Assembly (NCBI RefSeq): GCF_000154725.1
Contig: NZ_DS544873.1
Coordinates: 1,767,661-1,831,660 of the forward strand
Source: Kordia algicida OT-1
Lineage (GTDB): Bacteria > Bacteroidota > Bacteroidia > Flavobacteriales > Flavobacteriaceae
Reading direction: 5' to 3'
DNA length: 64,000 nucleotides
Shown: one piece after another, positions 1-64,000 of the stretch
How positions within the stretch are numbered: the stretch's first letter is position 1
Layout: each line of letters begins with the position of its first letter
Translations under genes and position numbers: made by a program
The notes under the pieces: generated by a model
What the model saw: the letters and a program-made list of their open reading frames with translations, nothing else
Databases searched by the model: none
What the model was told of the DNA's origin: nothing

Positions 1-758
1 TGTGCTAATTTTTCGTCTAAATTTCCTGAAAAACTAAATAATGGTTGTACTTTTTCAATCGCTTCCGCAGAAATACCTTTCGTAAGCATTTCGTTTTTGA
101 CTCCATCTTCACCGATCTTGTCTAATTTGTCCAATGCGACTGTAAAATCGATCAACTTGTCTTTTGCTCCGATGACTTCTGCAATTCCTGAAAGAATTTT
201 TCGGTTGTTAATTTTAATCGTGACACCATTCAAACCTAAGTTTGAAAATACTTTATCATACAATTGAACAAACTCAACTTCTTGCCACAATGATTTTGAA
301 CCAACGACATCTGCATCACATTGAAAAAACTCTCTAAAACGTCCGTTTGCGGGTCTGTCTGCACGCCAAACAGGTTGAATTTGATAACGTTTAAACGGAA
401 ATGTAATATCATTTTGGTGCTGTACTACATAACGAGCAAAAGGAACTGTTAAATCATAACGCAACGCTTTTTCAGATAGCGAATTTGAAAAACGTGCCAG
501 ATTTCCATCTTCCAACGCTTTCAAATCTGCTTTTTTTACTTTATCTCCAGAATTCAATATTTTAAAGATCAGCTTATCGCCTTCTTCACCATATTTCCCT
601 GTCAATGTTTCTAAATTTTCAAACGATGGCGTTTCAATTGGCTGAAATCCAAAGTTTTGAAAAGCTGATTTTATGATATTGAAAATGTAGTTACGCTTTG
701 CAACTTCTATCGGAGAGAAATCTCTTGTTCCTCTTGGTATGCTTGGTTTTTGTGCCAT
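1..758 (-). CDS. hisS: Histidine-tRNA ligase (N-terminal part, cut by window edge)
   Basis: Translation on the minus strand from the ATG at 758 gives [20 protein letters not shown] and continues open to the window edge, so about 252 N-terminal residues are present. The class II motif 1 region ([26 protein letters not shown]), the motif 2 stretch around [20 protein letters not shown] and the QCDADVVG segment are typical of histidyl-tRNA synthetase, which charges tRNA-His in the cytoplasm. A TAnnTTTG -7 box (TATATTTG, 776-783) lies 17 nt upstream of the start. The C-terminal anticodon-binding domain is outside the window. Confidence 0.95.
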
Positions 759-775
759 GATTCTGTATTGTGGCG

Positions 776-783
776 CAAATATA
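776..783 (-). promoter_or_regulatory. -7 promoter box of hisS
   Basis: The minus strand reads TATATTTG, an exact match to the Bacteroidota sigma-A -7 consensus TAnnTTTG, 17 nt before the hisS ATG. No clear -33 TTG was fixed. Transcription would start about 5-7 nt downstream. Confidence 0.55.
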
Positions 784-810
784 AGTCTATTTTTTAGGGA
801 TTGAAAGATT

Positions 811-891
811 TGTTGTTTGTTGTTTGTTGTTTGTTGTTTGTTGTTTGTTGCTTGTTGTTTGTTGTTTGTTGTTTGTTGTTTGTTGTTTGTT
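811..891. repeat. Heptanucleotide tandem repeat (TTGTTTG)n
   Basis: About eleven head-to-tail copies of a 7-bp unit (TTGTTTG on the plus strand), with a single C interruption near 851, fill the gap upstream of hisS. It is non-coding and strongly strand-biased (G+T on plus). At least five other intergenic stretches in this window show the same 7-bp period with different unit sequences. Confidence 0.9.
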
Positions 892-967
892 AGAAATTAT
901 CACTTTTGAATTTAAAAATGAGATTTTATTTTTTTTATCTTACAAATTATCAATAGAAAAATAAATC

Positions 968-1123
968 ATGCCACTAAATTTCAAACCAATTCATTGTCCA
1001 AAATGCAACGAAAAACAACCACAAATTCGCAAACCAAAAGGTTGGAAAGAAATTTTATGGGGCGGAAATACTTGTAAAAACTGCGGTTGTAAAATGGATC
1101 GTTTTGGAAAGGAACGAAAATGA
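968..1123 (+). CDS. Small zinc-ribbon-like protein (51 aa)
   Basis: The ATG at 968 opens a 51-residue frame, shorter than usual ORF cut-offs, ending in TGA at 1123. It contains two Cys pairs, HCPKC near residues 9-13 and CKNCGC near 37-42, spaced like the knuckles of a small zinc ribbon, and it is rich in Lys. This looks like a real Flavobacteriaceae small protein rather than chance because of the paired CxxC motifs. Its function is unknown; similar small ribbons bind nucleic acid or protein. Confidence 0.6.
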   Translation: MPLNFKPIHCPKCNEKQPQIRKPKGWKEILWGGNTCKNCGCKMDRFGKERK

Positions 1124-1223
1124 TGAATTTTATGTGTAAAATATGACACATTATTACAGTCTGTCAGTTTTATTCAACAATTCGGGTATTAAAAATTTAA
1201 ATTCTTAATAGTTTTGTTCAGTT

Positions 1224-2297
1224 TTGCAAATGTTATCAAACATAGAACTCATCATGGGAACAAAAAAGAAAAGAATTTTTAGAATTGTATTGCTCGTCGG
1301 AACTGTAATCTCGTTGTATTTTGTCCCTTGGTTATTAGTAAAAGCGTGGATACTTCCATTACCAAACACCGTTCAAGAACAAGCAGATGAAGCTATTGGT
1401 CATGGTTTCGATGGAATGATTGTGTATGTAGACCAAGCAAACAAATCACCTCAATATTTTGCTTCAGGTTGGCACAATCGTGAAACTAAAATTCCCGCAA
1501 AACCTTCTGCTTTATTCAAAATTGCCAGCATTAGTAAATTGTATGATGCCGTAGCGGTGACTAAATTGGTACATAGTGGAAAGCTTTCACTAGATAAAAC
1601 AATCGCTGATTATTTGCCTGAACTTGTTGGAAGAATTGAAAACGCTGATAAAATTACCCTGAGACTTATGATACAGCATAGAAGCGGAATTCCAAATTTT
1701 ACAGATGCGCCAAATTTTTGGGGAGAACCTAAAAAAACCTATGAAGAAAGTCTCGCTTTAATTTTAGATCAACCTGCAAATTTTAAACCTGATGAAGATT
1801 ATGAATATTGTAACACAAATTATCTTTTAATTAATAGAATTATGGATAATGTGCTCGGTTATGATAACTTTCAATTTATTCAAAAGGAGCTATTAATTCC
1901 GCTAAATCTTAACCATACGTTTGCTTCATTGAACGACGTGAATTTAGAAAATGTAATGAGTGGTTACCATGAAGGTTATACTCCTGATTTAAAAGAAAAT
2001 GAACATGGCATGCTCGCAACTGCTGAAGATGTTGGTAATTTTATTAGAGCTTTAAATGATGGAACTGTGTTTAAAACTGGCGAGAAAGCAATATACGACT
2101 CCATTTATAAATATGAACATGCAGGTTGGGTTCCTGGGTATCAAAGTTTTGCAAATTATTATGAAGATATTGACACGGTCGTTGTCACATTTTACAGTAC
2201 AACCGACCCTAAATTGTACAATTGGAATTTATCAGAAATCATAAATAATAGAATTGTAAAAATTATAAAGAAACAAAATAAGAAGACAAAACCGTAA
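1224..2297 (+). CDS. Serine hydrolase, class C beta-lactamase / DD-peptidase fold
   Basis: The penicillin-binding-protein-like fold is recognised by the SISK tetrad (catalytic Ser102 and Lys105), YCN at 195-197 (the YxN motif) and a late HAGWVPG segment in the place of the KTG/HxG box. An N-terminal hydrophobic helix (IVLLVGTVISLYFV) after a basic stretch indicates a membrane-anchored or exported protein. Substrates of this broad family range from peptidoglycan peptides to esters, so the substrate cannot be given. The start may be the second Met (codon 11, position 1254), which directly precedes the KKKR-hydrophobic signal. Confidence 0.85.
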   Translation: MQMLSNIELIMGTKKKRIFRIVLLVGTVISLYFVPWLLVKAWILPLPNTVQEQADEAIGHGFDGMIVYVDQANKSPQYFASGWHNRETKIPAKPSALFKIASISKLYDAVAVTKLVHSGKLSLDKTIADYLPELVGRIENADKITLRLMIQHRSGIPNFTDAPNFWGEPKKTYEESLALILDQPANFKPDEDYEYCNTNYLLINRIMDNVLGYDNFQFIQKELLIPLNLNHTFASLNDVNLENVMSGYHEGYTPDLKENEHGMLATAEDVGNFIRALNDGTVFKTGEKAIYDSIYKYEHAGWVPGYQSFANYYEDIDTVVVTFYSTTDPKLYNWNLSEIINNRIVKIIKKQNKKTKP

Positions 2298-2340
2298 AGA
2301 GTTTCAATAATCAACTAACATGATAGATTTTTTTCAAAAA

Positions 2341-2811
2341 TTACGCCATCATGGTTTCAAACCATTGATATAATTGTCCTTTGGTAATGTTGGAACCTTG
2401 TTGAATTAAAGCAAATTTATCAGCGTTTCTATCGTTTGAATACCCCTTGTTTGCTGTTAAAATTTCTACTTCTTCTGTAGTGTAGTTTTCACGTAACCAA
2501 GCAAAACCTTCTTTCGTAGTAATGTCTATCGCGTCATTTAGAATTTTTACAGCAATCAATTTCATTTCATCTTCACGCAAGTGGAATAAGTACATGTGTT
2601 GCGGTGAAATATTTTCTAGATATTTTGTTTGCGATAATACACCTTCCCAAACCAAATCACTAAACACGTCTATTTCTTCTTCAGCAACTTCAGGCTTTTC
2701 TGTTTTCAAAGTTACCCATTCGTCAGCCGTAATTGATTGTGTTGCTAAGAAGTTGATAAATTCTTGATGAAGTTCTTCTAATTGTTCTTTGGAAAGTCGC
2801 GTATATTTCAT
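2341..2811 (-). CDS. Conserved Flavobacteriaceae protein (DUF6495-like)
   Basis: A 156-aa soluble, acidic protein without signal peptide or membrane helix. From memory it resembles the DUF6495 family of Flavobacteriia, whose members begin with a similar MKYTRLxKEQLEELHQEFINFL stretch; no function is known. A -7 box TAAGTTTG sits at 2853-2860, so the leader would contain the stem-loop at 2831-2853. It is a single-gene unit between a serine hydrolase and a broken carboxypeptidase-like gene. Confidence 0.7.
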   Translation of the reverse strand: MKYTRLSKEQLEELHQEFINFLATQSITADEWVTLKTEKPEVAEEEIDVFSDLVWEGVLSQTKYLENISPQHMYLFHLREDEMKLIAVKILNDAIDITTKEGFAWLRENYTTEEVEILTANKGYSNDRNADKFALIQQGSNITKGQLYQWFETMMA

Positions 2812-2823
2812 GTTATATTGTAT

Positions 2824-2853
2824 AAAAAAAGCACACTTGTTTTAAAAGTGTGC
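2824..2853 (-). terminator. Stem-loop terminator behind the 2917-3195 gene
   Basis: The minus strand has GCACACTT, a loop, AAGTGTGC and then a run of seven T, a standard intrinsic terminator for the gene that ends at 2917. It overlaps the presumed leader of the next minus-strand gene, whose -7 box (TAAGTTTG, 2853-2860) abuts the upstream arm of the stem. Confidence 0.75.
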
Positions 2854-2916
2854 AAACTTACAATTATCCTTAAAAGGAATAAAATTTATTGTGCTATATT
2901 TTAATAATTGAGAATG

Positions 2917-3195
2917 TTAGTTCCCTCTTGTTTGCGAAACTTGAAGAACAACATCAATTTTTAAAACTTCGTTTAAACCTAATTGGATTTGTCGTTTCTC
3001 AGTCGTAAAACCAGTCATTTGTGCTTGAAGTATATATCCTCCAGGAGTAAGTCTGGTAAAGACAAAACTTCCATCAGCTCTGCTTATTTCTTCTTTTTTG
3101 TGTTCATTGCCATCCTTTTGCAAAATAAGCACAACACCTGGTAAAGGTTATTGATTATTATCTGTTACTACGCCCTCAATTCTTTCTTCTACCAT
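2917..3195 (-). pseudogene. Carboxypeptidase-like regulatory-domain protein, interrupted by an in-frame stop
   Basis: From an ATG at 3195 the frame reads MVEERIEGVVTDNNQ, then TAA (3150-3148), then PLPGVVLILQKDGNE and onward to SQTRGN at 2917. The stop falls at the PLPGV hallmark of the carboxypeptidase-D regulatory-like fold (Ig-like beta sandwich). Without it the protein would be about 92 aa with no signal peptide. Only a GTG at 3132 could restart translation, losing strand one. It may be a nonsense mutation, a 3-nt insertion, a sequencing error, or a truncated protein from the GTG. The gene has its own terminator. Confidence 0.65.
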
Positions 3196-3260
3196 AATAT
3201 TTTTTTTAGTTTTTTTAAATTACTCTTTAAAGATAAAGAAACTATTTTAAAAAAAGATCA

Positions 3261-3291
3261 AAAAAAAGCCACTCAAATTTGAGTGGCTTTT
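3261..3291 (-). terminator. Terminator of the rpsF-rpsR-rplI operon
   Basis: GCCACTCAAATTTGAGTGGC forms a perfect hairpin followed on the minus strand by seven T, 22 nt after the rplI stop. Confidence 0.85.
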
Positions 3292-3313
3292 ACACAAACA
3301 TTGTTTGTTTTTA

Positions 3314-3763
3314 TTATGCTTCTGCAATAACTTCAAATGGTAAGTCAACAATTACACTTCTGTGCAATCTTACTTTCGCTTCATACTTCCCAGTTCTTTT
3401 TACACTTCCACCAATTACTTTGATGAATTTCTTCTCAATTGAGTGACCAGCTTTTTCAAGTGCTTCTGCTAAGTTTGCGTTATTCACTGAACCAAATAAT
3501 TTTGTTCCAGCTCCTGTTTTTGCAGTAATTTTAATCTCTAAGTCTAACAATGCTTTTGCAGTTGCGTTAGCCTCATCAACTAATTTTTGTTCTTTGTATG
3601 CTTTTTGTTTTAAGTTCTCTGCTAAAACTTTTTTAGCTGAACTTGTTGCTAATGTTGCAAATCCTTGAGGAATTAAGTAGTTTCTTCCGTATCCATTTTT
3701 TACAGTTACGATATCATCTTTAAATCCTAAATTTTCAACGTCTTGTCTTAAAATAAGTTCCAT
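3314..3763 (-). CDS. rplI: 50S ribosomal protein L9
   Basis: The 149-aa protein begins MELILRQDVENLGFKDDIV and carries the L9 signature G-x2-GxVxxVKNGYGRNYLIPQGFA (about residues 13-36), a charged central helix and the C-terminal domain. It binds domain V of 23S rRNA near the L1 stalk. It is last in the operon, 14 nt after rpsR and ahead of a strong terminator. The size matches the family. Confidence 0.97.
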   Translation of the reverse strand: MELILRQDVENLGFKDDIVTVKNGYGRNYLIPQGFATLATSSAKKVLAENLKQKAYKEQKLVDEANATAKALLDLEIKITAKTGAGTKLFGSVNNANLAEALEKAGHSIEKKFIKVIGGSVKRTGKYEAKVRLHRSVIVDLPFEVIAEA

Positions 3764-3777
3764 AATCTGCCTCTATA

Positions 3778-4074
3778 TTATTTTAACATATCGCCAACAT
3801 ATGGCATTAATGCTAAGTGACGTGCTCTTTTTACAGCTACAGACACTTTTCGTTGATACTTTAATGAAGTTCCTGTCAAACGACGTGGTAACAATTTACC
3901 TTGTTCGTTTACAAACTTTAATAAGAAATCTGGATCTTTATAATCGATGTATTTGATACCTGACTTCTTAAAACGACAATATTTCTTTGCCTTTGTAGTC
4001 TCTATGTTTAAAGGAGTTAAATATCTAATTTCTCCTTCTTTTTTTCCTTTTGCTTGTTGTTCTATTGAAGACAT
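3778..4074 (-). CDS. rpsR: 30S ribosomal protein S18
   Basis: A 98-aa basic protein with the S18 core [48 protein letters not shown]. It heterodimerises with S6 on the 30S platform. It starts 5 nt after the rpsF stop, an arrangement conserved in bacteria. The N-terminal extension ([24 protein letters not shown]) is normal for Bacteroidota. Confidence 0.97.
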
Positions 4075-4079
4075 AATTC

Positions 4080-4418
4080 TTAAGATTTAGCGGTTTTTCT
4101 ATTTCTTCTTTTCTCAGCCCAAGCGATTGCGTGCTTATCTAATCTTACAGTTAAATAACGCATGATACGCTCGTCACGTCTAAATTCTAGCTCGTACTGG
4201 TTGATTATCTCACCTGGAGCTTGGAATTCGAATAAGTGATAGAAACCACTTTTTTTGTGTTGAATTGGATACGCTAACTTCTTTAGCCCCCAATTTTCTT
4301 TTGAAATCATTTTGCCACCTCTAGAAACGATGAAATCTTCAAATTTCGCTACTGTTTCCTTTATCTGAGTTTCAGATAAAACGGGATTTAAAATGAAAAC
4401 AGTTTCATAATGATTCAT
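4080..4418 (-). CDS. rpsF: 30S ribosomal protein S6
   Basis: A 112-aa protein beginning [19 protein letters not shown], with the conserved [26 protein letters not shown] strand region and the [13 protein letters not shown] helix typical of S6. It is first in the rpsF-rpsR-rplI operon, with a well-formed promoter 29 nt upstream. In other bacteria the S6:S18 complex can bind its own leader; no such motif was established here. Confidence 0.97.
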
Positions 4419-4447
4419 AAATACTATTTTTTAATTAAAAATGAGCG

Positions 4448-4477
4448 CAAATGTACTGTTTATTTGTTATAAACCAA
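4448..4477 (-). promoter_or_regulatory. Promoter of the ribosomal protein operon
   Basis: On the minus strand a TTG (-33) at 4477-4475 is followed after 19 nt by TACATTTG (-7) at 4455-4448, a full match to the Bacteroidota housekeeping promoter (TTG-N19-21-TAnnTTTG). The predicted start lies about 23 nt before the rpsF ATG. Confidence 0.75.
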
Positions 4478-4595
4478 ACAAAAATAGTTCTTTTTTTTGA
4501 TGAATATCCATAATAAATACGCGATTTTGTTGTGTCTTTAATTTATTTTTTATAACATTGCATGTACCCAAATTTTATAAAATCGCTTTTAACGT

Positions 4596-5288
4596 ATGAA
4601 GCTTAACTGTATTATTGTAGATGATTCTTCTATACAACGAATGGCAGTCGCCAAGTTGACGCTAAATCATCCTTCTTTAAACTTAATTGCAGAGTATAGC
4701 AACGCTATAGAGGCTAAAAATGGACTTAAAACAAATAATGTCGATTTAATCTTTTTGGATATAGAAATGCCCGTTCTCAATGGGTTTGACTTGCTAGAGT
4801 CATTAAAAAATCCACCACAAGTCATCATGGTTACAGGTAAAACTGAATATGCATTCAAAGCATTTAATTATGATGTTACTGACTTCTTACACAAACCGTT
4901 AACAAAAGATCGTTTTGACAAAGCCATTGCGCGTGCGCTCGAAAAATCTAACTACGGATCTAAAAGTAACGAGGATGACGATCATATTTTTGTTAAAAGT
5001 AATTTGAAGAAACGCAAAGTTATTTTAAACAGTATTAAGTGGATTGAAGCTTTAGGTGATTATGTAAAATTAGTGACTGACGAAAGCAATATTGTAGTAT
5101 TATCTACTATGAAAGCTTTTGAAAAGCAATTACCTGAAAATAAATTCCTTAGAATTCACAAGTCTTATATTGTGAATTTAGACAAAGTAGATCGCTTCAA
5201 TAGTAAAAATGTAGAAATTGCAGGTCAATTGATTCCGCTAAGTCGAAATAAGAAGGTGGAATTGTCTGAAGCACTTTCTAATATTTAG
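4596..5288 (+). CDS. LytTR-family response regulator
   Basis: Residues 1-120 form a receiver domain: acidic pair DD at 9-10, phospho-acceptor Asp55 in LIFLDIEMP, MVTGKTEYAFKAF (T/S switch) and HKPLTKDRF (Lys switch). Residues 135-230 form a LytTR DNA-binding domain with the WIEALGDYVKL and FLRIHKSYIVNLDKV signatures. LytTR proteins bind pairs of direct repeats about 21 bp apart. No histidine kinase is adjacent; in Bacteroidota the partner LytS-type kinase is often unlinked. Target genes are unknown. Confidence 0.93.
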   Translation: MKLNCIIVDDSSIQRMAVAKLTLNHPSLNLIAEYSNAIEAKNGLKTNNVDLIFLDIEMPVLNGFDLLESLKNPPQVIMVTGKTEYAFKAFNYDVTDFLHKPLTKDRFDKAIARALEKSNYGSKSNEDDDHIFVKSNLKKRKVILNSIKWIEALGDYVKLVTDESNIVVLSTMKAFEKQLPENKFLRIHKSYIVNLDKVDRFNSKNVEIAGQLIPLSRNKKVELSEALSNI

Positions 5289-5420
5289 CATTCGGCTTCG
5301 CTCAGACTTCTCTGTTTTTTTATTGAAAGATTATAAGATTCAATAATTAAATGATTTTTCATTTTTGATTACAATTACTATTCGAAAACTCCCAAGATCA
5401 AAAATCCAACACTCGAAACA

Positions 5421-7874
5421 TCAAACCGTATCTACATCAATAATAACACGGACACTTCTGTATTCAGAAATTGACAAGAAACTATTTTTAATTCGTGAAA
5501 TTACTTCTTTGGTTTTTCCTAACGATTGCTGTTTTGGTATTTTTAATAGAATGTTTTTTAGATATAAGTTCCGAATGCGCGCAATTGGCGGAAATTCTGG
5601 ACCTAATACATTGTCTCCAAAACTGTTGCGTAACGATTTTGCAAACCAAGCCGCACTTTCATTTACACGATTGTATTCTTTGTGTTTGAGTGTAATTTTT
5701 ATCAATCTGTAGTATGGCGGATAATGAAATTGCCTGCGATCATTCAATTGATCTTTAAACATATTTTCATAATCTCCAACAGAAACTTGTTGCAATATTT
5801 GATGATACGGATTGTACGTTTGAACGATAACTTTTCCACGCTTTTTGGTTCTTCCAGCGCGACCGGCAACTTGTTGAATGAGTTGAAAACTCCGTTCATG
5901 CGCTCGAAAATCGGGGAAATTTAACATGCTATCGGCATTCATAATTCCGACTAAGTTCACGTTTCTAAAATCTAAACCTTTGGTCAACATTTGTGTTCCG
6001 ACCAAAATCTGAATTTCCTGCTGTTCAAATGCCGAAATTATTTTTTGATAGCCATATTTTCCGCGTGTCGTGTCTAAATCCATACGACCGACTTTTACAT
6101 TGGGCATTAATTCTGTGAGTTCTTGTTCAATTTGCTGCGTTCCAAAACCTTTGGTGTCTAATTCGTGACTTCCGCACGCCAAACATTGTTGCTGCATGGC
6201 AATGTGATGACTGCAATAGTGACAGCGCAATTGGTTTTTGTATTGATGAAATGTCAAACTCACATCACAGTTGGGACATTGTGGTGAATGTCCACAGGTT
6301 TTACATTCAATAATTGGCGCATATCCACGACGATTTTGAAATAGAATTACTTGTTCTCCATTTTCAATAGTTTCTTCAATTTCCTCCAACAAACGATCGG
6401 AAAAGTGACCTTTCATACGTTTTTTACGATGCTTTTCTTTGATATCGACTAATTCCATATCTGGCAAAAGTACATCGCCGTAACGCCGTGTAATGGTTGC
6501 TAACGCATATTTATTAATCTTTGTATTGTAATAACTTTCTATACTTGGCGTTGCCGAACCTAAGACGATTTTTCCTTGATGCATTTTTGCCAATACAATT
6601 GCAGCATCGCGAGCGTGATAGCGCGGCGCAGGATCAAATTGTTTGTATGAGGTTTCGTGTTCTTCATCGGCAATGATGAGTCCCAAATTGGAAAATGGTA
6701 AAAATAATGAAGAACGCGCTCCCAGAACGATTTGTGCTTTCTGTTTACCATGCAATACATTATTCCAAACCTCAACGCGTTCATGCACCGAATATTTGGA
6801 ATGATAGATGGCTACTTTTTCACCAAAATATTGTTGCAATCGTGTGATTAATTGTGTCGTTAGCGCAATTTCAGGCAAGAGGTATAAAACTTGCTTTCCG
6901 GTTTCTATGATTTCTTCAATTAGCTTTACATATACTTCTGTTTTTCCTGAAGACGTAATTCCATACAGCAAACAAACATCTTGCGTTTGAAATGCCGTTT
7001 GTATAGTTTCATAAGCTTCTTGCTGATATTGATTGAGTTGTTTGGAGTCTTCCGTTTCGTCTCCGTTATAGCTTACTCGATCTCTTTGAATGTAATATTC
7101 TTCTAGAATTTCTTTGTCTATCAATGCTTTTATAACCGCCGAACTCGCATTGCTTTGTTTGGTTAGTTCTTTGACAGTAATTGGTTTTTTCGCTGTAGCG
7201 GAAAGGGAAAATAGCGTAAGAATTACTTCGCGTTGTTTTTTGGCTCTGTTGAGTGTTTCAAGTAATTTTTGTAAATTTTCTTCAGTTGCATATTTCTCGT
7301 GAAGCTTTACATATCGAACCAATTTTGGTTTGTATTGCTCATAAATTTCTTCATATACTTGAATGACTTCTTTATCAATCAAACGTTTTAAAACTGGCAA
7401 CACATTCTTTTTTCCGAGTATGCTGCTTATTTCCTGAATTTTCAATAAGGATTGATGCTGTAATGCTTCAAAAATTAGAAATTCGTCATCTTTTAACAAG
7501 CTTTCATCTACTTCAGTTTTGTCTTTTTTAGTGATGATGGTTTCACTTTCCAATAGAAAAGCACTCGGTACAGCAGATCGAAATACTTCGCCCAAACTTG
7601 CCATGTAATAACTTGCAATCCATTCCCAATGTTGTAACTGTTGTGGAGTAATAATTGGTTGCTCATCTAGAATTTGCTGAATTTCTTTAGCTTCATAAAC
7701 TTCTGGAGCCGTTTGATGAATTTTATAAACCAACGCCGTATATACTTTACTTTTTCCAAATGGAACAGCTACACGCATTCCTTGCTGGAGAAATTGTGAT
7801 TCAGCTTCTGTGATACTGTAGGTAAACAGTCGCTGTAGCGGAATTGGCAATATGACGTCTATGAAATATGGCAT
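5421..7874 (-). CDS. priA: Replication restart DNA helicase PriA
   Basis: An 817-aa superfamily 2 helicase that reloads the replisome at stalled forks. Visible are the N-terminal 3'-end-binding domain (MPYFIDVILPIPLQRLFTY), Walker A GITSSGKTEVY, the DEEH box (IIADEEHETSYKQ), the paired zinc-binding cysteines (CKTCGHSPQCPNC, CHYC, CLAC) and motif VI QVAGRAGR. Length and order match PriA. A -7 box TATCTTTG at 7879-7886 ends only 4 nt before the ATG, suggesting a leaderless mRNA. Confidence 0.97.
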   Translation of the reverse strand: MPYFIDVILPIPLQRLFTYSITEAESQFLQQGMRVAVPFGKSKVYTALVYKIHQTAPEVYEAKEIQQILDEQPIITPQQLQHWEWIASYYMASLGEVFRSAVPSAFLLESETIITKKDKTEVDESLLKDDEFLIFEALQHQSLLKIQEISSILGKKNVLPVLKRLIDKEVIQVYEEIYEQYKPKLVRYVKLHEKYATEENLQKLLETLNRAKKQREVILTLFSLSATAKKPITVKELTKQSNASSAVIKALIDKEILEEYYIQRDRVSYNGDETEDSKQLNQYQQEAYETIQTAFQTQDVCLLYGITSSGKTEVYVKLIEEIIETGKQVLYLLPEIALTTQLITRLQQYFGEKVAIYHSKYSVHERVEVWNNVLHGKQKAQIVLGARSSLFLPFSNLGLIIADEEHETSYKQFDPAPRYHARDAAIVLAKMHQGKIVLGSATPSIESYYNTKINKYALATITRRYGDVLLPDMELVDIKEKHRKKRMKGHFSDRLLEEIEETIENGEQVILFQNRRGYAPIIECKTCGHSPQCPNCDVSLTFHQYKNQLRCHYCSHHIAMQQQCLACGSHELDTKGFGTQQIEQELTELMPNVKVGRMDLDTTRGKYGYQKIISAFEQQEIQILVGTQMLTKGLDFRNVNLVGIMNADSMLNFPDFRAHERSFQLIQQVAGRAGRTKKRGKVIVQTYNPYHQILQQVSVGDYENMFKDQLNDRRQFHYPPYYRLIKITLKHKEYNRVNESAAWFAKSLRNSFGDNVLGPEFPPIARIRNLYLKNILLKIPKQQSLGKTKEVISRIKNSFLSISEYRSVRVIIDVDTV

Positions 7875-7878
7875 TGCT

Positions 7879-7886
7879 CAAAGATA
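7879..7886 (-). promoter_or_regulatory. -7 box abutting the priA start codon
   Basis: The minus strand reads TATCTTTG (TAnnTTTG), followed by 4 nt and the priA ATG. The expected start point coincides with the ATG, so the transcript would be leaderless. Confidence 0.5.
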
Positions 7887-7898
7887 CTGAGTTTGCAT

Positions 7899-7930
7899 AA
7901 AAAAACCACTCGTTTTCGGAGTGGTTTTTA
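7899..7930 (-). terminator. Bidirectional terminator between priA and the DUF2147 gene
   Basis: AAAACCACTC, a 6-nt loop, then GAGTGGTTTT, with A-runs and T-runs on both sides. It ends the minus-strand pair 8960-7947 and is compatible with termination in either direction. Confidence 0.8.
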
Positions 7931-7946
7931 TACTTTTTGTCGATTG

Positions 7947-8390
7947 CTATTCTACGCGATACCAATTTTGAGTTCGGTAAAAAAACGCCACATAACCTCG
8001 AACGTATAGTTTATTTTTGTCTTCAGGATCAAGCCAAATTTTACATTTGTATTCTTTGCCCTTTTCTGGATCTAGAATTTTTCCGCCTTTGTATTCGTCA
8101 TCATCTTTTTCCAAATCGTTCATGATAACCATTCCCAAGACAGGTTTGTCTTTTCGGTGTCCTTTACAGTTTTCACACAATCCATCATGTTTGGCAGGAT
8201 TTAAAATATCTGCAACTTTCCCATAGATTTTACCATTTTGCTCGTAGATTTCTACAATTGATTTTGCTTCTCCCGTTTCGTCATCAATGGTTTTCCATTT
8301 GCCAACAACACTTTGCGCAACACTAATTTGAACGCTAAGCAATAGTAAGGTAATGTAAAAATATGCTGTATTTTTCATGCGATTGTGCAA
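7947..8390 (-). CDS. DUF2147 domain protein, exported
   Basis: A 147-aa protein with a signal peptide (YFYITLLLLSVQISVAQ) and the DUF2147 pattern: VVGKWKTIDDETGEAKSIVEIYE near the mature N-terminus, a CENCKG turn, LGMVIMNDLEKDDDEYKGGKILDPEKGKEYKCKIWL in the middle and an aromatic C-terminus. DUF2147 proteins are small beta-rich periplasmic or outer-membrane-associated proteins of unknown function. It follows the 8394-8960 gene by 3 nt, so the two are co-transcribed. Confidence 0.85.
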   Translation of the reverse strand: MHNRMKNTAYFYITLLLLSVQISVAQSVVGKWKTIDDETGEAKSIVEIYEQNGKIYGKVADILNPAKHDGLCENCKGHRKDKPVLGMVIMNDLEKDDDEYKGGKILDPEKGKEYKCKIWLDPEDKNKLYVRGYVAFFYRTQNWYRVE

Positions 8391-8393
8391 GTA

Positions 8394-8960
8394 TTAGTTT
8401 CCTAACATTCCTTTTTTCAAACGTTTGTCTGCTGGCTTGTCTGACAACCAGATTCCGAAAAGTGCTTTTTTGAATTCTAATCCAGAGATGACTCCTTTTT
8501 CGGCTCCGTTTTTGTAGACTACAACTCCTTTTCCTTTGATGTATGCAATGTCAAATATGTCTCCATCATTGATTTCGTCACTAAAGAAGCCTTTAAATTT
8601 TTCGATTTCGGTAGCAATTGGTGCGGTATTTCCACCAGTAGCGTTTTCAAAACCATCATCAACAGCATTTATCATTTTGCTACTAGATATCAATCGTGAT
8701 GTAATATGCAATTTTATCGCCATTGTTTCATCAGCATTCATAATATCTTTTGCATCACTTGATTTTTGCTTCAAGTACAATCCGCCAGAATAAAGCTTAA
8801 ACCATGCTTTTTTACGTACTCCTGCTCCATTATATACAAGTTTTTGACTTTCAAAAGTAACCGTTTCTGGCAGTGTTGCTGATCCGATTTCAATTTGAGC
8901 GTTTACAGCACTCATACCTACGATTAAAAAAGCGATTAACGCATAAATTGTCTTTTTCAT
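8394..8960 (-). CDS. Chalcone-isomerase-like fold protein, exported
   Basis: A 188-aa protein with a signal peptide (IYALIAFLIVGMSAVNAQ). The mature part (LPETVTFESQKLVYNGAGVRKK, then YSGGLYL, then a stretch around LISSSKMINAVDDGFE) matches bacterial chalcone isomerase-like proteins. These share the open beta-sandwich fold but have no demonstrated flavonoid activity and may bind fatty acids or other lipids. It is co-transcribed with the DUF2147 gene 3 nt downstream, a pair seen in other flavobacteria as far as I recall. Confidence 0.8.
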   Translation of the reverse strand: MKKTIYALIAFLIVGMSAVNAQIEIGSATLPETVTFESQKLVYNGAGVRKKAWFKLYSGGLYLKQKSSDAKDIMNADETMAIKLHITSRLISSSKMINAVDDGFENATGGNTAPIATEIEKFKGFFSDEINDGDIFDIAYIKGKGVVVYKNGAEKGVISGLEFKKALFGIWLSDKPADKRLKKGMLGN

Positions 8961-9028
8961 TTCTTATTGGGTTTATTTATAATTTTCGTTTGTAATATAC
9001 TACTTTTTATTATGCAAACATAATAAAT

Positions 9029-9976
9029 TTAGGATGTCTCCTTTTTGATTCTTAACATGTCTAAGGAAGCATTTAACTCAAATCCTAAGAGTAATATATT
9101 GGCATTTAGCCAGATATACATCATCAGAATTAATAATGCTCCAATAGAACCATATAATTCATTGTATTGAGAAAAATTGGCAATGTAAATTCCAAATAAA
9201 TAGGATGTTAATACAATTAATACTGTGGTAAGCAACGCGCCTGGCGAAAAGAATTTTGCTCGTCTTCCTTGATGCGTTCCAAAGTAATATAGTATTGCTG
9301 TTCCGAGATATACCATGACGATTAGAAATGAAAATTTTGCTATAGTGATCCAAAATTCATTTGTTTGTGAAATTTTGAATCCTGTTGTTTTTACTGCAAA
9401 ATCACTGATTCGTACAATGTATATTTCTGTATATCCCAATACAATTACAGTAGAAATCAACAACAATGCCAAAATTAATCCGACACCTAATGCGTAAAGA
9501 TATTGCTGAAAGAATCTACGTTTTTTTAAAATGTAATATGAGGTTTCAAATCCTGCAAAAATAGCACTTACGCCATTTGCCATAAGGAATATAGAAAGTA
9601 AGAATGTTGATGACAAGAGTCCGCCACGTTTGTTTTTTACGATGTCTACAATAATTTCATTCATAAAATTTCCTGATTCGTCAGGAAGTAAGGAAGTAAT
9701 CGCTCGGATAAAACTTCCTTGGAAACCATCTATAGGCACGTAAGGCAGTAAATTTAGCAAGAATAGTAATGATGGAAATATTGCCATAAAAAAACTAAAA
9801 GCAATTGAACCTGCGCGAGATGTAAGCGCACCATTGATGATTCCAACAATGTACATTTCCATTAAATCGTAGATAGATAGACCTTCAAGCCCAGGAAGCT
9901 TTATTTTTCTGAGTATCGAAACTAAAATGTTTAGTACGGGAATCCGGTCTAGCTTTTCTTCGATTTCTTTAGACAT
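9029..9976 (-). CDS. YihY/BrkB family inner-membrane protein
   Basis: A 315-aa protein with about six hydrophobic segments and the family landmarks LTSRAGSIAFSFFMAIFPSLLFLLNLLPY (N-terminal half), NGVSAIFAGFETSYYI and the C-terminal YGSIGALLILMMYIWLNANILLLGFELNA. The family (once annotated ribonuclease BN in error) is an inner-membrane protein group of unsettled transport role. Its ATG overlaps the nadC stop by one base (TAATG), so it is translationally coupled to nadC. Confidence 0.9.
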   Translation of the reverse strand: MSKEIEEKLDRIPVLNILVSILRKIKLPGLEGLSIYDLMEMYIVGIINGALTSRAGSIAFSFFMAIFPSLLFLLNLLPYVPIDGFQGSFIRAITSLLPDESGNFMNEIIVDIVKNKRGGLLSSTFLLSIFLMANGVSAIFAGFETSYYILKKRRFFQQYLYALGVGLILALLLISTVIVLGYTEIYIVRISDFAVKTTGFKISQTNEFWITIAKFSFLIVMVYLGTAILYYFGTHQGRRAKFFSPGALLTTVLIVLTSYLFGIYIANFSQYNELYGSIGALLILMMYIWLNANILLLGFELNASLDMLRIKKETS

Positions 9977-10836
9977 TATTCAACAGCTTTTAAGCTTAAA
10001 TCTAAGTTGTATACAGAATGCGTGAGCGCACCCGAAGAAATATAATCTACACCACAAAGTGCGTATTCGCGAATGGTTTTTTCATTGATTCCTCCTGAAG
10101 ATTCTGTCAAACATTGTTCGCCAATCATTTTTACAGCTTTTCGCGTGTCTTCATAATTAAAGTTATCAATCAGTATTCTGTAGACACCTTTTGTTTTTAG
10201 AATTTCTGCAATTTCATCCAAATTGCGTGCTTCTACGATTATTTTTAAATCTAGATCATTTTCTTTTAAATACGTTTTTGTTTGAGTGATTGCCTGTGTG
10301 ATTCCTCCACAAAAATCAATATGATTATCTTTTAACATGACCATATCGTACAAAGCGAAACGATGATTTACGCCGCCGCCAATTTTGACTGCCCACTTTT
10401 CCAATGCTCTGATTCCTGGAGTTGTTTTGCGCGTGTCTAAAATTTTTGTTCCTGTTCCTTCAAGCAGTTTTACAAACATATTTGTTTTGGTTGCAATTGC
10501 GCTCATACGCTGCATGGCATTTAACACCAAACGTTCTGCTTTTAAAATGGACTGTGATTTTCCTGTGACATAAAAAGCAATATCTCCGTATTTTACAGGA
10601 CTTCCGTCTTCAATAAGAGTTTCTACCTTCATTTCAGAATCCACATATTCAAAAACCATTTTAGCAAATTCAATTCCTGCTATAATTCCTTCATCTTTTA
10701 CCAATAATTTTGCTTTTCCTGTGGCTGTATCTGGAATACAAGCAAGTGAACTGTGATCGCCATCTCCAACATCTTCACGGATAGCATTTGAAATTATTAA
10801 TTCTAATTCTTTTTGAAATTGCGTTTCTGAAATCAT
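9976..10836 (-). CDS. nadC: Nicotinate-nucleotide diphosphorylase (carboxylating)
   Basis: A 286-aa protein with the quinolinate phosphoribosyltransferase pattern: REDVGDGDHSS at the N-terminus, the LDTRKTTPGIRALEKWAVKIGGGVNHR active-site stretch (residues about 137-163), MLKDNHI and the C-terminal SSGGINEKTI and GVDYISSGALTHS. It converts quinolinate and PRPP to NaMN in de novo NAD synthesis. The BrkB gene follows in the same operon. No nadA or nadB is nearby. Confidence 0.97.
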   Translation of the reverse strand: MISETQFQKELELIISNAIREDVGDGDHSSLACIPDTATGKAKLLVKDEGIIAGIEFAKMVFEYVDSEMKVETLIEDGSPVKYGDIAFYVTGKSQSILKAERLVLNAMQRMSAIATKTNMFVKLLEGTGTKILDTRKTTPGIRALEKWAVKIGGGVNHRFALYDMVMLKDNHIDFCGGITQAITQTKTYLKENDLDLKIIVEARNLDEIAEILKTKGVYRILIDNFNYEDTRKAVKMIGEQCLTESSGGINEKTIREYALCGVDYISSGALTHSVYNLDLSLKAVE

Positions 10837-10916
10837 TCTTTTAGTAAAATTGTATTTACTTCAAAATTGCAAAGTTTATATTGCATATCCAAAATGTGCG
10901 CATAGAATTATTGGAA

Positions 10917-10949
10917 ATAAAAAAAGCACCAACTAAAAAGATGGTACTT
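10917..10949 (-). terminator. Terminator behind the lanthipeptide-like gene
   Basis: The minus strand forms GTACCATC, a T-rich loop, then GTTGGTGC (two wobbles and one mismatch) followed by seven T. It lies 41 nt after the stop of the 49-aa peptide gene. Confidence 0.65.
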
Positions 10950-10989
10950 TTACTGAATATGATTGATGTTTTTTTAAGACTTATTCAGT

Positions 10990-11139
10990 TTAATGATGTG
11001 CTTCACATTCATGCCCTAAACAATGCGAGAAACAATCTGACCCAACTGTTGGACCGCCGCCTTTTACATTGGATATGTGCAACATTGAAATGATTTTTTT
11101 GCGAAGCGTTAATGATTTTTTTAAATGACGTTTTTTCAT
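10990..11139 (-). CDS. Lanthipeptide-like RiPP precursor with GG leader (49 aa, orphan)
   Basis: The minus strand ATG at 11139 encodes a Lys/Leu-rich leader (MKKRHLKKSLTLRKKIISML, then HISNVKGGG) and the core PTVGSDCFSHCLGHECEAHH. The pattern KSLxLxKKxIxxLxxxxVxGG is that of Bacteroidota class I lanthipeptide / natural-product precursors, where dehydratases recognise the leader and a C39 transporter cuts after GG. The core has three Cys and three Ser/Thr. No LanB, LanC or transporter is adjacent; the nearest C39 exporter is 37 kb away. A terminator follows. It is too short for standard gene callers. Confidence 0.7.
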   Translation of the reverse strand: MKKRHLKKSLTLRKKIISMLHISNVKGGGPTVGSDCFSHCLGHECEAHH

Positions 11140-11303
11140 GGTTATATATTTTTTAGGTTAAAACCATAAGATACAAAGAACTCATAGTTTTTTCTTACAG
11201 ATAAACCGTTGTTATACTACACTTTAAATATACTTATTCGCTTGTAGAGGCTTTGGAAATTCACGGCACTTTTAATTCCTAAATTTTCTGTTATTTTTGC
11301 TGT

Positions 11304-11777
11304 ATGAATATAAAACTGCTCGCTATTGGTCGAACGGACGATAAACAATTGCAACAGCTGATCGATCAGTATGTGAAACGTTTGTCGCACTACATTAAAT
11401 TTACCTTGGAGATTATTCCCGATTTGAAAAACACCAAAAACCTCAGCGAAGCACAGCAAAAAGAGAAAGAAGGCGAATTGATTTTGAAGAAACTCGCTCC
11501 AACAGATGTTTTGATTTTGTTGGATGAAAACGGCAAACAATTTTCTTCCATAGATTTTTCAAACTATTTACAAAAGCGCATGAATGCGGGTATTAAAACA
11601 TTGGTTTTTGTAATTGGCGGACCGTATGGTTTTTCTGAGAACGTTTACGCGAAAGCACAGGGAAAAGTCTCCTTATCTAAAATGACATTCTCACACCAAA
11701 TGGTGCGTCTTTTTGTGGTAGAGCAATTGTATAGAGCTTTTACTATTTTGAGAAATGAACCTTATCATCATCGTTAA
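11304..11777 (+). CDS. rlmH: 23S rRNA (pseudouridine1915-N3)-methyltransferase
   Basis: A 157-aa SPOUT protein of usual length: MNIKLLAIGRTDDKQLQQLI at the N-terminus, the cofactor-binding knot LVFVIGGPYGFSENVYAKA, and the C-terminal LSKMTFSHQMVRLFVVEQLYRAFTILRNEPYHH, which is diagnostic. It methylates pseudouridine 1915 in helix 69. The -7 box TATTTTTG (11292-11299) ends 4 nt before the ATG, so the mRNA may be leaderless. The NTP pyrophosphatase gene follows after 14 nt. Confidence 0.97.
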   Translation: MNIKLLAIGRTDDKQLQQLIDQYVKRLSHYIKFTLEIIPDLKNTKNLSEAQQKEKEGELILKKLAPTDVLILLDENGKQFSSIDFSNYLQKRMNAGIKTLVFVIGGPYGFSENVYAKAQGKVSLSKMTFSHQMVRLFVVEQLYRAFTILRNEPYHHR

Positions 11778-11791
11778 CATATTTTAAATCC

Positions 11792-12370
11792 ATGAAAATC
11801 GTATTCGCCACCAACAACCAAAACAAAGTCAAAGAAGTACAATCGTTACTTCCAAGTCATATCACAATTTTAAGTCTAAAAGACATTGGTTGTGAAGAAG
11901 ATATTCCTGAAACACAACCAACAATTGAAGGAAACGCAATTCAAAAAGCACAATATGTAAAAGAACATTACGGTTACGATTGCTTTGCCGATGATACAGG
12001 TTTGGAAGTACACGCTTTAAACGGCGAACCAGGTGTTTTTTCTGCACGTTACGCAGGTTCGCAACGAAATGCAGATGATAATATGAACAAATTATTGCAC
12101 AATTTGGAAGACAAAGAAGATCGTTCTGCACATTTTAAAACGGTTGTTGCATTAATTTTAAATGGCGAACAACATACATTTACAGGAATCTGTGAGGGAA
12201 CCATCATCAAAAAGAAAAAAGGCGACAAAGGCTTTGGCTACGATCCTATTTTTATGGCAAATGGTTTTTCGGAAACCTTCTCACAAATATCATTAGCTGA
12301 AAAAAATCGTGTCGGACATCGCGGAAAAGCGGTACAAAAATTGATTGATTTTTTGAACACCAAAAAATAA
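11792..12370 (+). CDS. rdgB: dITP/XTP pyrophosphatase (HAM1/RdgB family)
   Basis: A 192-aa protein beginning MKIVFATNNQNKVKEVQSLL with the substrate- and metal-binding signatures FADDTGLEVHALNGEPGVFSARYAG and GKGFGYDPIF-like DKGFGYDPIFM, then EKNRVGHRGKAVQKL. It cleans non-canonical purine triphosphates (dITP, XTP) from the nucleotide pool. It probably forms an operon with rlmH (14 nt apart) and the lipoprotein gene starting 6 nt downstream. Confidence 0.96.
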   Translation: MKIVFATNNQNKVKEVQSLLPSHITILSLKDIGCEEDIPETQPTIEGNAIQKAQYVKEHYGYDCFADDTGLEVHALNGEPGVFSARYAGSQRNADDNMNKLLHNLEDKEDRSAHFKTVVALILNGEQHTFTGICEGTIIKKKKGDKGFGYDPIFMANGFSETFSQISLAEKNRVGHRGKAVQKLIDFLNTKK

Positions 12371-12376
12371 TCAATC

Positions 12377-13363
12377 TTGAATCTACGCATACCTTTAGTT
12401 GTTTCTATTTCTGTTTTTATTTTTTCTTGCACAAAAACAGTTACAGAAACTGTTGTTGAAAAAGAAATAGTATATCTTCAAAAAGTAAATGATACTTTAT
12501 TGAAAATAAATCTACCAAAGGAAAATGGTAATTTGTATCGATTTAAAATTTTAAGACACGATACTATCTTCTCCTACGATGAAAATTTTGGTATTAGAAA
12601 ATATGCTTTTGATCGATTTGATAGTATCTATAATATCCAAGCAACTTTTAAAGACAAGCATGTTAAAATTGGTAAGCATGGTACATATACACAAAAAACA
12701 ATCGTTAAAGATATCACACAAGTAGACTCAGTAGGTTTTAAAACGGATTATATTCTAACTAGACTCACTCAACGATATCAAGATTTAAAAGTATCAGGAC
12801 GCACAGGAACTAAACACAATCTACAGTTTCTTCATCCAAAAAGTATCTGTAATATATCGTATGAGCTTAATTTTTACAGTGATAATCTACAAACGTATCA
12901 CAAAGAAGGCTATTTTCTAACCACTATTTACGGTTGTTGTACTAGCACATGTGAGTTTAAATTATTTGATCTAAAAGGTAATTATATTTTTCATTCTAAC
13001 GATTTTATCAGCGCTATTAAAACCAAATATGACCACTATTTTATAAGTTCTTTAAAAAGAGAAATATATGACTATCCAACAATAGTTATTCAAAATAAAC
13101 ATGGAAAAAAGCAATATATTACCATCTCAGATATTTCTAATGACATGAACTATGTCGGAAATTTTTATCTGAAACTCAAAAATGATAATACGCTACAAAT
13201 TGCGTCTTTTGATACTTCATTAAATCAATACAATCTCAAAACCCTCGACGAACTCGAAATCTGGATTCCATTTAACAAAACTGACACACTCAAAATTCCC
13301 TTCAAAAACGAAAAAGCCTTCGGAATTGACTATCCGCAAATTAAAGTCTCTTTGTCAGACTGA
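12377..13363 (+). CDS. Hypothetical lipoprotein (328 aa)
   Basis: The frame starts at a TTG 6 nt after the rdgB stop (no in-frame ATG precedes the signal) and encodes MNLRIPLVVSISVFIFSCTK with a lipobox ending in Cys18. The mature protein is beta-strand-rich, with a repeated Tyr/Ile/Asp pattern and a CCTSTC cysteine cluster near residues 192-197. I recognise no family. Its position suggests read-through from rlmH-rdgB. Confidence 0.7.
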   Translation: MNLRIPLVVSISVFIFSCTKTVTETVVEKEIVYLQKVNDTLLKINLPKENGNLYRFKILRHDTIFSYDENFGIRKYAFDRFDSIYNIQATFKDKHVKIGKHGTYTQKTIVKDITQVDSVGFKTDYILTRLTQRYQDLKVSGRTGTKHNLQFLHPKSICNISYELNFYSDNLQTYHKEGYFLTTIYGCCTSTCEFKLFDLKGNYIFHSNDFISAIKTKYDHYFISSLKREIYDYPTIVIQNKHGKKQYITISDISNDMNYVGNFYLKLKNDNTLQIASFDTSLNQYNLKTLDELEIWIPFNKTDTLKIPFKNEKAFGIDYPQIKVSLSD

Positions 13364-13422
13364 ACAAAAACAACTGATTTACAAATAATTACATTAAAAA
13401 CTTCTATTTAAAAATAAAACAC

Positions 13423-13550
13423 TACCTTTGCCGCTTGAAATCCCAGAGCGGGATGAAGTTATGCAGCGTCAGGGTATTTTATTAGGTCGTAACGCTCCAT
13501 GTAACTTCTCAAGACAGCAAGAAGCTGTTCGAACCTTTTAAAATTATAGT
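13423..13550 (+). promoter_or_regulatory. Promoter and structured 5' leader of the DEAD-box helicase gene
   Basis: TACCTTTG (13423-13430) is a -7 box, leaving a leader of about 115 nt. The leader can form three helices: CCGCT with AGCGG (13431-13453), a long nested hairpin in which GAAGTTA pairs with TAACTTC and, inside it, AGCGT with ACGCT (about 13455-13510), and ACAGC with GCTGT (about 13515-13529). A ten-codon frame (MKLCSVRVFY) lies inside. Long leaders that auto-regulate DEAD-box helicase genes are known in other bacteria; the role here is inference. Confidence 0.55.
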
Positions 13551-15326
13551 ATGACAAAATTTGAAGAATTAGGTCTTCAAGACTCGCTTTTGCGTGCAAT
13601 TCAGGATATGGGCTTTGAAACGCCTAGTGAAGTACAAGAAAAAGCAATTCCAATTTTACTTAACGAAGAAACTGATATTGTAGCGCTTGCACAAACAGGA
13701 ACAGGAAAAACTGCCGCCTTTGGTTTCCCGTTAATTCAAAAAATAAACGCAGACAGTCGCACAACGCAAGGACTGATTTTATCGCCTACGCGAGAATTGT
13801 GCCTGCAAATTACCAACGAACTTAAAAACTATTCTAAATACGAAAACATCAATGTGGTCGCTATTTATGGTGGTGCAAGTATCACAGATCAAGCAAGACA
13901 AGTAAAGAAAGGTGCACAAATCGTAGTCGCAACGCCAGGGCGTATGCAAGATATGATTAATCGCCGAATGGTAGATATTTCTAAAATTGAATACTGTGTA
14001 CTTGATGAAGCTGACGAAATGCTGAACATGGGATTCTATGAAGATATCACTTCTATCCTATCACATACGCCAGATGACAAAAGCACATGGTTATTCTCGG
14101 CAACCATGCCAAGAGAAGTAGCTACTATTGCTAAAAAGTTTATGCACACTCCACAAGAAATCACGGTTGGATCGCGTAACTCTGGTTCAGATAGCGTTCG
14201 TCATGAGTTTTACGCTGTAAGTGGTCGCGATCGTTATCTAGCATTAAAACGTTTGGCAGATGCCAATCCAGATATATTTTCAGTAGTTTTCTGTAGAACA
14301 AAACGTGATACGCAAAATGTTGCCGAAAAATTAATCGAAGATGGTTACAACGCCGCAGCAATTCATGGAGATTTAAGTCAAAATCAACGTGATTTAGTAA
14401 TGAAATCGTTCCGTACACGTCAAATTCAAATGTTAGTTGCTACGGATGTTGCTGCACGTGGAATTGACGTTGACGATATTACACACGTAATCAATTACCA
14501 ACTTCCAGATGAAATTGAAACTTATACACACCGAAGCGGTCGTACAGGTAGAGCTGGAAAGAATGGAGTTTCTATGGTAATTGTAACCAAAAGTGAAATG
14601 CGTAAAATCAAATCGATTGAGCGTAAAATTCAAAAGAAATTTGAACAAAAACCGATTCCAACAGGAATTGAAATCTGTCAAGTGCAATTATTTCATTTAG
14701 CAAACAAAATTCACAATACGGAAGCTAACGATGAAATTGAAGATTATTTACCAGCAATCATGGAAATCTTTGAAGATACTTCAAAAGAAGAACTCATCAA
14801 ACGTATGGTTTCGGTAGAATTTAACCGTTTCTTCAATTATTACAGCAAAACAAGAGACTTAAATCAGCCAAAAGGAAACAACGAAGATCGTGGCTCGCGC
14901 GGTAAAAGCAACGAACACAGCACACGTTACTTCATCAATGTTGGTTCAAAAGATGGTTATGATTGGATGCGCTTAAAAGATTTCTTAAAAGAAACGCTCA
15001 GTTTAGGTCGCGATGACGTGTACAAAGTGGATGTAAAAGAAAGTTTTTCTTTCTTCAATACAGACAACGACAAAAAAGAACAAGTATTAGCGCACTTCAC
15101 TGATTTTAAAGTGGAAGGACGTTTTGTAAATGTAGAAGAATCAACCAACACTGGCGGTGGTGGCGGAAGACGCCGTAGAGATGGTGGCGGACGAAGACGC
15201 AGAGATGGCGGTGGCGGAGATCGCAGAAGAAGCCGAAGAAGTGAAAACTCTTTTGAAGGTGGCGGAAGACGTCGTAGAAATGAAAATAGCGGCGAAAAAT
15301 TCAGAGGAAGATCGAGAAGAAAATAA
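13551..15326 (+). CDS. DEAD-box ATP-dependent RNA helicase (DeaD/CsdA type)
   Basis: A 591-aa helicase with Q motif, AQTGTGKTAA (Walker A), PTRELCLQ, DEAD (VLDEADEML), SAT, ARGIDVDD and HRSGRTGRAG (motif VI). A DbpA/DeaD-type RNA-binding domain follows at about residues 465-530 (INVGSKDGYDWMRLKDFL). The last 55 residues are Gly/Arg repeats (GGGGGRRRRDGGGRRRR) for RNA binding. It probably acts in ribosome assembly or cold adaptation. A structured leader precedes it and a terminator follows. Confidence 0.95.
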   Translation: MTKFEELGLQDSLLRAIQDMGFETPSEVQEKAIPILLNEETDIVALAQTGTGKTAAFGFPLIQKINADSRTTQGLILSPTRELCLQITNELKNYSKYENINVVAIYGGASITDQARQVKKGAQIVVATPGRMQDMINRRMVDISKIEYCVLDEADEMLNMGFYEDITSILSHTPDDKSTWLFSATMPREVATIAKKFMHTPQEITVGSRNSGSDSVRHEFYAVSGRDRYLALKRLADANPDIFSVVFCRTKRDTQNVAEKLIEDGYNAAAIHGDLSQNQRDLVMKSFRTRQIQMLVATDVAARGIDVDDITHVINYQLPDEIETYTHRSGRTGRAGKNGVSMVIVTKSEMRKIKSIERKIQKKFEQKPIPTGIEICQVQLFHLANKIHNTEANDEIEDYLPAIMEIFEDTSKEELIKRMVSVEFNRFFNYYSKTRDLNQPKGNNEDRGSRGKSNEHSTRYFINVGSKDGYDWMRLKDFLKETLSLGRDDVYKVDVKESFSFFNTDNDKKEQVLAHFTDFKVEGRFVNVEESTNTGGGGGRRRRDGGGRRRRDGGGGDRRRSRRSENSFEGGGRRRRNENSGEKFRGRSRRK

Positions 15327-15346
15327 CAACAATATTGTTAATATTA

Positions 15347-15378
15347 AGTAAAAAGTGTGCTTTCGCGCACTTTTTATA
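15347..15378 (+). terminator. Terminator of the DEAD-box helicase gene
   Basis: AAAAAGTGTGC, the loop TTTC, then GCGCACTTTTT, 22 nt after the stop: a strong intrinsic terminator that is symmetrical enough to work both ways. Confidence 0.85.
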
Positions 15379-15442
15379 GTTTTGTTTAGTATTTTTATAC
15401 TAAAATTAGTCGAAAAGACTATTTTGCTGTAAAATTGCATTT

Positions 15443-16222
15443 ATGAAAAAAGTATACACTTTTCTACTTTTATTGTTAACTATAAGTACTCTTTCTGCTC
15501 AAGACAAAGACATGAAGAAGTTGTATGCTAAAGTGGTCAACGATGCTGACGACAAGCCAATGAAAGCCGTTCATGTTGTCAATTTAACCACAATAAAAGG
15601 TGTAATTACGAATGAAAAAGGTGAGTTTGAAATTGAAGCAAAAGCGGAAGACATTCTATTCTTTTCTTTTTTAGGATTCAAATCGATTAAAGTACGTGTT
15701 ACGAACGACATGTTAAAATACAAAAGTTCTTCTACGATTCGATTAACGGAATTAGCATACGCACTTGAAAAAGTAGTTTTAACACCTTATCAACTTACAG
15801 GATATTTAGATATTGATGCCAAAAATGTTCCAATTCGTCCAAATTACCGTTATCGTATTGCTGGGCTTTCTACAGGATATGAAGCTGGAGAAAAAGCGCC
15901 TGGAGCAGTCTCAACAGTATTAGGAGCCATATTTAATCCTGCCGATTTTTTACAGAATCTTTTCGGGAAGAAACCACAACAAATGCGCAAACTGCGTCAA
16001 ATGAAAGAAGATGATCGAATTCGTGAATTGCTCGCTTCTAAATTTGACCGACAAATGTTGCGCGAATTACTTCAAGTAGAACGTGTAGATATTGATGAAA
16101 TTCTTTCGTTATGTAACTACTCTAAAACATTCATTACAAACGCAAATGATCTACAAATTCTTGATGCCATTAACGATTGTTATGAAGAATATAAAGTTTT
16201 AAGCAGACAAAAGAAAAAATAG
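15443..16222 (+). CDS. Carboxypeptidase-like regulatory-domain protein, exported
   Basis: A 259-aa protein with a signal peptide (VYTFLLLLLTISTLSAQ). Residues about 28-100 form the regulatory-like beta sandwich (LYAKVVNDADDKPMKAVHVVNLTTIKGVITNEKGEFEIEA..FFSFLGFKSI). The remainder is helical and charged and ends with the YEEYKVLSRQKKK tail. In Bacteroidota such domains usually occur in outer-membrane or periplasmic proteins; the C-terminal part is not assigned. Confidence 0.8.
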   Translation: MKKVYTFLLLLLTISTLSAQDKDMKKLYAKVVNDADDKPMKAVHVVNLTTIKGVITNEKGEFEIEAKAEDILFFSFLGFKSIKVRVTNDMLKYKSSSTIRLTELAYALEKVVLTPYQLTGYLDIDAKNVPIRPNYRYRIAGLSTGYEAGEKAPGAVSTVLGAIFNPADFLQNLFGKKPQQMRKLRQMKEDDRIRELLASKFDRQMLRELLQVERVDIDEILSLCNYSKTFITNANDLQILDAINDCYEEYKVLSRQKKK

Positions 16223-16402
16223 ACTTTTTATTTTTTCCACAATCTACACATCCAATACCTAACATCCAACACAAGTTATCAAGAAAATAATCAACTCAAT
16301 CGTTGTAGTAACACTTTTTTGATCGATTCTTAATTTTGCTATATGAAAATAGCGTTGTAACCTTTATATTGCAAGTATACTAACGCAAAACCGTCACGCA
16401 AA

Positions 16403-18043
16403 ATGAAGCAATTATTCATCTTATTTCTTATCACATTCAGTCTTTTCGCATGTAAATCAGAACCAAAAGAAGTGGCTAAAACAACCACTGAAGCACAACC
16501 TTTTGTTTGGGAAGCTGCCAATGTATATTTCATGTTGACAGATCGTTTTTATAATGGAAACAAAGAAAATGATCTTAATTTTGATAGAACCAAAGAACCT
16601 GCAAAACTTCGTGGATTTATGGGCGGTGACATGGCAGGAATTACACAAAAAATAAAAGAAGGCTATTTTGATGATTTAGGAATCAACGCTATTTGGTTTT
16701 CGCCTGTATTAGAGCAAATTCACGATAGTACAGATGAAGGCACAGGAAATACATATGCTTTTCACGGATATTGGACAAAAGATTGGACTCAGTTTGATCC
16801 AAACTTTGGAACAGCAGCAGATTTTAAAGAATTGATGGAAACGGCACACGAACACGGAATCCGAATTTTAATGGACGTTGTGATGAATCACACAGGTCCT
16901 GTAACTGAAAAAGATCCTGTTTGGAATGATACTTGGGTACGTACAGAGCCAAGTTGTAGCTATCAAAACTACGATACCGCAGTAAGTTGTACACTTGTAA
17001 AAAATCTTCCTGATGTATTGACAAATAGCACAGAAACTGTCTCCTTGCCTACTCCATTGGTTGAAAAGTGGAAAGCAGAAGGTCGCTACGAAACCGAAAT
17101 GAAAGAATTAGATGAATTCTTTAAAAAAACGGGTTTAGCGAAAACTCCAAAAAACTATATCATCAAATGGTTGACAGATTACGTGCGTGAATATGGAGTT
17201 GATGGTTACAGAGTTGATACCGTAAAACACGTAGAAGAAAGTGCTTGGAACGAATTAAACAAGCAAGCAAAAACTGCATTTACAGAATGGAAAGAAGCAA
17301 ATCCTGAAGCCGTTTTGGATGAAAATGACTTTTTTATGTTGGGTGAATTATACGGTTATTCCATAGATCACAAGCGTTTTTATGACTTTGGCGATAAAAA
17401 AGTAGATTATTACGCAAATGGTTTTGACAATTTAATCAACTTTCAATTTAAATACGATGCAAAAGGTAATTACGAAAGTATCTTCTCAAAATACAACAAT
17501 ATTCTTCACAATGATTTAAAGGGAAAAAGCGTGATGAATTACATCAGTTCGCATGATGATGGCGATCCTTTTGATAGAACAAGAACAAAACCTTATGAAT
17601 CGGCAACAAAATTGTTATTAACGCCAGGAATTTCACAAGTCTATTACGGTGATGAAACCAAACGTCCGTTAATTATTGAAGGAACCAATGGTGATGCAAC
17701 TTTACGTTCGTTTATGAATTGGGAAATGATGGATGATGCCGAAACCAAAAAACTATTAACTCATTGGCAAAAACTAGGACAATTCCGAAAAGCACATCCT
17801 GCGATTGGCGCTGGAAAGCATCAACTGATTTCAGAAAGTCCGTATGTGTTTTCGAGAACTTTCAACAGTGATAAAGTGGTTGTTGGATTGGATTTAGCCA
17901 AAGGAAAAAAAGAAATCAATGTTGGAAAACAATTTGAAAATGGTGCAACAGTAACCGATCATTATTCAGGAAAAACGGCAACTGTTAAAGATGGAAAAGT
18001 TACAATTGACTCAGAGTTTTCAATTGTGTTATTGCATGAATAA
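16403..18043 (+). CDS. GH13 alpha-amylase family lipoprotein
   Basis: A 546-aa lipoprotein (lipobox TFSLFAC, Cys17) with a GH13 TIM barrel: region I DVVMNH, region II GYRVDTVKH (nucleophile Asp), region III FMLGELYG (acid/base Glu) and region IV ISSHDDGD (transition-state Asp). The opening WEAANVYFMLTDRFYNG is typical of secreted maltodextrin-active enzymes. A C-terminal beta domain ends the protein. It presumably degrades alpha-glucans at the cell surface or in the periplasm. No SusCD pair is adjacent. Confidence 0.92.
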   Translation: MKQLFILFLITFSLFACKSEPKEVAKTTTEAQPFVWEAANVYFMLTDRFYNGNKENDLNFDRTKEPAKLRGFMGGDMAGITQKIKEGYFDDLGINAIWFSPVLEQIHDSTDEGTGNTYAFHGYWTKDWTQFDPNFGTAADFKELMETAHEHGIRILMDVVMNHTGPVTEKDPVWNDTWVRTEPSCSYQNYDTAVSCTLVKNLPDVLTNSTETVSLPTPLVEKWKAEGRYETEMKELDEFFKKTGLAKTPKNYIIKWLTDYVREYGVDGYRVDTVKHVEESAWNELNKQAKTAFTEWKEANPEAVLDENDFFMLGELYGYSIDHKRFYDFGDKKVDYYANGFDNLINFQFKYDAKGNYESIFSKYNNILHNDLKGKSVMNYISSHDDGDPFDRTRTKPYESATKLLLTPGISQVYYGDETKRPLIIEGTNGDATLRSFMNWEMMDDAETKKLLTHWQKLGQFRKAHPAIGAGKHQLISESPYVFSRTFNSDKVVVGLDLAKGKKEINVGKQFENGATVTDHYSGKTATVKDGKVTIDSEFSIVLLHE

Positions 18044-18054
18044 TTCTTTTTCCT

Positions 18055-18561
18055 GTGAACATTATTTTAGAAACCAAACGCACATATTTACGCGAACTTA
18101 CAGTCGCTGACGCGAAATCTTTTTATGATTTAAATTTAGACGAAGAAGTCATAAAATTCACAGGCGATGTTGCTTTTGCAAGCATCAATCACGCAAAAGA
18201 GTTTCTAGAAAATTACGATCATTACCAAAAATACGGAATTGGAAGATGGGCAGTTATTCATAAAGAATCACAGGAGTTTTTAGGCTGGTGCGGCATCAAA
18301 TTTACACCAAAAAATAACGAATATGATATTGGTTTCCGCTTCTTCAAAAAATATTGGAACAAAGGTTTTGCCACAGAAACAGCCAAAGCTTGTGTTGATT
18401 ATGGCTTAAAAACTTTAGAATTACCAAAAATCGTTGGCAGAGCAATGAAAGCAAATAAAGCTTCTATAAAAGTTCTTGAAAAAATCGGCTTGCAATATGA
18501 ACACGATTTTGATTTTGATGGAAATGTTGGTGTTATTTATTCCACAAAAAAAATCTGTTGA
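18055..18561 (+). CDS. GNAT family N-acetyltransferase
   Basis: A 168-aa RimJ/RimL-type acetyltransferase: ETKRTYLRELTVADAKSFYDLN at the start, GWCGIKF (beta 4), YWNKGFATETAKACVDYG (acetyl-CoA-binding loop region) and NKASIKVLEKIGLQYE near the end. It starts at a GTG 11 nt after the amylase stop. The substrate is unknown. A related gene with the same N-terminal pattern lies at 36481-37008. Confidence 0.9.
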   Translation: MNIILETKRTYLRELTVADAKSFYDLNLDEEVIKFTGDVAFASINHAKEFLENYDHYQKYGIGRWAVIHKESQEFLGWCGIKFTPKNNEYDIGFRFFKKYWNKGFATETAKACVDYGLKTLELPKIVGRAMKANKASIKVLEKIGLQYEHDFDFDGNVGVIYSTKKIC

Positions 18562-18567
18562 GAAACT

Positions 18568-18933
18568 TTACGCTCTAGAAAATAAAGCAATCCTGTTTCC
18601 TTCCGTATCCACAAAAACTGCCATATAACCTGTTTCTGGAGAAATTTGAGTTTTTCCTTGTACAACAGTTCCGCCAGCTTTAAGAATAATAGCGAGTTCG
18701 TTAGCAACATCTTCGGAAGCAAAATACACCAAAACACCATCAGTTTTGCTCGGCACATACGATTCTTGCTTCACCAACGCGCCCGTACAACTTTCAGTAG
18801 CAGGTTTTGGTGGAAACCAACCGTACAACAAACCTCCAAAATCTTCCACCCTGATGGAGACTTTAAAAACTGTTTCGTAAAATTTTTGTGCACGATTCAT
18901 GTCTATCACAGGAATTTCAAACCAAGAAACCAT
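18568..18933 (-). CDS. VOC (glyoxalase-fold) family protein
   Basis: A 121-aa single-module VOC protein: MVSWFEIPVIDMNRAQKFYETVF (first beta-alpha unit) and GYMAVFVDTEGNRIALFSRA (last strands, with the usual D-x-EGN turn). The family covers metal-dependent isomerases, dioxygenases and binding proteins, so no reaction can be given. It is convergent with the acetyltransferase gene, with only 6 nt between the stops. Confidence 0.88.
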   Translation of the reverse strand: MVSWFEIPVIDMNRAQKFYETVFKVSIRVEDFGGLLYGWFPPKPATESCTGALVKQESYVPSKTDGVLVYFASEDVANELAIILKAGGTVVQGKTQISPETGYMAVFVDTEGNRIALFSRA

Positions 18934-19038
18934 AATGTATTATTTTATCGATTGGATTAAAGATACTTTTTATTTTGATTAAAAAATGATAATTATTTTA
19001 ATAATTTAGCACTTTAATTTCTCAAAAAGCCAAATATT

Positions 19039-19512
19039 ATGACATACGAAGCAAACTCTGTAGAAGGATATATTGACCAACTTCCCGAAGAACGCAAAGA
19101 AGTAATTGCCAACATACGAAAAATTCTTCAGGAAAATTTACCCGAAGGTTTCTCCGAACAGGTAAATTACAATATGCCTTCGTTTGTGGTTTCGCATTCT
19201 ATATATCCTGGCGGTTATCATTGTGATCCAAAACTTCCGTTGCCATTTATTAGTTATGCTTCACAGAAAAATTTTGTTGCATTATATCACATGGGAATTT
19301 ACGCAAATAAAGAATTAATGGAATGGTTTGTGGCTGAATATCCAAAGCATTGCAAACGTAAGCTCGACATGGGAAAAAGCTGTATTCGCTTTAAAAAAAT
19401 GGACGATATTCCGTATGATTTAATTGCAGAGTTGGCAACAAAAATGTCTCCAAATGATTGGATAAATTTGTATGAAGAAAATGTGATGAAACAAACAAAA
19501 AAGCCTAAATAG
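19039..19512 (+). CDS. DUF1801 (YdhG-like) protein
   Basis: A 157-aa protein with the DUF1801 pattern: VEGYIDQLPEERKEVIANIRKILQENLPEGFSEQVNYNMPSFVV at the N-terminus and MGKSCIRFKKMDDIPYDLIAELA near the C-terminus. The fold is small and alpha/beta, without known catalysis. Intracellular; monocistronic and convergent with the trmH gene (1 nt between stops). Confidence 0.88.
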   Translation: MTYEANSVEGYIDQLPEERKEVIANIRKILQENLPEGFSEQVNYNMPSFVVSHSIYPGGYHCDPKLPLPFISYASQKNFVALYHMGIYANKELMEWFVAEYPKHCKRKLDMGKSCIRFKKMDDIPYDLIAELATKMSPNDWINLYEENVMKQTKKPK

Positions 19513-19513
19513 A

Positions 19514-20173
19514 CTACGGATTCTGTTCGTGGTAACGTTTTAAAATATCTTCAATACTTTTGATCGATTTTTTACACCAATCAAATCGTTTTGCTAAGAC
19601 TTCTTCTTCGGTAAACTGCCAAGGAATATCTGAGTTTCGAAGTTTAGTTGTTACCTCTTGAATGGTAATTGCTGCAGAAACAGATATATTTAGACTTTCA
19701 GTAAAACCTACCATCGGAATTTTTAAAAATTCATCTGCTTGCGACAATACTTCTTCGCTCAAACCTTCTTTCTCCTTTCCAAAAAAGAAAGCTGCTTTTT
19801 GCGTAATGTCAAAATCGTGTAAATACTGAGAATCTTCATGTGGTGTGGTTGCTATAATTCGATAGCCTTGTTTTTTAAGCGTGTCTATGCATTGTTGCGT
19901 ATCATTATAGCGATGAATGTCTACCCATTTTTGTGCGCCCATGGCAATCTCTCTGTCCATCTTTTTGCCCAATCGCGCTTCAATTACGTGTACATCTTGT
20001 ATACCAAAAACGTCGCAACTGCGCAATACAGCACTCGTATTATGCATTTGATACACATCTTCTACAGCAACTGTAAAATGACGCGTTCGCTTCGATAACA
20101 CTTTGATAAACAGTTCTTTTCTGCGTTCGGTAAGATATCCTTCCAAATGTTCTAATAAATTGCGATCCATCAT
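19514..20173 (-). CDS. trmH: TrmH-type tRNA/rRNA 2'-O-methyltransferase
   Basis: A 219-aa SPOUT methyltransferase: RKELFIKVLSKRTRHFTVAVEDVYQMHNTSAVLRSCDVFGI (N-terminal RNA-binding and N-SAVLR motif), FFFGKEKEGLSEEV (motif 2) and MVGFTESLNISVSAAITIQE (knot, motif 3). The length and the short N-terminal extension suit TrmH (Gm18 of tRNA). The -7 box TAGCTTTG (20178-20185) ends 4 nt before the first of two tandem ATG codons, suggesting a leaderless transcript. Confidence 0.92.
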   Translation of the reverse strand: MMDRNLLEHLEGYLTERRKELFIKVLSKRTRHFTVAVEDVYQMHNTSAVLRSCDVFGIQDVHVIEARLGKKMDREIAMGAQKWVDIHRYNDTQQCIDTLKKQGYRIIATTPHEDSQYLHDFDITQKAAFFFGKEKEGLSEEVLSQADEFLKIPMVGFTESLNISVSAAITIQEVTTKLRNSDIPWQFTEEEVLAKRFDWCKKSIKSIEDILKRYHEQNP

Positions 20174-20262
20174 CTTGCAAAGCTATCATAAAAACAGCAA
20201 GCAACAAAATAGCATTATCACTGATAATTTGTCTATTTTAGTAATTCATTAAACAAATACCA

Positions 20263-21447
20263 ATGAAATATTTTTACTGTTTGTTACTAACTTTTTGCTT
20301 TGGTACCGTTACCGCGCAAGAAACTAAAGATACGTATGCAAAAAACAATGATACTAATGATGAAAAAGTCATTGAATTTGCAAAAAAACTCCTCAGTTCT
20401 TTCTATGAAAATGATGTAGATTTTTTTGTTGACCATTTTGATATTGATAGTTTTGCTTCCAAAGTGATTTCTGAAGTTAATGGCGAAAATCCAAGTAAAT
20501 CTATCAAAAACTTTAATAAAGGATTCATAAAAGGATTTAAAGATAAGTTTTCACAATTTCCACAAAAAATCATTGATGATATAGAAAAAGGTTCTTCGTA
20601 TGATATTGTGAATTTTTATTATCATTTAGACGAACAAAAATACCATATATTATTTCGCCTATATAATGATGAGGAAGGTTTAAATTATCACGATTACCAA
20701 TTGCAATATGTAGATGGCGATTTTAAATTGCAAGATATGTATGTGTATACAACAGGTGAATATTTTAGTGAAACTTTACGTAATCTGTACGAATTGAGTG
20801 TTCCGACTGAATCTACCGATACCGAATACAATAGAGAACGTCTTAAAACCATGTTGTTTATGACGCGTTTTCAAACTTTAATTGGCAACGAAAAATACAA
20901 ACAAGCATTCAATCTTATCAATAATATTAAAGGAGAATTTAGAGAGAAGAAGATTTATTATATCATGAAAATTCAGATTGCTTCCCAGATCAACGAAGTA
21001 TATCATATGGAAGCGATTGACGAATTGTTAAAGAAGTTTCCAGACGATCCAACTACCAAACTCATGGCTGTTGATTATTTTATCATGCTGAAAGATTACA
21101 ATGCCACGATGCGAATTATTGATGATTTAGAAGAAGTTACCGAAGATGATTTTGTGGAATATATTCGTGGAAATGCCGCTTGGGAATTTGAAGATTATGA
21201 AGCCGCTGAAAAAGCGTACACATATATTATAAAAGAATATCCCGATTTTGAAAATGCCAAGCTGAGCTTATTATACATGTACGATTCTTTAAATAAACAT
21301 GAAGATAGTATTGTGTTGCTCGACAGAATGATTGCCAGTAAAGTATATACAAAAAAGGATTTGGTAGATTTTATTGACGATAAAGAAAATGAATTCGAAA
21401 ATTTACCAACTGCTACAATTTACAAAAGATGGAAAGAAAAAAAATAG
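20263..21447 (+). CDS. Exported hypothetical protein with TPR-like C-terminus
   Basis: A 394-aa protein with a signal peptide (MKYFYCLLLTFCFGTVTAQ). Residues about 30-175 are an unrecognised alpha/beta region; from about 190 the sequence becomes helical hairpins with TPR-like spacing (for example FVEYIRGNAAWEFEDYEAAEKAYTYIIKEYPDFENAKLSLLYMY). The 3' end overlaps the sirtuin gene by 19 nt, so the two are translationally linked. Its function is unknown. Confidence 0.75.
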   Translation: MKYFYCLLLTFCFGTVTAQETKDTYAKNNDTNDEKVIEFAKKLLSSFYENDVDFFVDHFDIDSFASKVISEVNGENPSKSIKNFNKGFIKGFKDKFSQFPQKIIDDIEKGSSYDIVNFYYHLDEQKYHILFRLYNDEEGLNYHDYQLQYVDGDFKLQDMYVYTTGEYFSETLRNLYELSVPTESTDTEYNRERLKTMLFMTRFQTLIGNEKYKQAFNLINNIKGEFREKKIYYIMKIQIASQINEVYHMEAIDELLKKFPDDPTTKLMAVDYFIMLKDYNATMRIIDDLEEVTEDDFVEYIRGNAAWEFEDYEAAEKAYTYIIKEYPDFENAKLSLLYMYDSLNKHEDSIVLLDRMIASKVYTKKDLVDFIDDKENEFENLPTATIYKRWKEKK

Positions 21448-22118
21448 TCGTACTCACAGGTGCAGGAATTAGCGCAGAAAGTGGCATTAAAACATTTCGT
21501 GATGCTGATGGTTTATGGGAAGGACACGATGTAATGGAAGTTGCTTCGCCAGATGGTTTTGAAAAAAATCCTGCGTTGGTGTTGGATTTTTACAATCAGC
21601 GAAGAAGACAATTAAAAGAAGTAGCTCCAAATAAAGGACATTTATCTTTAGTCGATTTGGAAAAACACTATAATGTCGTTATTATCACACAAAATGTAGA
21701 CAATTTGCACGAGCGTGCAGGAAGTTCTCATATCATTCACTTGCATGGCGAATTGTCAAAATCAAGAAGCACCAAAGCGCCATATAAAGTGTATGATTGT
21801 TCTGATGATATCGTATTGGGTAATTTATGTGAAAATGGTGCGCAATTACGTCCGCATATCGTGTGGTTTGGCGAAGCTGTTCCAATGATTGAAACGGCGG
21901 TTGCCGAATGTGTTCAGGCAGATATTTTACTAATTATTGGAACGTCTATGCAAGTATATCCAGCAGCTAGTTTGATTGATTTTGTACCAAAAAATACTAA
22001 AATCTATTTTATAGATCCAAATCCTGCGGTTCCACAAAAATCGTACGAAAACCTTACTGTTATTGCGGAAAATGCTTCTGTTGGTGTGCCAAAAGTAGTG
22101 AATGAACTTATTAAGTAG
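21429..22118 (+). CDS. Sir2-family NAD-dependent protein deacylase
   Basis: A 229-aa sirtuin: GAGISAESGIKTFRDADGLW (NAD-binding), TQNVDNLHERAG and the catalytic His in HLHGE. It removes acyl groups from lysines with NAD consumption. The zinc ribbon present in most sirtuins (two CxxC pairs) is absent: the region between HLHGE and WFGEAVP holds only two isolated Cys. The ATG lies inside the last codons of the preceding gene. Confidence 0.93.
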   Translation: MERKKIVVLTGAGISAESGIKTFRDADGLWEGHDVMEVASPDGFEKNPALVLDFYNQRRRQLKEVAPNKGHLSLVDLEKHYNVVIITQNVDNLHERAGSSHIIHLHGELSKSRSTKAPYKVYDCSDDIVLGNLCENGAQLRPHIVWFGEAVPMIETAVAECVQADILLIIGTSMQVYPAASLIDFVPKNTKIYFIDPNPAVPQKSYENLTVIAENASVGVPKVVNELIK

Positions 22119-22164
22119 GCTTGGCTCTTGGCTCTTGGCGCTTGGCTCTTGGCTCTTGGCTCTT
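22119..22164. repeat. Heptanucleotide repeat (CTTGGCT)n next to the sirtuin stop
   Basis: Six near-perfect 7-bp units (CTTGGCT, one with a G for T change) start one base after the sirtuin stop codon. It is non-coding and has the same 7-bp period as the repeats at 811, 39106, 40326 and 45959. Confidence 0.85.
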
Positions 22165-22239
22165 AAAAATATATTTTTACTTCAAAACCACAATTCCTAT
22201 TTGAAATCTAAATTCTAAATAACGTGAGTTCGACGTAAG

Positions 22240-22470
22240 AACTTTAGTTTGAAACTATTCTTTTCCGCAGTATAGCAGGAGTTTTTCGTTAAAAATTTTC
22301 GAAACCTTGGAGAAAATTTAGAAAAATTCATGCGGTTTTAGTTTTTCCATAAAAGAAAAACTAAAAATACCTCTGGAAAAGTTCCCTTTCTTTTGTTGAT
22401 GCCTGTGCTGAACTTGATTCAGTATTCTTTGGGTAAGCAAAGAAAAAGAAAGTAAAGCCTTAAAAATGAA
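22240..22470. repeat. Intergenic element with inverted repeats
   Basis: The 450-bp gap 22119-22568 has no credible gene. It contains a perfect hairpin TAGTTTTTC-N6-GAAAAACTA at about 22338-22361. A larger imperfect inverted repeat has CTTTCTTTTG near 22387 opposed by AGAAAAAGAAAG near 22439, flanking a Glu/Asp-free TTGATTCAG stretch. The shape resembles small REP-like or MITE-like elements common in flavobacterial genomes; this is inference. Confidence 0.4.
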
Positions 22471-22568
22471 TTACATAGCAGAATTATCTCTAAAATTACT
22501 ATACATATAAATTGAATGATTTATATCGAACTGACGTTAAATACTAAAACCTCTATACTTCAAAAAAA

Positions 22569-23045
22569 CTACTGTGGCTTTTCCTGACCAATTGCCATCA
22601 TCGCTCTTGCATTTGTTACCCAATCTGCTACTTCTTTGATTTGGGCTTCTGTTAATTTTGCGTCGCCATGTGTCCATAAATAAGAAGAAATTGGCATGTG
22701 ACCTTCTTCTATTTCTTCAATTACTTCTTCTAGTTTATGATCTTTTCGTTTGTATGAGTACGAACTCCATTCAGAAAAATTTAATTCTTCTTTTCCATGC
22801 TCCACATGCTCTGCCATCCAATAAGAAATTGGCTCTATATTTCCATACCAAGGATAGCGCGTATTGCTAGAATGACAGTCGTAACAAGCCGTTTTTAATG
22901 TAGCTTGTACAGATGCTGGTGGATTGGTTTCTGTTAGAAAAGCTTGTAAATCAGTTACATCCCCTTCATTCTTTTCTGGTCCGAAAAACTGTAAAACTAT
23001 CAGTACAATTAATGCTAAAACCGCTATTTTTTTAAGTATCTTCAT
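22569..23045 (-). CDS. Haem-binding domain protein, membrane-anchored
   Basis: A 158-aa protein with an N-terminal hydrophobic anchor (IAVLALIVLIVLQFFG) and a CYDCHSS motif (CxxCH, covalent haem attachment) followed by NTRYPWYGNIEPISYWMAEHVEHGKEELNFSEWSSY, the pattern of the Bacteroidota haem-binding domain (Haem_bd). It lies in the periplasm. Its redox partner is unknown and no cytochrome genes are adjacent. Confidence 0.9.
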   Translation of the reverse strand: MKILKKIAVLALIVLIVLQFFGPEKNEGDVTDLQAFLTETNPPASVQATLKTACYDCHSSNTRYPWYGNIEPISYWMAEHVEHGKEELNFSEWSSYSYKRKDHKLEEVIEEIEEGHMPISSYLWTHGDAKLTEAQIKEVADWVTNARAMMAIGQEKPQ

Positions 23046-23080
23046 TTTATTATTTTTAAGCAGTCCAAATTATAAAAACA

Positions 23081-23653
23081 ATGACATTTGAACAACTTTA
23101 TTCAGAATTAAATTATGTAAATCATTCTCGCGAGAAGCGAAATTATTATGCAAAAATTGTTTTAAATAATCCTGCGTTGCTTCCCACATTATTAAAGGTT
23201 GTTTTTACAGTTGATGATAAAATTTCTGCTAGAGCCGCTTGGTTGTTTGAGTTTGTTGCTAGAGAACGTTTAGACGCCATTCTTCCACATTTAGATGTGT
23301 ATACAGAACACATGCAAACCGTACATTTAGATCCTGCTGTACGTCCTATAGCAAAAGTTGCTGAATATTTGATTGAAGCATATTATCATAAAAATCCCAA
23401 TCAGACAAAAGAAAAATTAACCAAAAAACATCGTGAAAAAATTACAGAAACTTGTTTTGATTGGATGATTACCGATCAAAAAGTAGCTGTAAAAGCGTAT
23501 TCCATGCGTTCATTGTTTTTACTAGGAAAGGAGTTTGATTGGATTCATGAAGAATTAGTTCTTATCTTGGAGCGTGATTATCATTCGCAAAGTGCCGCAT
23601 TTAAAGCAAGAGCTAGAGACCTTATAAAACGAATTAAAAAAGCTAGAAAATGA
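23081..23653 (+). CDS. Hypothetical helical-repeat protein upstream of purB
   Basis: A 190-aa intracellular, all-helical, Lys/Arg-rich protein (for example ARAAWLFEFVARERLDAILPHLD and KVAVKAYSMRSLFLLGKEFDWIHEEL), compatible with HEAT-like repeats. I recognise no named family. It is found next to purB here with 69 nt between; purB has its own -7 box in that gap (TATATTTG, 23688-23695), so it is not strictly in the same operon. Confidence 0.7.
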   Translation: MTFEQLYSELNYVNHSREKRNYYAKIVLNNPALLPTLLKVVFTVDDKISARAAWLFEFVARERLDAILPHLDVYTEHMQTVHLDPAVRPIAKVAEYLIEAYYHKNPNQTKEKLTKKHREKITETCFDWMITDQKVAVKAYSMRSLFLLGKEFDWIHEELVLILERDYHSQSAAFKARARDLIKRIKKARK

Positions 23654-23722
23654 AGTCTTAAAATTTTATTTCAAGCAATCTAAAAAGTATATTTGTGAGC
23701 TTAAAACAACAACACAACTACA

Positions 23723-25066
23723 ATGACACTTACTACGCTTAATGCAATTTCTCCTATTGACGGAAGATATCGTAACAAAACCATCGCTTTAGCCAATTAT
23801 TTTAGTGAAGAATCACTAATAAAATACCGCGTTTTGGTTGAAATTGAATATTTTATCGCTTTGTGTAATGTGCCATTACCACAACTTGAAGATTTTGATG
23901 CGTCTTTGTATGACGATTTGCGCAGTATTTATGAAAATTTTACCGCAGCCGACGCACAAGCGATTAAAGATATTGAAAAGGTAACCAATCATGATGTGAA
24001 AGCTGTTGAATATTTCATCAAAGAGAAATTTGACCAATTGGCAATTTCACAATATAAAGAGTTTATCCATTTCGGATTGACTTCTCAAGATATTAATAAT
24101 ACGGCGATTCCGCTTTCTATCAAAGAAGCAATTCAAAACGTATATCTTCCTGAATTGGTACGTGTTTTAGAAAAATTAAAAGAGTTAGCCATTGAATGGA
24201 CAGATGTTTCTATGCTGGCAAGAACGCACGGACAACCTGCTTCTCCAACGCGTTTGGGAAAAGAAATTGAAGTATTTATTACGCGTATTGAAGCGCAAGT
24301 GGAATCTATTTCAGGAATTCCGCATGCCGCAAAATTTGGTGGTGCTACAGGAAATTTTAATGCACATAAGGTTGCGTATCCAACAATTGACTGGAAAGCA
24401 TTTGGAAATGATTTTGTTGAACGAATTTTAGGATTACATCACTCGTTTCCTACGACTCAGATAGAACATTACGATCATGTAGCAGGAATTTTTGATGGAT
24501 TGAAACGTATCAACACCATTTTAATTGATTTGGATAGAGATTTTTGGACGTACATTTCCATGGATTATTTCAAACAAAAAATTAAAGCAGGTGAAGTTGG
24601 TTCGTCAGCAATGCCACATAAGGTAAATCCGATTGATTTTGAAAACAGTGAAGGTAACTTAGGAATTGCCAATGCCGTTTTTTCACATTTATCAGCCAAA
24701 CTTCCTATTTCTCGTTTACAGCGCGATTTAACAGATTCTACTGTGCTGAGAAATGTTGGTGTTCCTTTTGGGCATACCGTTATTGGATTTCAATCGACAC
24801 TAAAAGGATTGAATAAATTATTATTGAACAAAGTAAAATTTGACCAAGACCTAGAAAATAATTGGGCGGTTGTTGCAGAAGCGATTCAGACAATTTTAAG
24901 AAGGGAAAGTTATCCAAATCCGTATGAAGCACTTAAAGGTCTTACGAGAACTAACGAAAAAATAACGCAAAAATCAATTGCTAGTTTTATTGATACTTTA
25001 GACGTTTCGGACTATATAAAATCTGAATTAAAAAGCATAAATCCAAATAATTATACAGGAATATAG
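23723..25066 (+). CDS. purB: Adenylosuccinate lyase
   Basis: A 447-aa member of the fumarase/aspartase superfamily with LNAISPIDGRYRNKT at the start, FGLTSQDINNTA, the ARTHGQPASPTRLGKE catalytic-His segment and the signature SSAMPHKVNPIDFENSEGN (mobile loop with the catalytic Ser). It acts at two steps of purine synthesis (SAICAR to AICAR, adenylosuccinate to AMP). The size is as expected for the short PurB type. Confidence 0.97.
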   Translation: MTLTTLNAISPIDGRYRNKTIALANYFSEESLIKYRVLVEIEYFIALCNVPLPQLEDFDASLYDDLRSIYENFTAADAQAIKDIEKVTNHDVKAVEYFIKEKFDQLAISQYKEFIHFGLTSQDINNTAIPLSIKEAIQNVYLPELVRVLEKLKELAIEWTDVSMLARTHGQPASPTRLGKEIEVFITRIEAQVESISGIPHAAKFGGATGNFNAHKVAYPTIDWKAFGNDFVERILGLHHSFPTTQIEHYDHVAGIFDGLKRINTILIDLDRDFWTYISMDYFKQKIKAGEVGSSAMPHKVNPIDFENSEGNLGIANAVFSHLSAKLPISRLQRDLTDSTVLRNVGVPFGHTVIGFQSTLKGLNKLLLNKVKFDQDLENNWAVVAEAIQTILRRESYPNPYEALKGLTRTNEKITQKSIASFIDTLDVSDYIKSELKSINPNNYTGI

Positions 25067-25097
25067 CTTTTCATAGTTGTCGGCATTGTTTTTTTTT

Positions 25098-25105
25098 TAA
25101 TTTTG
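25098..25105 (+). promoter_or_regulatory. -7 box upstream of the 25136 gene
   Basis: TAATTTTG matches TAnnTTTG. Its last three bases are the TTG at 25103, which could otherwise be read as the start of the next frame. The promoter match argues that translation starts downstream, at the GTG at 25136. Confidence 0.5.
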
Positions 25106-25135
25106 CAATGCCAAGAACTAACAAAATTTAATCCT

Positions 25136-25690
25136 GTGAATATCAAACTCACACACTCGAAAGATGATAAAGGTTTGGATACAGCGCAGCATCACGGAAG
25201 ATTACAAATTAAAAAAGTAGTCTATAACAAAGCGCTCAAATCCTTTATTAAAGAAAATTATGGCTCTGGAATTCACTTTGGAAGTATGAATAACAATCTA
25301 GAGGAAATTCTTAAGAAGCTATCATTAAATGACATCATGGAAGGTTCTGTGAAACTTCCAATGATCGATGTGAATACACTATCTGTTGTAAACGATCAGG
25401 TTAACGAATTTTCTGATTTTGACTTATACGATAGTTTTACTTGTACTTTTTTAGCAAAAGAAGGCGTAAGTTCTGAAGAATTTATGAAAGGTATCGGGAA
25501 GTTTAAGACTGATTTTTTAGATACATATAATAAAGAAGTTCATGCAGAGATTACTGAGAAAGAGTATCAAAATCGTCTGCAAACCAAGAAAAGAGAAATT
25601 AAGGAAATTACCTTTTTTATCATTTTAGCGATTATTGCGTTGGTAATAATTTACTTTTTCTCAAGCAGCATTTTCGATAAAAAATTATAG
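25136..25690 (+). CDS. Hypothetical protein with C-terminal membrane anchor
   Basis: The open frame extends to a TTG at 25103, but that codon lies within a -7 box, so the GTG at 25136 (MNIKLTHSKDDKGLDTAQHH) is preferred; this gives about 184 aa. The protein is soluble up to residue 155 and then has a Lys-rich stretch and one hydrophobic helix (TFFIILAIIALVIIYFF), suggesting a tail-anchored inner-membrane protein. No family is recognised. Confidence 0.65.
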   Translation: MNIKLTHSKDDKGLDTAQHHGRLQIKKVVYNKALKSFIKENYGSGIHFGSMNNNLEEILKKLSLNDIMEGSVKLPMIDVNTLSVVNDQVNEFSDFDLYDSFTCTFLAKEGVSSEEFMKGIGKFKTDFLDTYNKEVHAEITEKEYQNRLQTKKREIKEITFFIILAIIALVIIYFFSSSIFDKKL

Positions 25691-25707
25691 TATATAACTG
25701 ACTTTAA

Positions 25708-25755
25708 AAAAAGAAAAGGGTAAATGTATTTTAACATACATTCATCCTTTTTTTA
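25708..25755. terminator. Bidirectional terminator
   Basis: AAAAGGGT-N2-ATGTAT, the loop TTTAAC, then ATACAT-N2-ATCCTTTT, with A-runs before and T-runs after, between convergent genes ending at 25690 (plus) and 25753 (minus). Confidence 0.75.
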
Positions 25756-26295
25756 GTTTATTGGAATAAATTTAGTCAATTCTCCAAAGTTGAAGTTGTT
25801 TTTAGAAGCATCACGCTGACTTACCATTTGATAGAGTTCCATGAATTTTTTCATGTTCATATCATCCCCGACAATTCTGGTAACGGCAAATCCCATTTCT
25901 TTATTTGATAATAAAATAACTATTTCATCAATAGCTTCTTCTTCTCCTGAAAATTTGATAACTCCGTTTCTCCCTAAATCTATCAGTTCTTCGTACTTCT
26001 TTTGTTTTAAGATTGTTTTTACTTTGTCTCTTTCTGCAATAAATTCCTCTTGATTTTCAGGACTCGCTTTAAACATTAAAATATTTACACGATCAATGGC
26101 ATTAAAAGCTTCTTCTTGCTTTTCTGTCATTTCCATTCCTTGTTCTTTGATAGAACTGATTGGAACTGTACTTGAAGAAAAACCGACTCTTTCGGCATTG
26201 TCTAAAATATAATTTTGCAAGCTATTTTTATCAGAACAACTACTCATGCCAACAGCAACAAGTAATAATATTAAGATTGATGGTATCGTTTTCAT
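25753..26295 (-). CDS. DUF4252 lipoprotein
   Basis: A 180-aa lipoprotein (LLLVAVGMSSC lipobox) with the DUF4252 layout: a helical middle around EEFIAERDKVKTILKQKKYEELIDL, then a beta segment IDEIVILLSNKEMGFAVTRIVGDDMNMKKFMELY. DUF4252 proteins are periplasmic proteins of unknown function that occur in Bacteroidota next to ECF sigma factors, as here. A second DUF4252 gene lies directly upstream, so the pair arose by duplication. Confidence 0.85.
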   Translation of the reverse strand: MKTIPSILILLLVAVGMSSCSDKNSLQNYILDNAERVGFSSSTVPISSIKEQGMEMTEKQEEAFNAIDRVNILMFKASPENQEEFIAERDKVKTILKQKKYEELIDLGRNGVIKFSGEEEAIDEIVILLSNKEMGFAVTRIVGDDMNMKKFMELYQMVSQRDASKNNFNFGELTKFIPIN

Positions 26296-26331
26296 TTTTT
26301 GATTGTTTTTTGATGATGAATTTAAATACTA

Positions 26332-26363
26332 ACGCGCCAATAGATACGTATCCATTGACGCGT
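26332..26363 (-). repeat. Long inverted repeat between the two DUF4252 genes
   Basis: Two 16-bp arms (ACGCGCCAATAGATAC and GTATCCATTGACGCGT) meet without a spacer. In the minus-strand transcript the two non-identical positions become G-U pairs, so a fully paired 16-bp stem forms in mRNA but not on the opposite strand. No T-run follows, so it is more likely an RNA processing or stability element than a terminator. Confidence 0.6.
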
Positions 26364-26381
26364 GGTAAAAACTATGTGTTT

Positions 26382-26930
26382 TTAGTTTTTCTTTTTCTTA
26401 TCTACATTTTTTAAGTGTTCTCCACCTGGAATGTCCATTTTACTGGTAAGCTTTGATACTTGCGTTAAATCGATATCTCCAGTTAAGGAAACCACCACGG
26501 TATTGATGCTTCTGTCTTTCATTTTTACTTTGTCTTCAATACCTGTAATGTACATTAAAAGTTCTTTAACGTGCGTATCGCTTTTTCCTTCTTTTACGTA
26601 GAATTTCATACGCGTATCTCCGTCTTTCACTTCCATTAATTCTTCTAACTCAGATGAACGACCGCTTACCCATCTTTTTAAGTCGGCAGAAATTTTAGTA
26701 TCGCTGGTAGCAAGTGTTTTTAAACTTTTCATACTATTTACCATTTCTAAAAATTCTTTTGCTTCAGGATCATCGGCATCCATTCCCATAGTGGCAAGCA
26801 TTCTAAACATTTTAGGTTTAATAGATACGTACGTTACTTCGTCATTATCTGCATATTTTTCAAAAATATTTTGTCCAAATGTAAGTATTGGCAAAGCCAT
26901 TAACATTACTAATAATACTACTTTCTTCAT
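26382..26930 (-). CDS. DUF4252 protein, exported
   Basis: A 182-aa protein with a cleavable signal (VVLLVMLMALPILTFGQ) and no lipobox. The core EKYADNDEVTYVSIKPKMFRMLATMGMDADDPEAKEFLEMV and the C-terminal strand INTVVVSLTGDIDLTQVSKLTSKM fit DUF4252. It ends in a Lys-rich tail (VDKKKKN). It is 4 nt downstream of the anti-sigma-like gene, so it belongs to the sigma-factor operon. Confidence 0.85.
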   Translation of the reverse strand: MKKVVLLVMLMALPILTFGQNIFEKYADNDEVTYVSIKPKMFRMLATMGMDADDPEAKEFLEMVNSMKSLKTLATSDTKISADLKRWVSGRSSELEELMEVKDGDTRMKFYVKEGKSDTHVKELLMYITGIEDKVKMKDRSINTVVVSLTGDIDLTQVSKLTSKMDIPGGEHLKNVDKKKKN

Positions 26931-26934
26931 GTTT

Positions 26935-27357
26935 TTAATTGTTTTCTGTTATAAAAATTTTGTTTGTTGTTTCTTCAAATTGTGCTAAATGATTGATGTG
27001 ACTTGCTCCTGTATTGAAACTTTCTGACACAAGAGACATGGTCATTTTGAAATCTTCAAAAGCTTGTTCGGCTTCACGTTGTTTTTTCCATTCGTTAAAA
27101 AATAGTCCGGTAGTAAGAAGGAATACGGCGGCAACTGAAATCCATTTTAAATAGTTTTTTCTAGGTTTTAATGGAACGTTGCGAGTAAACTGCTCACTTT
27201 TTAAATTAGCGAAGTGCTGAAACATGGGTTGGTATTCTTGCAAATGCGGCGCCACATTATTTTGCGAAAAATACGCTTGTAACTCTTGTTCTTCTTGAAC
27301 CGTTGTTGTTGCTTCAAAATACTTCTCTAATAAATTTTCTATGTTAGCTAACTCCAT
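26935..27357 (-). CDS. Putative membrane anti-sigma factor
   Basis: A 140-aa protein with an N-terminal cytoplasmic helical segment (LLEKYFEATTTVQEEQELQAYF), a single membrane helix near residue 72 (WISVAAVFLLTTGLFF) and a short periplasmic tail. It overlaps the sigma-factor gene by 14 nt, the usual layout of ECF sigma/anti-sigma pairs. It lacks a zinc-binding HxxxCxxC motif, so binding would be zinc-independent. The anti-sigma role is inferred mainly from context. Confidence 0.75.
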   Translation of the reverse strand: MELANIENLLEKYFEATTTVQEEQELQAYFSQNNVAPHLQEYQPMFQHFANLKSEQFTRNVPLKPRKNYLKWISVAAVFLLTTGLFFNEWKKQREAEQAFEDFKMTMSLVSESFNTGASHINHLAQFEETTNKIFITENN

Positions 27358-27853
27358 AGTTGTGTGTTTTTATAAGTTCTTGTCTTATGTATTTTCTTGC
27401 TCTAGATAATGCGACGCGAATTGCTGTTGGATTCATATTGACAACTTTGGCAATTTCCTCAAAATCATACTGTTCTACATCACGCAATTGTATGATGATT
27501 TTTTGTTGCTCTGGCAGCTGTTCCATAATTTCATGTACAAAACTGACACTATCTTTTAATTCTACTTCTTTTTGTAATGAGGTATTTTCATCTTTGTAAT
27601 TACTGTGAACCAATTTTAAATTGCTGGCTTGTTTTGATTTCAGTTTATCCAAGCAATAATTTTTAGTCATTGTCATTGCAAAAGCTTCCACATTATTATA
27701 AGCACTAATCTTCGATTTCTTAGACCATAATTTCAACAATACTTCTTGGGTTGCGTCTTCTGCTTCTTCACTAGAAACCAACAAACGCTTTGCCAATCGG
27801 TATAGCTTGTCTTTAAAAGGCAATATCATATTTAAAAAATCTGCCTGTTTCAT
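27344..27853 (-). CDS. ECF-type RNA polymerase sigma factor
   Basis: A 169-aa sigma-70 family protein: region 2 (LPFKDKLYRLAKRLLVSSEEAEDATQEVLLKLW) and region 4 (EQLPEQQKIIIQLRDVEQYDFEEIAKVVNMNPTAIRVALSRARKYIRQEL). It lacks regions 1 and 3, as ECF factors do. It heads a minus-strand operon with an anti-sigma-like gene and two DUF4252 genes, which are probably its targets or partners. Confidence 0.95.
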   Translation of the reverse strand: MKQADFLNMILPFKDKLYRLAKRLLVSSEEAEDATQEVLLKLWSKKSKISAYNNVEAFAMTMTKNYCLDKLKSKQASNLKLVHSNYKDENTSLQKEVELKDSVSFVHEIMEQLPEQQKIIIQLRDVEQYDFEEIAKVVNMNPTAIRVALSRARKYIRQELIKTHNYGVS

Positions 27854-27974
27854 TTTTGATCTATTAATTTCGGTTAGTTATAAGGAAGACGAACGAGTTA
27901 CGAATTTGTTACAAATAATTTTTATTTTACAATAATGTCGCTATTTTTAGTGTTTATAAAAGTAAAAACAAACT

Positions 27975-29483
27975 ATGATAAAGAAAATTATGAATATAAA
28001 AAAGTTGCTCTTTCTATTTGTCACGGCTTCTATCGTTACGGTAAGTTGTACAGATCAAGATGATAATCTGTTTAGCGTTTCTGCTGATTTAGAGGTACAA
28101 GATTTTGTATGGAAAGGATTAAATTTATGGTATTTTTGGCAAGGTGAAGTGGCTGATTTAGATGATAGCAAGCTTGATGATGCAGAAGGATATATTTCTT
28201 TTCTAAACAGTTATCCAAACCCTGCTGATTTATTTGAACATTTACGTCACCCTGACGACCGTTTTAGCATTATTGTAGATGATTACGATCTTTTACAAGC
28301 ATCACAACAAGGAAATTCAGATTCAAATGGAGCCGATGTCCGATATATCTTTTTAAACAGTGGAAGCTCTGAAGTTATTGGATATGTACGTTATATTGTG
28401 CCAAACTCTGATGCGGATGGAAAAGATATTCGCCGTGGAGATATTATTTATGCTGTAAATGGAGAAAGTTTATACTTTAATTCTTCCACAGATAATAATT
28501 TAGGTTTGTTAGATGCAACTTCGTATACGTTTAACCTAGCTGATTTGACTGTTAATAATGGAGTACGATCTATTACACCAAACGGAAGAAATATTGATTT
28601 AACAAAAACGAATCTTACTGAAAATCCAATTTTGGTAACGACAACTATTGATGTTGGTGCAAAAAAAGTTGGATACATTACGTATAACCAATTTATCGCA
28701 AACTTTGATACGCAATTAAATGGTGCTTTTGCAGATTTTCAAGCGCAAGGTGTGACTGATTTAGTGTTAGATTTCCGTTACAATCCTGGTGGTTTTGTAA
28801 GTAGTGCGATCAACTTAGGGAGCATGGTAACTGGACAGTTTGAAGGACAATTATTTACAAAATTCCGTTACAACGATAAAATTCAACCAATATTGACAGA
28901 CGAGCAAGAAAATCGCTACTTCCGTAGCACGTTGAGTACAGGTGCAGGAATCAACAGTTTAGGACTATCTAAAGTATACATAATTACTACAGGAAGTACA
29001 GCTTCTGCAAGTGAATTAGTGATTAACTCTTTAGATCCGTACATTGATGTTGTGCAAGTAGGAACAACGACGACAGGAAAAAATGAAGCATCCGTTTCTT
29101 TATACGATTCGCCTTCATGGACATTTGGAGATGAACAGTTGAATCCAAATCATAAATGGGCAATGCAACCATTAATTTCTCGTTTGGAGAATAGCGCAGG
29201 CTTCTCTAACTACACTAACGGATTGGATCCAGATATTGTTCTCGCAGAAGATTTGACAAATTTAGGCGTTCTTGGTGATGAAAATGAACCTTTATTAGCA
29301 GCAGCCTTAGCAGATATTGCAGCCGCAGGAAGACCTCTAAATTTCAATAGTAGCAAAGCATTACCTATTGAAGGAATTACAGATACGAAACTACAAAGAA
29401 TTACAGGAAACCGTATGTATATTGACATCAATATTGAAGACAATGATGCATTGAAAAATCATAAAGTAGTGATTCCAGAATAA
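27975..29483 (+). CDS. S41 (C-terminal processing) peptidase, lipoprotein
   Basis: A 502-aa lipoprotein (lipobox ASIVTVSC) with an N-terminal helical domain (DLEVQDFVWKGLNLWYFWQGEVADL), a PDZ segment (DADGKDIRRGDIIYAVNGES) and the S41 catalytic domain (VTDLVLDFRYNPGG, then the Ser in GSTASASELVINSL). It probably degrades periplasmic or surface peptides. The start may be the internal Met at codon 6. A terminator follows. Confidence 0.92.
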   Translation: MIKKIMNIKKLLFLFVTASIVTVSCTDQDDNLFSVSADLEVQDFVWKGLNLWYFWQGEVADLDDSKLDDAEGYISFLNSYPNPADLFEHLRHPDDRFSIIVDDYDLLQASQQGNSDSNGADVRYIFLNSGSSEVIGYVRYIVPNSDADGKDIRRGDIIYAVNGESLYFNSSTDNNLGLLDATSYTFNLADLTVNNGVRSITPNGRNIDLTKTNLTENPILVTTTIDVGAKKVGYITYNQFIANFDTQLNGAFADFQAQGVTDLVLDFRYNPGGFVSSAINLGSMVTGQFEGQLFTKFRYNDKIQPILTDEQENRYFRSTLSTGAGINSLGLSKVYIITTGSTASASELVINSLDPYIDVVQVGTTTTGKNEASVSLYDSPSWTFGDEQLNPNHKWAMQPLISRLENSAGFSNYTNGLDPDIVLAEDLTNLGVLGDENEPLLAAALADIAAAGRPLNFNSSKALPIEGITDTKLQRITGNRMYIDINIEDNDALKNHKVVIPE

Positions 29484-29505
29484 CGGAATAACAATTCATT
29501 TCACG

Positions 29506-29546
29506 ATAAAAAAAATGCTTCTATATTTCTAGAAGCATTTTTTATA
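29506..29546 (+). terminator. Terminator of the S41 peptidase gene
   Basis: AAAAAATGCTTCT, a short loop, then AGAAGCATTTTTT, 25-60 nt after the stop. Confidence 0.85.
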
Positions 29547-29562
29547 CTTTATTTTTTTAAAC

Positions 29563-29592
29563 AAAAAAACCATCGGTTTCCCAATGGTTTTA
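29563..29592 (-). terminator. Terminator of the BtuB-like receptor gene
   Basis: The minus strand has AAAACCATTGG, a short loop, CCGATGG and then a run of T, about 30 nt after the receptor stop at 29621. Confidence 0.75.
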
Positions 29593-29620
29593 ATCGACAT
29601 ACTATTGTATTAAATAAACT

Positions 29621-31483
29621 TTACAGGTTTAGCGAAAAACCAACACGAACATTTGTTCCTCTGGTTGTAAATCCTGTAATTTCGGTATATTCTTCGTTGA
29701 ATATATTTGATACGTTTACAAATGCGCTTAAGCGTTTGCTAAATTGATGATTTAGATTTGCACCAATCAAGTTGAAAGATTCCAACGTAACATCTTGAAA
29801 TGTAGTAAAATCAGTATCTAAACGCTCAGATGTAAATTGATAAGACAATCCTGCATTCGTTTTAGACGAAAATGCATAGCCAACATTTAAGTTTGCTTTG
29901 TGTTTTGGTATACGCAACACTTTTACATCTTTTTTCTCTGTAAATGTATAGTTTGCATCAATTGTTAAGTTTTCAATTGGCGTTGCAAATACTTCAAATT
30001 CGAAACCATTTACAGTAAACTCATCTTCTACATTTTGATATTCTCCAGCAAACGTTGTAAAATCCGTAACAACATAATCGATAAAGTTTTCTTCTTTTCT
30101 GTTGAAATATACGGCACTTGCACGTAATTTTTTAGATAACTTCACTTCTACTCCACCTTCTAACGTTGTATTTTCTTCTGGTTCTAAATCTGGATTTGGT
30201 CCAAAATTCCCAAATAATTGCGACAAGGTTGGTGCGATAAATGACGTACTATACGAAGCAAATCCTTTTACATAACCTTTGCCAAGTGGCATACGATATG
30301 ATGGATTTAAATTATAGGTAAAATGTGTTCCATATTCACTATGATTATTTAAACGTCCACCAGCATTTACGTTCATTCCGAAATCAGATACATATACAAC
30401 ATTTACATACGGATCTACGATGGAAGACGATTGTTCTTCCGCGAAAACCGTTTGGTTGTCAATATAATTCAATCCAACAACGGTGTAAAATTTGTTGCTA
30501 AAGTTATACTTATTAAAAATGTCTAGCGCAATAGTTTCTCCTTCAAACGTAGATGGAAAGTTTGAACGAAATTCACGATCAATCTTTGTATAAGCAGCAT
30601 TCATGGTTACGCTACCATTTTTGTACGTATATTTTGGAGCAATTCCAAAACGATATTGTTCACTTTCTCCTGTAAAATTGGCATCGACTCTTGGCGAAGA
30701 ATTGTCAAAATCGTTTTTAAACTTGTCCATGTTTCCAAAAATACTTGCTTCAAAAGCATCCGAAAATTTATATCCAATACGAACATTGGTATTAATTCGT
30801 GAAAAACGATCGCTTTCTTCTCCAATTACAGCCGATAAACCAACTGTATTTTGATGTCCAAAACCTACTACATACGACAAATTATCAACCGTTCCATCAA
30901 TGCGCGCACTGTTTGAAAAATCGTTGATATTATAATCGGAATCGTCTTGTGATTGATTCGTTCCAAAAGAACTATTCACACGCAAAGCAATGTTATCTTC
31001 CGAAGCTTTCTTGGTCGTAATGCTAATTACAGCAGTTGCTGCGCCACTTCCATACAATGTACTTGAAGCACCTTTTATGATTTCAATAGACTCAATTTGA
31101 TCTAACGCAATCAGACGTAAGTCAAAATCATTTGAAATTGACGAAGGATCATTTACCTGAATTCCATCAATCATAATCAATACCTGACGATTGTTTCCTC
31201 CACGCACAAAATAACTCAAGTTTTGTCCGGCGTTACTTCTACTTCCCAAAATTTCAATTCCACTTTTGGTATTGATAACTTCGGCAACGGTTTTTCCTTG
31301 ATTTTTTTTAATTTCTTCACTCGAAATCGTAATCACGGTTTTACCAGAATTTTCTCTTTTCAACGCATGGCGCGAATCAGAAATGACCACCTCATCAAGG
31401 TTTTCAGTTTCATCTTGTTGTTGTGCAAATACGGCAGTACAAGCCAAAAACAAGGCACTAACAGATAGTACTGTTTTTTTCAT
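29621..31483 (-). CDS. btuB: TonB-dependent vitamin B12 receptor (BtuB-like)
   Basis: A 620-aa outer-membrane receptor with signal peptide (SVSALFLACTAVFAQ), TonB box region (LDEVVISDSR), plug domain (GKTVAEVINTKSGIEILGSRSNAGQNLSYFVRGGNNRQVLIMIDGIQVNDP, then EIIKGASSTLYGSGAATAVISITTKK) and a 22-strand-size barrel ending in GFSLNL. The cobalamin riboswitch in its leader (31566-31770) and the divergent btuFCD genes identify its substrate as a corrinoid. Confidence 0.93.
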   Translation of the reverse strand: MKKTVLSVSALFLACTAVFAQQQDETENLDEVVISDSRHALKRENSGKTVITISSEEIKKNQGKTVAEVINTKSGIEILGSRSNAGQNLSYFVRGGNNRQVLIMIDGIQVNDPSSISNDFDLRLIALDQIESIEIIKGASSTLYGSGAATAVISITTKKASEDNIALRVNSSFGTNQSQDDSDYNINDFSNSARIDGTVDNLSYVVGFGHQNTVGLSAVIGEESDRFSRINTNVRIGYKFSDAFEASIFGNMDKFKNDFDNSSPRVDANFTGESEQYRFGIAPKYTYKNGSVTMNAAYTKIDREFRSNFPSTFEGETIALDIFNKYNFSNKFYTVVGLNYIDNQTVFAEEQSSSIVDPYVNVVYVSDFGMNVNAGGRLNNHSEYGTHFTYNLNPSYRMPLGKGYVKGFASYSTSFIAPTLSQLFGNFGPNPDLEPEENTTLEGGVEVKLSKKLRASAVYFNRKEENFIDYVVTDFTTFAGEYQNVEDEFTVNGFEFEVFATPIENLTIDANYTFTEKKDVKVLRIPKHKANLNVGYAFSSKTNAGLSYQFTSERLDTDFTTFQDVTLESFNLIGANLNHQFSKRLSAFVNVSNIFNEEYTEITGFTTRGTNVRVGFSLNL

Positions 31484-31565
31484 TTAATTTTCGTTTTATG
31501 GGAATAAAGTATGGGTTTCCATACGCAAACTTTTATCCCGAAAGTTTGACATTAATTATGAAATT

Positions 31566-31770
31566 TGGCAGGTCTCCTGACTTGCAATTTGCTATATACC
31601 TTCCCGAAAATTCAGTGGTCATGTAGTTATAGCAACTCATTTTGAAGTGAGGTACTGAACAAAGCCAGCACATGCTTACAGTTGCGGGAACAGTTCAAGA
31701 CTGAAGGCGCGTTGCCTTTTCACTTGATTCCCTTTTAATCCGAGAATACTAACGTAGTCTCGAAACCAAA
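31566..31770 (-). ncRNA. Cobalamin riboswitch
   Basis: On the minus strand the leader shows the conserved pieces in order: AAAAGGGAATC near the 5' end, CTGTTCCCGCAACTGTAAGC (B12 box core), GACCACTGAA, GGGAAGG and the closing AGTCAGGAGACCTGCC. It starts just downstream of a -7 box (TATTTTTG, 31779-31786) and ends about 80 nt before the btuB-like ATG. Adenosylcobalamin binding would lower receptor expression. Confidence 0.95.
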
Positions 31771-31816
31771 ATTCGGCGCAAAAATAAACATTCTTTAGAA
31801 TCTATCTACATAAAAC

Positions 31817-33034
31817 ATGAAAATAATAGTATTTTTGAAAAAATTAGCAACACCATTTATGCAACCTATCAAATCGATTTACCTATTATTATTGACATTA
31901 TGCATCTTTTCTTTCTCGTGTAAAACGGAGAAAAAAGAAGCTATAGAGCAAAAACTTCCAATTCCTGTCGTTTCTGAAAAAAATACAAGTACACTTCAAC
32001 ACGCCAAAGGATTTACTATTGAAAAACAAGGAGATTTAACGATTATTAAAGTACTATCGCCTTGGCCAGATGCTGATAAAGATTTTACCTATGCACTGAT
32101 TCCGAGAGAAAAAGCCGCTGCTATGACACTGCCACGCGATGCATATGATGCAATTGTATTAACTCCTGTTGAACGTATTGTAGTAACTTCTACTACACAC
32201 ATTCCTACTTTAGAAATGCTTGGGGTAGAAACTACGTTGGTTGGTTTTCCAGATACTGATTACATTTCTTCTGAAAAAACACGTGCTTTGATTGATTCCG
32301 ATAAGGTGAAAGATATTGGACAAAACGATCAGATAAATATTGAATTATTAATTGATTTACAACCTGAATTGGTGATTGGATTTTCTATCAATAATTCAAA
32401 TCCGACGTATAAAACCATTCAAAAGGCAAATATTCCTGTGGTTTACAATGGCGATTGGACAGAAAAAACGCCACTTGGACGCGCAGAATGGATTCACTTT
32501 TTTGCGCCGTTTTTTCATAAAGAAGCAAAAGCTTCTGAAGTTTTTGATACGATTGAAAAAAATTACAATGAAGCTAAAGAATTGGCAAAAAAAGCCACTA
32601 CAAAACCTACGATTCTAGCGGGCGCAATGTATAAAGATATTTGGTATTTGCCTGCGGGCGAAAGTTTTCAAGCACAATATTTGATTGATGCAAATGCTGA
32701 TTATCTCTGGAAAGATTCGGAAGGAACAGGAAGTTTATCGTTAAGTATTGAAAGTGTGTTAGACAAAGCTTCGGAAGCAGATATTTGGATTGGACCTGCA
32801 CGCTTTAAAAGTTATGAAGACCTCAAAAAAGCTAGTGAATTGTACACAAAATTTGCACCTTTTAAAAATAAAAAAATCTACAGTACCGCTAATACGATTG
32901 GTAAAACAGGCGGAACGATGTATTATGAATTGGCACCAACACGACCAGATATTGTGTTAAAAGATATTATCAAAGCGATTCATCCTGAGATTTTACCAAA
33001 TTACGAACCATACTTTTTTAAACCTTTGTTATAA
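31817..33034 (+). CDS. btuF: Corrinoid ABC transporter substrate-binding lipoprotein (BtuF-like)
   Basis: A 405-aa periplasmic-binding protein of the helical-backbone (Fe/B12) type. The lipobox IFSFSC and a preceding signal suggest the start is the Met at 31859 (codon 15). Two lobes are visible: VERIVVTSTTHIPTLEMLGVETTLVGFPDTDYI and LIDLQPELVIGF, then AEWIHFFAPFFHKEAKASEVFDTIEKNYNEAKELAKK. It lies divergent to the riboswitch-controlled receptor and directly upstream of the permease, which supports a corrinoid substrate. Confidence 0.88.
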   Translation: MKIIVFLKKLATPFMQPIKSIYLLLLTLCIFSFSCKTEKKEAIEQKLPIPVVSEKNTSTLQHAKGFTIEKQGDLTIIKVLSPWPDADKDFTYALIPREKAAAMTLPRDAYDAIVLTPVERIVVTSTTHIPTLEMLGVETTLVGFPDTDYISSEKTRALIDSDKVKDIGQNDQINIELLIDLQPELVIGFSINNSNPTYKTIQKANIPVVYNGDWTEKTPLGRAEWIHFFAPFFHKEAKASEVFDTIEKNYNEAKELAKKATTKPTILAGAMYKDIWYLPAGESFQAQYLIDANADYLWKDSEGTGSLSLSIESVLDKASEADIWIGPARFKSYEDLKKASELYTKFAPFKNKKIYSTANTIGKTGGTMYYELAPTRPDIVLKDIIKAIHPEILPNYEPYFFKPLL

Positions 33035-34066
33035 TTGGTTGCACAAAAATCATATCGCATCACATTTATCGTACTTAGTTTTGTATTGATTGCCTGTTTT
33101 TTGCTCAATATCAGTTTGGGTTCTGTAGGAATTCCGCTTGATGGAATTTTCGCAGCATTTACAGGTGGCGAAATTGAGAAAGAAACCTGGCGAATTACCG
33201 TTTTAGACATCCGATTGCCAAAAGCGATTGCGGCAGTTTTAGTTGGTTTTGGATTGTCGTTAAGTGGTTTGTTGATGCAAACATTATTTAGGAATCCGCT
33301 TTCTGGACCTTTTGTCCTCGGATTGAGTTCTGGTGCAAGTTTAGGCGTTGCGTTGTTGATTATGGGTGCGTCTATTTTTGGCGGTTTTTTAGGAACTTTT
33401 TTATTATCGAGTTATAGTTTGGTCATTGCGGCAAGTTTAGGGAGTTTTCTGGTATTATTAACCGTCATGGCTGTTTCGTTTCGTGTAAAAGATACGATGT
33501 CAATTTTGATTATCGGATTGATGTTTGGAAGCATTACTGCAGCAATTGTAAGCGTATTGACCTATTTTAGCGATGCCGAAGAATTGAAACAATTTATGTT
33601 GTGGACGCTTGGTTCGTTAGGAAATTTAAACTGGGAAGAATTGAGCATTCTTAGTTTTTTGATTGTTTTAGGTATTATTTTGAGTATTATTTCTATTAAA
33701 TCATTAAATGCCTTTCTTTTGGGTGAAAATTATGCACGAAGTCTCGGAATTGACATCAAACGATCTCGTTATATTGTGATTATTGCCACTAGTTTGATGG
33801 CTGGAAGTTGTACCGCTTTTGTTGGTCCGATTGCTTTTATCGGTTTGGCGGTTCCGCATTTGACACGTTTGTTTTTTAATACAACCAATCATAAAATTCT
33901 AGTGCCAAGCGTGTGTTTGATTGGTGGAATTTTGATGTTGATTTGTGATAGTATTGCGCAAGTTCCACTTAGCGAAATTACCTTACCTATCAACGCGATT
34001 ACTTCAATGATTGGCGCGCCAGTAGTGATTTGGTTATTGGTGAGAAAACGGAAAATGATTTTTTAG
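33035..34066 (+). CDS. btuC: Corrinoid ABC transporter permease (BtuC/FecCD family)
   Basis: A 343-aa protein with about ten membrane helices and FecCD landmarks: DIRLPKAIAAVLVGFGLSLSGLLMQTLFRNPLSGPFVLGLSSGASLG, LWTLGSLGNLNWEEL and the cytoplasmic coupling loop GPIAFIGLAVPHLTRL. It starts at a TTG immediately after the btuF stop, so translation is coupled. The ATPase gene is separated from it by an 800-bp insertion carrying an opposite-strand gene. Confidence 0.93.
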   Translation: MVAQKSYRITFIVLSFVLIACFLLNISLGSVGIPLDGIFAAFTGGEIEKETWRITVLDIRLPKAIAAVLVGFGLSLSGLLMQTLFRNPLSGPFVLGLSSGASLGVALLIMGASIFGGFLGTFLLSSYSLVIAASLGSFLVLLTVMAVSFRVKDTMSILIIGLMFGSITAAIVSVLTYFSDAEELKQFMLWTLGSLGNLNWEELSILSFLIVLGIILSIISIKSLNAFLLGENYARSLGIDIKRSRYIVIIATSLMAGSCTAFVGPIAFIGLAVPHLTRLFFNTTNHKILVPSVCLIGGILMLICDSIAQVPLSEITLPINAITSMIGAPVVIWLLVRKRKMIF

Positions 34067-34131
34067 ATAGATCGCTTTGCTTTTAGGTTCGCTTTGCTCA
34101 ATTCAAGGATTTAAGGTTGTTTCTGAGATCA

Positions 34132-34620
34132 TTATTTGATTTGTAAGTTCAAAACTATCTTACAAGAAAAACTTTCTTTCAATTGTAAACGTTTTGAATT
34201 GATTTTGATAATGGAAAAATCTCCAGCAAACCTCGAAGAACGACCTTTATTACCTTTGATTGTGTTATGTAATAGTTTAATTTTGGATTGATATTGTTCT
34301 TCTGTGATAATTTTTCTCGCCCCATATTTTGCTAAGGTTTCCGTATTTTCGTCAATCCATTTTTTTAATTTATCTCGATAGAGTAAAAGGTTCCTGTCAA
34401 TCTTCTTTATAATTTTGTATATATTTTCTATGTAAATAAACTCATAAAATGTTTCTTTTTTTGTGATGAAAACCTTAGCATTCGTACTTACGTGAAAACA
34501 TCCGCCGATAATGATGTCTATCGTGACTTGCTCATTATCTTCCAAAGAATAAAGTTCAGAAAAATCACTTGTTTGTGCACACAATAGAAATGGAATTAAG
34601 AGGAAAAATATATATCGCAT
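34132..34620 (-). CDS. Hypothetical exported protein inside the B12 operon
   Basis: A 162-aa protein with a signal peptide (MRYIFFLLIPFLLCAQ). The mature part contains IIIGGCFHVSTNAKVFITKKETFYEFIYIENIYKIIKKIDR and a Lys-rich helix, then beta strands; no family is recognised. It is on the opposite strand between btuC and btuD, splitting what is normally a contiguous operon, which suggests a later insertion. Confidence 0.7.
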   Translation of the reverse strand: MRYIFFLLIPFLLCAQTSDFSELYSLEDNEQVTIDIIIGGCFHVSTNAKVFITKKETFYEFIYIENIYKIIKKIDRNLLLYRDKLKKWIDENTETLAKYGARKIITEEQYQSKIKLLHNTIKGNKGRSSRFAGDFSIIKINSKRLQLKESFSCKIVLNLQIK

Positions 34621-34861
34621 TAACTATAAAAAAATTAATCTTTTCAACTAAAATAGTCCAACAATCATTAATTCTCTCATTTTTAACATAGATTATGATT
34701 TGAAAGAAAACGTATTTTATGAAATTCATGTTATTAGGAGCAAAAAATAAAATTCGTACTTTAGTCCGCTCAATAAAGAACTTATTTCTACAACAAAGAC
34801 ATATCCGGTTTTACAAACGACTTCGCTTTCTATTGGTTATCAAGACAAAGCAAATGCTAAA

Positions 34862-35593
34862 GTGATCGCAGAAGCGATTGACGTTACGATTTCGAGAGGG
34901 AAATTAGTCGCGTTGGTTGGTGCAAATGGAATTGGGAAATCTACGTTGTTGCGAACGTTGGCAAAGATTCAAGAACCGCTTTCTGGAGAGATTTTATTAC
35001 AAAATAAACTGCTTCACTCCTATTCGAATGCTGCATTAGCAAGAGAAATTAGTTTGGTATTGACTGAGCAAATTCCTTCCAAAAATTTAACCGTTGTAGA
35101 ATTGATTGCACTCGGTCGTCAACCATATACCAATTGGATTGGAAATCTCTCTAAGAACGATCACGCCATTGTAGAAAGTGCTTTAAAAAAGACAAATTTA
35201 CTCGAATTGAAACACCGAAAATGTTACACCTTGAGTGACGGACAACTGCAAAAAGTAATGATTGCACGTGCATTAGCGCAAGATACTTCTATGATTATTT
35301 TAGATGAACCAACCACACATTTGGATATGTATCACAAAGCGTATGTGTTGAATCTTTTAAAAAAATTAGCACACGATACACAAAAAACTATGTTGTTTTC
35401 TACGCATGAAATTGATTTGGCAATTCAGCTGTGTGATGAAATGATTGTGATGAATAATGGCAGCGTTTTTTCAGGAACTCCTTGCGAATTGATTGAACAA
35501 GGTATTTTTGAAGCTTTGTTTCCAAACGATTTAATTACTTTTGATGCTTCTTCTGGCAGTTTTAAAGTAAAAAATACAACTTCCAAAACGTAA
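34862..35593 (+). CDS. btuD: Corrinoid ABC transporter ATP-binding protein (BtuD-like), start uncertain
   Basis: An ABC ATPase with Walker A GANGIGKST, signature LSDGQLQKVMIARAL, Walker B MIILDEPTTHLD and the H-loop STHE. The first start codon in frame is a GTG at 34862, but homology clearly begins earlier: upstream codons read YPVLQTTSLSIGYQDKANAK, the first strand of every ABC domain, and no ATG, GTG or TTG occurs in frame back to the TAA at 34748. An ATG at 34719 opens the neighbouring frame, so a one-base shift near the A-run at 34742-34752 may have split the start from the gene. Confidence 0.85.
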   Translation: MIAEAIDVTISRGKLVALVGANGIGKSTLLRTLAKIQEPLSGEILLQNKLLHSYSNAALAREISLVLTEQIPSKNLTVVELIALGRQPYTNWIGNLSKNDHAIVESALKKTNLLELKHRKCYTLSDGQLQKVMIARALAQDTSMIILDEPTTHLDMYHKAYVLNLLKKLAHDTQKTMLFSTHEIDLAIQLCDEMIVMNNGSVFSGTPCELIEQGIFEALFPNDLITFDASSGSFKVKNTTSKT

Positions 35594-35706
35594 AAAACGC
35601 CTTATCAAGCGATAAGACGTTTCAATAAAAACTAACCAACCAAAAATGTAATACGACTCGCGTTGCTCAAGTAACCAACTCTTTGCGTGGTCATCATCGT
35701 AATACA
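35592..35706 (-). ncRNA. Candidate sigma-54-dependent small RNA, copy 1
   Basis: The promoter TTGGCACGGAAGTTGGAC (35733-35716) fits the sigma-54 -24/-12 consensus with exact spacing. The predicted RNA starts near 35706, directly at the 5' arm of a 9-bp stem. It ends at the hairpin AACGTCTTATC-GCTT-GATAAGGCGTT plus six T at 35592-35622. This terminator differs in sequence from those of copies 2-4 and also sits just behind btuD, so it may serve both strands. Confidence 0.65.
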
Positions 35707-35754
35707 TATTATATAGTCCAACTTCCGTGCCAAAACGGAAAGTTTATTGTAAAA

Positions 35755-35773
35755 TTAACCGTGTTTGTGTTAA
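35755..35773. promoter_or_regulatory. Candidate enhancer site for the small-RNA promoters
   Basis: The near-palindrome TTAACACAAACACGGTTAA lies about 58 bp upstream of the predicted start of copy 1 and is repeated exactly upstream of copy 2 (35957-35975). Sigma-54 promoters require an upstream activator site; this is a candidate, though somewhat closer than usual. Confidence 0.35.
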
Positions 35774-35797
35774 AGTTTAGAAAAGTATGCTAAAAAG

Positions 35798-35908
35798 AAA
35801 AACACTCCACAAGCGTGAAGTGTTTCTTTACTAACTAACCAACCAAAATGTAATACGACTCGCATTGCTCAAGTAACCAACTCTTTGCGTGGTCATCATC
35901 GTAATACA
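35798..35908 (-). ncRNA. Candidate sigma-54-dependent small RNA, copy 2
   Basis: Promoter TTGGCACGGAAGTTGGAT (35935-35918). The stem GTATTACGA (35907-35899) pairs with TCGTATTAC (35858-35850) except for one T-T mismatch, then comes the constant linker and the terminator AACACTTCACGCTTGTGGAGTGTT. The stem starts one base after the start point predicted from the promoter, which supports both calls. Confidence 0.7.
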
Positions 35909-35999
35909 CAATATATAATCCAACTTCCGTGCCAAAACGGAAAGTTTATTGTAAAATTAACCGTGTTTGTGTTAAAGTTTAGAAAAGTATGCTAAAAAG

Positions 36000-36110
36000 A
36001 AAAACACTCCACAAGCGTGAAGTGTTTTTTTAACTAACTAACCAACCAAATGTAATACGACTCGCGTTGCTCAAGTAACCAACTCTTTGCGTGGTCATTA
36101 TCGTAATACA
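36000..36110 (-). ncRNA. Candidate sigma-54-dependent small RNA, copy 3
   Basis: Promoter TTGGCACAGAAGTTGACT (36137-36120), with one change in the -24 box and the same spacing. The RNA segment is nearly that of copy 2 but has lost one A in the linker, which would shift any reading frame, so selection is on RNA and not on a peptide. The terminator hairpin is the same as in copy 2. Confidence 0.65.
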
Positions 36111-36270
36111 CAATATATAAGTCAACTTCTGTGCCAAAATGTTACATGAATTCTTAAAAAAGAGCGGTTTATTTGTTAAATAAGTAAAAGTTTTGTTAAC
36201 ACGTAGCTATAAATATCGACTTACAAGTGTGTGTACATTTTAAGGACTTTGTAAGATTAACTTTTTTACT

Positions 36271-36388
36271 AAAAAAAACACTCCACAAGCGTGAAGTGTT
36301 TTCTTTAACTAACTAACCAACCAAAATGTAATGCGACTCTCTTTACTTCGAGTAACCAGCTCTGTGTAATGTCCTCACCGCGTTACGT
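36271..36388 (-). ncRNA. Candidate sigma-54-dependent small RNA, copy 4 (divergent)
   Basis: Promoter TTGGCACGGTACTTGTTT (36415-36398). The stem arms are GTAACGCGG (36386-36378) and TCGCATTAC. Relative to copies 1-3, an A-T pair has become G-C and the T-T mismatch has become A-T, while one pair is lost. The linker GGTTGGTTAGTTA and the terminator are conserved although the loop is not. This is the most diverged copy and the best evidence of RNA-level selection. Confidence 0.65.
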
Positions 36389-36480
36389 TATAGTATAAAA
36401 CAAGTACCGTGCCAAAACTATTTTTTAGTAGTTTTTTCTTTCTCTTTTAATTGGATACTTTAGTGTTTTAAGACGATATT

Positions 36481-37008
36481 TTGAAATTGATATTAGAAAC
36501 CAATCGTTTGCGCTTGCGCGAATTTTCATTGAAAGACGCTGATTTTGTTTTGAAATTGGTCAATACACCTTCTTGGATTCAGTTTATTGGCGATCGCAAC
36601 ATCCACACACTAGAAGCCGCAAAAAAATACATTGAAGAAAATTTGCTTAAAAGTTATGCGCAAAACGGTTTTGGTTTGTGGTTAATGGAACTCAAAAATA
36701 CTTCAAAACCTATTGGAATGTGTGGTTTGGTCAACAGAGATTCACTAGAAGATATTGATATTGGCTTTGCTCTTTTGCCAGCATTTGAACGAAAAGGATA
36801 TACTTTTGAAGCTGCAAAAGCCACTTTAACGCACGCAAAAGAAGTGTTACAAATTTCCAAAGTAGTTGCTATTACTGACGCTTCCAATGTCGCTTCTATC
36901 GGATTACTGCATAAAATTGGTTTGCAGTTTGAAAAAGAAGTGCAACTTGCTGAAAAAAATACGGTACTTTTGTTTTCTGAACAACTTTCAGACATGAACA
37001 AAAATTAA
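36481..37008 (+). CDS. GNAT family N-acetyltransferase
   Basis: A 175-aa RimJ/RimL-like acetyltransferase starting at a TTG (LILETNRLRLREFSLKDADFVLKL), with GMCGLVNRDSLEDIDIGFALLPAFERKGYTFEAAKATL for acetyl-CoA binding and SNVASIGLLHKIGLQFEKEV near the end. The substrate is unknown. It is 9 nt ahead of a small membrane protein gene, so the two are probably co-transcribed. Confidence 0.88.
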   Translation: MKLILETNRLRLREFSLKDADFVLKLVNTPSWIQFIGDRNIHTLEAAKKYIEENLLKSYAQNGFGLWLMELKNTSKPIGMCGLVNRDSLEDIDIGFALLPAFERKGYTFEAAKATLTHAKEVLQISKVVAITDASNVASIGLLHKIGLQFEKEVQLAEKNTVLLFSEQLSDMNKN

Positions 37009-37017
37009 AAAAGAAAC

Positions 37018-37497
37018 GTGAAAAAAGAACTTTTATATGTCGTTACCATTATTACAGGTGTCGTGCTACTTACAGGCGTATTTTTTGGATTCGATAATTT
37101 AACGGGCGACACAACAGTAGATATTAATATACACGATACGTATTTTGTAATTCCTACGAAGTATTTGTTATTTATTTTTATGCTTATTTTAATTGTGTTT
37201 GCTTGTTTTGTTCGCATCTTATTTACGCGGTTTAAAATTAAATATGCCAATTACATCTTTCTGTTTTTTAACGCTTTACTAATTGTATGTTTTATTTTAG
37301 TTTGTATTTCTATCAATAATTTTAATGACATACTTCGAGGTAATATGGGCGAAACAACCACAAGAGAAATGGCAACTTCCATGAATAAAGTTTTAGCTAA
37401 CTTTTTATATTCAGGATATTTTGCGATTGTTTTAACGGTTTTTATTGAAATTGTTGTGGCTTTTAAAACGCGAAAGTTACATAAGAATGCCAGCTAA
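37018..37497 (+). CDS. Small membrane protein with an oxidase-like HDTYFVI motif
   Basis: A 159-aa protein from a GTG start with about four membrane helices (LLYVVTIITGVVLLTGVFFGF; YLLFIFMLILIVFACFV; YIFLFFNALLIVCFILVCI; LYSGYFAIVLTVFIEIVVAF). The segment VDINIHDTYFVIPTKY resembles the HDTYFVVAHFHY stretch of haem-copper oxidase subunit I, but the haem- and copper-ligand histidines that should follow are absent. The function is unknown; a fragment-like relative of oxidase subunit I is possible. Confidence 0.65.
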   Translation: MKKELLYVVTIITGVVLLTGVFFGFDNLTGDTTVDINIHDTYFVIPTKYLLFIFMLILIVFACFVRILFTRFKIKYANYIFLFFNALLIVCFILVCISINNFNDILRGNMGETTTREMATSMNKVLANFLYSGYFAIVLTVFIEIVVAFKTRKLHKNAS

Positions 37498-37674
37498 GAT
37501 TTTAAAAAACGATTTTCCAAAAGTATTTAGAAATCCTTGAGTGTAAACATAACTTATATCGTGTTTTTTACTTACACCTCTTTTGTGATGTTAAGTCAGC
37601 AATAATTTATTCATAATTCACCATTTTAAATTCAAAATTGATACAAAGTAGTATCTTTACGCAAAATCTAATTC

Positions 37675-39105
37675 ATGTCAGAAATCGTAATTTATATAGT
37701 GCTTATTGTCGTTTTTTTAGCCGTTGGTATTTTCTTGGGAATGTATATCGGAAATTTAAAAACCAAAGCACAACAAGAAGGTTTGCAAGAACGCAATCGG
37801 CAGTTGCAATCGCAGTTTGAAGATTTGAAAATTTCGATGCATACTGAAAATGAGAAGCAAAACGAGTCGTTTCAACAGCAATTACAAACGGTAAAAGAAA
37901 GTTTGAGCAAAACAGAACACGAACGCGAAGAAATTAGACGTGAAAAAGATTTCTTAAATGTAGAATTGGCGCGAAAGAATTCTGAATTTGAAAGTCTACA
38001 AAAACAAAATATTGAACGTGACGAATCGCTCAAACAACAACAAGAACAACTTCGCAAAGATTTTGAATTGCTTGCCAATAAAATTCTCGAAGAAAAATCG
38101 ACCAAATTTACCGAACAAAATAAAGAGAATATTAAAAATATTTTGACGCCGCTTCAAGAGAAGATTCTGCATTTTGAAAAGAAAGTAGAAGACAGTCAGA
38201 AGGAAAATATTAGTATTCATTCTGCTTTGCGCGAGAAATTATCTGAACTGAGCAAAGCCAATATTCAGATTAGTCAAGAAGCTGTGAACTTGACAAAAGC
38301 CTTGAAAGGTGATAGTAAAATGCAAGGAAATTGGGGCGAATTGGTCTTAGAACGCGTCTTGGAAAAAAGTGGTTTGGAAAAAGATCGTGAATATGTAGTA
38401 CAGCAAAATTTTAATCGTGAAGATGGTTCGCGTGTGTTGCCTGATGTGGTGATTAATTTGCCAAACAACAAGAAAATGGTTATCGATTCCAAAGTTTCAT
38501 TGACCGCATACGAACGTTATGTAAACAGCGAAGATGAAATGAAAGAGTTGAGTTTAAAAGAACATTTAACATCAATAAAACGTCATGTAGATCAGCTTTC
38601 TGCAAAGAAATACGAAGATTTATACGAAATAGAAAGTCCCGATTTTGTCTTGATGTTTATTCCGATAGAACCTGCATTTGCCATTGCTGTGAATGAAGAT
38701 TCTACTTTATATAGCAAAGCATTTGAAAAAAATATTGTGATTGTAACGCCAACTACGTTACTCGCTACTTTGCGTACCATTGATACAATGTGGAACAATG
38801 AAAAGCAACAACGAAACGCGATTGAAATTGCGCGACAAGCTGGTGCATTGTATGACAAATTTGAAGGTTTTATGAATGATTTGATCGGAATTGGTAAAAA
38901 GATTGACGCTACAAAATCTGATTATTCTTCTGCAATGAACAAACTTTTTGAAGGTCGTGGAAACATCATCAAAAGTATTGAAAAGATTAAAAAAATGGGC
39001 GCGAAAGCAAAGAAATCACTTCCAGAATCTATTTTGAAACGTGCCGAAAGTGAATCAGATACAGATGCTATTTCTGAAAATGAAGAACCAAGGAAGTTGT
39101 TTTAG
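37675..39105 (+). CDS. rmuC: DNA recombination protein RmuC
   Basis: A 476-aa protein with an N-terminal membrane helix (IVIYIVLIVVFLAVGIFLGMYIG), a long coiled coil to about residue 190 (Glu/Gln/Lys-rich heptads) and the RmuC nuclease-like core: KMQGNWGELVLERVLEKSGLEKDREYVVQQNF, LPDVVINLPNNKKMVIDSKVSLTAYERY, and FVLMFIPIEPAFAIA. RmuC limits inversions and is thought to act on DNA ends. Length and order match the family. Confidence 0.95.
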   Translation: MSEIVIYIVLIVVFLAVGIFLGMYIGNLKTKAQQEGLQERNRQLQSQFEDLKISMHTENEKQNESFQQQLQTVKESLSKTEHEREEIRREKDFLNVELARKNSEFESLQKQNIERDESLKQQQEQLRKDFELLANKILEEKSTKFTEQNKENIKNILTPLQEKILHFEKKVEDSQKENISIHSALREKLSELSKANIQISQEAVNLTKALKGDSKMQGNWGELVLERVLEKSGLEKDREYVVQQNFNREDGSRVLPDVVINLPNNKKMVIDSKVSLTAYERYVNSEDEMKELSLKEHLTSIKRHVDQLSAKKYEDLYEIESPDFVLMFIPIEPAFAIAVNEDSTLYSKAFEKNIVIVTPTTLLATLRTIDTMWNNEKQQRNAIEIARQAGALYDKFEGFMNDLIGIGKKIDATKSDYSSAMNKLFEGRGNIIKSIEKIKKMGAKAKKSLPESILKRAESESDTDAISENEEPRKLF

Positions 39106-39124
39106 GTTTTGGGTTTTGGGTTTT
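39106..39124. repeat. Short heptanucleotide repeat (GTTTTGG)n next to the rmuC stop
   Basis: Nearly three units of a 7-bp G/T repeat start at the base after the rmuC stop codon, in the same position relative to the gene as the repeats at 22119 and 45959. Confidence 0.7.
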
Positions 39125-39324
39125 AAAAAAATACCTTTTTAGTTTGAAATATAAAATGTCAGTTCGATTTTAAATCTTTGATTTAGTGTATCGTGAACAA
39201 CTTGAAAGTTTGAGTATTTATCGATAAAAATCCCTTCATTTCGACTCTGCTCAACATAAAAAATCTCATTCGAATTGACATTTTTAATAATTCAATTATA
39301 GTTCTCTAAAATATAAAATACGTT

Positions 39325-40143
39325 GTGAAAAATAAACAAATTAGCATATTAGGTTGTGGTTGGTTAGGATTGCCATTAGCAAAGCATTTTATAGCGAAAA
39401 ACTATACTGTAAAAGGTTCTACAACTTCTGCGGAAAAAGTTGAAACACTAAAAGAAGTAGGAATTCAACCGTATGTTTTTACACTTGGAACGACTGAAAA
39501 CGATGAGTTATTGATCGATTTTTTCAAAAATAGTGATGTAATCGTAATTAATTTTCCTCCGAAACGAGTTCCAAATATTGAAGAAATCTACCAAAAGCAA
39601 ATTCAGACTATTTTACCATTTACCAATGAAACACAGCGTGTTATTTTTGTGAGTTCTACTTCTGTATATCAAAATACAAACGATTGGGTAACGGAAGATC
39701 AACACAATCAACCAGAAAAAGCTTCTGGAAAAGCAGTATTTGCTGTGGAAAATTTGCTTAAAGCTACATTAAAAAATCGATTGACGATTCTCCGTTTTGC
39801 AGGACTTTTTGGATATGACAGAGTTCCAAGACGATTTTTGGCAAATAAAAAAGACGTTGCCAATGGAAAAGCGCCGATCAACATGATTCATCAAGATGAT
39901 TGCATCGGACTCATTCAGGCAATTACTGATAGAAATGTTTGGGGAGAAATTATCAATGGTTGTGCTGACGAGCATCCGTTACGGGAAGAATTCTATACGT
40001 TAGCCGCGAAAAAAATTGGCTTAACTCCACCAAAATTTAAAGACACAGACGAAGTTTCTTTCAAAAAAATAGCTAATATGAAAAGTAAAGAACTACTTGA
40101 TTATTCGTATCAGTATCCTGATCCTATGGTGTTTGTGATTTGA
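39325..40143 (+). CDS. NAD(P)-binding SDR-like protein (YeeZ-like)
   Basis: A 272-aa Rossmann protein starting at a GTG: ISILGCGWLGLPLAKHFIAKNYTVKGSTTS (GxGxxG-like dinucleotide site, Ser/Thr after beta 2 suggesting NADP), then VIFVSSTSVYQNTNDWVTED and the FAGLFGYDR segment of extended SDRs. It resembles E. coli YeeZ, an epimerase-like protein of unknown substrate. Cytoplasmic, with no obvious operon partner. Confidence 0.85.
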   Translation: MKNKQISILGCGWLGLPLAKHFIAKNYTVKGSTTSAEKVETLKEVGIQPYVFTLGTTENDELLIDFFKNSDVIVINFPPKRVPNIEEIYQKQIQTILPFTNETQRVIFVSSTSVYQNTNDWVTEDQHNQPEKASGKAVFAVENLLKATLKNRLTILRFAGLFGYDRVPRRFLANKKDVANGKAPINMIHQDDCIGLIQAITDRNVWGEIINGCADEHPLREEFYTLAAKKIGLTPPKFKDTDEVSFKKIANMKSKELLDYSYQYPDPMVFVI

Positions 40144-40325
40144 TTTTTTTCACACTAAGTCTTTCAAAGCGTTGTTTGAGTACTTCAAAGAAAATTTAGT
40201 GAACTTTCAATAACTGATTACCACGCGTTTTTTCAAAACGCTCGTAAAGACGTTTCAAATACTTTTATATTTTGAGTTTTGGAGCGAATCTGCTTCTTAC
40301 AGCAGAATACTTAAACATGTAATAT

Positions 40326-40353
40326 TTGTTATTCGTTATTTGTTGTTCGCTAT
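40326..40353. repeat. Degenerate heptamers in the 40144-40487 gap
   Basis: TTGTTAT, TCGTTAT, TTGTTGT and TCGCTAT follow each other without spacing. The rest of the 343-bp gap holds no gene that I can support and ends with a terminator at 40421-40457. Confidence 0.6.
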
Positions 40354-40420
40354 TCCCAAATACTTCTCGATGTTCCAACTCAGTTCAATACAAGTAAAAT
40401 TTTGACATTTCATCAAAAAA

Positions 40421-40457
40421 ACACCTTATCTTTTATGTAGATAAGGTGTTTTTGTCA
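40421..40457 (-). terminator. Terminator of the 40488-41060 gene
   Basis: AAAACACCTTATC-N8-GATAAGGTGTTTTT is a strong hairpin with A-runs and T-runs on both sides, 30 nt after the stop of the minus-strand gene. Confidence 0.85.
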
Positions 40458-40487
40458 CGTTTCCGTTCGTTTGGTAACCAATTCATA

Positions 40488-41060
40488 CTACGCATTTTTT
40501 ACCGTAATTGCGACTGCTTTTCCTGGAGCTAATTCGTTGCTAACTTCAACTTTTTCCAATTCTCTCATTAGCTTTTGATCTGTTATCCATTCGCCATTTA
40601 CCAATAAAGCTACTTCGTAAATATTACCATTTGTTGTCAATTTAACTCGTAAACCTTCGTGGTTTTTGTTATATGCTTTTACTGTGTTTGCGTAGTTGGT
40701 TTCAAACCATAACTCAGCTTCTTTCGCTCTTTTTGCCAACGCTTCTGGTGTTGATGCTCGTTTTCTTTTTGCTTCTTCCGCTTTTGCCAATGCTTCTTTC
40801 AATTCCAACTCAGCTTTTGCAATACTATCTGCTACACGTTGTGCTTCAAAAGCTTCCATCAATTTAATATCATTAACGATTTTTGAATATGCAATGCAAT
40901 CTTCCATTGCTTTTTCTTCAAACTGCTTTGTGGTTTCTACCGCTATATTTTCTTTAGTTACTTCTTTAACTGCTGGAGTTACTTCTTGTTTTGGTGTTGT
41001 GTTGCAAGCTACGAATGTCATTGCGGCTAATCCTAATACTGTGAATGTTGTACGTTTCAT
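40488..41060 (-). CDS. Lipoprotein with a C-terminal domain shared with the VIT/VWA protein
   Basis: A 190-aa lipoprotein (lipobox MTFVAC). A charged coiled coil (KAELELKEALAKAEEAKRKR) leads to a C-terminal domain of about 75 residues: WFETNYANTVKAYNKNHEGL, then RVKLTTNGNIYEVALLVNGEWITDQKLM and PGKAVAITVKN. The end of the 43027-45183 protein has the same pattern (WFRENYGKIIEKYLKTYDGI, ILINGSWITNEVLL, GKKVTITIKK). The two genes also share a promoter architecture. The function is unknown. Confidence 0.75.
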   Translation of the reverse strand: MKRTTFTVLGLAAMTFVACNTTPKQEVTPAVKEVTKENIAVETTKQFEEKAMEDCIAYSKIVNDIKLMEAFEAQRVADSIAKAELELKEALAKAEEAKRKRASTPEALAKRAKEAELWFETNYANTVKAYNKNHEGLRVKLTTNGNIYEVALLVNGEWITDQKLMRELEKVEVSNELAPGKAVAITVKNA

Positions 41061-41097
41061 AATTGTTTGTTTTAATTGTTATACTTGATTTATAGTT

Positions 41098-41168
41098 CAA
41101 ATATCAGGCAAAATTGTAGTACAATTTGGCTAGCTTTAGTATTCGTTAGGACTTATCTAGAATTCGTT
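41098..41168 (-). promoter_or_regulatory. Promoter with 21-bp-spaced direct repeats (LytTR-type site)
   Basis: On the minus strand AACGAATTCTAGA (from 41168) and AACGAATACTAAA (from 41147) are spaced 21 bp, followed after 29 nt by the -7-like box GATATTTG (41105-41098). The same elements with the same distances occur at 45293-45223. LytTR regulators such as AgrA bind direct repeats with 21-bp spacing; the regulator here is not known. Confidence 0.65.
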
Positions 41169-41285
41169 GTAAATTGTTAAAATTCATATTAAAAAAGTTT
41201 ACTCAATCAACCGTAGTGTTCACTCATTCTATATTTTACAAGGTTTATAAACGTGCTATTTTTACTTTATAAAACAATCATTGTG

Positions 41286-42002
41286 ATGAAAAAAAGCTAT
41301 TTGTTACTCATTATAAGTCTCATTATTTCTGAAATTTCTGCACAGACAATTTCCAACGGAATGTATTTCGTTCAAAAAAAAGATATTGGTTTTCAAGTAG
41401 AAGTATTTGAGTTTTACGGAACAGACAAGTTTGCTTATGTTGATAGCGGCTGCCAAGGAACTTCTTTTGGAAAAGGAAGCTATCAAATTACTGATGATGA
41501 TTCGCTAGTATTGACTTTTGAAAGCGATTACACTTCCAAATTGCACAAAGATTATCATATACAAACGAACGCGAGTGACAACCTAGAAATCGATTTGACT
41601 ATCATTGATGAAGAAGTTCCGCTTCCTGGTGTTTCTGTACTTATTAAAGAACAAAACAAAGAATTTATTGGCGATTTTGATGGAAATGTAAACACCATTA
41701 TCAACAAACCAACTTCTCAAATCACGCTCGAAATTCGCTATGTTGGTTATCATCCAATAGAAATTAGTATTCCCAAAGAAGCTTCTAAAGTTTCGGGTAA
41801 AATTTCTTTTGGCTATTTAAATTCGATTCCAAAAAATGAAAAGATGTCTTTTAAAATTCTTAAAATAAAAAATTCACGCATAACGTTTGAATCTGTCACA
41901 AGATCAAGAACTTTTAAAAAAGTAAATCAATGGCAATTGGCGCGAAAAGTAAAAAAACATATGCCCGATTTTTATGAAAAAATGTATGCTGATTTCTTTT
42001 AA
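41286..42002 (+). CDS. Exported protein with carboxypeptidase-like regulatory domain
   Basis: The frame is open from 41253, but the signal peptide MKKSYLLLIISLIISEISAQ begins at the Met at 41286, which is preferred. The product has 238 aa: an N-terminal beta domain, a degenerate regulatory-like domain (DEEVPLPGVSVLIKEQNKEFIGDFDGNVNTIINKPTSQITLEIRYVGYHPIEI) and a basic C-terminal region. It is probably periplasmic; the function is unknown. Confidence 0.75.
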   Translation: MKKSYLLLIISLIISEISAQTISNGMYFVQKKDIGFQVEVFEFYGTDKFAYVDSGCQGTSFGKGSYQITDDDSLVLTFESDYTSKLHKDYHIQTNASDNLEIDLTIIDEEVPLPGVSVLIKEQNKEFIGDFDGNVNTIINKPTSQITLEIRYVGYHPIEISIPKEASKVSGKISFGYLNSIPKNEKMSFKILKIKNSRITFESVTRSRTFKKVNQWQLARKVKKHMPDFYEKMYADFF

Positions 42003-42011
42003 TAATTGTGT

Positions 42012-43022
42012 TCACACTTTCGTGTAACTGTTTTCGTTTACAACCACAGGTAAATATTCACTAGAAACTTCTGATTTCATAATCGGTTGCATGACACATA
42101 GAACCGTTGTTTTCCCTTTGATTGTTAACGTGTTCCCACGAATTTTTGTCAACCATCTAAATTTTTCTATCGGAATATTGAATGCTTTGATCGTATTGAG
42201 TAAGTTTTCATCTTCCGAAATCCAATCTATGATTTCTTGTTTGTTCTTAAAATTGGGAATGTCTTCTTTGGCTTCAAACTCAAATTCCCATTCCACCGGA
42301 ATATTAAAACGATACGTATACATTTCGCCTGGTAATTGCTCGGCGCGTGTTTTTAAAACCGTTTCCCAATCTGTTTGTACGTTCGGATAGTTCTTTTTAA
42401 ATTCCTTCGCCAATGCTCTCGGTCCTGGCGAATGTGCCGTTGGATAATATCCGTAATAGGTTTTTGCCAAATAATGTCCTGCATACTTTCCGCCAAATAC
42501 ATTAAAGAATTCCGAAGCAAATACATGAATGTTCTGATCTGCGGTAAATGCTGTTTTAAGATTTTTCAACAGATTTTTATTGGTTCCCAATCCGCAGGAA
42601 TGAAAAACGATGTTCGTGTCTTTTCCCAAGAAATTGGAAACTAACGGAATAATTTCGCTATTTTTTATCGCTACTTGCAACGTTTCCGAAGTAATACGTT
42701 CGCCATTTGTGGAAGTTTTCATTGACAAACCGCGCCACGGATTGCTGTGACTTACTATATGAATATCGCCATATACATTCGCATCATAATGCAAACGCAA
42801 CCAATGTAGTATTTCCGACAAACTTTGTGCTTCTTCCACAACCTGACAATATTGATTGTTAAAATAGTTTTTCGCGTTGCTGTAATACGTATTGTCGCCT
42901 TCATCAAAACCTGCGATAAACACCAATGGTTGTTGCTTTTTACTTTTATTTAGTGCTGTTTCAGTTCCCGCGAAAGCGGAAACCGAACAACACAAAAACA
43001 CTATAAAATAGATCGTTTTCAT
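42012..43022 (-). CDS. Exported protein resembling clan CD (caspase-like) or DUF4347 proteins
   Basis: A 336-aa protein with a signal peptide (YFIVFLCCSVSAFA). The strand-turn pairs GDIHIVSHSNPWRG and TNIVFHSCGLG have the spacing and sequence of the catalytic His and Cys strands of caspase/gingipain-fold proteins such as DUF4347. The segment VFASEFFNVFGGKYAGHY follows. Catalysis is unproven. It starts 4 nt after the VIT/VWA gene stop, so the two form an operon. Confidence 0.6.
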   Translation of the reverse strand: MKTIYFIVFLCCSVSAFAGTETALNKSKKQQPLVFIAGFDEGDNTYYSNAKNYFNNQYCQVVEEAQSLSEILHWLRLHYDANVYGDIHIVSHSNPWRGLSMKTSTNGERITSETLQVAIKNSEIIPLVSNFLGKDTNIVFHSCGLGTNKNLLKNLKTAFTADQNIHVFASEFFNVFGGKYAGHYLAKTYYGYYPTAHSPGPRALAKEFKKNYPNVQTDWETVLKTRAEQLPGEMYTYRFNIPVEWEFEFEAKEDIPNFKNKQEIIDWISEDENLLNTIKAFNIPIEKFRWLTKIRGNTLTIKGKTTVLCVMQPIMKSEVSSEYLPVVVNENSYTKV

Positions 43023-43026
43023 CCTT

Positions 43027-45183
43027 TTACTTTTTGATGGTGATAGTTACTTTTTTGCCTAAATCAAATACTTCATGTGCGTCCATCAAATTGATACGTT
43101 CTAGCAAAACTTCGTTCGTTATCCAACTTCCGTTAATTAAGATTTCTACTTTTACAATCGTTCCATCTTTGGCAACTTCCACACGAATTCCATCATAGGT
43201 TTTTAAGTATTTTTCTATGATTTTTCCGTAATTTTCACGAAACCAATTTGTTGCTTTTTCATTCAACTTATCAGCTATTGTTTTCGCAGTTTTGGTACGT
43301 TTTTTTCTTTTAATGAATGTTTTTCCTTTTACAGAAGCTGCTGCTCCAACGGCACTATTGTTAACATTTTTTGGCATTGGCAATGGTTGCTTTACCGTTT
43401 TTCGATTGCCATTTTTATTGACAACTTCATTATCAACTGCAACAAAAGAAGTGTATTGTGTGACTAAATTATACTTTAATCCAAGTTGAGTAACTTGGTG
43501 TTTTGTTTGGTCTCCAAAACGCCTTTTGTAATCGTCCAAACGTTCTATTTTTTTACGCGCCCACAAGTAACGAAGTGCTTCGTTGTCTTTGCTCAACATG
43601 CCATCGGTTACACGAAATTCTTTTTGAAAAACGCCGTTTCCAGTTTGTCCAGTAATTGTCAACGTACCTTTTGCTTCGCCTCTATATTTCCCGAAAACTA
43701 AAATTGGACGTGAAGCAAATACATCTGGAATGCTACTTGGCGTTACGTCATACGCATCAAAACCTTCTGCTTTGATTCGAATTTGCGTTAATAACGGTGA
43801 TTTTATATAGTTTCTAAATTTTTCTGCGACGTCATTGGCTTCGTTCATTTCGGTTGCGATAAACGTTTCGCTGTTGCTAATTTTTGCCATTCCTTCTAGT
43901 AAATATCGGTTGACTCCTGAACCGATTCCGAAGGTAAACACATTGGCTTGTCCTAAGTTTTGTTCGATCATTTCAAACGCTTTACGTTCTACACTTACGT
44001 AACCATCTGTAATTACTACCATTGATCGTGCGCTTGTTTTGTCCATTCTTGGCAATGCATATGCTGTTTTTAGTGCATTTAGCAAACGAGTTCCGCCTCC
44101 ACCGCGTTCGTTGGTTAGGAAGTTGATTCCTTTTTGAATGTTTTCTTTTGTACACGCCAACGGTTCTGGTGCTAATACGCTCGATCCGCCAGCGAATAGT
44201 AGAATGTTGTAGTGATCGGTTTCTGGTAAATTGACCAATAAGTTGCGTAATAATTTTTTGGAAACTTCCATTGGATAACCATTCATAGAACCTGAAACAT
44301 CCACGACGAATAGGTATTCTTTTGCTGTTAGTTTTATGTTTACAGAAGCTTTTGGCGGTTCCATCATATACGCGAAGAATTTTTCTCCATTTTCTTCGTA
44401 GAGTAATAATCCTGATTGAATTTCATTGCCGCGCATGCTGTATTTTAGGATGAAATCGCGATTTGATGGATTTTTGTTTTCGCTTGTCAACGATATTTCT
44501 GCTTTTCTTGTGTTTGGATAGTGAACTTTGATGTTGTGTGTGTTTGAAGAAACATCTGCAATGGGAATTCCTGCGTTGATTTGTACGTCTAAATTATAAT
44601 TGAACGTATCTCCTACTCCTTTTTCTGTATATGGCTGATTGAACACGGTTTCGCCTGAAGTATTTTCGCCTGTGAATCGCGGACCAACAACGCCAGGAAA
44701 TACGAATTCATAATTTCCTGCTAACGGTACGAGCATTTCTGTGTAGTAAATATCAATAGTGACAAGATCATTTTTCATGATGTTTCCAACGTTCATTTGA
44801 AATACATTCGGACGATGCTGATCGAGTTTTGCGGCACGTTTTCCTTCTTTTAGAGCTTTGTCATACACACGTTGCGCTTCTTGTTTTTCGAAGATTTTTG
44901 CGTTGATCGTACGATCGCCAATCGTCATTTGCATTTTGTGAACCGCAGCTTGTGTGGAAAGTGGAAATACATATTTTGCCTCAATCGGAATGTTTCCTGT
45001 GTTTTGATAGGTTTGTGCAATGTGTACATGTGCGATGTTTCCGGAAATTTTCACATTTGCTTTGGTCGATTTCAACGGAATTACCGCATTTGGCGTCAAT
45101 ATTTCTAAGTACGGACTTTCTGTTTTTTGCGCAAATCCAAAACTGGAAATGAGCGTAATGAAGATGATAAAAATATGTTTCAT
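43027..45183 (-). CDS. VIT and von Willebrand A domain protein, exported
   Basis: The frame is open from 45225, but the predicted transcript starts downstream of that codon, and the signal peptide MKHIFIIFITLISSFGFAQ begins at 45183. Residues about 25-150 form a VIT domain (VHIAQTYQNTGNIPIEAKYVFPL). A VWA domain follows with MIDAS motif DVSGSMNG, and the last ~70 residues form a domain also found in the 40488-41060 lipoprotein. It is probably a surface or periplasmic adhesion protein. Confidence 0.88.
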   Translation of the reverse strand: MKHIFIIFITLISSFGFAQKTESPYLEILTPNAVIPLKSTKANVKISGNIAHVHIAQTYQNTGNIPIEAKYVFPLSTQAAVHKMQMTIGDRTINAKIFEKQEAQRVYDKALKEGKRAAKLDQHRPNVFQMNVGNIMKNDLVTIDIYYTEMLVPLAGNYEFVFPGVVGPRFTGENTSGETVFNQPYTEKGVGDTFNYNLDVQINAGIPIADVSSNTHNIKVHYPNTRKAEISLTSENKNPSNRDFILKYSMRGNEIQSGLLLYEENGEKFFAYMMEPPKASVNIKLTAKEYLFVVDVSGSMNGYPMEVSKKLLRNLLVNLPETDHYNILLFAGGSSVLAPEPLACTKENIQKGINFLTNERGGGGTRLLNALKTAYALPRMDKTSARSMVVITDGYVSVERKAFEMIEQNLGQANVFTFGIGSGVNRYLLEGMAKISNSETFIATEMNEANDVAEKFRNYIKSPLLTQIRIKAEGFDAYDVTPSSIPDVFASRPILVFGKYRGEAKGTLTITGQTGNGVFQKEFRVTDGMLSKDNEALRYLWARKKIERLDDYKRRFGDQTKHQVTQLGLKYNLVTQYTSFVAVDNEVVNKNGNRKTVKQPLPMPKNVNNSAVGAAASVKGKTFIKRKKRTKTAKTIADKLNEKATNWFRENYGKIIEKYLKTYDGIRVEVAKDGTIVKVEILINGSWITNEVLLERINLMDAHEVFDLGKKVTITIKK

Positions 45184-45222
45184 AGTATTGGATTTTTGAT
45201 CGTTTTTATTTGTTTGTTGCTT

Positions 45223-45293
45223 CAAATATCATATCAAAATCGCCTAAAATTTGTGTTGTTTTAGTATTCGTTGTGTCTTATCTAGAATTCGTT
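45223..45293 (-). promoter_or_regulatory. Second promoter with 21-bp-spaced direct repeats
   Basis: AACGAATTCTAGA (from 45293) and AACGAATACTAAA (from 45272), 21 bp apart, then 29 nt and GATATTTG (45230-45223). The repeats equal those at 41168 while the spacers differ, which points to protein-binding constraint. Confidence 0.65.
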
Positions 45294-45397
45294 TTGCAAC
45301 GAGAACTATCTCACGAAAGTGAAAAAATTAGGAGCTATAAGTTGTCTCATCTTACAGAAATTAGCCGTATTTTTATGGTAAAATCTAAACATTTATT

Positions 45398-45955
45398 ATG
45401 TCGCTACGTTACAAATCTGCAGAGGAATCGAGAGTCGTTATTTCTGAATTGATGTTGCCTTCACACTCAAATTTCAGTGGAAAAATTCATGGAGGTTATG
45501 TGCTTTCTTTGTTAGATCAAATTGCGTTTGCATGCGCTTCCAAGCATTCACGCGCGTATTGTGTAACAGCTTCTGTAGATACCGTTGATTTTTTGAACCC
45601 GATTGAAGTTGGCGAATTGGTAACGATGCGCGCTTCTATTAATTATGTTGGACGAACTTCGATGGTTGTTGGCATTCGCGTAGAAGCAGAAAATATTCAA
45701 ACGGGTATTGTTAAGCATTGTAATTCTTCCTATTTCACTATGGTTGCTCGTGATGACGAAGGAAAAGGCATTGAAGTAGACGGTTTGTTATTGGAAAATA
45801 CGACAGAGATCAAACGTTTTTTAAAAGCTGTAAAACGTATTGAAATGAAACGCAAACGACGTGAGGAATTTGATCGCGAAGATTTTGTTCCAGAAGATTA
45901 CCTTTCTGATTTAGAAAACTATAAAGTTAAGGTGACTTGTACGGATGAGTTGTGA
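45398..45955 (+). CDS. Acyl-CoA thioesterase (hotdog fold)
   Basis: A 185-aa protein with a single hotdog domain: LPSHSNFSGKIHGGYVLSLLDQIAFACASKHS (with the Gly-Gly and Asp of the YciA/BFIT type), VTASVDTVDFLNPIEVGELVTMRASINYVGRTSMVVGIRVEAEN, and a charged C-terminal extension of about 50 residues. It hydrolyses acyl-CoA thioesters in the cytoplasm; chain-length preference cannot be read from the sequence. Confidence 0.9.
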   Translation: MSLRYKSAEESRVVISELMLPSHSNFSGKIHGGYVLSLLDQIAFACASKHSRAYCVTASVDTVDFLNPIEVGELVTMRASINYVGRTSMVVGIRVEAENIQTGIVKHCNSSYFTMVARDDEGKGIEVDGLLLENTTEIKRFLKAVKRIEMKRKRREEFDREDFVPEDYLSDLENYKVKVTCTDEL

Positions 45956-45958
45956 GGT

Positions 45959-46006
45959 GTGGGTTTTGGTTTTTGGGTTGTGAGTTTTGGGTTTTGGGTT
46001 TTGAGC
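45959..46006. repeat. Heptanucleotide repeat (GGGTTTT)n after the thioesterase stop
   Basis: Six to seven 7-bp units, mostly GGGTTTT, start 4 nt after the stop codon. The G-triplets could allow a G-quadruplex on the plus strand. The rest of the gap 46007-46268 shows no supported gene. Confidence 0.75.
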
Positions 46007-46268
46007 CAAAAAGCTATTTTTTTTAAAATTAATGAAAATCAGCGTTTTAAAATTTTATAGGTTTACAAAACTATGTCATTTCTATGCAAAACCATACTTC
46101 AAAAAGATACTTTTTATTTTATATTTTAAAGTTCCATATTAAACAAAAATACATCATGGGTTGTTTTTCTATTATTTACGATTCACTACTCAAATATCGA
46201 CAGTCCATTTTTTATCTTTTCAAAAAGTTTACATCACTTTAAGTTTAAGTTTGCCTAGAGTTGAAAAT

Positions 46269-47093
46269 TTACACAAAATTATAACAATATTTTTCTTCAA
46301 AATAGTTAATAATAATTGTTGAAATCATATAAATTTCAGCATCAGAAAAGAATAGCTGATTTCTGAATTTTTCAAATAGCAATGTTATATCTATAATTTC
46401 CGTATTGTTCGTTAACATTCCATAGGATAATTTCCATTTTGAAAATGTTGTTGGAGCCGATTCTAACTCATGAAAGGCATTTAATTCTATGAATAATTCG
46501 TCCAATCGTTCTTTTATTTCTTTTTCGTTTTCATTTAAAATTGAAGTCACTTCTGCGTTTAATTTTTCCTTGGTACTTGGAAAAAATTCTATCGTATTTA
46601 GTAACTCTTTAGATTGTTCTAAATAAATTTTTGGAGCATAACCGCCAAGACAGTATAAGTATGTAAAAACCAAACACAATGAATATTCGAAGTCATATTC
46701 GTTTTCAACCAAACATTCTAAAATTTCTAAGTTTAATAGTGAAGTATCTTTTGTGTAAAACGGATCTGATTCATCTACATGTTCATGCTCTAAAATTTTA
46801 ATATAGTCTTGCGGAAATTCACGAAATAATGTTTGAACTTCGGTCATTTTGAACGCTGCAAAGTATTCATATTCAGATTGAAGATATTGTTTCCATTTTG
46901 TTGAAATTTGTTCGTTGAACACTTGATTTTCTTCCGTTGTAAATACTTCCAAGATTAAACGTTTGGGATAACTCGTGTATACAAATGAACTAATTTCGCC
47001 AGTATTTAACAATTCTGAGAATGTGGGTTTTATAAATTCTAGCATCATTTTTTTCTGAGCTTCTTTTGGTATAAAAAATATAAGTTCTAACAT
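46269..47093 (-). CDS. Hypothetical protein of the graspetide cluster
   Basis: A 274-aa soluble, acidic, mostly helical protein (MLELIFFIPKEAQKKMMLEF, then SLLNLEILECLVENEYDFEYSLCLVFTYLYCLGGYAPKIYLEQ). No signal peptide or known motif is seen. It overlaps the glycosyltransferase gene by 7 nt, so it is translationally coupled and is the last gene of the RiPP operon. A role in modification or immunity is possible only by context. Confidence 0.65.
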   Translation of the reverse strand: MLELIFFIPKEAQKKMMLEFIKPTFSELLNTGEISSFVYTSYPKRLILEVFTTEENQVFNEQISTKWKQYLQSEYEYFAAFKMTEVQTLFREFPQDYIKILEHEHVDESDPFYTKDTSLLNLEILECLVENEYDFEYSLCLVFTYLYCLGGYAPKIYLEQSKELLNTIEFFPSTKEKLNAEVTSILNENEKEIKERLDELFIELNAFHELESAPTTFSKWKLSYGMLTNNTEIIDITLLFEKFRNQLFFSDAEIYMISTIIINYFEEKYCYNFV

Positions 47094-48139
47094 GATTGCA
47101 AGCTTTTAGAAAGATTTTGTATGATAGTTTCTCCCCAATTTTCTGGGTTTGGAGCGGTTTGCAGTGAAGCAAATTTATTTTTGTATAGTTTTTTGTTTTC
47201 AAGCGATGTTAATAATAATAGTAATCTTCCTTTGAATATGGAATCGGTCACACGAATAAATGCATCTTGCGTTACAGTATTTTTTGTCGCTTCAGTAGTT
47301 GCGATGTGAATCTTTTTTGTAATATCATTGGTAAATGTTAAACTAATATGAGCATTATTTTGTTTTGTAAAAGTGCCTGTTTGCCAAGTATCTTCAACCA
47401 ATTCTGTATTTACAGCATCTTCTTCTGCTTTTGGCTTTTCAATATTTCCATATTTGAATTTTCCATCTTGAAATAGAAATAAAAGTGTTGATTGAAAACT
47501 ACTTTTGTGTTGAATATACATTGCAGAAACGCCTGTTACGTTTATGTCGTTTTCAAAACTTTCTTCAACATCATGCCAAATGAATTCTACAAATTCAGAA
47601 TTGTTAAATTTTACATTTTTTAATCCAGACATCGTTAACCTGTTGTATAAGTCATCATCTTCAAATCCCCAACCTGACATGCGTTCGTCATATCCTTTTA
47701 CGGCTAAAAAATCATCTTTTTTTACGCAAACACGTCCTGTAGAGCCATCCGCAAAAGCTGATGTTAGAAATATGTTTCCGCTAAAACTAAATTGGTAATT
47801 TATAAAGTACGCAAAATCTTTTCCTAAGTAATTATCGGCATCTAAGTTGCAAATTATATCTCCTGTTGCAAGTTTCATCACTACGTTTCGAGAATGCGAT
47901 CGGTGAAATGTTTCGGGAATGTTGGTACTGTAAAACTTCAAAATTCCCATATCGAGATACACTTTTAAATCGTTTGTAACCCACGATTTTATATCGTCGT
48001 TAGAGTTGTAATCCAAAAGCACGAATTCGATATTTTCATAATCTATATTGTCTTCTATATTACGTACTAATGTTTCTTTTAAGTGATACAATCGATTCAT
48101 AGAAACCGTACAAAAAGATATTTTATTTTTCAATTTCAT
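47087..48139 (-). CDS. Family 2 / galactosyltransferase-like glycosyltransferase
   Basis: A 350-aa protein with a GT-A core: ISFCTVSMNRLYHLKETLVRNI (nucleotide binding), NLDADNYLGKDF (DxD), and GYDERMSGWGFEDDDLYNRL, the C-terminal galactosyltransferase motif (Glyco_transf_7C). The last 130 residues form an extra domain of unknown type. It has no membrane segment. Its place in the operon of a Ser/Thr-rich RiPP suggests it may glycosylate the peptide; that is inference. Confidence 0.85.
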   Translation of the reverse strand: MKLKNKISFCTVSMNRLYHLKETLVRNIEDNIDYENIEFVLLDYNSNDDIKSWVTNDLKVYLDMGILKFYSTNIPETFHRSHSRNVVMKLATGDIICNLDADNYLGKDFAYFINYQFSFSGNIFLTSAFADGSTGRVCVKKDDFLAVKGYDERMSGWGFEDDDLYNRLTMSGLKNVKFNNSEFVEFIWHDVEESFENDINVTGVSAMYIQHKSSFQSTLLFLFQDGKFKYGNIEKPKAEEDAVNTELVEDTWQTGTFTKQNNAHISLTFTNDITKKIHIATTEATKNTVTQDAFIRVTDSIFKGRLLLLLTSLENKKLYKNKFASLQTAPNPENWGETIIQNLSKSLQSC

Positions 48140-48150
48140 GGTGTTTGTTT

Positions 48151-48318
48151 TTAACGTACATAATATTCTACAACTAACTTCAATATCGATTTTCCTTCTA
48201 TTATTAAAAAGCTCATTGTTAGCAGTGTAACGATAAAAATGATGATAATTAGCAACATTCCGCGTTTCACTAAGAAATAGTTATCTCGGTTCATTATTTT
48301 TTCTAAATCGTCTTCCAT
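48151..48318 (-). CDS. Single-helix membrane protein (55 aa) behind the exporter
   Basis: The ATG at 48318 lies 2 nt after the exporter stop. The product MEDDLEKIMNRDNYFLVKRG is followed by one long hydrophobic helix (MLLIIIIFIVTLLTMSFLII) and a short tail. It could be an exporter accessory subunit or the remnant of an HlyD-type adaptor, which normally occupies this place. It is too short for common gene callers, but spacing and frame support it. Confidence 0.65.
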   Translation of the reverse strand: MEDDLEKIMNRDNYFLVKRGMLLIIIIFIVTLLTMSFLIIEGKSILKLVVEYYVR

Positions 48319-48320
48319 AT

Positions 48321-50552
48321 TTACGCGCTTAATTCAAGTTGATTTTTCACTAAATTGAAGTAATATCCTTTGGTTTTTACCAATTCTGTATGCGTTCCGC
48401 GCTCTACAATGTGTCCTTTTTTTAATACGATTATTTGATCTGCATTTTTTACGGTGGAAAGTCTGTGTGCAATTTTCACCACTGTTTTCCCTTTAAAAAA
48501 GGAATCTAGATGCTCATAAATTATTTTTTCGTTTTCCGCATCAAGTGCAGAAGTTGCTTCATCAAAAAAAATAAAATGTGGATTCTTGTATACAGCGCGT
48601 GCAATGAATACACGTTGTCTTTGTCCGCCAGAAAGTCCATTTCCGTTACTTCCTACCATTGTTTGTAGTCCTGAAGGCAATGTAGAAACAAATTCTTCTA
48701 GGTTGGCAATATGCAATGCTTTTTGTAATTGTTTTGGATCAACCTCAGCATCGCCCGTTACAATATTTCGTTCTAAAGTATCTGAGAATAAGAAACCATC
48801 TTGCAGTACAATTCCACAGTTTTTTCGTAAATCTTTCGCAGATATATCTACCAAATTGTCGTTATCATATTTTATTGTGCCTTCAATGGGATTGTAGAAT
48901 TTTAATAACAATTTCATTAACGTTGTTTTTCCACTTCCACTTTCACCAACAATTGCTGTTGTTTTTCCTTTTGGAATGTTGAAATCTATGTTTTCTAATA
49001 CATACGGAGATCGCGGACCAGAATATTGAAATGAAACGTTATTAACGGCAATTCCTTTTGGTGTTGTCGTTGTATGATTGTTATTTTCATATAATAACAC
49101 ATGATGATTTTGCACTTCATTTTCAATATTTTGCACTTCGTATAAACGTTCCAAACTGAGCTTAGCAAATTGCCACGATCGGAAGAATTCAATAAGTTGA
49201 TTAATTGGCGAATTCATTTGCCCGATGATGTAAGAAATACTCAATAAAGCTCCTAAAGTGATGTTTCCCAAAATTACTTCGCGCGCAGCGATAAAGATGA
49301 CCACGATGTTTTTGAGCTGATTGATAAAGTCATAACCCATCAACTGAATTTGATCTAATTTTAAAGCTCTTAAGTTTATTTTGAAAAGCTTTATTTGCGA
49401 TTTTTTCCAACGAGAAATTCTGTAACGCTCCATATTATTGAGCTTAACTTCTTCTATTCCGTTGATTAATTCGAAAACCGATTGCTGACTTTCACTTTTA
49501 TAGTTGAACCGATAATAATCAATTTTTTCAAGTTTCTTTAAAAACACTAATGACCAAATGATAGCAAGAAGTGTTAGAGATGAATAGATCACCAAGATTT
49601 TAAAATCGTAATAGGTTAATACAAAGAAGAATACCAAAAAGTTGAGTGACGAAAAAATCACCATAAGACTTTGTGAAGTAAGAAATTCTTCTATACGTTC
49701 GTGATCTTGAATTCGTTGTGAAAAATCGCCCAATTGCCTAGAATCAAAGAAAGAAAATGGTAAGAGTATGATTTTGTTTAAAAAGTCGGAAACAATTGTA
49801 ATGTTGATTTTTGAGTTGATATAAACCAACACCCAACTTTTAACTATTTCAACAAGAGTGGAACTTAAAAACAGAAAAACTTGTGCCAATAAAATGATGA
49901 AGACAAAGTTTAAGTTTTTAGATTCTACTCCAATGTCAATTAGTGCTTTGGTTAAAAATGGAAAGATGAGTGTAAAGAAACTTGTAACTCCCAAACCCAA
50001 ACCAAGAATGCTAATTTCACGCTTGTAAGGTTTTAAAAACTTGTAAATGAATGCAAAACTGAACGCTTTTTCTTTGATGATTTCTTTGTCGTGAAATGCT
50101 TCGGTAGGATTTAAAAATAATGCAATTCCTTTGTCTTGTTGTAACCACATTTTTTCAAAGTTTACTTGATCGATCGTAATTTTTCCGTGTGACGGATCAG
50201 CAATTTTGAAGCTTACTTTGTTGGTTATTGGATGCTTTTTTACTTTGTATAGTACTACATAATGTCCATTATCCCAAAACAGAATACATGGTAATGGTGC
50301 TTTTTGAATGAGTTCATCAATGGTAATTTTTACAGGCATAGTTTCAAAACCCATTTTTATGGCACCTTCTTCAATTCCCAACAAGTTAGAACCATCTTTA
50401 CCTAAAAAACATTCGTCGCGTACTTGACGTATGTAATATTTTTTTCCGTGATAACGTGCTATCATTACCAAACATGCTGGTCCGCAGTCCATCACGTCGT
50501 GTTGATAGACAAATTCAAATGGCTTTAAGCTGTTTCGTAATTGTTGTAGCAT
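48321..50552 (-). CDS. Peptidase-containing ABC exporter (C39 peptidase, PCAT)
   Basis: A 743-aa half-transporter: N-terminal C39 peptidase (catalytic Cys in DVMDCGPACLVMIARYHGKKY, His in DNGHYVVLYKV, Asp in ADPSHGKI), six membrane helices (about 165-440) and an ABC domain (GESGSGKTT, LSGGQRQRVFIARA, IFFDEATSALD). It cleaves GG leaders and exports the core peptide, fitting the two GG precursors in the cluster. It lies 1 nt after the SPASM gene. Confidence 0.95.
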   Translation of the reverse strand: MLQQLRNSLKPFEFVYQHDVMDCGPACLVMIARYHGKKYYIRQVRDECFLGKDGSNLLGIEEGAIKMGFETMPVKITIDELIQKAPLPCILFWDNGHYVVLYKVKKHPITNKVSFKIADPSHGKITIDQVNFEKMWLQQDKGIALFLNPTEAFHDKEIIKEKAFSFAFIYKFLKPYKREISILGLGLGVTSFFTLIFPFLTKALIDIGVESKNLNFVFIILLAQVFLFLSSTLVEIVKSWVLVYINSKINITIVSDFLNKIILLPFSFFDSRQLGDFSQRIQDHERIEEFLTSQSLMVIFSSLNFLVFFFVLTYYDFKILVIYSSLTLLAIIWSLVFLKKLEKIDYYRFNYKSESQQSVFELINGIEEVKLNNMERYRISRWKKSQIKLFKINLRALKLDQIQLMGYDFINQLKNIVVIFIAAREVILGNITLGALLSISYIIGQMNSPINQLIEFFRSWQFAKLSLERLYEVQNIENEVQNHHVLLYENNNHTTTTPKGIAVNNVSFQYSGPRSPYVLENIDFNIPKGKTTAIVGESGSGKTTLMKLLLKFYNPIEGTIKYDNDNLVDISAKDLRKNCGIVLQDGFLFSDTLERNIVTGDAEVDPKQLQKALHIANLEEFVSTLPSGLQTMVGSNGNGLSGGQRQRVFIARAVYKNPHFIFFDEATSALDAENEKIIYEHLDSFFKGKTVVKIAHRLSTVKNADQIIVLKKGHIVERGTHTELVKTKGYYFNLVKNQLELSA

Positions 50553-50553
50553 A

Positions 50554-51648
50554 TTAATGTTCTGTAACTAATAGTTTTAATGGATTGATGCTCCAATCTT
50601 CCCATACATTGGTATAAGGATTGTATCCGCATCGTAATGGTTTGCTGTATTCGTCATCTGTTTGTTGTGTAAAAGCTCTACAATCGGAACAGTTGTATCT
50701 AAATTCGCAGTCGCGACAAATAGCAATGTCATCTTTTTTGACATTCCAAAGTGATTGGTATGATTTTTCTTGAATGACGTCTTCAATACGTTTTTCTTTA
50801 AAGTTTCCGTAAGTTTTGGTCATTTTCGGACAGTTTTTAATGTTTCCTGTCGTATCAATTGTCAATTTTTTAAAGAGACAACCATTGTGTTTTTGATGAA
50901 AGTGATGTGTTCCCATGTCACTAAAATTCAAGTGATCGAATGAAATTGTTCCACAGCAACCTTTTTCAAAATCTAATGTATGATGGCTTACTTTTCCAAT
51001 TTCGATTGGGAAATACGTTTCGCGTTCTATGTAATAATCTACCGCTTTTTCAGTCTTGGCGTTGTATACATGCACATGACTCAATGGCGCATATGTTTTG
51101 AGTAAGTAATGCCACTGATCGTTAGTAATTTCTCCTTCATTTTTTAGATATAATTCTACATATAACATGTTTGCTTGGTCAATGATGGAAAGTACTTTGT
51201 CAATGAATGAAAAGTTGGTTTTTGATGAAATTCTAATTTGCAAATCGTTGCAATGCAGTTCGTTAATTTGAAAGATGAGTGATGAAAAATCTTCTTCATT
51301 AAAAACAGTTTCATCAACTTCTAGAATAGCATCTTTTAGAATGACATGATCGTCATCGTAAGCCGTTGAAACTTCAGGAAACTTTTCAATTTCTTCCGTT
51401 AAAAAACCAAATTCATGCACAAGCATATATTCTATAAAGCTGAAGAATGAGTTTTTTGAATCTTCATCAATATGTGCAATGATTTCTGTTATTTTTTTTC
51501 GGTTGATATCTTGTACCAAATCGTAATATTCATTTGGGATAATTTGCACATCGCCACGAGAATAATCAATAATTATACTTCTTTTTGCACCTTTTACCAG
51601 CTTGCAACTAGATGATACAAAGAATACATCATTTTTTGAATACTTCAT
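50554..51648 (-). CDS. SPASM-domain peptide maturase of the grasp-with-spasm type
   Basis: A 364-aa protein whose last 120 residues carry a SPASM-like cysteine array (GCLFKKLTIDTTGNIKNCPKM, then CRDCEFRYNCSDCRAF) for iron-sulfur clusters. The N-terminal part is a divergent barrel but has no CxxxCxxC motif, so it should not make a normal radical-SAM cluster. In known Bacteroidota clusters such proteins pair with an ATP-grasp enzyme, as here. It overlaps the 75-aa gene by 20 nt. Confidence 0.88.
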   Translation of the reverse strand: MKYSKNDVFFVSSSCKLVKGAKRSIIIDYSRGDVQIIPNEYYDLVQDINRKKITEIIAHIDEDSKNSFFSFIEYMLVHEFGFLTEEIEKFPEVSTAYDDDHVILKDAILEVDETVFNEEDFSSLIFQINELHCNDLQIRISSKTNFSFIDKVLSIIDQANMLYVELYLKNEGEITNDQWHYLLKTYAPLSHVHVYNAKTEKAVDYYIERETYFPIEIGKVSHHTLDFEKGCCGTISFDHLNFSDMGTHHFHQKHNGCLFKKLTIDTTGNIKNCPKMTKTYGNFKEKRIEDVIQEKSYQSLWNVKKDDIAICRDCEFRYNCSDCRAFTQQTDDEYSKPLRCGYNPYTNVWEDWSINPLKLLVTEH

Positions 51649-51856
51649 TTTCAGTGGTTTTAGGTTCGTATTTTTTACAGATTATTCGGTTTGGATAGTA
51701 ACCACGCATTTCAATACTTTGCGTAGCTTCATTGTATTTGTACAATGCCAATTCGTCTTCAATATTGGTAACTTGGTTGTAAAATATTCTTTTAAAAAAG
51801 AGTGGTAAACCTGCAAGTTCTTCTGTTTCAAGTTCTATTTTATTCAATGATTCCAT
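51629..51856 (-). CDS. Small protein between the ATP-grasp and SPASM genes (75 aa)
   Basis: MESLNKIELETEELAGLPLFFKRIFYNQVTNIEDELALYK is its N-terminal part, followed by a Tyr-rich, basic C-terminus. It overlaps the ATP-grasp gene by 17 nt and the SPASM gene by 20 nt, which makes coupled translation likely. No GG leader is present, so it is not a precursor. A leader-binding or adaptor role is possible, but no RRE fold can be seen. Confidence 0.7.
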   Translation of the reverse strand: MESLNKIELETEELAGLPLFFKRIFYNQVTNIEDELALYKYNEATQSIEMRGYYPNRIICKKYEPKTTENEVFKK

Positions 51857-52847
51857 GTATGAGATATTTTGCGATTACTTCATCTAAATTATAGTTACAC
51901 GGCAAATTTGTCATGGCATATTGCCCAACAGGATTGATTTCTAGAAATACATATTCGTTGTTTTCGTTGACAATCAAATCTACGGAGCCGCAGTTGAGTT
52001 GTAAGTGTTTGAAGACGTTTTCCAACTTGTCTTCAACACTTTTTGGGAGCTTGTATGTTTCGCATTTGTTTGGCTTGCTGTCGGAGTATTTTCGGAAGTC
52101 AACTTTTGTCTGATTAAGTGATTGCGACATGATTGCCATTGAGTAGAAATGTCCGTCGAGGTAAAATGTACGAATCTCCATTTTTTTGTCAATAATATTC
52201 ATAATCATCGATGGAAAAACGTTGACATCATTTCCTGCAAAATCTTCTTTTTTGTGTAATTCTGTATATGTGTAGAAACTATTGTTGCCAATAACTTCGT
52301 AGATGCCTTCTGCTATTGATTTGGTTACAAACTCGTTTTTTATGCCGCTTGGCGCTATTTGATTTAGATTTGAAATAATTTCATAATCAGGAGTTTGCAA
52401 TCCGTGTTGTTGTGCTATGTCTAAAACTTCTAACTTATTCAGTCCGTATCGCCAAGGACTTCCAATATTTATTTTACAGTTTTCGTATATGCGTCTTAGT
52501 ATGTATTCTTTCAGGTCAGCAGTTTCTGATCTTAGTAGGCTTTTGCGTCCTTTTATTAAGACTGATAAATCTAATTCATTTGCGATGAAATCTTCTTTTG
52601 GCGTATCTAATATGAAGTTTTTCATGCTTATTCCTGTACGTCGCCACCAACAACTTTTGGCTTCTAACAGGTTATATGTTTTGTTTGTTCGGGTATTTTT
52701 AAAGTAAATACCTTCTTTGTTGATGAGCGAAAATTTGAAGGTATCGTCATCAGAATTTATTCTGATCACTTCTTCTCCATGATGCTTGAGTCTGTAAATG
52801 ACGTCACTTGTAGAGATTTCATTTTCTGTTGAAAATATGATGATCAT
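51840..52847 (-). CDS. ATP-grasp peptide maturase (graspetide macrocyclase)
   Basis: The frame is open from 52931, but family members begin like MIIIFSTENEISTSDVIYRL, so the ATG at 52847 is chosen (335 aa). The ATP-grasp domain shows FVTKSIAEGIYEVIG, the lid, and the metal-binding CGSVDLIVNENNEYVFLEINPVGQY. Microviridin-type enzymes of this family form ester or amide links between Thr/Ser/Lys and Asp/Glu side chains. It lies 265 nt after precursor 1, behind a stem-loop. Confidence 0.9.
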   Translation of the reverse strand: MIIIFSTENEISTSDVIYRLKHHGEEVIRINSDDDTFKFSLINKEGIYFKNTRTNKTYNLLEAKSCWWRRTGISMKNFILDTPKEDFIANELDLSVLIKGRKSLLRSETADLKEYILRRIYENCKINIGSPWRYGLNKLEVLDIAQQHGLQTPDYEIISNLNQIAPSGIKNEFVTKSIAEGIYEVIGNNSFYTYTELHKKEDFAGNDVNVFPSMIMNIIDKKMEIRTFYLDGHFYSMAIMSQSLNQTKVDFRKYSDSKPNKCETYKLPKSVEDKLENVFKHLQLNCGSVDLIVNENNEYVFLEINPVGQYAMTNLPCNYNLDEVIAKYLIHGIIE

Positions 52848-53050
52848 AGTATTAGATTTAAAATTTGGTATGGTTTGATTCTTGGTTTTCCTAAAACAGT
52901 TGTTTCTGAATATTTTAGCGATAAAATTCACACTATCTTTAGGATATATTTCTCCTTATTCCTTTCACAATCAACATATTGATATGCCATTGAGGAATGC
53001 TTTTATTTTACAAAAAAATGTATGGAAAAGGTAGTTGGTAATTTTTTTAA

Positions 53051-53090
53051 ACATGTGCGACAGACAGCTGTTGCCTGCCGCACTATGCTT
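53051..53090 (-). promoter_or_regulatory. Stem-loop between precursor and maturase genes
   Basis: The minus strand forms GTGCGGCAGGCA-N5-TGTCTGTCGCAC, a 12-bp stem with two wobbles, with no clear T-run. Placed between the precursor genes and the enzyme genes, it probably acts as a partial terminator or an RNA-stability barrier giving more precursor than enzyme mRNA. Confidence 0.6.
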
Positions 53091-53112
53091 ATGATTGACT
53101 AGTTATTTATTT

Positions 53113-53268
53113 CTAGTCAGAGTCAGTTCTTCTTGAATCAGAGTCACTTCCAGTACAAGATGTGTGTGTTCTACGTGAAGTCGTTGATCCGCTCCCTCCT
53201 TTTGTGTTTAATCTTTCGTTTAGAGTCAACTTTGAAGTTTGAAACTCTGCTAAATTAATTTTCTTCAT
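53113..53268 (-). CDS. Graspetide-like precursor peptide 1 (GG leader, 51 aa)
   Basis: MKKINLAEFQTSKLTLNERL is the leader start, NTKGG the GG cleavage site, and the core runs from SGSTTSRRTHTSCTG to SDSDSRRTDSD. The leader is of the Bacteroidota GG type. The core has many Ser/Thr donors and four Asp acceptors. The last 16 residues align with precursor 2 at T, C, D, D and RRTDS. It is located just upstream of the ATP-grasp gene. Confidence 0.85.
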   Translation of the reverse strand: MKKINLAEFQTSKLTLNERLNTKGGSGSTTSRRTHTSCTGSDSDSRRTDSD

Positions 53269-53398
53269 GGTTTAAAGAATTAATGTTAATAAATAAATAT
53301 GATCCTCTTTCTGTGTAGGCGTGATTTTCTCCTGCGTCTTTTGTTTGAGTAGTAAAGACATAAACTACACTCATTGGCCAATGATTTATTATATATTT

Positions 53399-53523
53399 TT
53401 AGTTAGAATCTGTTCTTCTAGGGTCAGCATCTGCATGAGCACATAATGTTACTCTATATTTAGTTCGAGTTGAACCACTTCCTCCGCTAGTATTTAATCG
53501 TTCATTTAAATTTATTTTTTCAT
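53399..53523 (-). pseudogene. Graspetide-like precursor peptide 2, frameshifted in a poly-A run
   Basis: The ATG at 53523 is followed by six A and TAA after three codons (MKK). One additional A would give a 41-aa peptide beginning MKKINLNERLNTSGG with core SGSTRTKYRVTLCAHADADP and end RRTDSN, clearly a sister of precursor 1. No alternative start exists in the peptide frame. It may be a pseudogene, a phase-variable gene, a slippage-expressed gene or a sequencing error. It begins 16 nt after the upstream gene. Confidence 0.75.
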
Positions 53524-53539
53524 AGTGATTGTGGTTCTT

Positions 53540-54910
53540 TTATGATTCTTGAATTTGTGTTTCTTCCAATGCATACGAAAAAGCCACTACAATTTTTAAG
53601 GAAATAAAATGTGCTATTCGCATCCAGATAGTGTTTACAAATTCTTGCTTTTCTGTTTCTGGAAAGTCATCGCTTAGATAGTTTAATACATTGACTTTAA
53701 ATAGTTCGCTATCGCACGGTTTCTTGAGTTCGTTAAAGATGATTTGATCTATAGCAATCATTTCTTCTTCTATATTATTTCCATCTAATTCCTGGACAGA
53801 GATATAATTTCCATCTTCTACATCTTCAATGATATCAACACTCGGCAAAACCATCAATTTGAAATTTTCAGCTGCTTTTTTTAGCTTCCAAAAGTTGGCA
53901 ACTTGCCCACTCATGTATAAATCGCGTGCAATGAGAAAGCTAGGTTTGTCATGCATTTTTGCTGATTTTAAAAATGTGTTCGGAAATTCTTTTATGATGG
54001 CTTCATTTGTCGCTTTGGTATAGTCATACGGAATATACGAACTCAATTTTGGCTTGTTGAGTAGTATTTCCAAACGTTTGTAATATGCTGGATAGTTTTT
54101 CATCACATAACTTTCCATTTTTTTACAGACAACTAATTGTCGTTTAAAATCACCTAATAAATGTAAGTAGGTTCTTTTGTGTGGTACATCTTCAAAGTTT
54201 CCGAAATTTGTATATTGGTTGTCGCCAATGTCTTCTTTTATATAAGTTGAAACTTCTTGTTTTTCAATCTTAGTCATCTCAAAAAACAATACTTGCTCAA
54301 AGAATATGTTGAAATTGAATTGGTTTACTTTTGTTAAATTTTCTTTGTTTTTATCTACAAATGAAAACGATGCTTCACAGTATTTTTGCATGAAATCCAT
54401 GTTGTTACCGCCAAAGATTCCCATGTTATAAGCTTTGTTGTGCACCGATTGGTCAAACAACTCCATAGATGTTGGCAAGTGCGTTAAATGCGGTCGAATG
54501 TCTGCCCACATAGTTCGGTAATATTCCGAAGTAGTTTCGATATTTTGAGCAATTAGGTTCGAGGACATTAATTCGTCACTAAATTTTTCCCAGATAAATA
54601 CATCGCCATCTACATGTAAAAAAGGTGTTTTTTGAATTTGATAGGTTTTTATTTTTGCCAATGCCCAAAGGTCTGACGGATATTTGTTGAGTTCGTCCAA
54701 AACCACATGTACTTTAGTGTATGGTAATTGCAATTTTTCAATCAGTAATTCGTAACCGTATGTGTCTGTTACCAATTCTACCTCATCGTAATATTTGCAG
54801 AGTTGATTCACGCTTAAAATCCAACCCAATAAGTGGTACTTTTCAGAGAACCATCCGCAACTTGGAATGACTTCACTGTTTCCTGTCCAAAAACTTTGTA
54901 TAATTTTCAT
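53540..54910 (-). CDS. Glycosyltransferase-like protein (DUF6734-like)
   Basis: A 456-aa protein with an N-terminal GT-A-like segment: MKIIQSFWTGNSEVIPSCGW, KYYDEVELVTDTYGYELLI, and LWALAKIKTYQIQKTPFLHVDGDVFIWEKF, where DGD corresponds to the metal-binding DxD. It resembles, from memory, DUF6734 of Bacteroidota. No membrane segment. It is 42 nt after the outer-membrane protein gene and 16 nt before precursor 2, so it is part of the operon. The sugar donor is unknown. Confidence 0.75.
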   Translation of the reverse strand: MKIIQSFWTGNSEVIPSCGWFSEKYHLLGWILSVNQLCKYYDEVELVTDTYGYELLIEKLQLPYTKVHVVLDELNKYPSDLWALAKIKTYQIQKTPFLHVDGDVFIWEKFSDELMSSNLIAQNIETTSEYYRTMWADIRPHLTHLPTSMELFDQSVHNKAYNMGIFGGNNMDFMQKYCEASFSFVDKNKENLTKVNQFNFNIFFEQVLFFEMTKIEKQEVSTYIKEDIGDNQYTNFGNFEDVPHKRTYLHLLGDFKRQLVVCKKMESYVMKNYPAYYKRLEILLNKPKLSSYIPYDYTKATNEAIIKEFPNTFLKSAKMHDKPSFLIARDLYMSGQVANFWKLKKAAENFKLMVLPSVDIIEDVEDGNYISVQELDGNNIEEEMIAIDQIIFNELKKPCDSELFKVNVLNYLSDDFPETEKQEFVNTIWMRIAHFISLKIVVAFSYALEETQIQES

Positions 54911-54952
54911 AGTTATGACTTTTGTGGGTTCGTTTTTAAGTGATGTGATGAT

Positions 54953-57343
54953 TTATAATCTGCTCTTATCAGAGTCGTCTGCTTTTCTTCGAGACGATTT
55001 AGATTTATTGTTTCCAAAGGTGTATGTCAACGCAACATTGAGGCGTCGGATGTCATTGTATATCCTGGAGTTGAATGTATAGTTTTGGTAAATTTCTCTG
55101 TTTCTATTTCGATTTTGTCTAAAGATATCGCTTACCGAAGCATTTAGGGTTAATCGCTTGTCCATGAATGTGAACTTTCCTCCTATTTGCAAGTTTGCTC
55201 TGTTGAATGTTTTGAGAAAGCCATTGGTTTCCGGAAAGTTTTGGAAAAAATTCACATATACTGTATTTCCTTTTTCCTTGTTGAGCGTGAATGTATTGCG
55301 TGTGGATATGTAGAATCCTGATCCTGATAAATCTGCCAATGTCACGGTTGGTATTTTTGATTCTGAACTGTTGTAATACGCGCTAAATCCGTTGTTACTG
55401 TTAAACCAACTTGTCGGGTTGAAGTTGTAATAAATATCCAAACCAAATGTTGATTGATCGTAAAAGTTTTCAGGTCGTGAAATAACCGTGTTTGTGTCTG
55501 CTGTTGTAAGCGTGATGAAATCTACTGCATCTTTTAAAATAGTATGATATACACTTATTTCCAAATCGTTGTTAAAGATGTATGAGAAATCAATATTATG
55601 CGTTATTGATGGTATTAGTAATGGGTTTCCTTCGTTGAATGAGAAGAAATCTGTGTAACTTCTAAATGGATTGATATCTGAGAAACCTGGTCTGTCAATT
55701 CTTTTGGAATAACCAACTGAGAACGAATGTTTATCACTTGGATCATATGCCAATGTAAGCGATGGAAATATGTTATTGAAGTTGTTTTCAGTTACAATTC
55801 CTGTTGTGATAGAATTTCCTCTGGTTTGCGTGTGCTCATAGCGCAATCCTAAAATGAGATAAAACGCTTCTCCTAAAGGTCTTTGATATGAAGTATATAA
55901 AGCGTACACCTCTTCATCATATGCAAATACGTTGCTTTGATTTGCGTCTAGTATTGAAGTTCCTGATGTAGTGTCAAAAAACTGAATGTCACTATCGTTT
56001 TTAAGGAATGTAAGTTTTCCTCCAAAACCTAATTTACTATCTTTTATTGGCAATTCTACATCTACATTTAATGAATTTACTTGATAGTCAGCTTCTGAAA
56101 TATTGAGTGCCGAATTTGTTCCTGTGAGGTTGTTCAAATCTCCTTCGTATCTAGATAAAAATAGTGAGCGATCGTCCTCGTTGTTTTTCTTTAAATGATT
56201 GTAGTTGAATTGTAATGTACTTCCTATCGTATCTAACTTGATATCGTAATAGGCAGAAGCCGATAGATAATCGTATTTGTTTGTATTATTAGATGGTGCA
56301 ATTAAAGCAGAATCAATTTGTTGCGAACTTAGCGATCTAAAGATGGTATTATTTTGTAATGCTCCTTCTGTTTTCCAGATATCGCTATTTAAGATGATTC
56401 CTGCTTTGTGATTGTCACTAAATTTGTATTCGAAATTTAATCCGCTAGACAATCCATCAATTTCCTGTTTGGTTCGTGTAGATCCGTTTCGCCTTAGTGT
56501 TGGATATAAAAACTCATTGCTAGATTCTGATCGTTTTGCTTCATTATCTGCAAATAGGTTGAATGCGATCAACATTCTATCTGTTGAGTATTTTAAGTAT
56601 GTGGAAGGCATAAACCCTGGATATGAGCGTTGTACGTAAGTTGCTGTTACAGAACCGTCAAAACCAATATTAGTGTTCTTTTTTAGGATAATATTAATCA
56701 ATCCGCTGTTTCCAGAAGCATCAAACCGTGCTGGAGGGTTTGTAATGATCTCAATTTTCTCTATATTTTCTGAGCGTAACGATTTTAGGTATGAATCCAA
56801 GCTTTGTCCGTCTAAATTCAACAAACGATCGTTCACCATGACTGCAAGTTTACTTTTTCCAATCATTTTAATTCCATCGCTTGTTGGATCTATTTTTGGT
56901 GCAAATTTTAACGCTTCCATAGCATTAAATCCGTTAGACGCTACACTATTTTTTATATTAAAGATGAGTTTTCCTGCTTTCCGCTGAATAATGGGTTTTT
57001 TGGCAGTAATTACGACTTCTTTGAGTTGATTTTCACTTTCTAATAAAGTAATGATTCCTATTGCTGTTGGTGAATTAGGCGTTATTATTTTTTCCCAGTT
57101 TTTATATCCAACAAAACTTACAATAAGCTGGAAAGCTTCTGATGTTGTGACAGTAATTTCAAATTTTCCAGCTTCATCAGTTATTACACCTGTAATCAAT
57201 TTTCCGTCAGTTGTACTCTTTACGATTACATTTGCAAAAGCAACTTCATTTCCTTGTGCATCTTTTACAGAACCTGTATAAGTCTGAGCTACTAAGAATT
57301 GACATGCTAAGAAGATTAATATATATGTAATTGTATTTTTCAT
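54953..57343 (-). CDS. Outer-membrane beta-barrel protein with CarboxypepD-like N-terminus (TonB-dependent type)
   Basis: A 796-aa protein with signal peptide (ITYILIFLACQFLVAQ), a regulatory-like domain (GSVKDAQGNEVAFANVIVKST..FVGYKNW), a plug (AMEALKFAPKIDPTSDGIKMIGKSKLAVMVNDRLLNLDG, then IEIITNPPARFDASGNSGLINIILKK) and a long barrel (outer membrane barrel family 3). It heads the RiPP operon, under a promoter with the 20-bp regulon motif, and may move the peptide or its ligand across the outer membrane. Confidence 0.9.
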   Translation of the reverse strand: MKNTITYILIFLACQFLVAQTYTGSVKDAQGNEVAFANVIVKSTTDGKLITGVITDEAGKFEITVTTSEAFQLIVSFVGYKNWEKIITPNSPTAIGIITLLESENQLKEVVITAKKPIIQRKAGKLIFNIKNSVASNGFNAMEALKFAPKIDPTSDGIKMIGKSKLAVMVNDRLLNLDGQSLDSYLKSLRSENIEKIEIITNPPARFDASGNSGLINIILKKNTNIGFDGSVTATYVQRSYPGFMPSTYLKYSTDRMLIAFNLFADNEAKRSESSNEFLYPTLRRNGSTRTKQEIDGLSSGLNFEYKFSDNHKAGIILNSDIWKTEGALQNNTIFRSLSSQQIDSALIAPSNNTNKYDYLSASAYYDIKLDTIGSTLQFNYNHLKKNNEDDRSLFLSRYEGDLNNLTGTNSALNISEADYQVNSLNVDVELPIKDSKLGFGGKLTFLKNDSDIQFFDTTSGTSILDANQSNVFAYDEEVYALYTSYQRPLGEAFYLILGLRYEHTQTRGNSITTGIVTENNFNNIFPSLTLAYDPSDKHSFSVGYSKRIDRPGFSDINPFRSYTDFFSFNEGNPLLIPSITHNIDFSYIFNNDLEISVYHTILKDAVDFITLTTADTNTVISRPENFYDQSTFGLDIYYNFNPTSWFNSNNGFSAYYNSSESKIPTVTLADLSGSGFYISTRNTFTLNKEKGNTVYVNFFQNFPETNGFLKTFNRANLQIGGKFTFMDKRLTLNASVSDIFRQNRNRNREIYQNYTFNSRIYNDIRRLNVALTYTFGNNKSKSSRRKADDSDKSRL

Positions 57344-57362
57344 TTTCTTTATTTGTATACTT

Positions 57363-57410
57363 CAAATCTACGAGGTATTCATTTACGGTTTATTACACAA
57401 AAGAGTAGTT
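57363..57410 (-). promoter_or_regulatory. Regulon promoter of the RiPP operon
   Basis: The operator AACTACTCTTTTGTGTAATA (57410-57391) lies exactly 40 bp upstream of the -7 box TAGATTTG (57370-57363). There is no -33 TTG at the right place, as expected for an activator-dependent promoter. The operator overlaps the last codons of the acyltransferase gene. Confidence 0.75.
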
Positions 57411-58079
57411 CAATGATTTGTTGTGTAAAACTACACTTAAAGGTAGTTGCTGAGTTTGAAGTGGTTTGTTGAATGTTTCTGACGCAACTAATACCTTATT
57501 CTTATTATAAAAATCAATCAGTCCTTCATACGTCATAGAAATAGGAATTGTTTCAGATCCTAAATAATTGATAGATTTCCCAATAATTTCTGTTTTAATT
57601 CCTAGTAAAGATAAAACTCGCAATAATTTACTATCAATTTCAGCGAAAGCAATATTATCTTTGTGCTGGCAGATTGGTTTTATAGCACAAACCATTAACT
57701 TTTTGAATAAATTTACATTCCGTACATTCTTCTTGATAGCAAAACGACCAATATGGAATATGCTATTGATTTTTGTTTTTTGAGTTGCCATTAAAGGATT
57801 GATTCCGAAGATTTTTTCTAATGGTAACTTATCTTTATAGTTCCATTTTAGTACACGAATTGCTCCCAAAATACTTCCCATTCTATCTTTGGCTGCATAG
57901 ATTTCAGAATCTTTATAGAATTTCTGTTCTTCGTTTTTAATATACGCTACATCTTTTTCGTAGTCACTAGGTAAGATATTATTAGCGTGATGTTTAAAAT
58001 TTTCCTTTACTACAAATTTAGCAATGTCTAAAATTTGATTTTTCTGAAGTCTTTCTAAATGGTTGTCTGTTAGTATCAT
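57393..58079 (-). CDS. FeeM / autoinducer-synthase-like N-acyltransferase
   Basis: A 228-aa protein of the GNAT-related acyl-transfer fold used by FeeM and AHL synthases: YKDSEIYAAKDRMGSILGAIRVLKW (first strands), FHIGRFAIKKNVRNVNLFKKLMVCAIKPI (donor-binding helix) and AFAEIDSKLLRVLSLLGI, where the acyl chain would bind. Predicted product: an N-acyl amino acid or similar signal. It is divergent from the LuxR gene and has the regulon promoter. Confidence 0.75.
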   Translation of the reverse strand: MILTDNHLERLQKNQILDIAKFVVKENFKHHANNILPSDYEKDVAYIKNEEQKFYKDSEIYAAKDRMGSILGAIRVLKWNYKDKLPLEKIFGINPLMATQKTKINSIFHIGRFAIKKNVRNVNLFKKLMVCAIKPICQHKDNIAFAEIDSKLLRVLSLLGIKTEIIGKSINYLGSETIPISMTYEGLIDFYNKNKVLVASETFNKPLQTQQLPLSVVLHNKSLNYSFV

Positions 58080-58095
58080 AATGGTTATTTTCCAT

Positions 58096-58143
58096 CAAAT
58101 CTATACAGAGTCAGTAGGGTTTGTATTACACTAAATAGTAGTT
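58096..58143 (-). promoter_or_regulatory. Regulon promoter of the acyltransferase gene
   Basis: AACTACTATTTAGTGTAATA (58143-58124), then 20 nt, then TAGATTTG (58103-58096). Operator to -7 box distance is 40 bp, as in the other two promoters. Confidence 0.75.
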
Positions 58144-58161
58144 ATCCGAAGCGCTATAAAA

Positions 58162-58216
58162 AACTACACAAAAGTGTGTAAGAGGTTTCTTTTTTTAATA
58201 AATAAGACTATCTTTA
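58162..58216 (+). promoter_or_regulatory. Degenerate operator upstream of the luxR-type gene
   Basis: AACTACACAAAAGTGTGTAA (58162-58181) shares its first six bases and the GTGTAA-like end with the regulon motif and contains the palindrome ACAC-AAAA-GTGT. A -7-like TATCTTTA (58209-58216) lies 47 bp from it, 7 bp more than in the three other promoters. Autoregulation is possible. Confidence 0.45.
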
Positions 58217-58235
58217 ACTTTCATATGAAAATGCT

Positions 58236-58994
58236 ATGCCAGATGTAAATGATTTTTTCTCTTTTCGGAATTCAGTAGATAATATTTCTGATGATGACCA
58301 AAAGCAAACTGCCAATTATTTAGAACCTATAAGTGCTTTTGCTCGCACTACTTACAAAAGTATTTATGTAATAGATTACCAAGCAAAAGGGTTTGAGTAT
58401 GTTTCAGATAATCCTTTGTTTTTGTGTGGTCATACTGCTGATGAAGTAAAGGAAATGGGGTATGCTTTTTATTTTAAATATGTTATAAAACCCGATCTAG
58501 ATTTATTATTGACCATCAATACAGCTGGCTTTGAGTTTTATGAGAAAATTCCTTTAGAAGATAGAAAAAATCACACAATTTCGTATGATTATCATTTAAA
58601 AAATAATGAAGGAAAAGTAATTTTAATCAATCAGAAATTAACTCCCATATTTTTGACTAATGAAGGGAAAATATGGAAAGCCTTATGCATCATTTCATTG
58701 TCTGCAGAACAAAAATCAGGAAACATAAAAGTTTACAAAAAAGGAGATAATAAAGTTTTTAAATATGATTTGGAAGGCGGTTTCTGGAAGACTCAAGAGA
58801 AAATAAAGCTCACGAGTAGAGAGAAAGAAATTCTTCAATATTCAACTCGTGGTTATACTATTAACGAAATTGCAAAGACTATTTTTGTTTCACCTGATAC
58901 TGTAAAGTTTCACCGTAGAAAATTGTTTGACAAATTGGAAGTGGCAAATATTTCTGAAGCAATCGCATATGCGACTAATAATAAACTTATTTAA
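58236..58994 (+). CDS. LuxR-type transcriptional regulator with PAS-like sensor
   Basis: A 252-aa protein: residues about 35-170 form a PAS-like sensor (VIDYQAKGFEYVSDNPLFLCGHTADEVKEMGYAFY; then an NEGKVILINQKLTPIFL strand pair), residues about 190-252 a LuxR HTH (LTSREKEILQYSTRGYTINEIAKTIFVSPDTVKFHRRKLFDKL). The sensor differs from classic AHL-binding domains. It is divergent from the acyltransferase gene and is the best candidate regulator of the 20-bp operator. Confidence 0.88.
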   Translation: MPDVNDFFSFRNSVDNISDDDQKQTANYLEPISAFARTTYKSIYVIDYQAKGFEYVSDNPLFLCGHTADEVKEMGYAFYFKYVIKPDLDLLLTINTAGFEFYEKIPLEDRKNHTISYDYHLKNNEGKVILINQKLTPIFLTNEGKIWKALCIISLSAEQKSGNIKVYKKGDNKVFKYDLEGGFWKTQEKIKLTSREKEILQYSTRGYTINEIAKTIFVSPDTVKFHRRKLFDKLEVANISEAIAYATNNKLI

Positions 58995-59068
58995 ACCTGT
59001 TTATGGTTTTTTAATCAAACATATCTTTTTGAGTGATTTTAAGACACTAAAATTAGCAACGAGTTTAT

Positions 59069-59863
59069 TTAATCATTCATCAATGTAGATAAGTAAAACT
59101 CAGGGAATTTTTTAAATTCTTTTCCGGTAGCTATTTTAAAAAGTACGTGTGTACACATAGCAGCTACAATCCATGAAGCTATAGCTAATTGTGGTGGTGG
59201 CAAATTCCCTTCTTCATTTTTATAGCTTTCCAAGATATCGTCTATCCATAAATGCGGAGTTCCCCAAAATTTCAAATAGTTTGAAGCATATTCTACCATA
59301 TTCACTTCGCTGATATTTTCAGGCTGTTTATTTAATGTTTCTAGTGTGAGACTATCTGGCGTAATCACCGTGAGTAATCCGCCCCAACCTAAGTTATACG
59401 GATGCAAAACGGAAATATTTTGCGATTGACAAAGTTTATCAAATATCAATGGTACATCTGAAGTAAAATCTAGTGCGTTGATTGCTATTTTGTGTCCTTT
59501 GATGAATTCTTCAAGATTTTCGTGAGTCAAAAAACAATTATGAACCACAATATTTGCATTCGAATTTATTGCTTCGAGTCTGCTTTTAATCGCCAAAGTT
59601 TTGTCTGTTGCAATATCAGCTTCCGTATAATTTTGTCGGTTTAAATTAGAATCTTCTACCTGATCGCCATCAATAATTGTAATATTTTCAAATCCTAAAC
59701 GCAAAGCACATTCAGCTATATTACTTCCAATACCAGAACCTCCTAGAATTACGGGGGTTTTTTTAATAATTTGTTGCTCAGCTTCCGTTATGTAAATTCT
59801 GTTTCTGCTGTAACGTGTTTTCATTATATTGAATTTTGATTCAAAGATACTACATGTCATCAC
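59069..59863 (-). CDS. ThiF/E1-like adenylyltransferase
   Basis: A 264-aa protein with the E1 ATP-binding core: VILGGSGIGSNIAECALRLGF (GxGxxG), IIDGDQVEDSNLNRQNY (Asp and Arg for adenylation), NALDFTSDVPLIFDKLCQ and YNLGWGGLLTVI. No CxxC zinc pairs and no clear catalytic Cys for thioester transfer are seen. It would adenylate a C-terminal carboxylate; no ubiquitin-like or ThiS-like protein is adjacent. It has the regulon promoter. Confidence 0.87.
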   Translation of the reverse strand: MMTCSIFESKFNIMKTRYSRNRIYITEAEQQIIKKTPVILGGSGIGSNIAECALRLGFENITIIDGDQVEDSNLNRQNYTEADIATDKTLAIKSRLEAINSNANIVVHNCFLTHENLEEFIKGHKIAINALDFTSDVPLIFDKLCQSQNISVLHPYNLGWGGLLTVITPDSLTLETLNKQPENISEVNMVEYASNYLKFWGTPHLWIDDILESYKNEEGNLPPPQLAIASWIVAAMCTHVLFKIATGKEFKKFPEFYLSTLMND

Positions 59864-59889
59864 AAAAAATTTTAACCTAAAGAGTAGTT
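59842..59889 (-). promoter_or_regulatory. Regulon promoter of the ThiF gene
   Basis: AACTACTCTTTAGGTTAAAA (59889-59870), then 20 nt, then TATCTTTG (59849-59842). The motif is the most diverged of the three but the 40-bp spacing is exact. Confidence 0.7.
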
Positions 59890-60460
59890 TTAAACTTCAC
59901 ATGAACTTGAAACTAAATTTATAAATAATTCACAAAAAAGGATTTATGTTTGGTCGTCGCCCTAAAGGATATCCCCATGCTACATATTGATTTTTTATTT
60001 TCATCGGTATCAAGATTGGGAAATTAGGGTAAAGTGAGCCACCCATGTCGGACTAAATTGAACAGTGTAAATGAAGTGCCTGAGAAAAATATACCTTAGT
60101 TATCTAAACTCGTCCCTAAGCGGAGATACAAAATCTTTCTCCTTTCATACCTCTGATGAGATCATAAAAAAGACATTATATCGATGAGAGAATAATCAAT
60201 AGAGCTGTTAAAGAACTTTAAATTTTTGACTCTTAAAACAGGCAAAAAGATACTTTTTTGTAACTTCCGGTTAATTTTTTTAAATAGATCAAAAGTTGTG
60301 AGTTAAGATACTTACTTCCAGTGTATTTCAAAGCATAAACTGTTAACCTTATAAACGCATAAACTACATACTTGTTTATTCGTTTTCTGTGGATTCGTTC
60401 TAGGAATTTCAAATGATATTTGGAAACTCACTAACACCAAATACCTAATACAAAAAAAGT
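59890..60460. other. Non-coding gap, possibly with an insertion-sequence remnant
   Basis: No supported gene is present. Around 60028-60090 the stretch AAAGTGAGCCACCCATGTCGG, read with its neighbours, resembles the ends of IS21-type elements in Bacteroidota (GTGAnCCACC repeats); it has no transposase. The remainder is AT-rich and unassigned. Confidence 0.3.
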
Positions 60461-60790
60461 TTACTTTTTCACAAAACGCTTTGTAATCGATTTTTTGTCT
60501 GTAATTACTTTTACCAAATAAATTCCAGATTTCCATGAAGAAATATCGATAGCATTGTGCATTGTTGTCAGTTTTCCAGTGTAGATTTTTCTTCCCAAAA
60601 GATTATAAACCTCAACTGCCGCATCTGTCTTTTGCGTCAATCGGATGTTTAATTCATTAATTCCTGGATTTGGAGAAATATTGAAAACTGTTTCTGTAGT
60701 AGCAACAAGTTGGGTACGAACACTGCTTTGGGCAAAAGCTGCTGTACTGAATGATAGTAATAAGATAATTAAAAGTATTTTTTGCTTCAC
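60461..60790 (-). CDS. Stand-alone T9SS sorting-domain protein
   Basis: A 109-aa protein made of a signal peptide (ILLIILLLSFSTAAFAQ), a linker of about 15 residues and a complete type A C-terminal sorting domain (FNISPNPGINELNIRL, AAVEVYNLLGRKIYTGKL, ISSWKSGIYLVKVITDKKSITKRFVKK). Such domains route proteins through the type IX secretion system, where they are cleaved off. Here there is no cargo, so the gene may be a deletion remnant or a small secreted peptide. Confidence 0.85.
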   Translation of the reverse strand: MKQKILLIILLLSFSTAAFAQSSVRTQLVATTETVFNISPNPGINELNIRLTQKTDAAVEVYNLLGRKIYTGKLTTMHNAIDISSWKSGIYLVKVITDKKSITKRFVKK

Positions 60791-60990
60791 TCGTGTTCGA
60801 TTTGGTACATTTATTACAAATGTAATAATTATTTACAATAATGACCTTTTTTTAACATTCTATATACAATTTTTTAATTTTTATCAGTATAACTACGTGG
60901 TTCTATTTTCGAGTAAAAGTCTTCTATTAGTATTTTTTATTTAGCTGTTAATTTGTATTGTAAGTATTAACACACAATTGAAAAAAAGCT

Positions 60991-62274
60991 ATGAAACCAT
61001 CAAACCAATTACTTAAACAAATCTACAGTTTGTCATTTTCCGTGAATTCTGCTTCTGGACTCTCTTGGAGTCAGACCGATTGTAAAAGCGGAATGACAGC
61101 CATGCAAACCTATGTGACCAAAGTCGCGCATGATGTACTAAAAGATACGAAAGAAATTATTGGTGATTGGAGCGCAATTTGGGGACCAATTGTATATGCA
61201 AATGACGCAACTTCAAATTCGGTACATGCTGATAATACGATGGGAATGTATTATAACGAAAGTGAAAACACCATTGTGATTGCCATTGCTGGAACTAATG
61301 TAAACTCGCCATTTGGTTGGTTGGTGGAAGATTTCTCTGTTAATAAAACCGTTTCTTGGGAATTAGTAACTGGCGTTCCTAATTCGGGAAATATTTCGAA
61401 TGGAACACATATTGGACTCAATATTTTATTGGGAATGAAGAATAAAGGCGAAGAAACACTCATAGAAGCATTACAAAGTTTTCTACATAAAAATGAAAGT
61501 TTGACTAACATACAAATAGCAGTTGCAGGACATAGTTTGGGTGGCGCATTGTCTCCTACATTAGCTTTGTATTTATTAGATACGAAAAAAGATTGGGATG
61601 TAAACGGACAAACTTCACTTGGCACTTTTCCTACGGCTGGACCAACGCCTGGTGATGAAGCTTTTGCTGCGTATTATGAGAAACAAATTGCAGCAGACAA
61701 CATATATTACTTAAGTCAACATAACGGAATTGACGTTGTGCCACATGCTTGGCAAAAAGATGATTTGGCAAAAATTCCAACCATTTATGATGCGTATATT
61801 ATTCCGCCAAGTGATGCAAATCCGTCAGAAACCTTAACAGGAACGTTGGCCAGTGCTGCAGCGTTGAACGCGTTATCTACCAAAAACATTATTGGAGTTC
61901 CTGTAAATCGATATCAACAGATATCTCCTGCAACCGTTTTAGAGGGAACTTTCAACACAGATATTGACAATAAAATTTCGGATAAATTAAAATATATTGA
62001 ACTTGTACTTCCACTTGCTTTAGGAAAGTATGCTGTATACTTGCGAAACTTAGCGCGTTTTGCGGCGCAAGCAGCCGTTCAACATACATCAGCATATCAT
62101 ACATTACTTGATATTAAAACCTTTATGACTGCGTATGAAGTGATTTTAAAAGCAAATAAACCGAAAGATCAAGAGAAAAAAGAACCCTACGAACAAGCTG
62201 TAAAAGAAATTGCAAAAATCGATTTGCAAAAAATTGATGAAGCAGCTATACAATTGGCTAAAGAGAATCACTAG
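60991..62274 (+). CDS. Class 3 lipase family protein
   Basis: A 427-aa alpha/beta hydrolase with the nucleophile elbow GHSLGGA (Ser in IAVAGHSLGGALSPTLALYLL, about residue 188) and the preceding VIAIAGTNVNSPFGWLVEDF segment of the lipase-3 domain. No signal peptide or T9SS domain is seen, so its location is unclear. The C-terminal 70 residues are Lys-rich helices. The following hairpin is a terminator. Confidence 0.85.
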   Translation: MKPSNQLLKQIYSLSFSVNSASGLSWSQTDCKSGMTAMQTYVTKVAHDVLKDTKEIIGDWSAIWGPIVYANDATSNSVHADNTMGMYYNESENTIVIAIAGTNVNSPFGWLVEDFSVNKTVSWELVTGVPNSGNISNGTHIGLNILLGMKNKGEETLIEALQSFLHKNESLTNIQIAVAGHSLGGALSPTLALYLLDTKKDWDVNGQTSLGTFPTAGPTPGDEAFAAYYEKQIAADNIYYLSQHNGIDVVPHAWQKDDLAKIPTIYDAYIIPPSDANPSETLTGTLASAAALNALSTKNIIGVPVNRYQQISPATVLEGTFNTDIDNKISDKLKYIELVLPLALGKYAVYLRNLARFAAQAAVQHTSAYHTLLDIKTFMTAYEVILKANKPKDQEKKEPYEQAVKEIAKIDLQKIDEAAIQLAKENH

Positions 62275-62321
62275 ACTTTTTAGAATAGTGACTAACCTAT
62301 CCTTTTATTTTTAATGACCAA

Positions 62322-62368
62322 AAATGTTTCCCGAAGATCGCAAAGATGCTAAGGAAACATTTTTTATG
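62322..62368 (+). terminator. Terminator of the lipase gene
   Basis: AAAATGTTTCC, a 23-nt loop, then GGAAACATTTTTT, 48 nt after the lipase stop. Confidence 0.7.
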
Positions 62369-62380
62369 TATTGTTCTTTC

Positions 62381-63859
62381 TTAAAAATGCCTTCCAAAGC
62401 CTAAAGAATCAATAGTGAAAGCCGTATTATTTTCAGATTTATCTAATTTGTGATTAATCGTCAATGCCCACAAAATAAGCTCTTTGCAAAAAATTTGATC
62501 TTCTTTGCTATATTCAGAAGCATATTCTTTTATGATAGTATCTAATGGTGTAACCGCATTGATACTTGCGTAAAATTCGTCATCGGTTGCTGTGTAATTT
62601 AGTTCGATAAAATTGTCTTCAAACCATGCAATTACATCTGTATACGTTGTTTTTACACCTTCTTTTTCTAGTTTTGGCACACGTGGAAATAAATCTTCAA
62701 ATTGTTCCATGACTGCATCATCAATCAAAAATCTTGCGACTTCATCAGCGCCTTCTTGTTCGCCTTCATATACCAATTCAATTTTTCCTGTGATGGAAGG
62801 AATGATTGACATGAAATCTACCAATCGAATCGTGGTTTGCTTCTCGCCTGTTTCTATTAGACGTAATTTGGCTGCAGCCATCAAATTTTCCATCGCACTG
62901 ATCGTTAAACGCGCACTAACGCCACTTTTTGCATCAACATATTCACTATTTCGCGCTACAAAAGCTACTTGCTCCAACAAGTTTTTTGCCAGATTCGGAA
63001 CTTTTATTGCTGCTTTATCTTCCGAAGAAATAGAAGCTTCCTGCTCTGTAATTTCACGCGCCAACGCTATTGATTTTGGATAATGCGTAAAGATTTGTGA
63101 ACCAATTCTATCTTTTAAAGGTGTTACAATGCTTCCTCTATTAGTGTAATCTTCTGGGTTTGCTGTAAATACAAACTGAATATCCAACGGCATTCTAAGC
63201 TGAAAACCACGAATTTGCACATCACCTTCTTGTAGAATATTAAATAAAGACACTTGAATTCGCGCTTGTAAATCTGGTAATTCGTTGATGACAAATATTG
63301 ATCTGTTTGCACGCGGAATCATTCCGTAATGTAAGACGCGTTCATCAGAATATGGCAATTTTAAAGTCGCCGCTTTTATCGGATCAATATCACCAATTAA
63401 ATCAGATACATTTACGTCTGGTGTAGCTAATTTTTCATAAAAACGATCTGAACGATGCACCCACGAAATTGGTGTTTCATCTCCGTGTTCGGCTAGTAAA
63501 TCTTTCGCAAACTTAGAAATTGGTAAAAACGGACTGTCGTTAATTTCAGAACCTTTTACAATGGGTATATATTCATCAAGTAAATCGACCATACTTCTGG
63601 CAATTCGTGTTTTTGCCTGTCCGCGTAATCCTAAAAGATTGATATGATGTCCTGCTAAAATTGCTTTTTTTAATTGCGGAATTACCGTGTCTTCGTACCC
63701 TAACAAACCTTCAAAAACAGGTTCATTTGCTTTGATTCGTGCAATTAAATTTTCTTGTAATTCTTCATTGATTGTTTTGTGTAAATATCCTGAATCTTTT
63801 AATTCTTTAAACGTGATTTCTTTTTTCATTCGTCTTTGATGTTCTTTTTCAATTAACAT
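62381..63859 (-). CDS. ChlI/MoxR-like AAA+ ATPase
   Basis: A 492-aa ATPase: GLRGQAKTRIARSMV (Walker A), VINELPDLQARIQVSLFNILQEGDVQIRGF (Walker B and the insertion helix of magnesium-chelatase-type AAA proteins), FVFTANPEDYTNRGSIVTPLKDRIGSQI (sensor 1) and a C-terminal lid domain. Such ATPases work with a VWA-domain partner as chaperones. The start may be the Met at 63829 (MKKEITFKELKDSGYLHKTI). The VWA partner may be the gene cut at the window edge or beyond. Confidence 0.85.
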   Translation of the reverse strand: MLIEKEHQRRMKKEITFKELKDSGYLHKTINEELQENLIARIKANEPVFEGLLGYEDTVIPQLKKAILAGHHINLLGLRGQAKTRIARSMVDLLDEYIPIVKGSEINDSPFLPISKFAKDLLAEHGDETPISWVHRSDRFYEKLATPDVNVSDLIGDIDPIKAATLKLPYSDERVLHYGMIPRANRSIFVINELPDLQARIQVSLFNILQEGDVQIRGFQLRMPLDIQFVFTANPEDYTNRGSIVTPLKDRIGSQIFTHYPKSIALAREITEQEASISSEDKAAIKVPNLAKNLLEQVAFVARNSEYVDAKSGVSARLTISAMENLMAAAKLRLIETGEKQTTIRLVDFMSIIPSITGKIELVYEGEQEGADEVARFLIDDAVMEQFEDLFPRVPKLEKEGVKTTYTDVIAWFEDNFIELNYTATDDEFYASINAVTPLDTIIKEYASEYSKEDQIFCKELILWALTINHKLDKSENNTAFTIDSLGFGRHF

Positions 63860-63862
63860 TTT

Positions 63863-63959
63863 TTATTACTTCACTTCTATTTCATCTACAAATAACCATA
63901 CTTCGATTCCGCTCAGCATGCTGTTATTACTTTACTTCTATTTCGTCTACGAATAACCA
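63863..63959 (-). repeat. Duplicated 36-bp coding end
   Basis: Two 36-bp segments (63863-63898 and 63924-63959), 61 bp apart, both encode WLFVDEIEVK plus stop on the minus strand. The three differing codons inside this stretch are all synonymous. Between them lies a TTCGATTCCGCTCAGCAT stretch of the type scattered in flavobacterial intergenic DNA. Confidence 0.7.
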
Positions 63960-64000
63960 ACTGCGTCCGTTGTGTTTGTATCCTAAATGCCATTCAGGAA
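63927..64000 (-). CDS. C-terminal end of an unidentified gene (cut by window edge)
   Basis: In frame with the TAA at 63927 the minus strand reads PEWHLGYKHNGRSWLFVDEIEVK. Only 24 codons are in the window, so no family can be assigned. It is upstream of the AAA ATPase gene on the same strand. Confidence 0.55.
   Translation of the reverse strand, partial: PEWHLGYKHNGRSWLFVDEIEVK

What the first reader, a model, noticed from the sequence alone, without database searches (positions are those of the whole stretch)
57363..59889. A shared 20-bp operator at a fixed distance from three promoters links the RiPP operon, an acyltransferase and a ThiF gene
AACTACTCTTTTGTGTAATA (57410-57391), AACTACTATTTAGTGTAATA (58143-58124) and AACTACTCTTTAGGTTAAAA (59889-59870) each begin exactly 40 bp before a TAnnTTTG -7 box. 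The 20 bp between operator and -7 box are unrelated in sequence, so the match is not simple duplication. The operator centre would be near -40, where LuxR-type activators sit, and none has a proper -33 TTG. A degenerate copy precedes the LuxR-type gene in the middle. The simplest reading is an autoregulated LuxR regulon that makes an acyl-type signal and switches on peptide production.
Basis: partly seen in the sequence, partly recalled or inferred. Interest (0 to 1): 0.88.

Follow-up and report, generated by a model that had tools for sequence, protein, structure and literature searches.

The report
Acyl-signal switch for peptide clusters
Three promoters in this marine bacterium carry the same regulatory box at an exactly fixed distance, and the same box, regulator and two enzyme genes recur in related bacteria in front of very different antibiotic-like gene clusters, which looks like an undescribed cell-to-cell signalling switch.

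Summary
The three 20-mers lie exactly 40 nt before TAnnTTTG and are the only copies in the 5.03-Mb Kordia genome. The operator is an imperfect 20-bp dyad, wACTACnCTTTnGTGTArtr. At many acyltransferase and cargo promoters a second dyad sits 37-39 bp upstream; none of 20 thiF-promoter sites has one. A pattern built on one set of genomes hit 17 of 22 new acyltransferase-bearing genomes and 0 of 20 without the gene. No promoter of 63 has a -33 TTG.

The operator marks a cassette of a FeeM-like acyltransferase, a LuxR-type regulator and a ThiF-family adenylyltransferase, in two families of Flavobacteriales. Its third promoter drives changing cargo: NHLP-like, lanthipeptide-like and grasp-with-spasm RiPPs, NRPS and others.

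Acyltransferase plus ThiF is the pair that makes N-acyl oxazolones in other phyla. Best model: the pair makes a cyclised N-acyl amino acid, which the LuxR protein senses to activate synthase, ThiF and cargo. DNA binding, product and signalling are inferred; autoregulation of luxR is not shown. New variant of LuxI/LuxR-like quorum sensing.

The parts
57391..57410 (-). proximal operator of the cargo (OMP-RiPP) promoter, AACTACTCTTTTGTGTAATA; overlaps the acyltransferase stop codon
57363..57370 (-). -7 box TAGATTTG of the cargo promoter, 40 nt after operator start
57429..57448 (-). distal operator of the cargo promoter, AACTACCTTTAAGTGTAGTT (AACTAC-N8-GTAGTT), 38 bp upstream of the proximal one
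58124..58143 (-). proximal operator of the acyltransferase promoter, AACTACTATTTAGTGTAATA
58096..58103 (-). -7 box TAGATTTG of the acyltransferase promoter
58162..58181 (.). weak distal dyad between acyltransferase and luxR (TTACACACTTTTGTGTAGTT on minus), 38 bp from the proximal one; could serve either gene
   Evidence: score 8.3, below the threshold of 11
59870..59889 (-). single operator of the thiF promoter, AACTACTCTTTAGGTTAAAA
59842..59849 (-). -7 box TATCTTTG of the thiF promoter
57393..58079 (-). FeeM-like N-acyltransferase, 228 aa, predicted signal synthase
58236..58994 (+). LuxR-type regulator, GerE HTH with an N-terminal sensor-like domain (weak PAS_3 match in 7 of 18 relatives, not in the window protein), 252 aa
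59069..59824 (-). ThiF-family adenylyltransferase, 251 aa, close homologue of PDB 9egb/9egc/9egd
54953..57343 (-). outer-membrane beta-barrel (OMP_b-brl_3), first gene of the cargo operon
53540..54910 (-). DUF6734 protein, cargo operon
53113..53268 (-). RiPP precursor, 51 aa, leader followed by GG
   Evidence: by eye; no library match
51840..52931 (-). ATP-grasp maturase, TIGR04192 (match begins at residue 30, so the likely start is an ATG near 52847)
50554..51648 (-). SPASM-domain maturase, TIGR04193
48321..50552 (-). C39-peptidase ABC exporter
47087..48139 (-). glycosyltransferase-like protein at the end of the cluster

Best explanation
This is a self-amplifying signalling cassette placed in front of a biosynthetic cluster. 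The acyltransferase joins a fatty acyl chain to an amino acid. The ThiF protein adenylates the carboxylate and cyclises it, most likely to an N-acyl oxazolone or a related ring. The LuxR-type protein senses the product, binds the 20-bp dyads as a dimer and contacts RNA polymerase from about -42, at promoters that have a Bacteroidota -7 box but no -33 box. This switches on the synthase and the cargo (often with twin dyads about 38 bp apart) and thiF (one dyad). In this genome the cargo is an outer-membrane protein plus a grasp-with-spasm RiPP. Shown: operator, spacing, twin dyads, gene content and conservation. Inferred: binding by this LuxR protein, activation rather than repression, the product, its role as a diffusible signal, and read-through from the OMP promoter into the RiPP genes.
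For: Only three sites in the genome. Training genomes: 15 of 15 with the acyltransferase have the operator-plus-box pattern (in G033 not at the acyltransferase), 0 of 11 without, 0 control hits (partly circular, the pattern came from these loci). Held-out genomes: 17 of 22 against 0 of 20. In 20 held-out loci 28 of 31 TAnnTTTG boxes lying 20-70 nt from a site are at exactly 40, and 20 of 21 second dyads are at exactly 38 bp. The operator follows luxR: two acyltransferase-thiF pairs without an adjacent luxR (L031, L096) lack it, while luxR genes without a neighbouring acyltransferase keep dyads nearby in L066 and L068 and probably L065. Acyltransferase is adjacent to luxR in 17 of 18, 19 of 20 and 5 of 5 loci. 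A ThiF orthologue was found in 11 of 11 acyltransferase-bearing genomes checked and in 0 of 5 lacking the gene. Cargo differs within one genus (three types) while cassette genes stay alike. Precedent: FeeM-like TyzA plus the ThiF homologue TyzB, and TrzAS, make N-acyl oxazolones (PMC10404671, PMC12856293; passages).
Against: No expression, binding or product data. The acyltransferase is below the FeeM gathering score (21 against 27) and far below TIGR03694 (31.9 against 111.95). No flavin-dependent oxidase was found among the window proteins scanned, so the product would not be the same desaturated oxazolone. Five of 22 held-out genomes with the acyltransferase have no exact pattern hit; all five have dyads at the cassette, but with variant letters, a -7 box without the final G, or a 41-nt spacing (L097, L100, L107, L111, L112). 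Of the 28 held-out hits, 23 are at acyltransferase, thiF or cargo promoters; one (G275) is just past luxR, three lie elsewhere (G326, G319, G456) and one is in a LuxR-only genome (G135). Three of 12 LuxR-bearing family genomes lack the synthase; one of these three regulators is broken and its locus (L067) has no promoter site. A PAS-like sensor is supported only weakly (7 of 18 relatives, not the window protein). Related genomes share ancestry, so site counts are not independent.
Confidence: 0.6

Rival explanations
1. The regulon is real but not quorum sensing: the LuxR-type protein senses an internal or environmental cue (redox, haem, lipid state), and the acyltransferase-ThiF product is an output metabolite with its own activity, co-expressed with the cargo.
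For: LuxR exists without the acyltransferase in 3 of 12 LuxR-bearing family genomes, and G135 has an operator at another two-gene set near luxR. N-acyl oxazolones have no shown signalling role (PMC12856293, passages). PAS-type domains often bind cofactors (recalled).
Against: The synthase has its own operator, often twinned, and stays next to luxR whatever the cargo, the layout of a signal loop; the sensor part is highly conserved across two families (56).
Confidence: 0.22
2. The acyltransferase and ThiF are tailoring enzymes that acylate or cyclise the cargo peptide, and LuxR simply controls the cluster.
For: Fatty-acylated RiPPs made by GNAT-type enzymes and ThiF-like RiPP enzymes are known (recalled); many cargos look like RiPPs.
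Against: The same pair stands before NRPS, shikimate-type and other clusters, and acyltransferase-thiF pairs occur without luxR or these cargos (L031, L096).
Confidence: 0.1
3. The LuxR-type protein is a repressor and the operators block polymerase.
For: Operators overlap the -33 region, as repressor sites also do; nothing here measures the sign of control.
Against: 0 of 63 promoters keep a -33 TTG, as expected of activator-dependent promoters; the rigid 40-nt and 38-bp geometry fits contact with polymerase.
Confidence: 0.07

Closest known systems
LuxI/LuxR acyl-homoserine-lactone quorum sensing
   Same: Predicted acyl-transfer synthase beside a GerE-HTH regulator, a 20-bp dyad near -42 and a positive-loop layout (lux-box length and position recalled)
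   Different: The synthase does not match the LuxI family, the regulator has no detectable AHL-binding domain, a ThiF gene is part of the set, and promoters are of the Bacteroidota type, often with twin dyads
N-acyl oxazolone pathways TyzACB, TrzAS, OxzAB (PMC10404671, PMC12856293; passages)
   Same: N-acyltransferase of FeeM/LuxI type plus a ThiF-type cyclase
   Different: No flavin-dependent oxidase seen among the window proteins scanned; here joined to a LuxR-type regulator and a dedicated operator; product unknown
N-acyl amino acid synthase FeeM (PF21926)
   Same: 16 of 18 members match at E up to 0.05, best 1.8e-5
   Different: The window protein is below the gathering score (21 against 27)
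ThiF protein of PDB 9egb/9egc/9egd
   Same: Full-length close homologue (383.8 bits)
   Different: Source organism and function are not given by the tool; no paper that prints the code 9EGB is in the library
Grasp-with-spasm RiPP clusters (TIGR04192/TIGR04193)
   Same: Both maturases far above cut-off
   Different: Only one of several cargos of the cassette

Membership tests
LuxI/LuxR AHL quorum sensing | LuxI-family synthase (PF00765) | tested here: not met
   1 of 18 members matches, at E 0.01; not the window protein
LuxI/LuxR AHL quorum sensing | AHL-binding domain in the LuxR protein | tested here: not met
   Not among the 21 Pfam families that any of 18 members matched at E up to 1; 7 of 18 weakly match PAS_3
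LuxI/LuxR AHL quorum sensing | GerE DNA-binding domain | tested here: met
   18 of 18
LuxI/LuxR AHL quorum sensing | 20-bp dyad about 42 bp before the start of transcription at the synthase promoter | tested here: inconclusive
   Dyad and spacing to the -7 box met; start of transcription not mapped
LuxI/LuxR AHL quorum sensing | Diffusible AHL product | not testable with these tools
   Chemistry needed
N-acyl oxazolone (Tyz/Trz/Oxz) pathway | FeeM/LuxI-fold N-acyltransferase | tested here: inconclusive
   FeeM match below gathering score; no PDB sequence match with profile A1 at E up to 1; structure prediction switched off
N-acyl oxazolone (Tyz/Trz/Oxz) pathway | ThiF-type adenylating enzyme | tested here: met
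   PF00899 110.3 bits against 28.1; GxGxGS, DGD, SNLNRQ and DF motifs invariant in 17 of 17
N-acyl oxazolone (Tyz/Trz/Oxz) pathway | Flavin-dependent oxidase (nitroreductase family) adjacent | tested here: not met
   None among the 10 window proteins scanned; not every ORF of the window or of the relatives was scanned
Grasp-with-spasm RiPP system | TIGR04192 and TIGR04193 maturases plus precursor | tested here: met
   484.1 against 230 and 537.3 against 175; precursor by eye only
Bacteroidota primary promoter (consensus recalled) | TAnnTTTG with TTG at -33 | tested here: not met
   -7 box present; -33 TTG in 0 of 63

The most novel reading that the evidence does not exclude
A quorum-sensing system of Flavobacteriales whose signal is a cyclised N-acyl amino acid (oxazolone type) made by a FeeM-like synthase and a ThiF cyclase, read by a LuxR-type protein with a non-AHL sensor domain through 20-bp dyads in rigid 38/40 geometry, and used as an interchangeable front end for RiPP, NRPS and other clusters. 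It would give acyl oxazolones, whose physiological role is open, a signalling function.
Probability: 0.45. Interest if true: 0.92.

Novelty: new variant of a known kind. Interest (0 to 1): 0.83.

Why it matters
If right, Flavobacteriales have their own acyl-signal quorum sensing, distinct from AHL systems. The operator would allow genome-wide reading of which natural-product clusters it controls, and an inducer could wake silent clusters. The role of N-acyl oxazolones is called a major unresolved question (PMC12856293, passage). Kordia algicida shows density-dependent protease release that cell-free filtrate speeds up, with no AHL detected (PMC3117869, passages), so an unknown signal has been looked for in this genus; against a simple link, a later study found nutrient-dependent control and could neither show nor exclude quorum sensing (PMC10565126, passages), the species of the window is not known, and the searches of its genome found no further operator outside a coding region.

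Tried and rejected
Rejected: simple duplication of promoters (spacers unrelated). Rejected: a motif scattered at random in the genome. Rejected: the operator belonging to the acyltransferase-thiF pair rather than to LuxR (L031 and L096 have the pair and no operator). The fourth one-mismatch hit in the genome lies inside a 685-aa reading frame; taken as chance. The G135 hit I first took for chance; on re-reading it is a clean dyad with a TAGATTTG box at 40, before a two-gene set 2 kb from luxR, though its PWM score is only 8.3, so it may be a real variant operator. Profile search of the acyltransferase against PDB sequences found nothing. The listings of paper searches for the cassette or its parts showed no description of it; the library lacks most subscription journals, so this is weak evidence of novelty. 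One altered case, L091 (third copy in genome G541), has GTATAG in place of GTGTAG and an altered recognition helix; a single case, not used as proof.

Limits of the counts: the training pattern was built from sites found in the same genomes, so one search is the independent test; its 20 acyltransferase-negative genomes were the first listed, not random, and not all were searched for LuxR. The 22 positives exclude G000, G001 and G127, already used. Spacing and twin counts of the held-out set cover 20 loci; the five loci were read afterwards and are not in those counts. Loci L013 and L017 duplicate L026 and L036 and were left out of site counts.
Full report
WHAT IS THERE. The three 20-mers are at the stated places and each starts exactly 40 nt before TAnnTTTG. 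Their common pattern occurs three times in the 5.03-Mb genome, only here. The window lies in the genus Kordia: two genomes of its genus have contigs with the same lengths, and the same match positions, as named Kordia records. The genes are a FeeM-like acyltransferase (57393-58079, minus), a GerE-HTH regulator (58236-58994, plus) and a ThiF protein (59069-59824, minus). Downstream of the acyltransferase are an outer-membrane beta-barrel gene, DUF6734, a precursor peptide, TIGR04192 and TIGR04193 maturases and a C39 exporter.

THE OPERATOR IS A DYAD, OFTEN TWINNED. Thirty-five sites from 17 loci give wACTACnCTTTnGTGTArtr, an imperfect inverted repeat with conserved CTAC and GTA arms. A second dyad often lies upstream: 21 of 40 proximal sites in the first loci have one scoring 11 or more, at 37-39 bp, and 21 of 33 in 20 held-out loci have one, 20 of them at exactly 38 bp and one at 28. 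None of the 20 thiF-promoter sites among these has one; 42 of the other 53 do. In the window the distal dyads are 57448-57429 and, below the threshold, 58181-58162; the second lies between the acyltransferase and luxR. In L014, L092, L093 and L094 a TAnnTTTG box lies 47-48 nt from this dyad in the direction of luxR, so control of luxR itself is possible but not shown; the window luxR has no TAnnTTTG there. The cargo operator overlaps the end of the acyltransferase gene: in the window it encodes the terminal NYSFV, and eight of 18 acyltransferases end in [ND]Y[ST][FL]V.

CONSERVATION. The acyltransferase was found in 9 of 249 genomes of the family, 8 of 11 of the genus and, with a profile, 25 of 395 of the order, each count including the window's own genome. 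A phylum draw gave 11 of 395, all 11 in the same two families and already seen in the order draw. A LuxR orthologue (E up to 1e-50) is in 12 of 249 family genomes, including all nine with the acyltransferase; one of the other three is broken. The acyltransferase stands beside luxR in 17 of 18 first loci, 19 of 20 held-out loci and 5 of 5 read last. ThiF was sought in 11 acyltransferase-bearing genomes, six because thiF was not in the stretch read and five not yet read: 11 of 11 have an orthologue, against 0 of 5 without the acyltransferase; in the five it proved to be in the cassette.

THE PATTERN TEST. CTAC-N6-GNGTAR-N22-TANNTTTG was run on whole genomes. First set: hits in 15 of 15 genomes with the acyltransferase and 0 of 11 without, no control hits; 25 of the 27 hits are at cassette promoters and two are elsewhere in G033, one of them beside its luxR. 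This set is partly circular. Held-out set: 17 of 22 with the acyltransferase, 0 of 20 without it, 1 of 3 with LuxR but no acyltransferase; one control hit (Fisher p about 1e-7 for 17 of 22 against 0 of 20). Of the 28 held-out hits 23 are at cassette promoters, one is just past luxR (G275), three are elsewhere (G326, G319, G456) and one is in G135. The five genomes without a hit all carry dyads at the cassette in variant form. Around PWM sites in 20 held-out loci, 28 of 31 TAnnTTTG boxes 20-70 nt away are at 40. None of 63 promoters has a -33 TTG.

WHO BINDS IT. No binding was tested. The operator follows luxR rather than the enzymes: L031 and L096 carry acyltransferase-thiF without a neighbouring luxR and have no operator. 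L066 and L068 carry luxR without a neighbouring acyltransferase and keep dyads. L065 (G135) has no PWM site scoring 12 but has a dyad with a box at 40 before a two-gene set facing luxR. The broken luxR locus L067 has no promoter site. The dyad fits a dimer of a GerE-type protein. The N-terminal part is PAS-like only by weak matches in 7 of 18 relatives; the nearest solved full-length relative is 3clo, matched over residues 99-250.

THE CARGO CHANGES. Over 38 loci (18 first, 20 held-out), 12 are followed by an NHLP-like RiPP cluster (AraC-type regulator, precursor, TolC, HlyD, C39 exporters). Only L026 of these was scanned: its precursor is just below the NHLP-leader cut-off (49.9 against 50.9) and its HlyD is far above TIGR03794 (322.5 against 156.2); the others are assigned by homology. 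Five have an outer-membrane protein with small peptides, four of them followed by a LanC-like gene (L014, L092, L105, L106; L093 ends before). The window has the grasp-with-spasm cluster. A NusG paralogue is followed by NRPS (L032, L033), carbamoyltransferase and cupin (L029) or DAHP synthase and anthranilate-synthase-like enzymes (L016). Thirteen are mixed or uncharacterised (L015, L024, L025, L027, L028, L034, L090, L091, L094, L095, L104, L107, L108), L097 was not classified, and L031 and L096 lack luxR. The five loci were not classified. Within Kordia three cargo types occur. So the acyltransferase and ThiF seem to belong to the regulator, not to one product.

WHAT THE PAIR MAY MAKE. Sixteen of 18 acyltransferases match FeeM at E up to 0.05, the window's one below the gathering score. 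In passages that I read, the model of TyzA is structurally closest to FeeM and the AHL synthase BjaI, TyzB is a ThiF homologue that cyclises N-acyl tyrosine (PMC10404671), and TrzAS makes tryptazolones; the authors call the physiological role unresolved and note the likeness to AHL signals (PMC12856293). Synthase-ThiF pairs are also described in Massilia, Thalassotalea and Stieleria (PMC12479983, passages). No flavin-dependent oxidase was seen among the window proteins scanned, so a saturated ring or another cyclised product is more likely here. A close homologue of the ThiF protein has solved structures (9egb, 9egc, 9egd), but no paper printing 9EGB is in the library.

VERDICT.

Noticed in passing
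window 53399-53523 (minus): A second precursor-like stretch with GG and a similar core tail lies between DUF6734 and the intact precursor, but its reading frame is broken (by eye); described only.
   Followed up: partly
window 53048-53091 (minus): A strong hairpin (-26.3 kcal/mol, z -5.06) follows the precursor gene and could be a terminator or attenuator that sets the precursor-to-maturase ratio.
   Followed up: partly
L089, L090, L091 (genome G541): One genome carries three copies of the cassette; the third has altered operators (GTATAG) and an altered LuxR recognition helix, which looks like insulation between parallel systems.
   Followed up: partly
L016, L029, L032, L033, L034: The first cargo gene is a NusG paralogue (c10; L032 and L034 checked by Pfam), possibly an antiterminator for the long operon.
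   Followed up: no
L030, L098, L099, L100 (one genus, g128): thiF lies about 8-9 kb from the acyltransferase, and in L030 the region between holds several NHLP-like precursor genes.
   Followed up: no
L068 (G033): luxR stands apart from the distant acyltransferase-thiF pair and has dyads nearby, one of them before an outer-membrane beta-barrel gene.
   Followed up: partly
L065 6688-6735 (G135): A perfect TACACCC-GGGTGTA dyad with TAGATTTG at 40 nt precedes a two-gene set facing a luxR orthologue, in a genome without acyltransferase or ThiF orthologue.
   Followed up: partly
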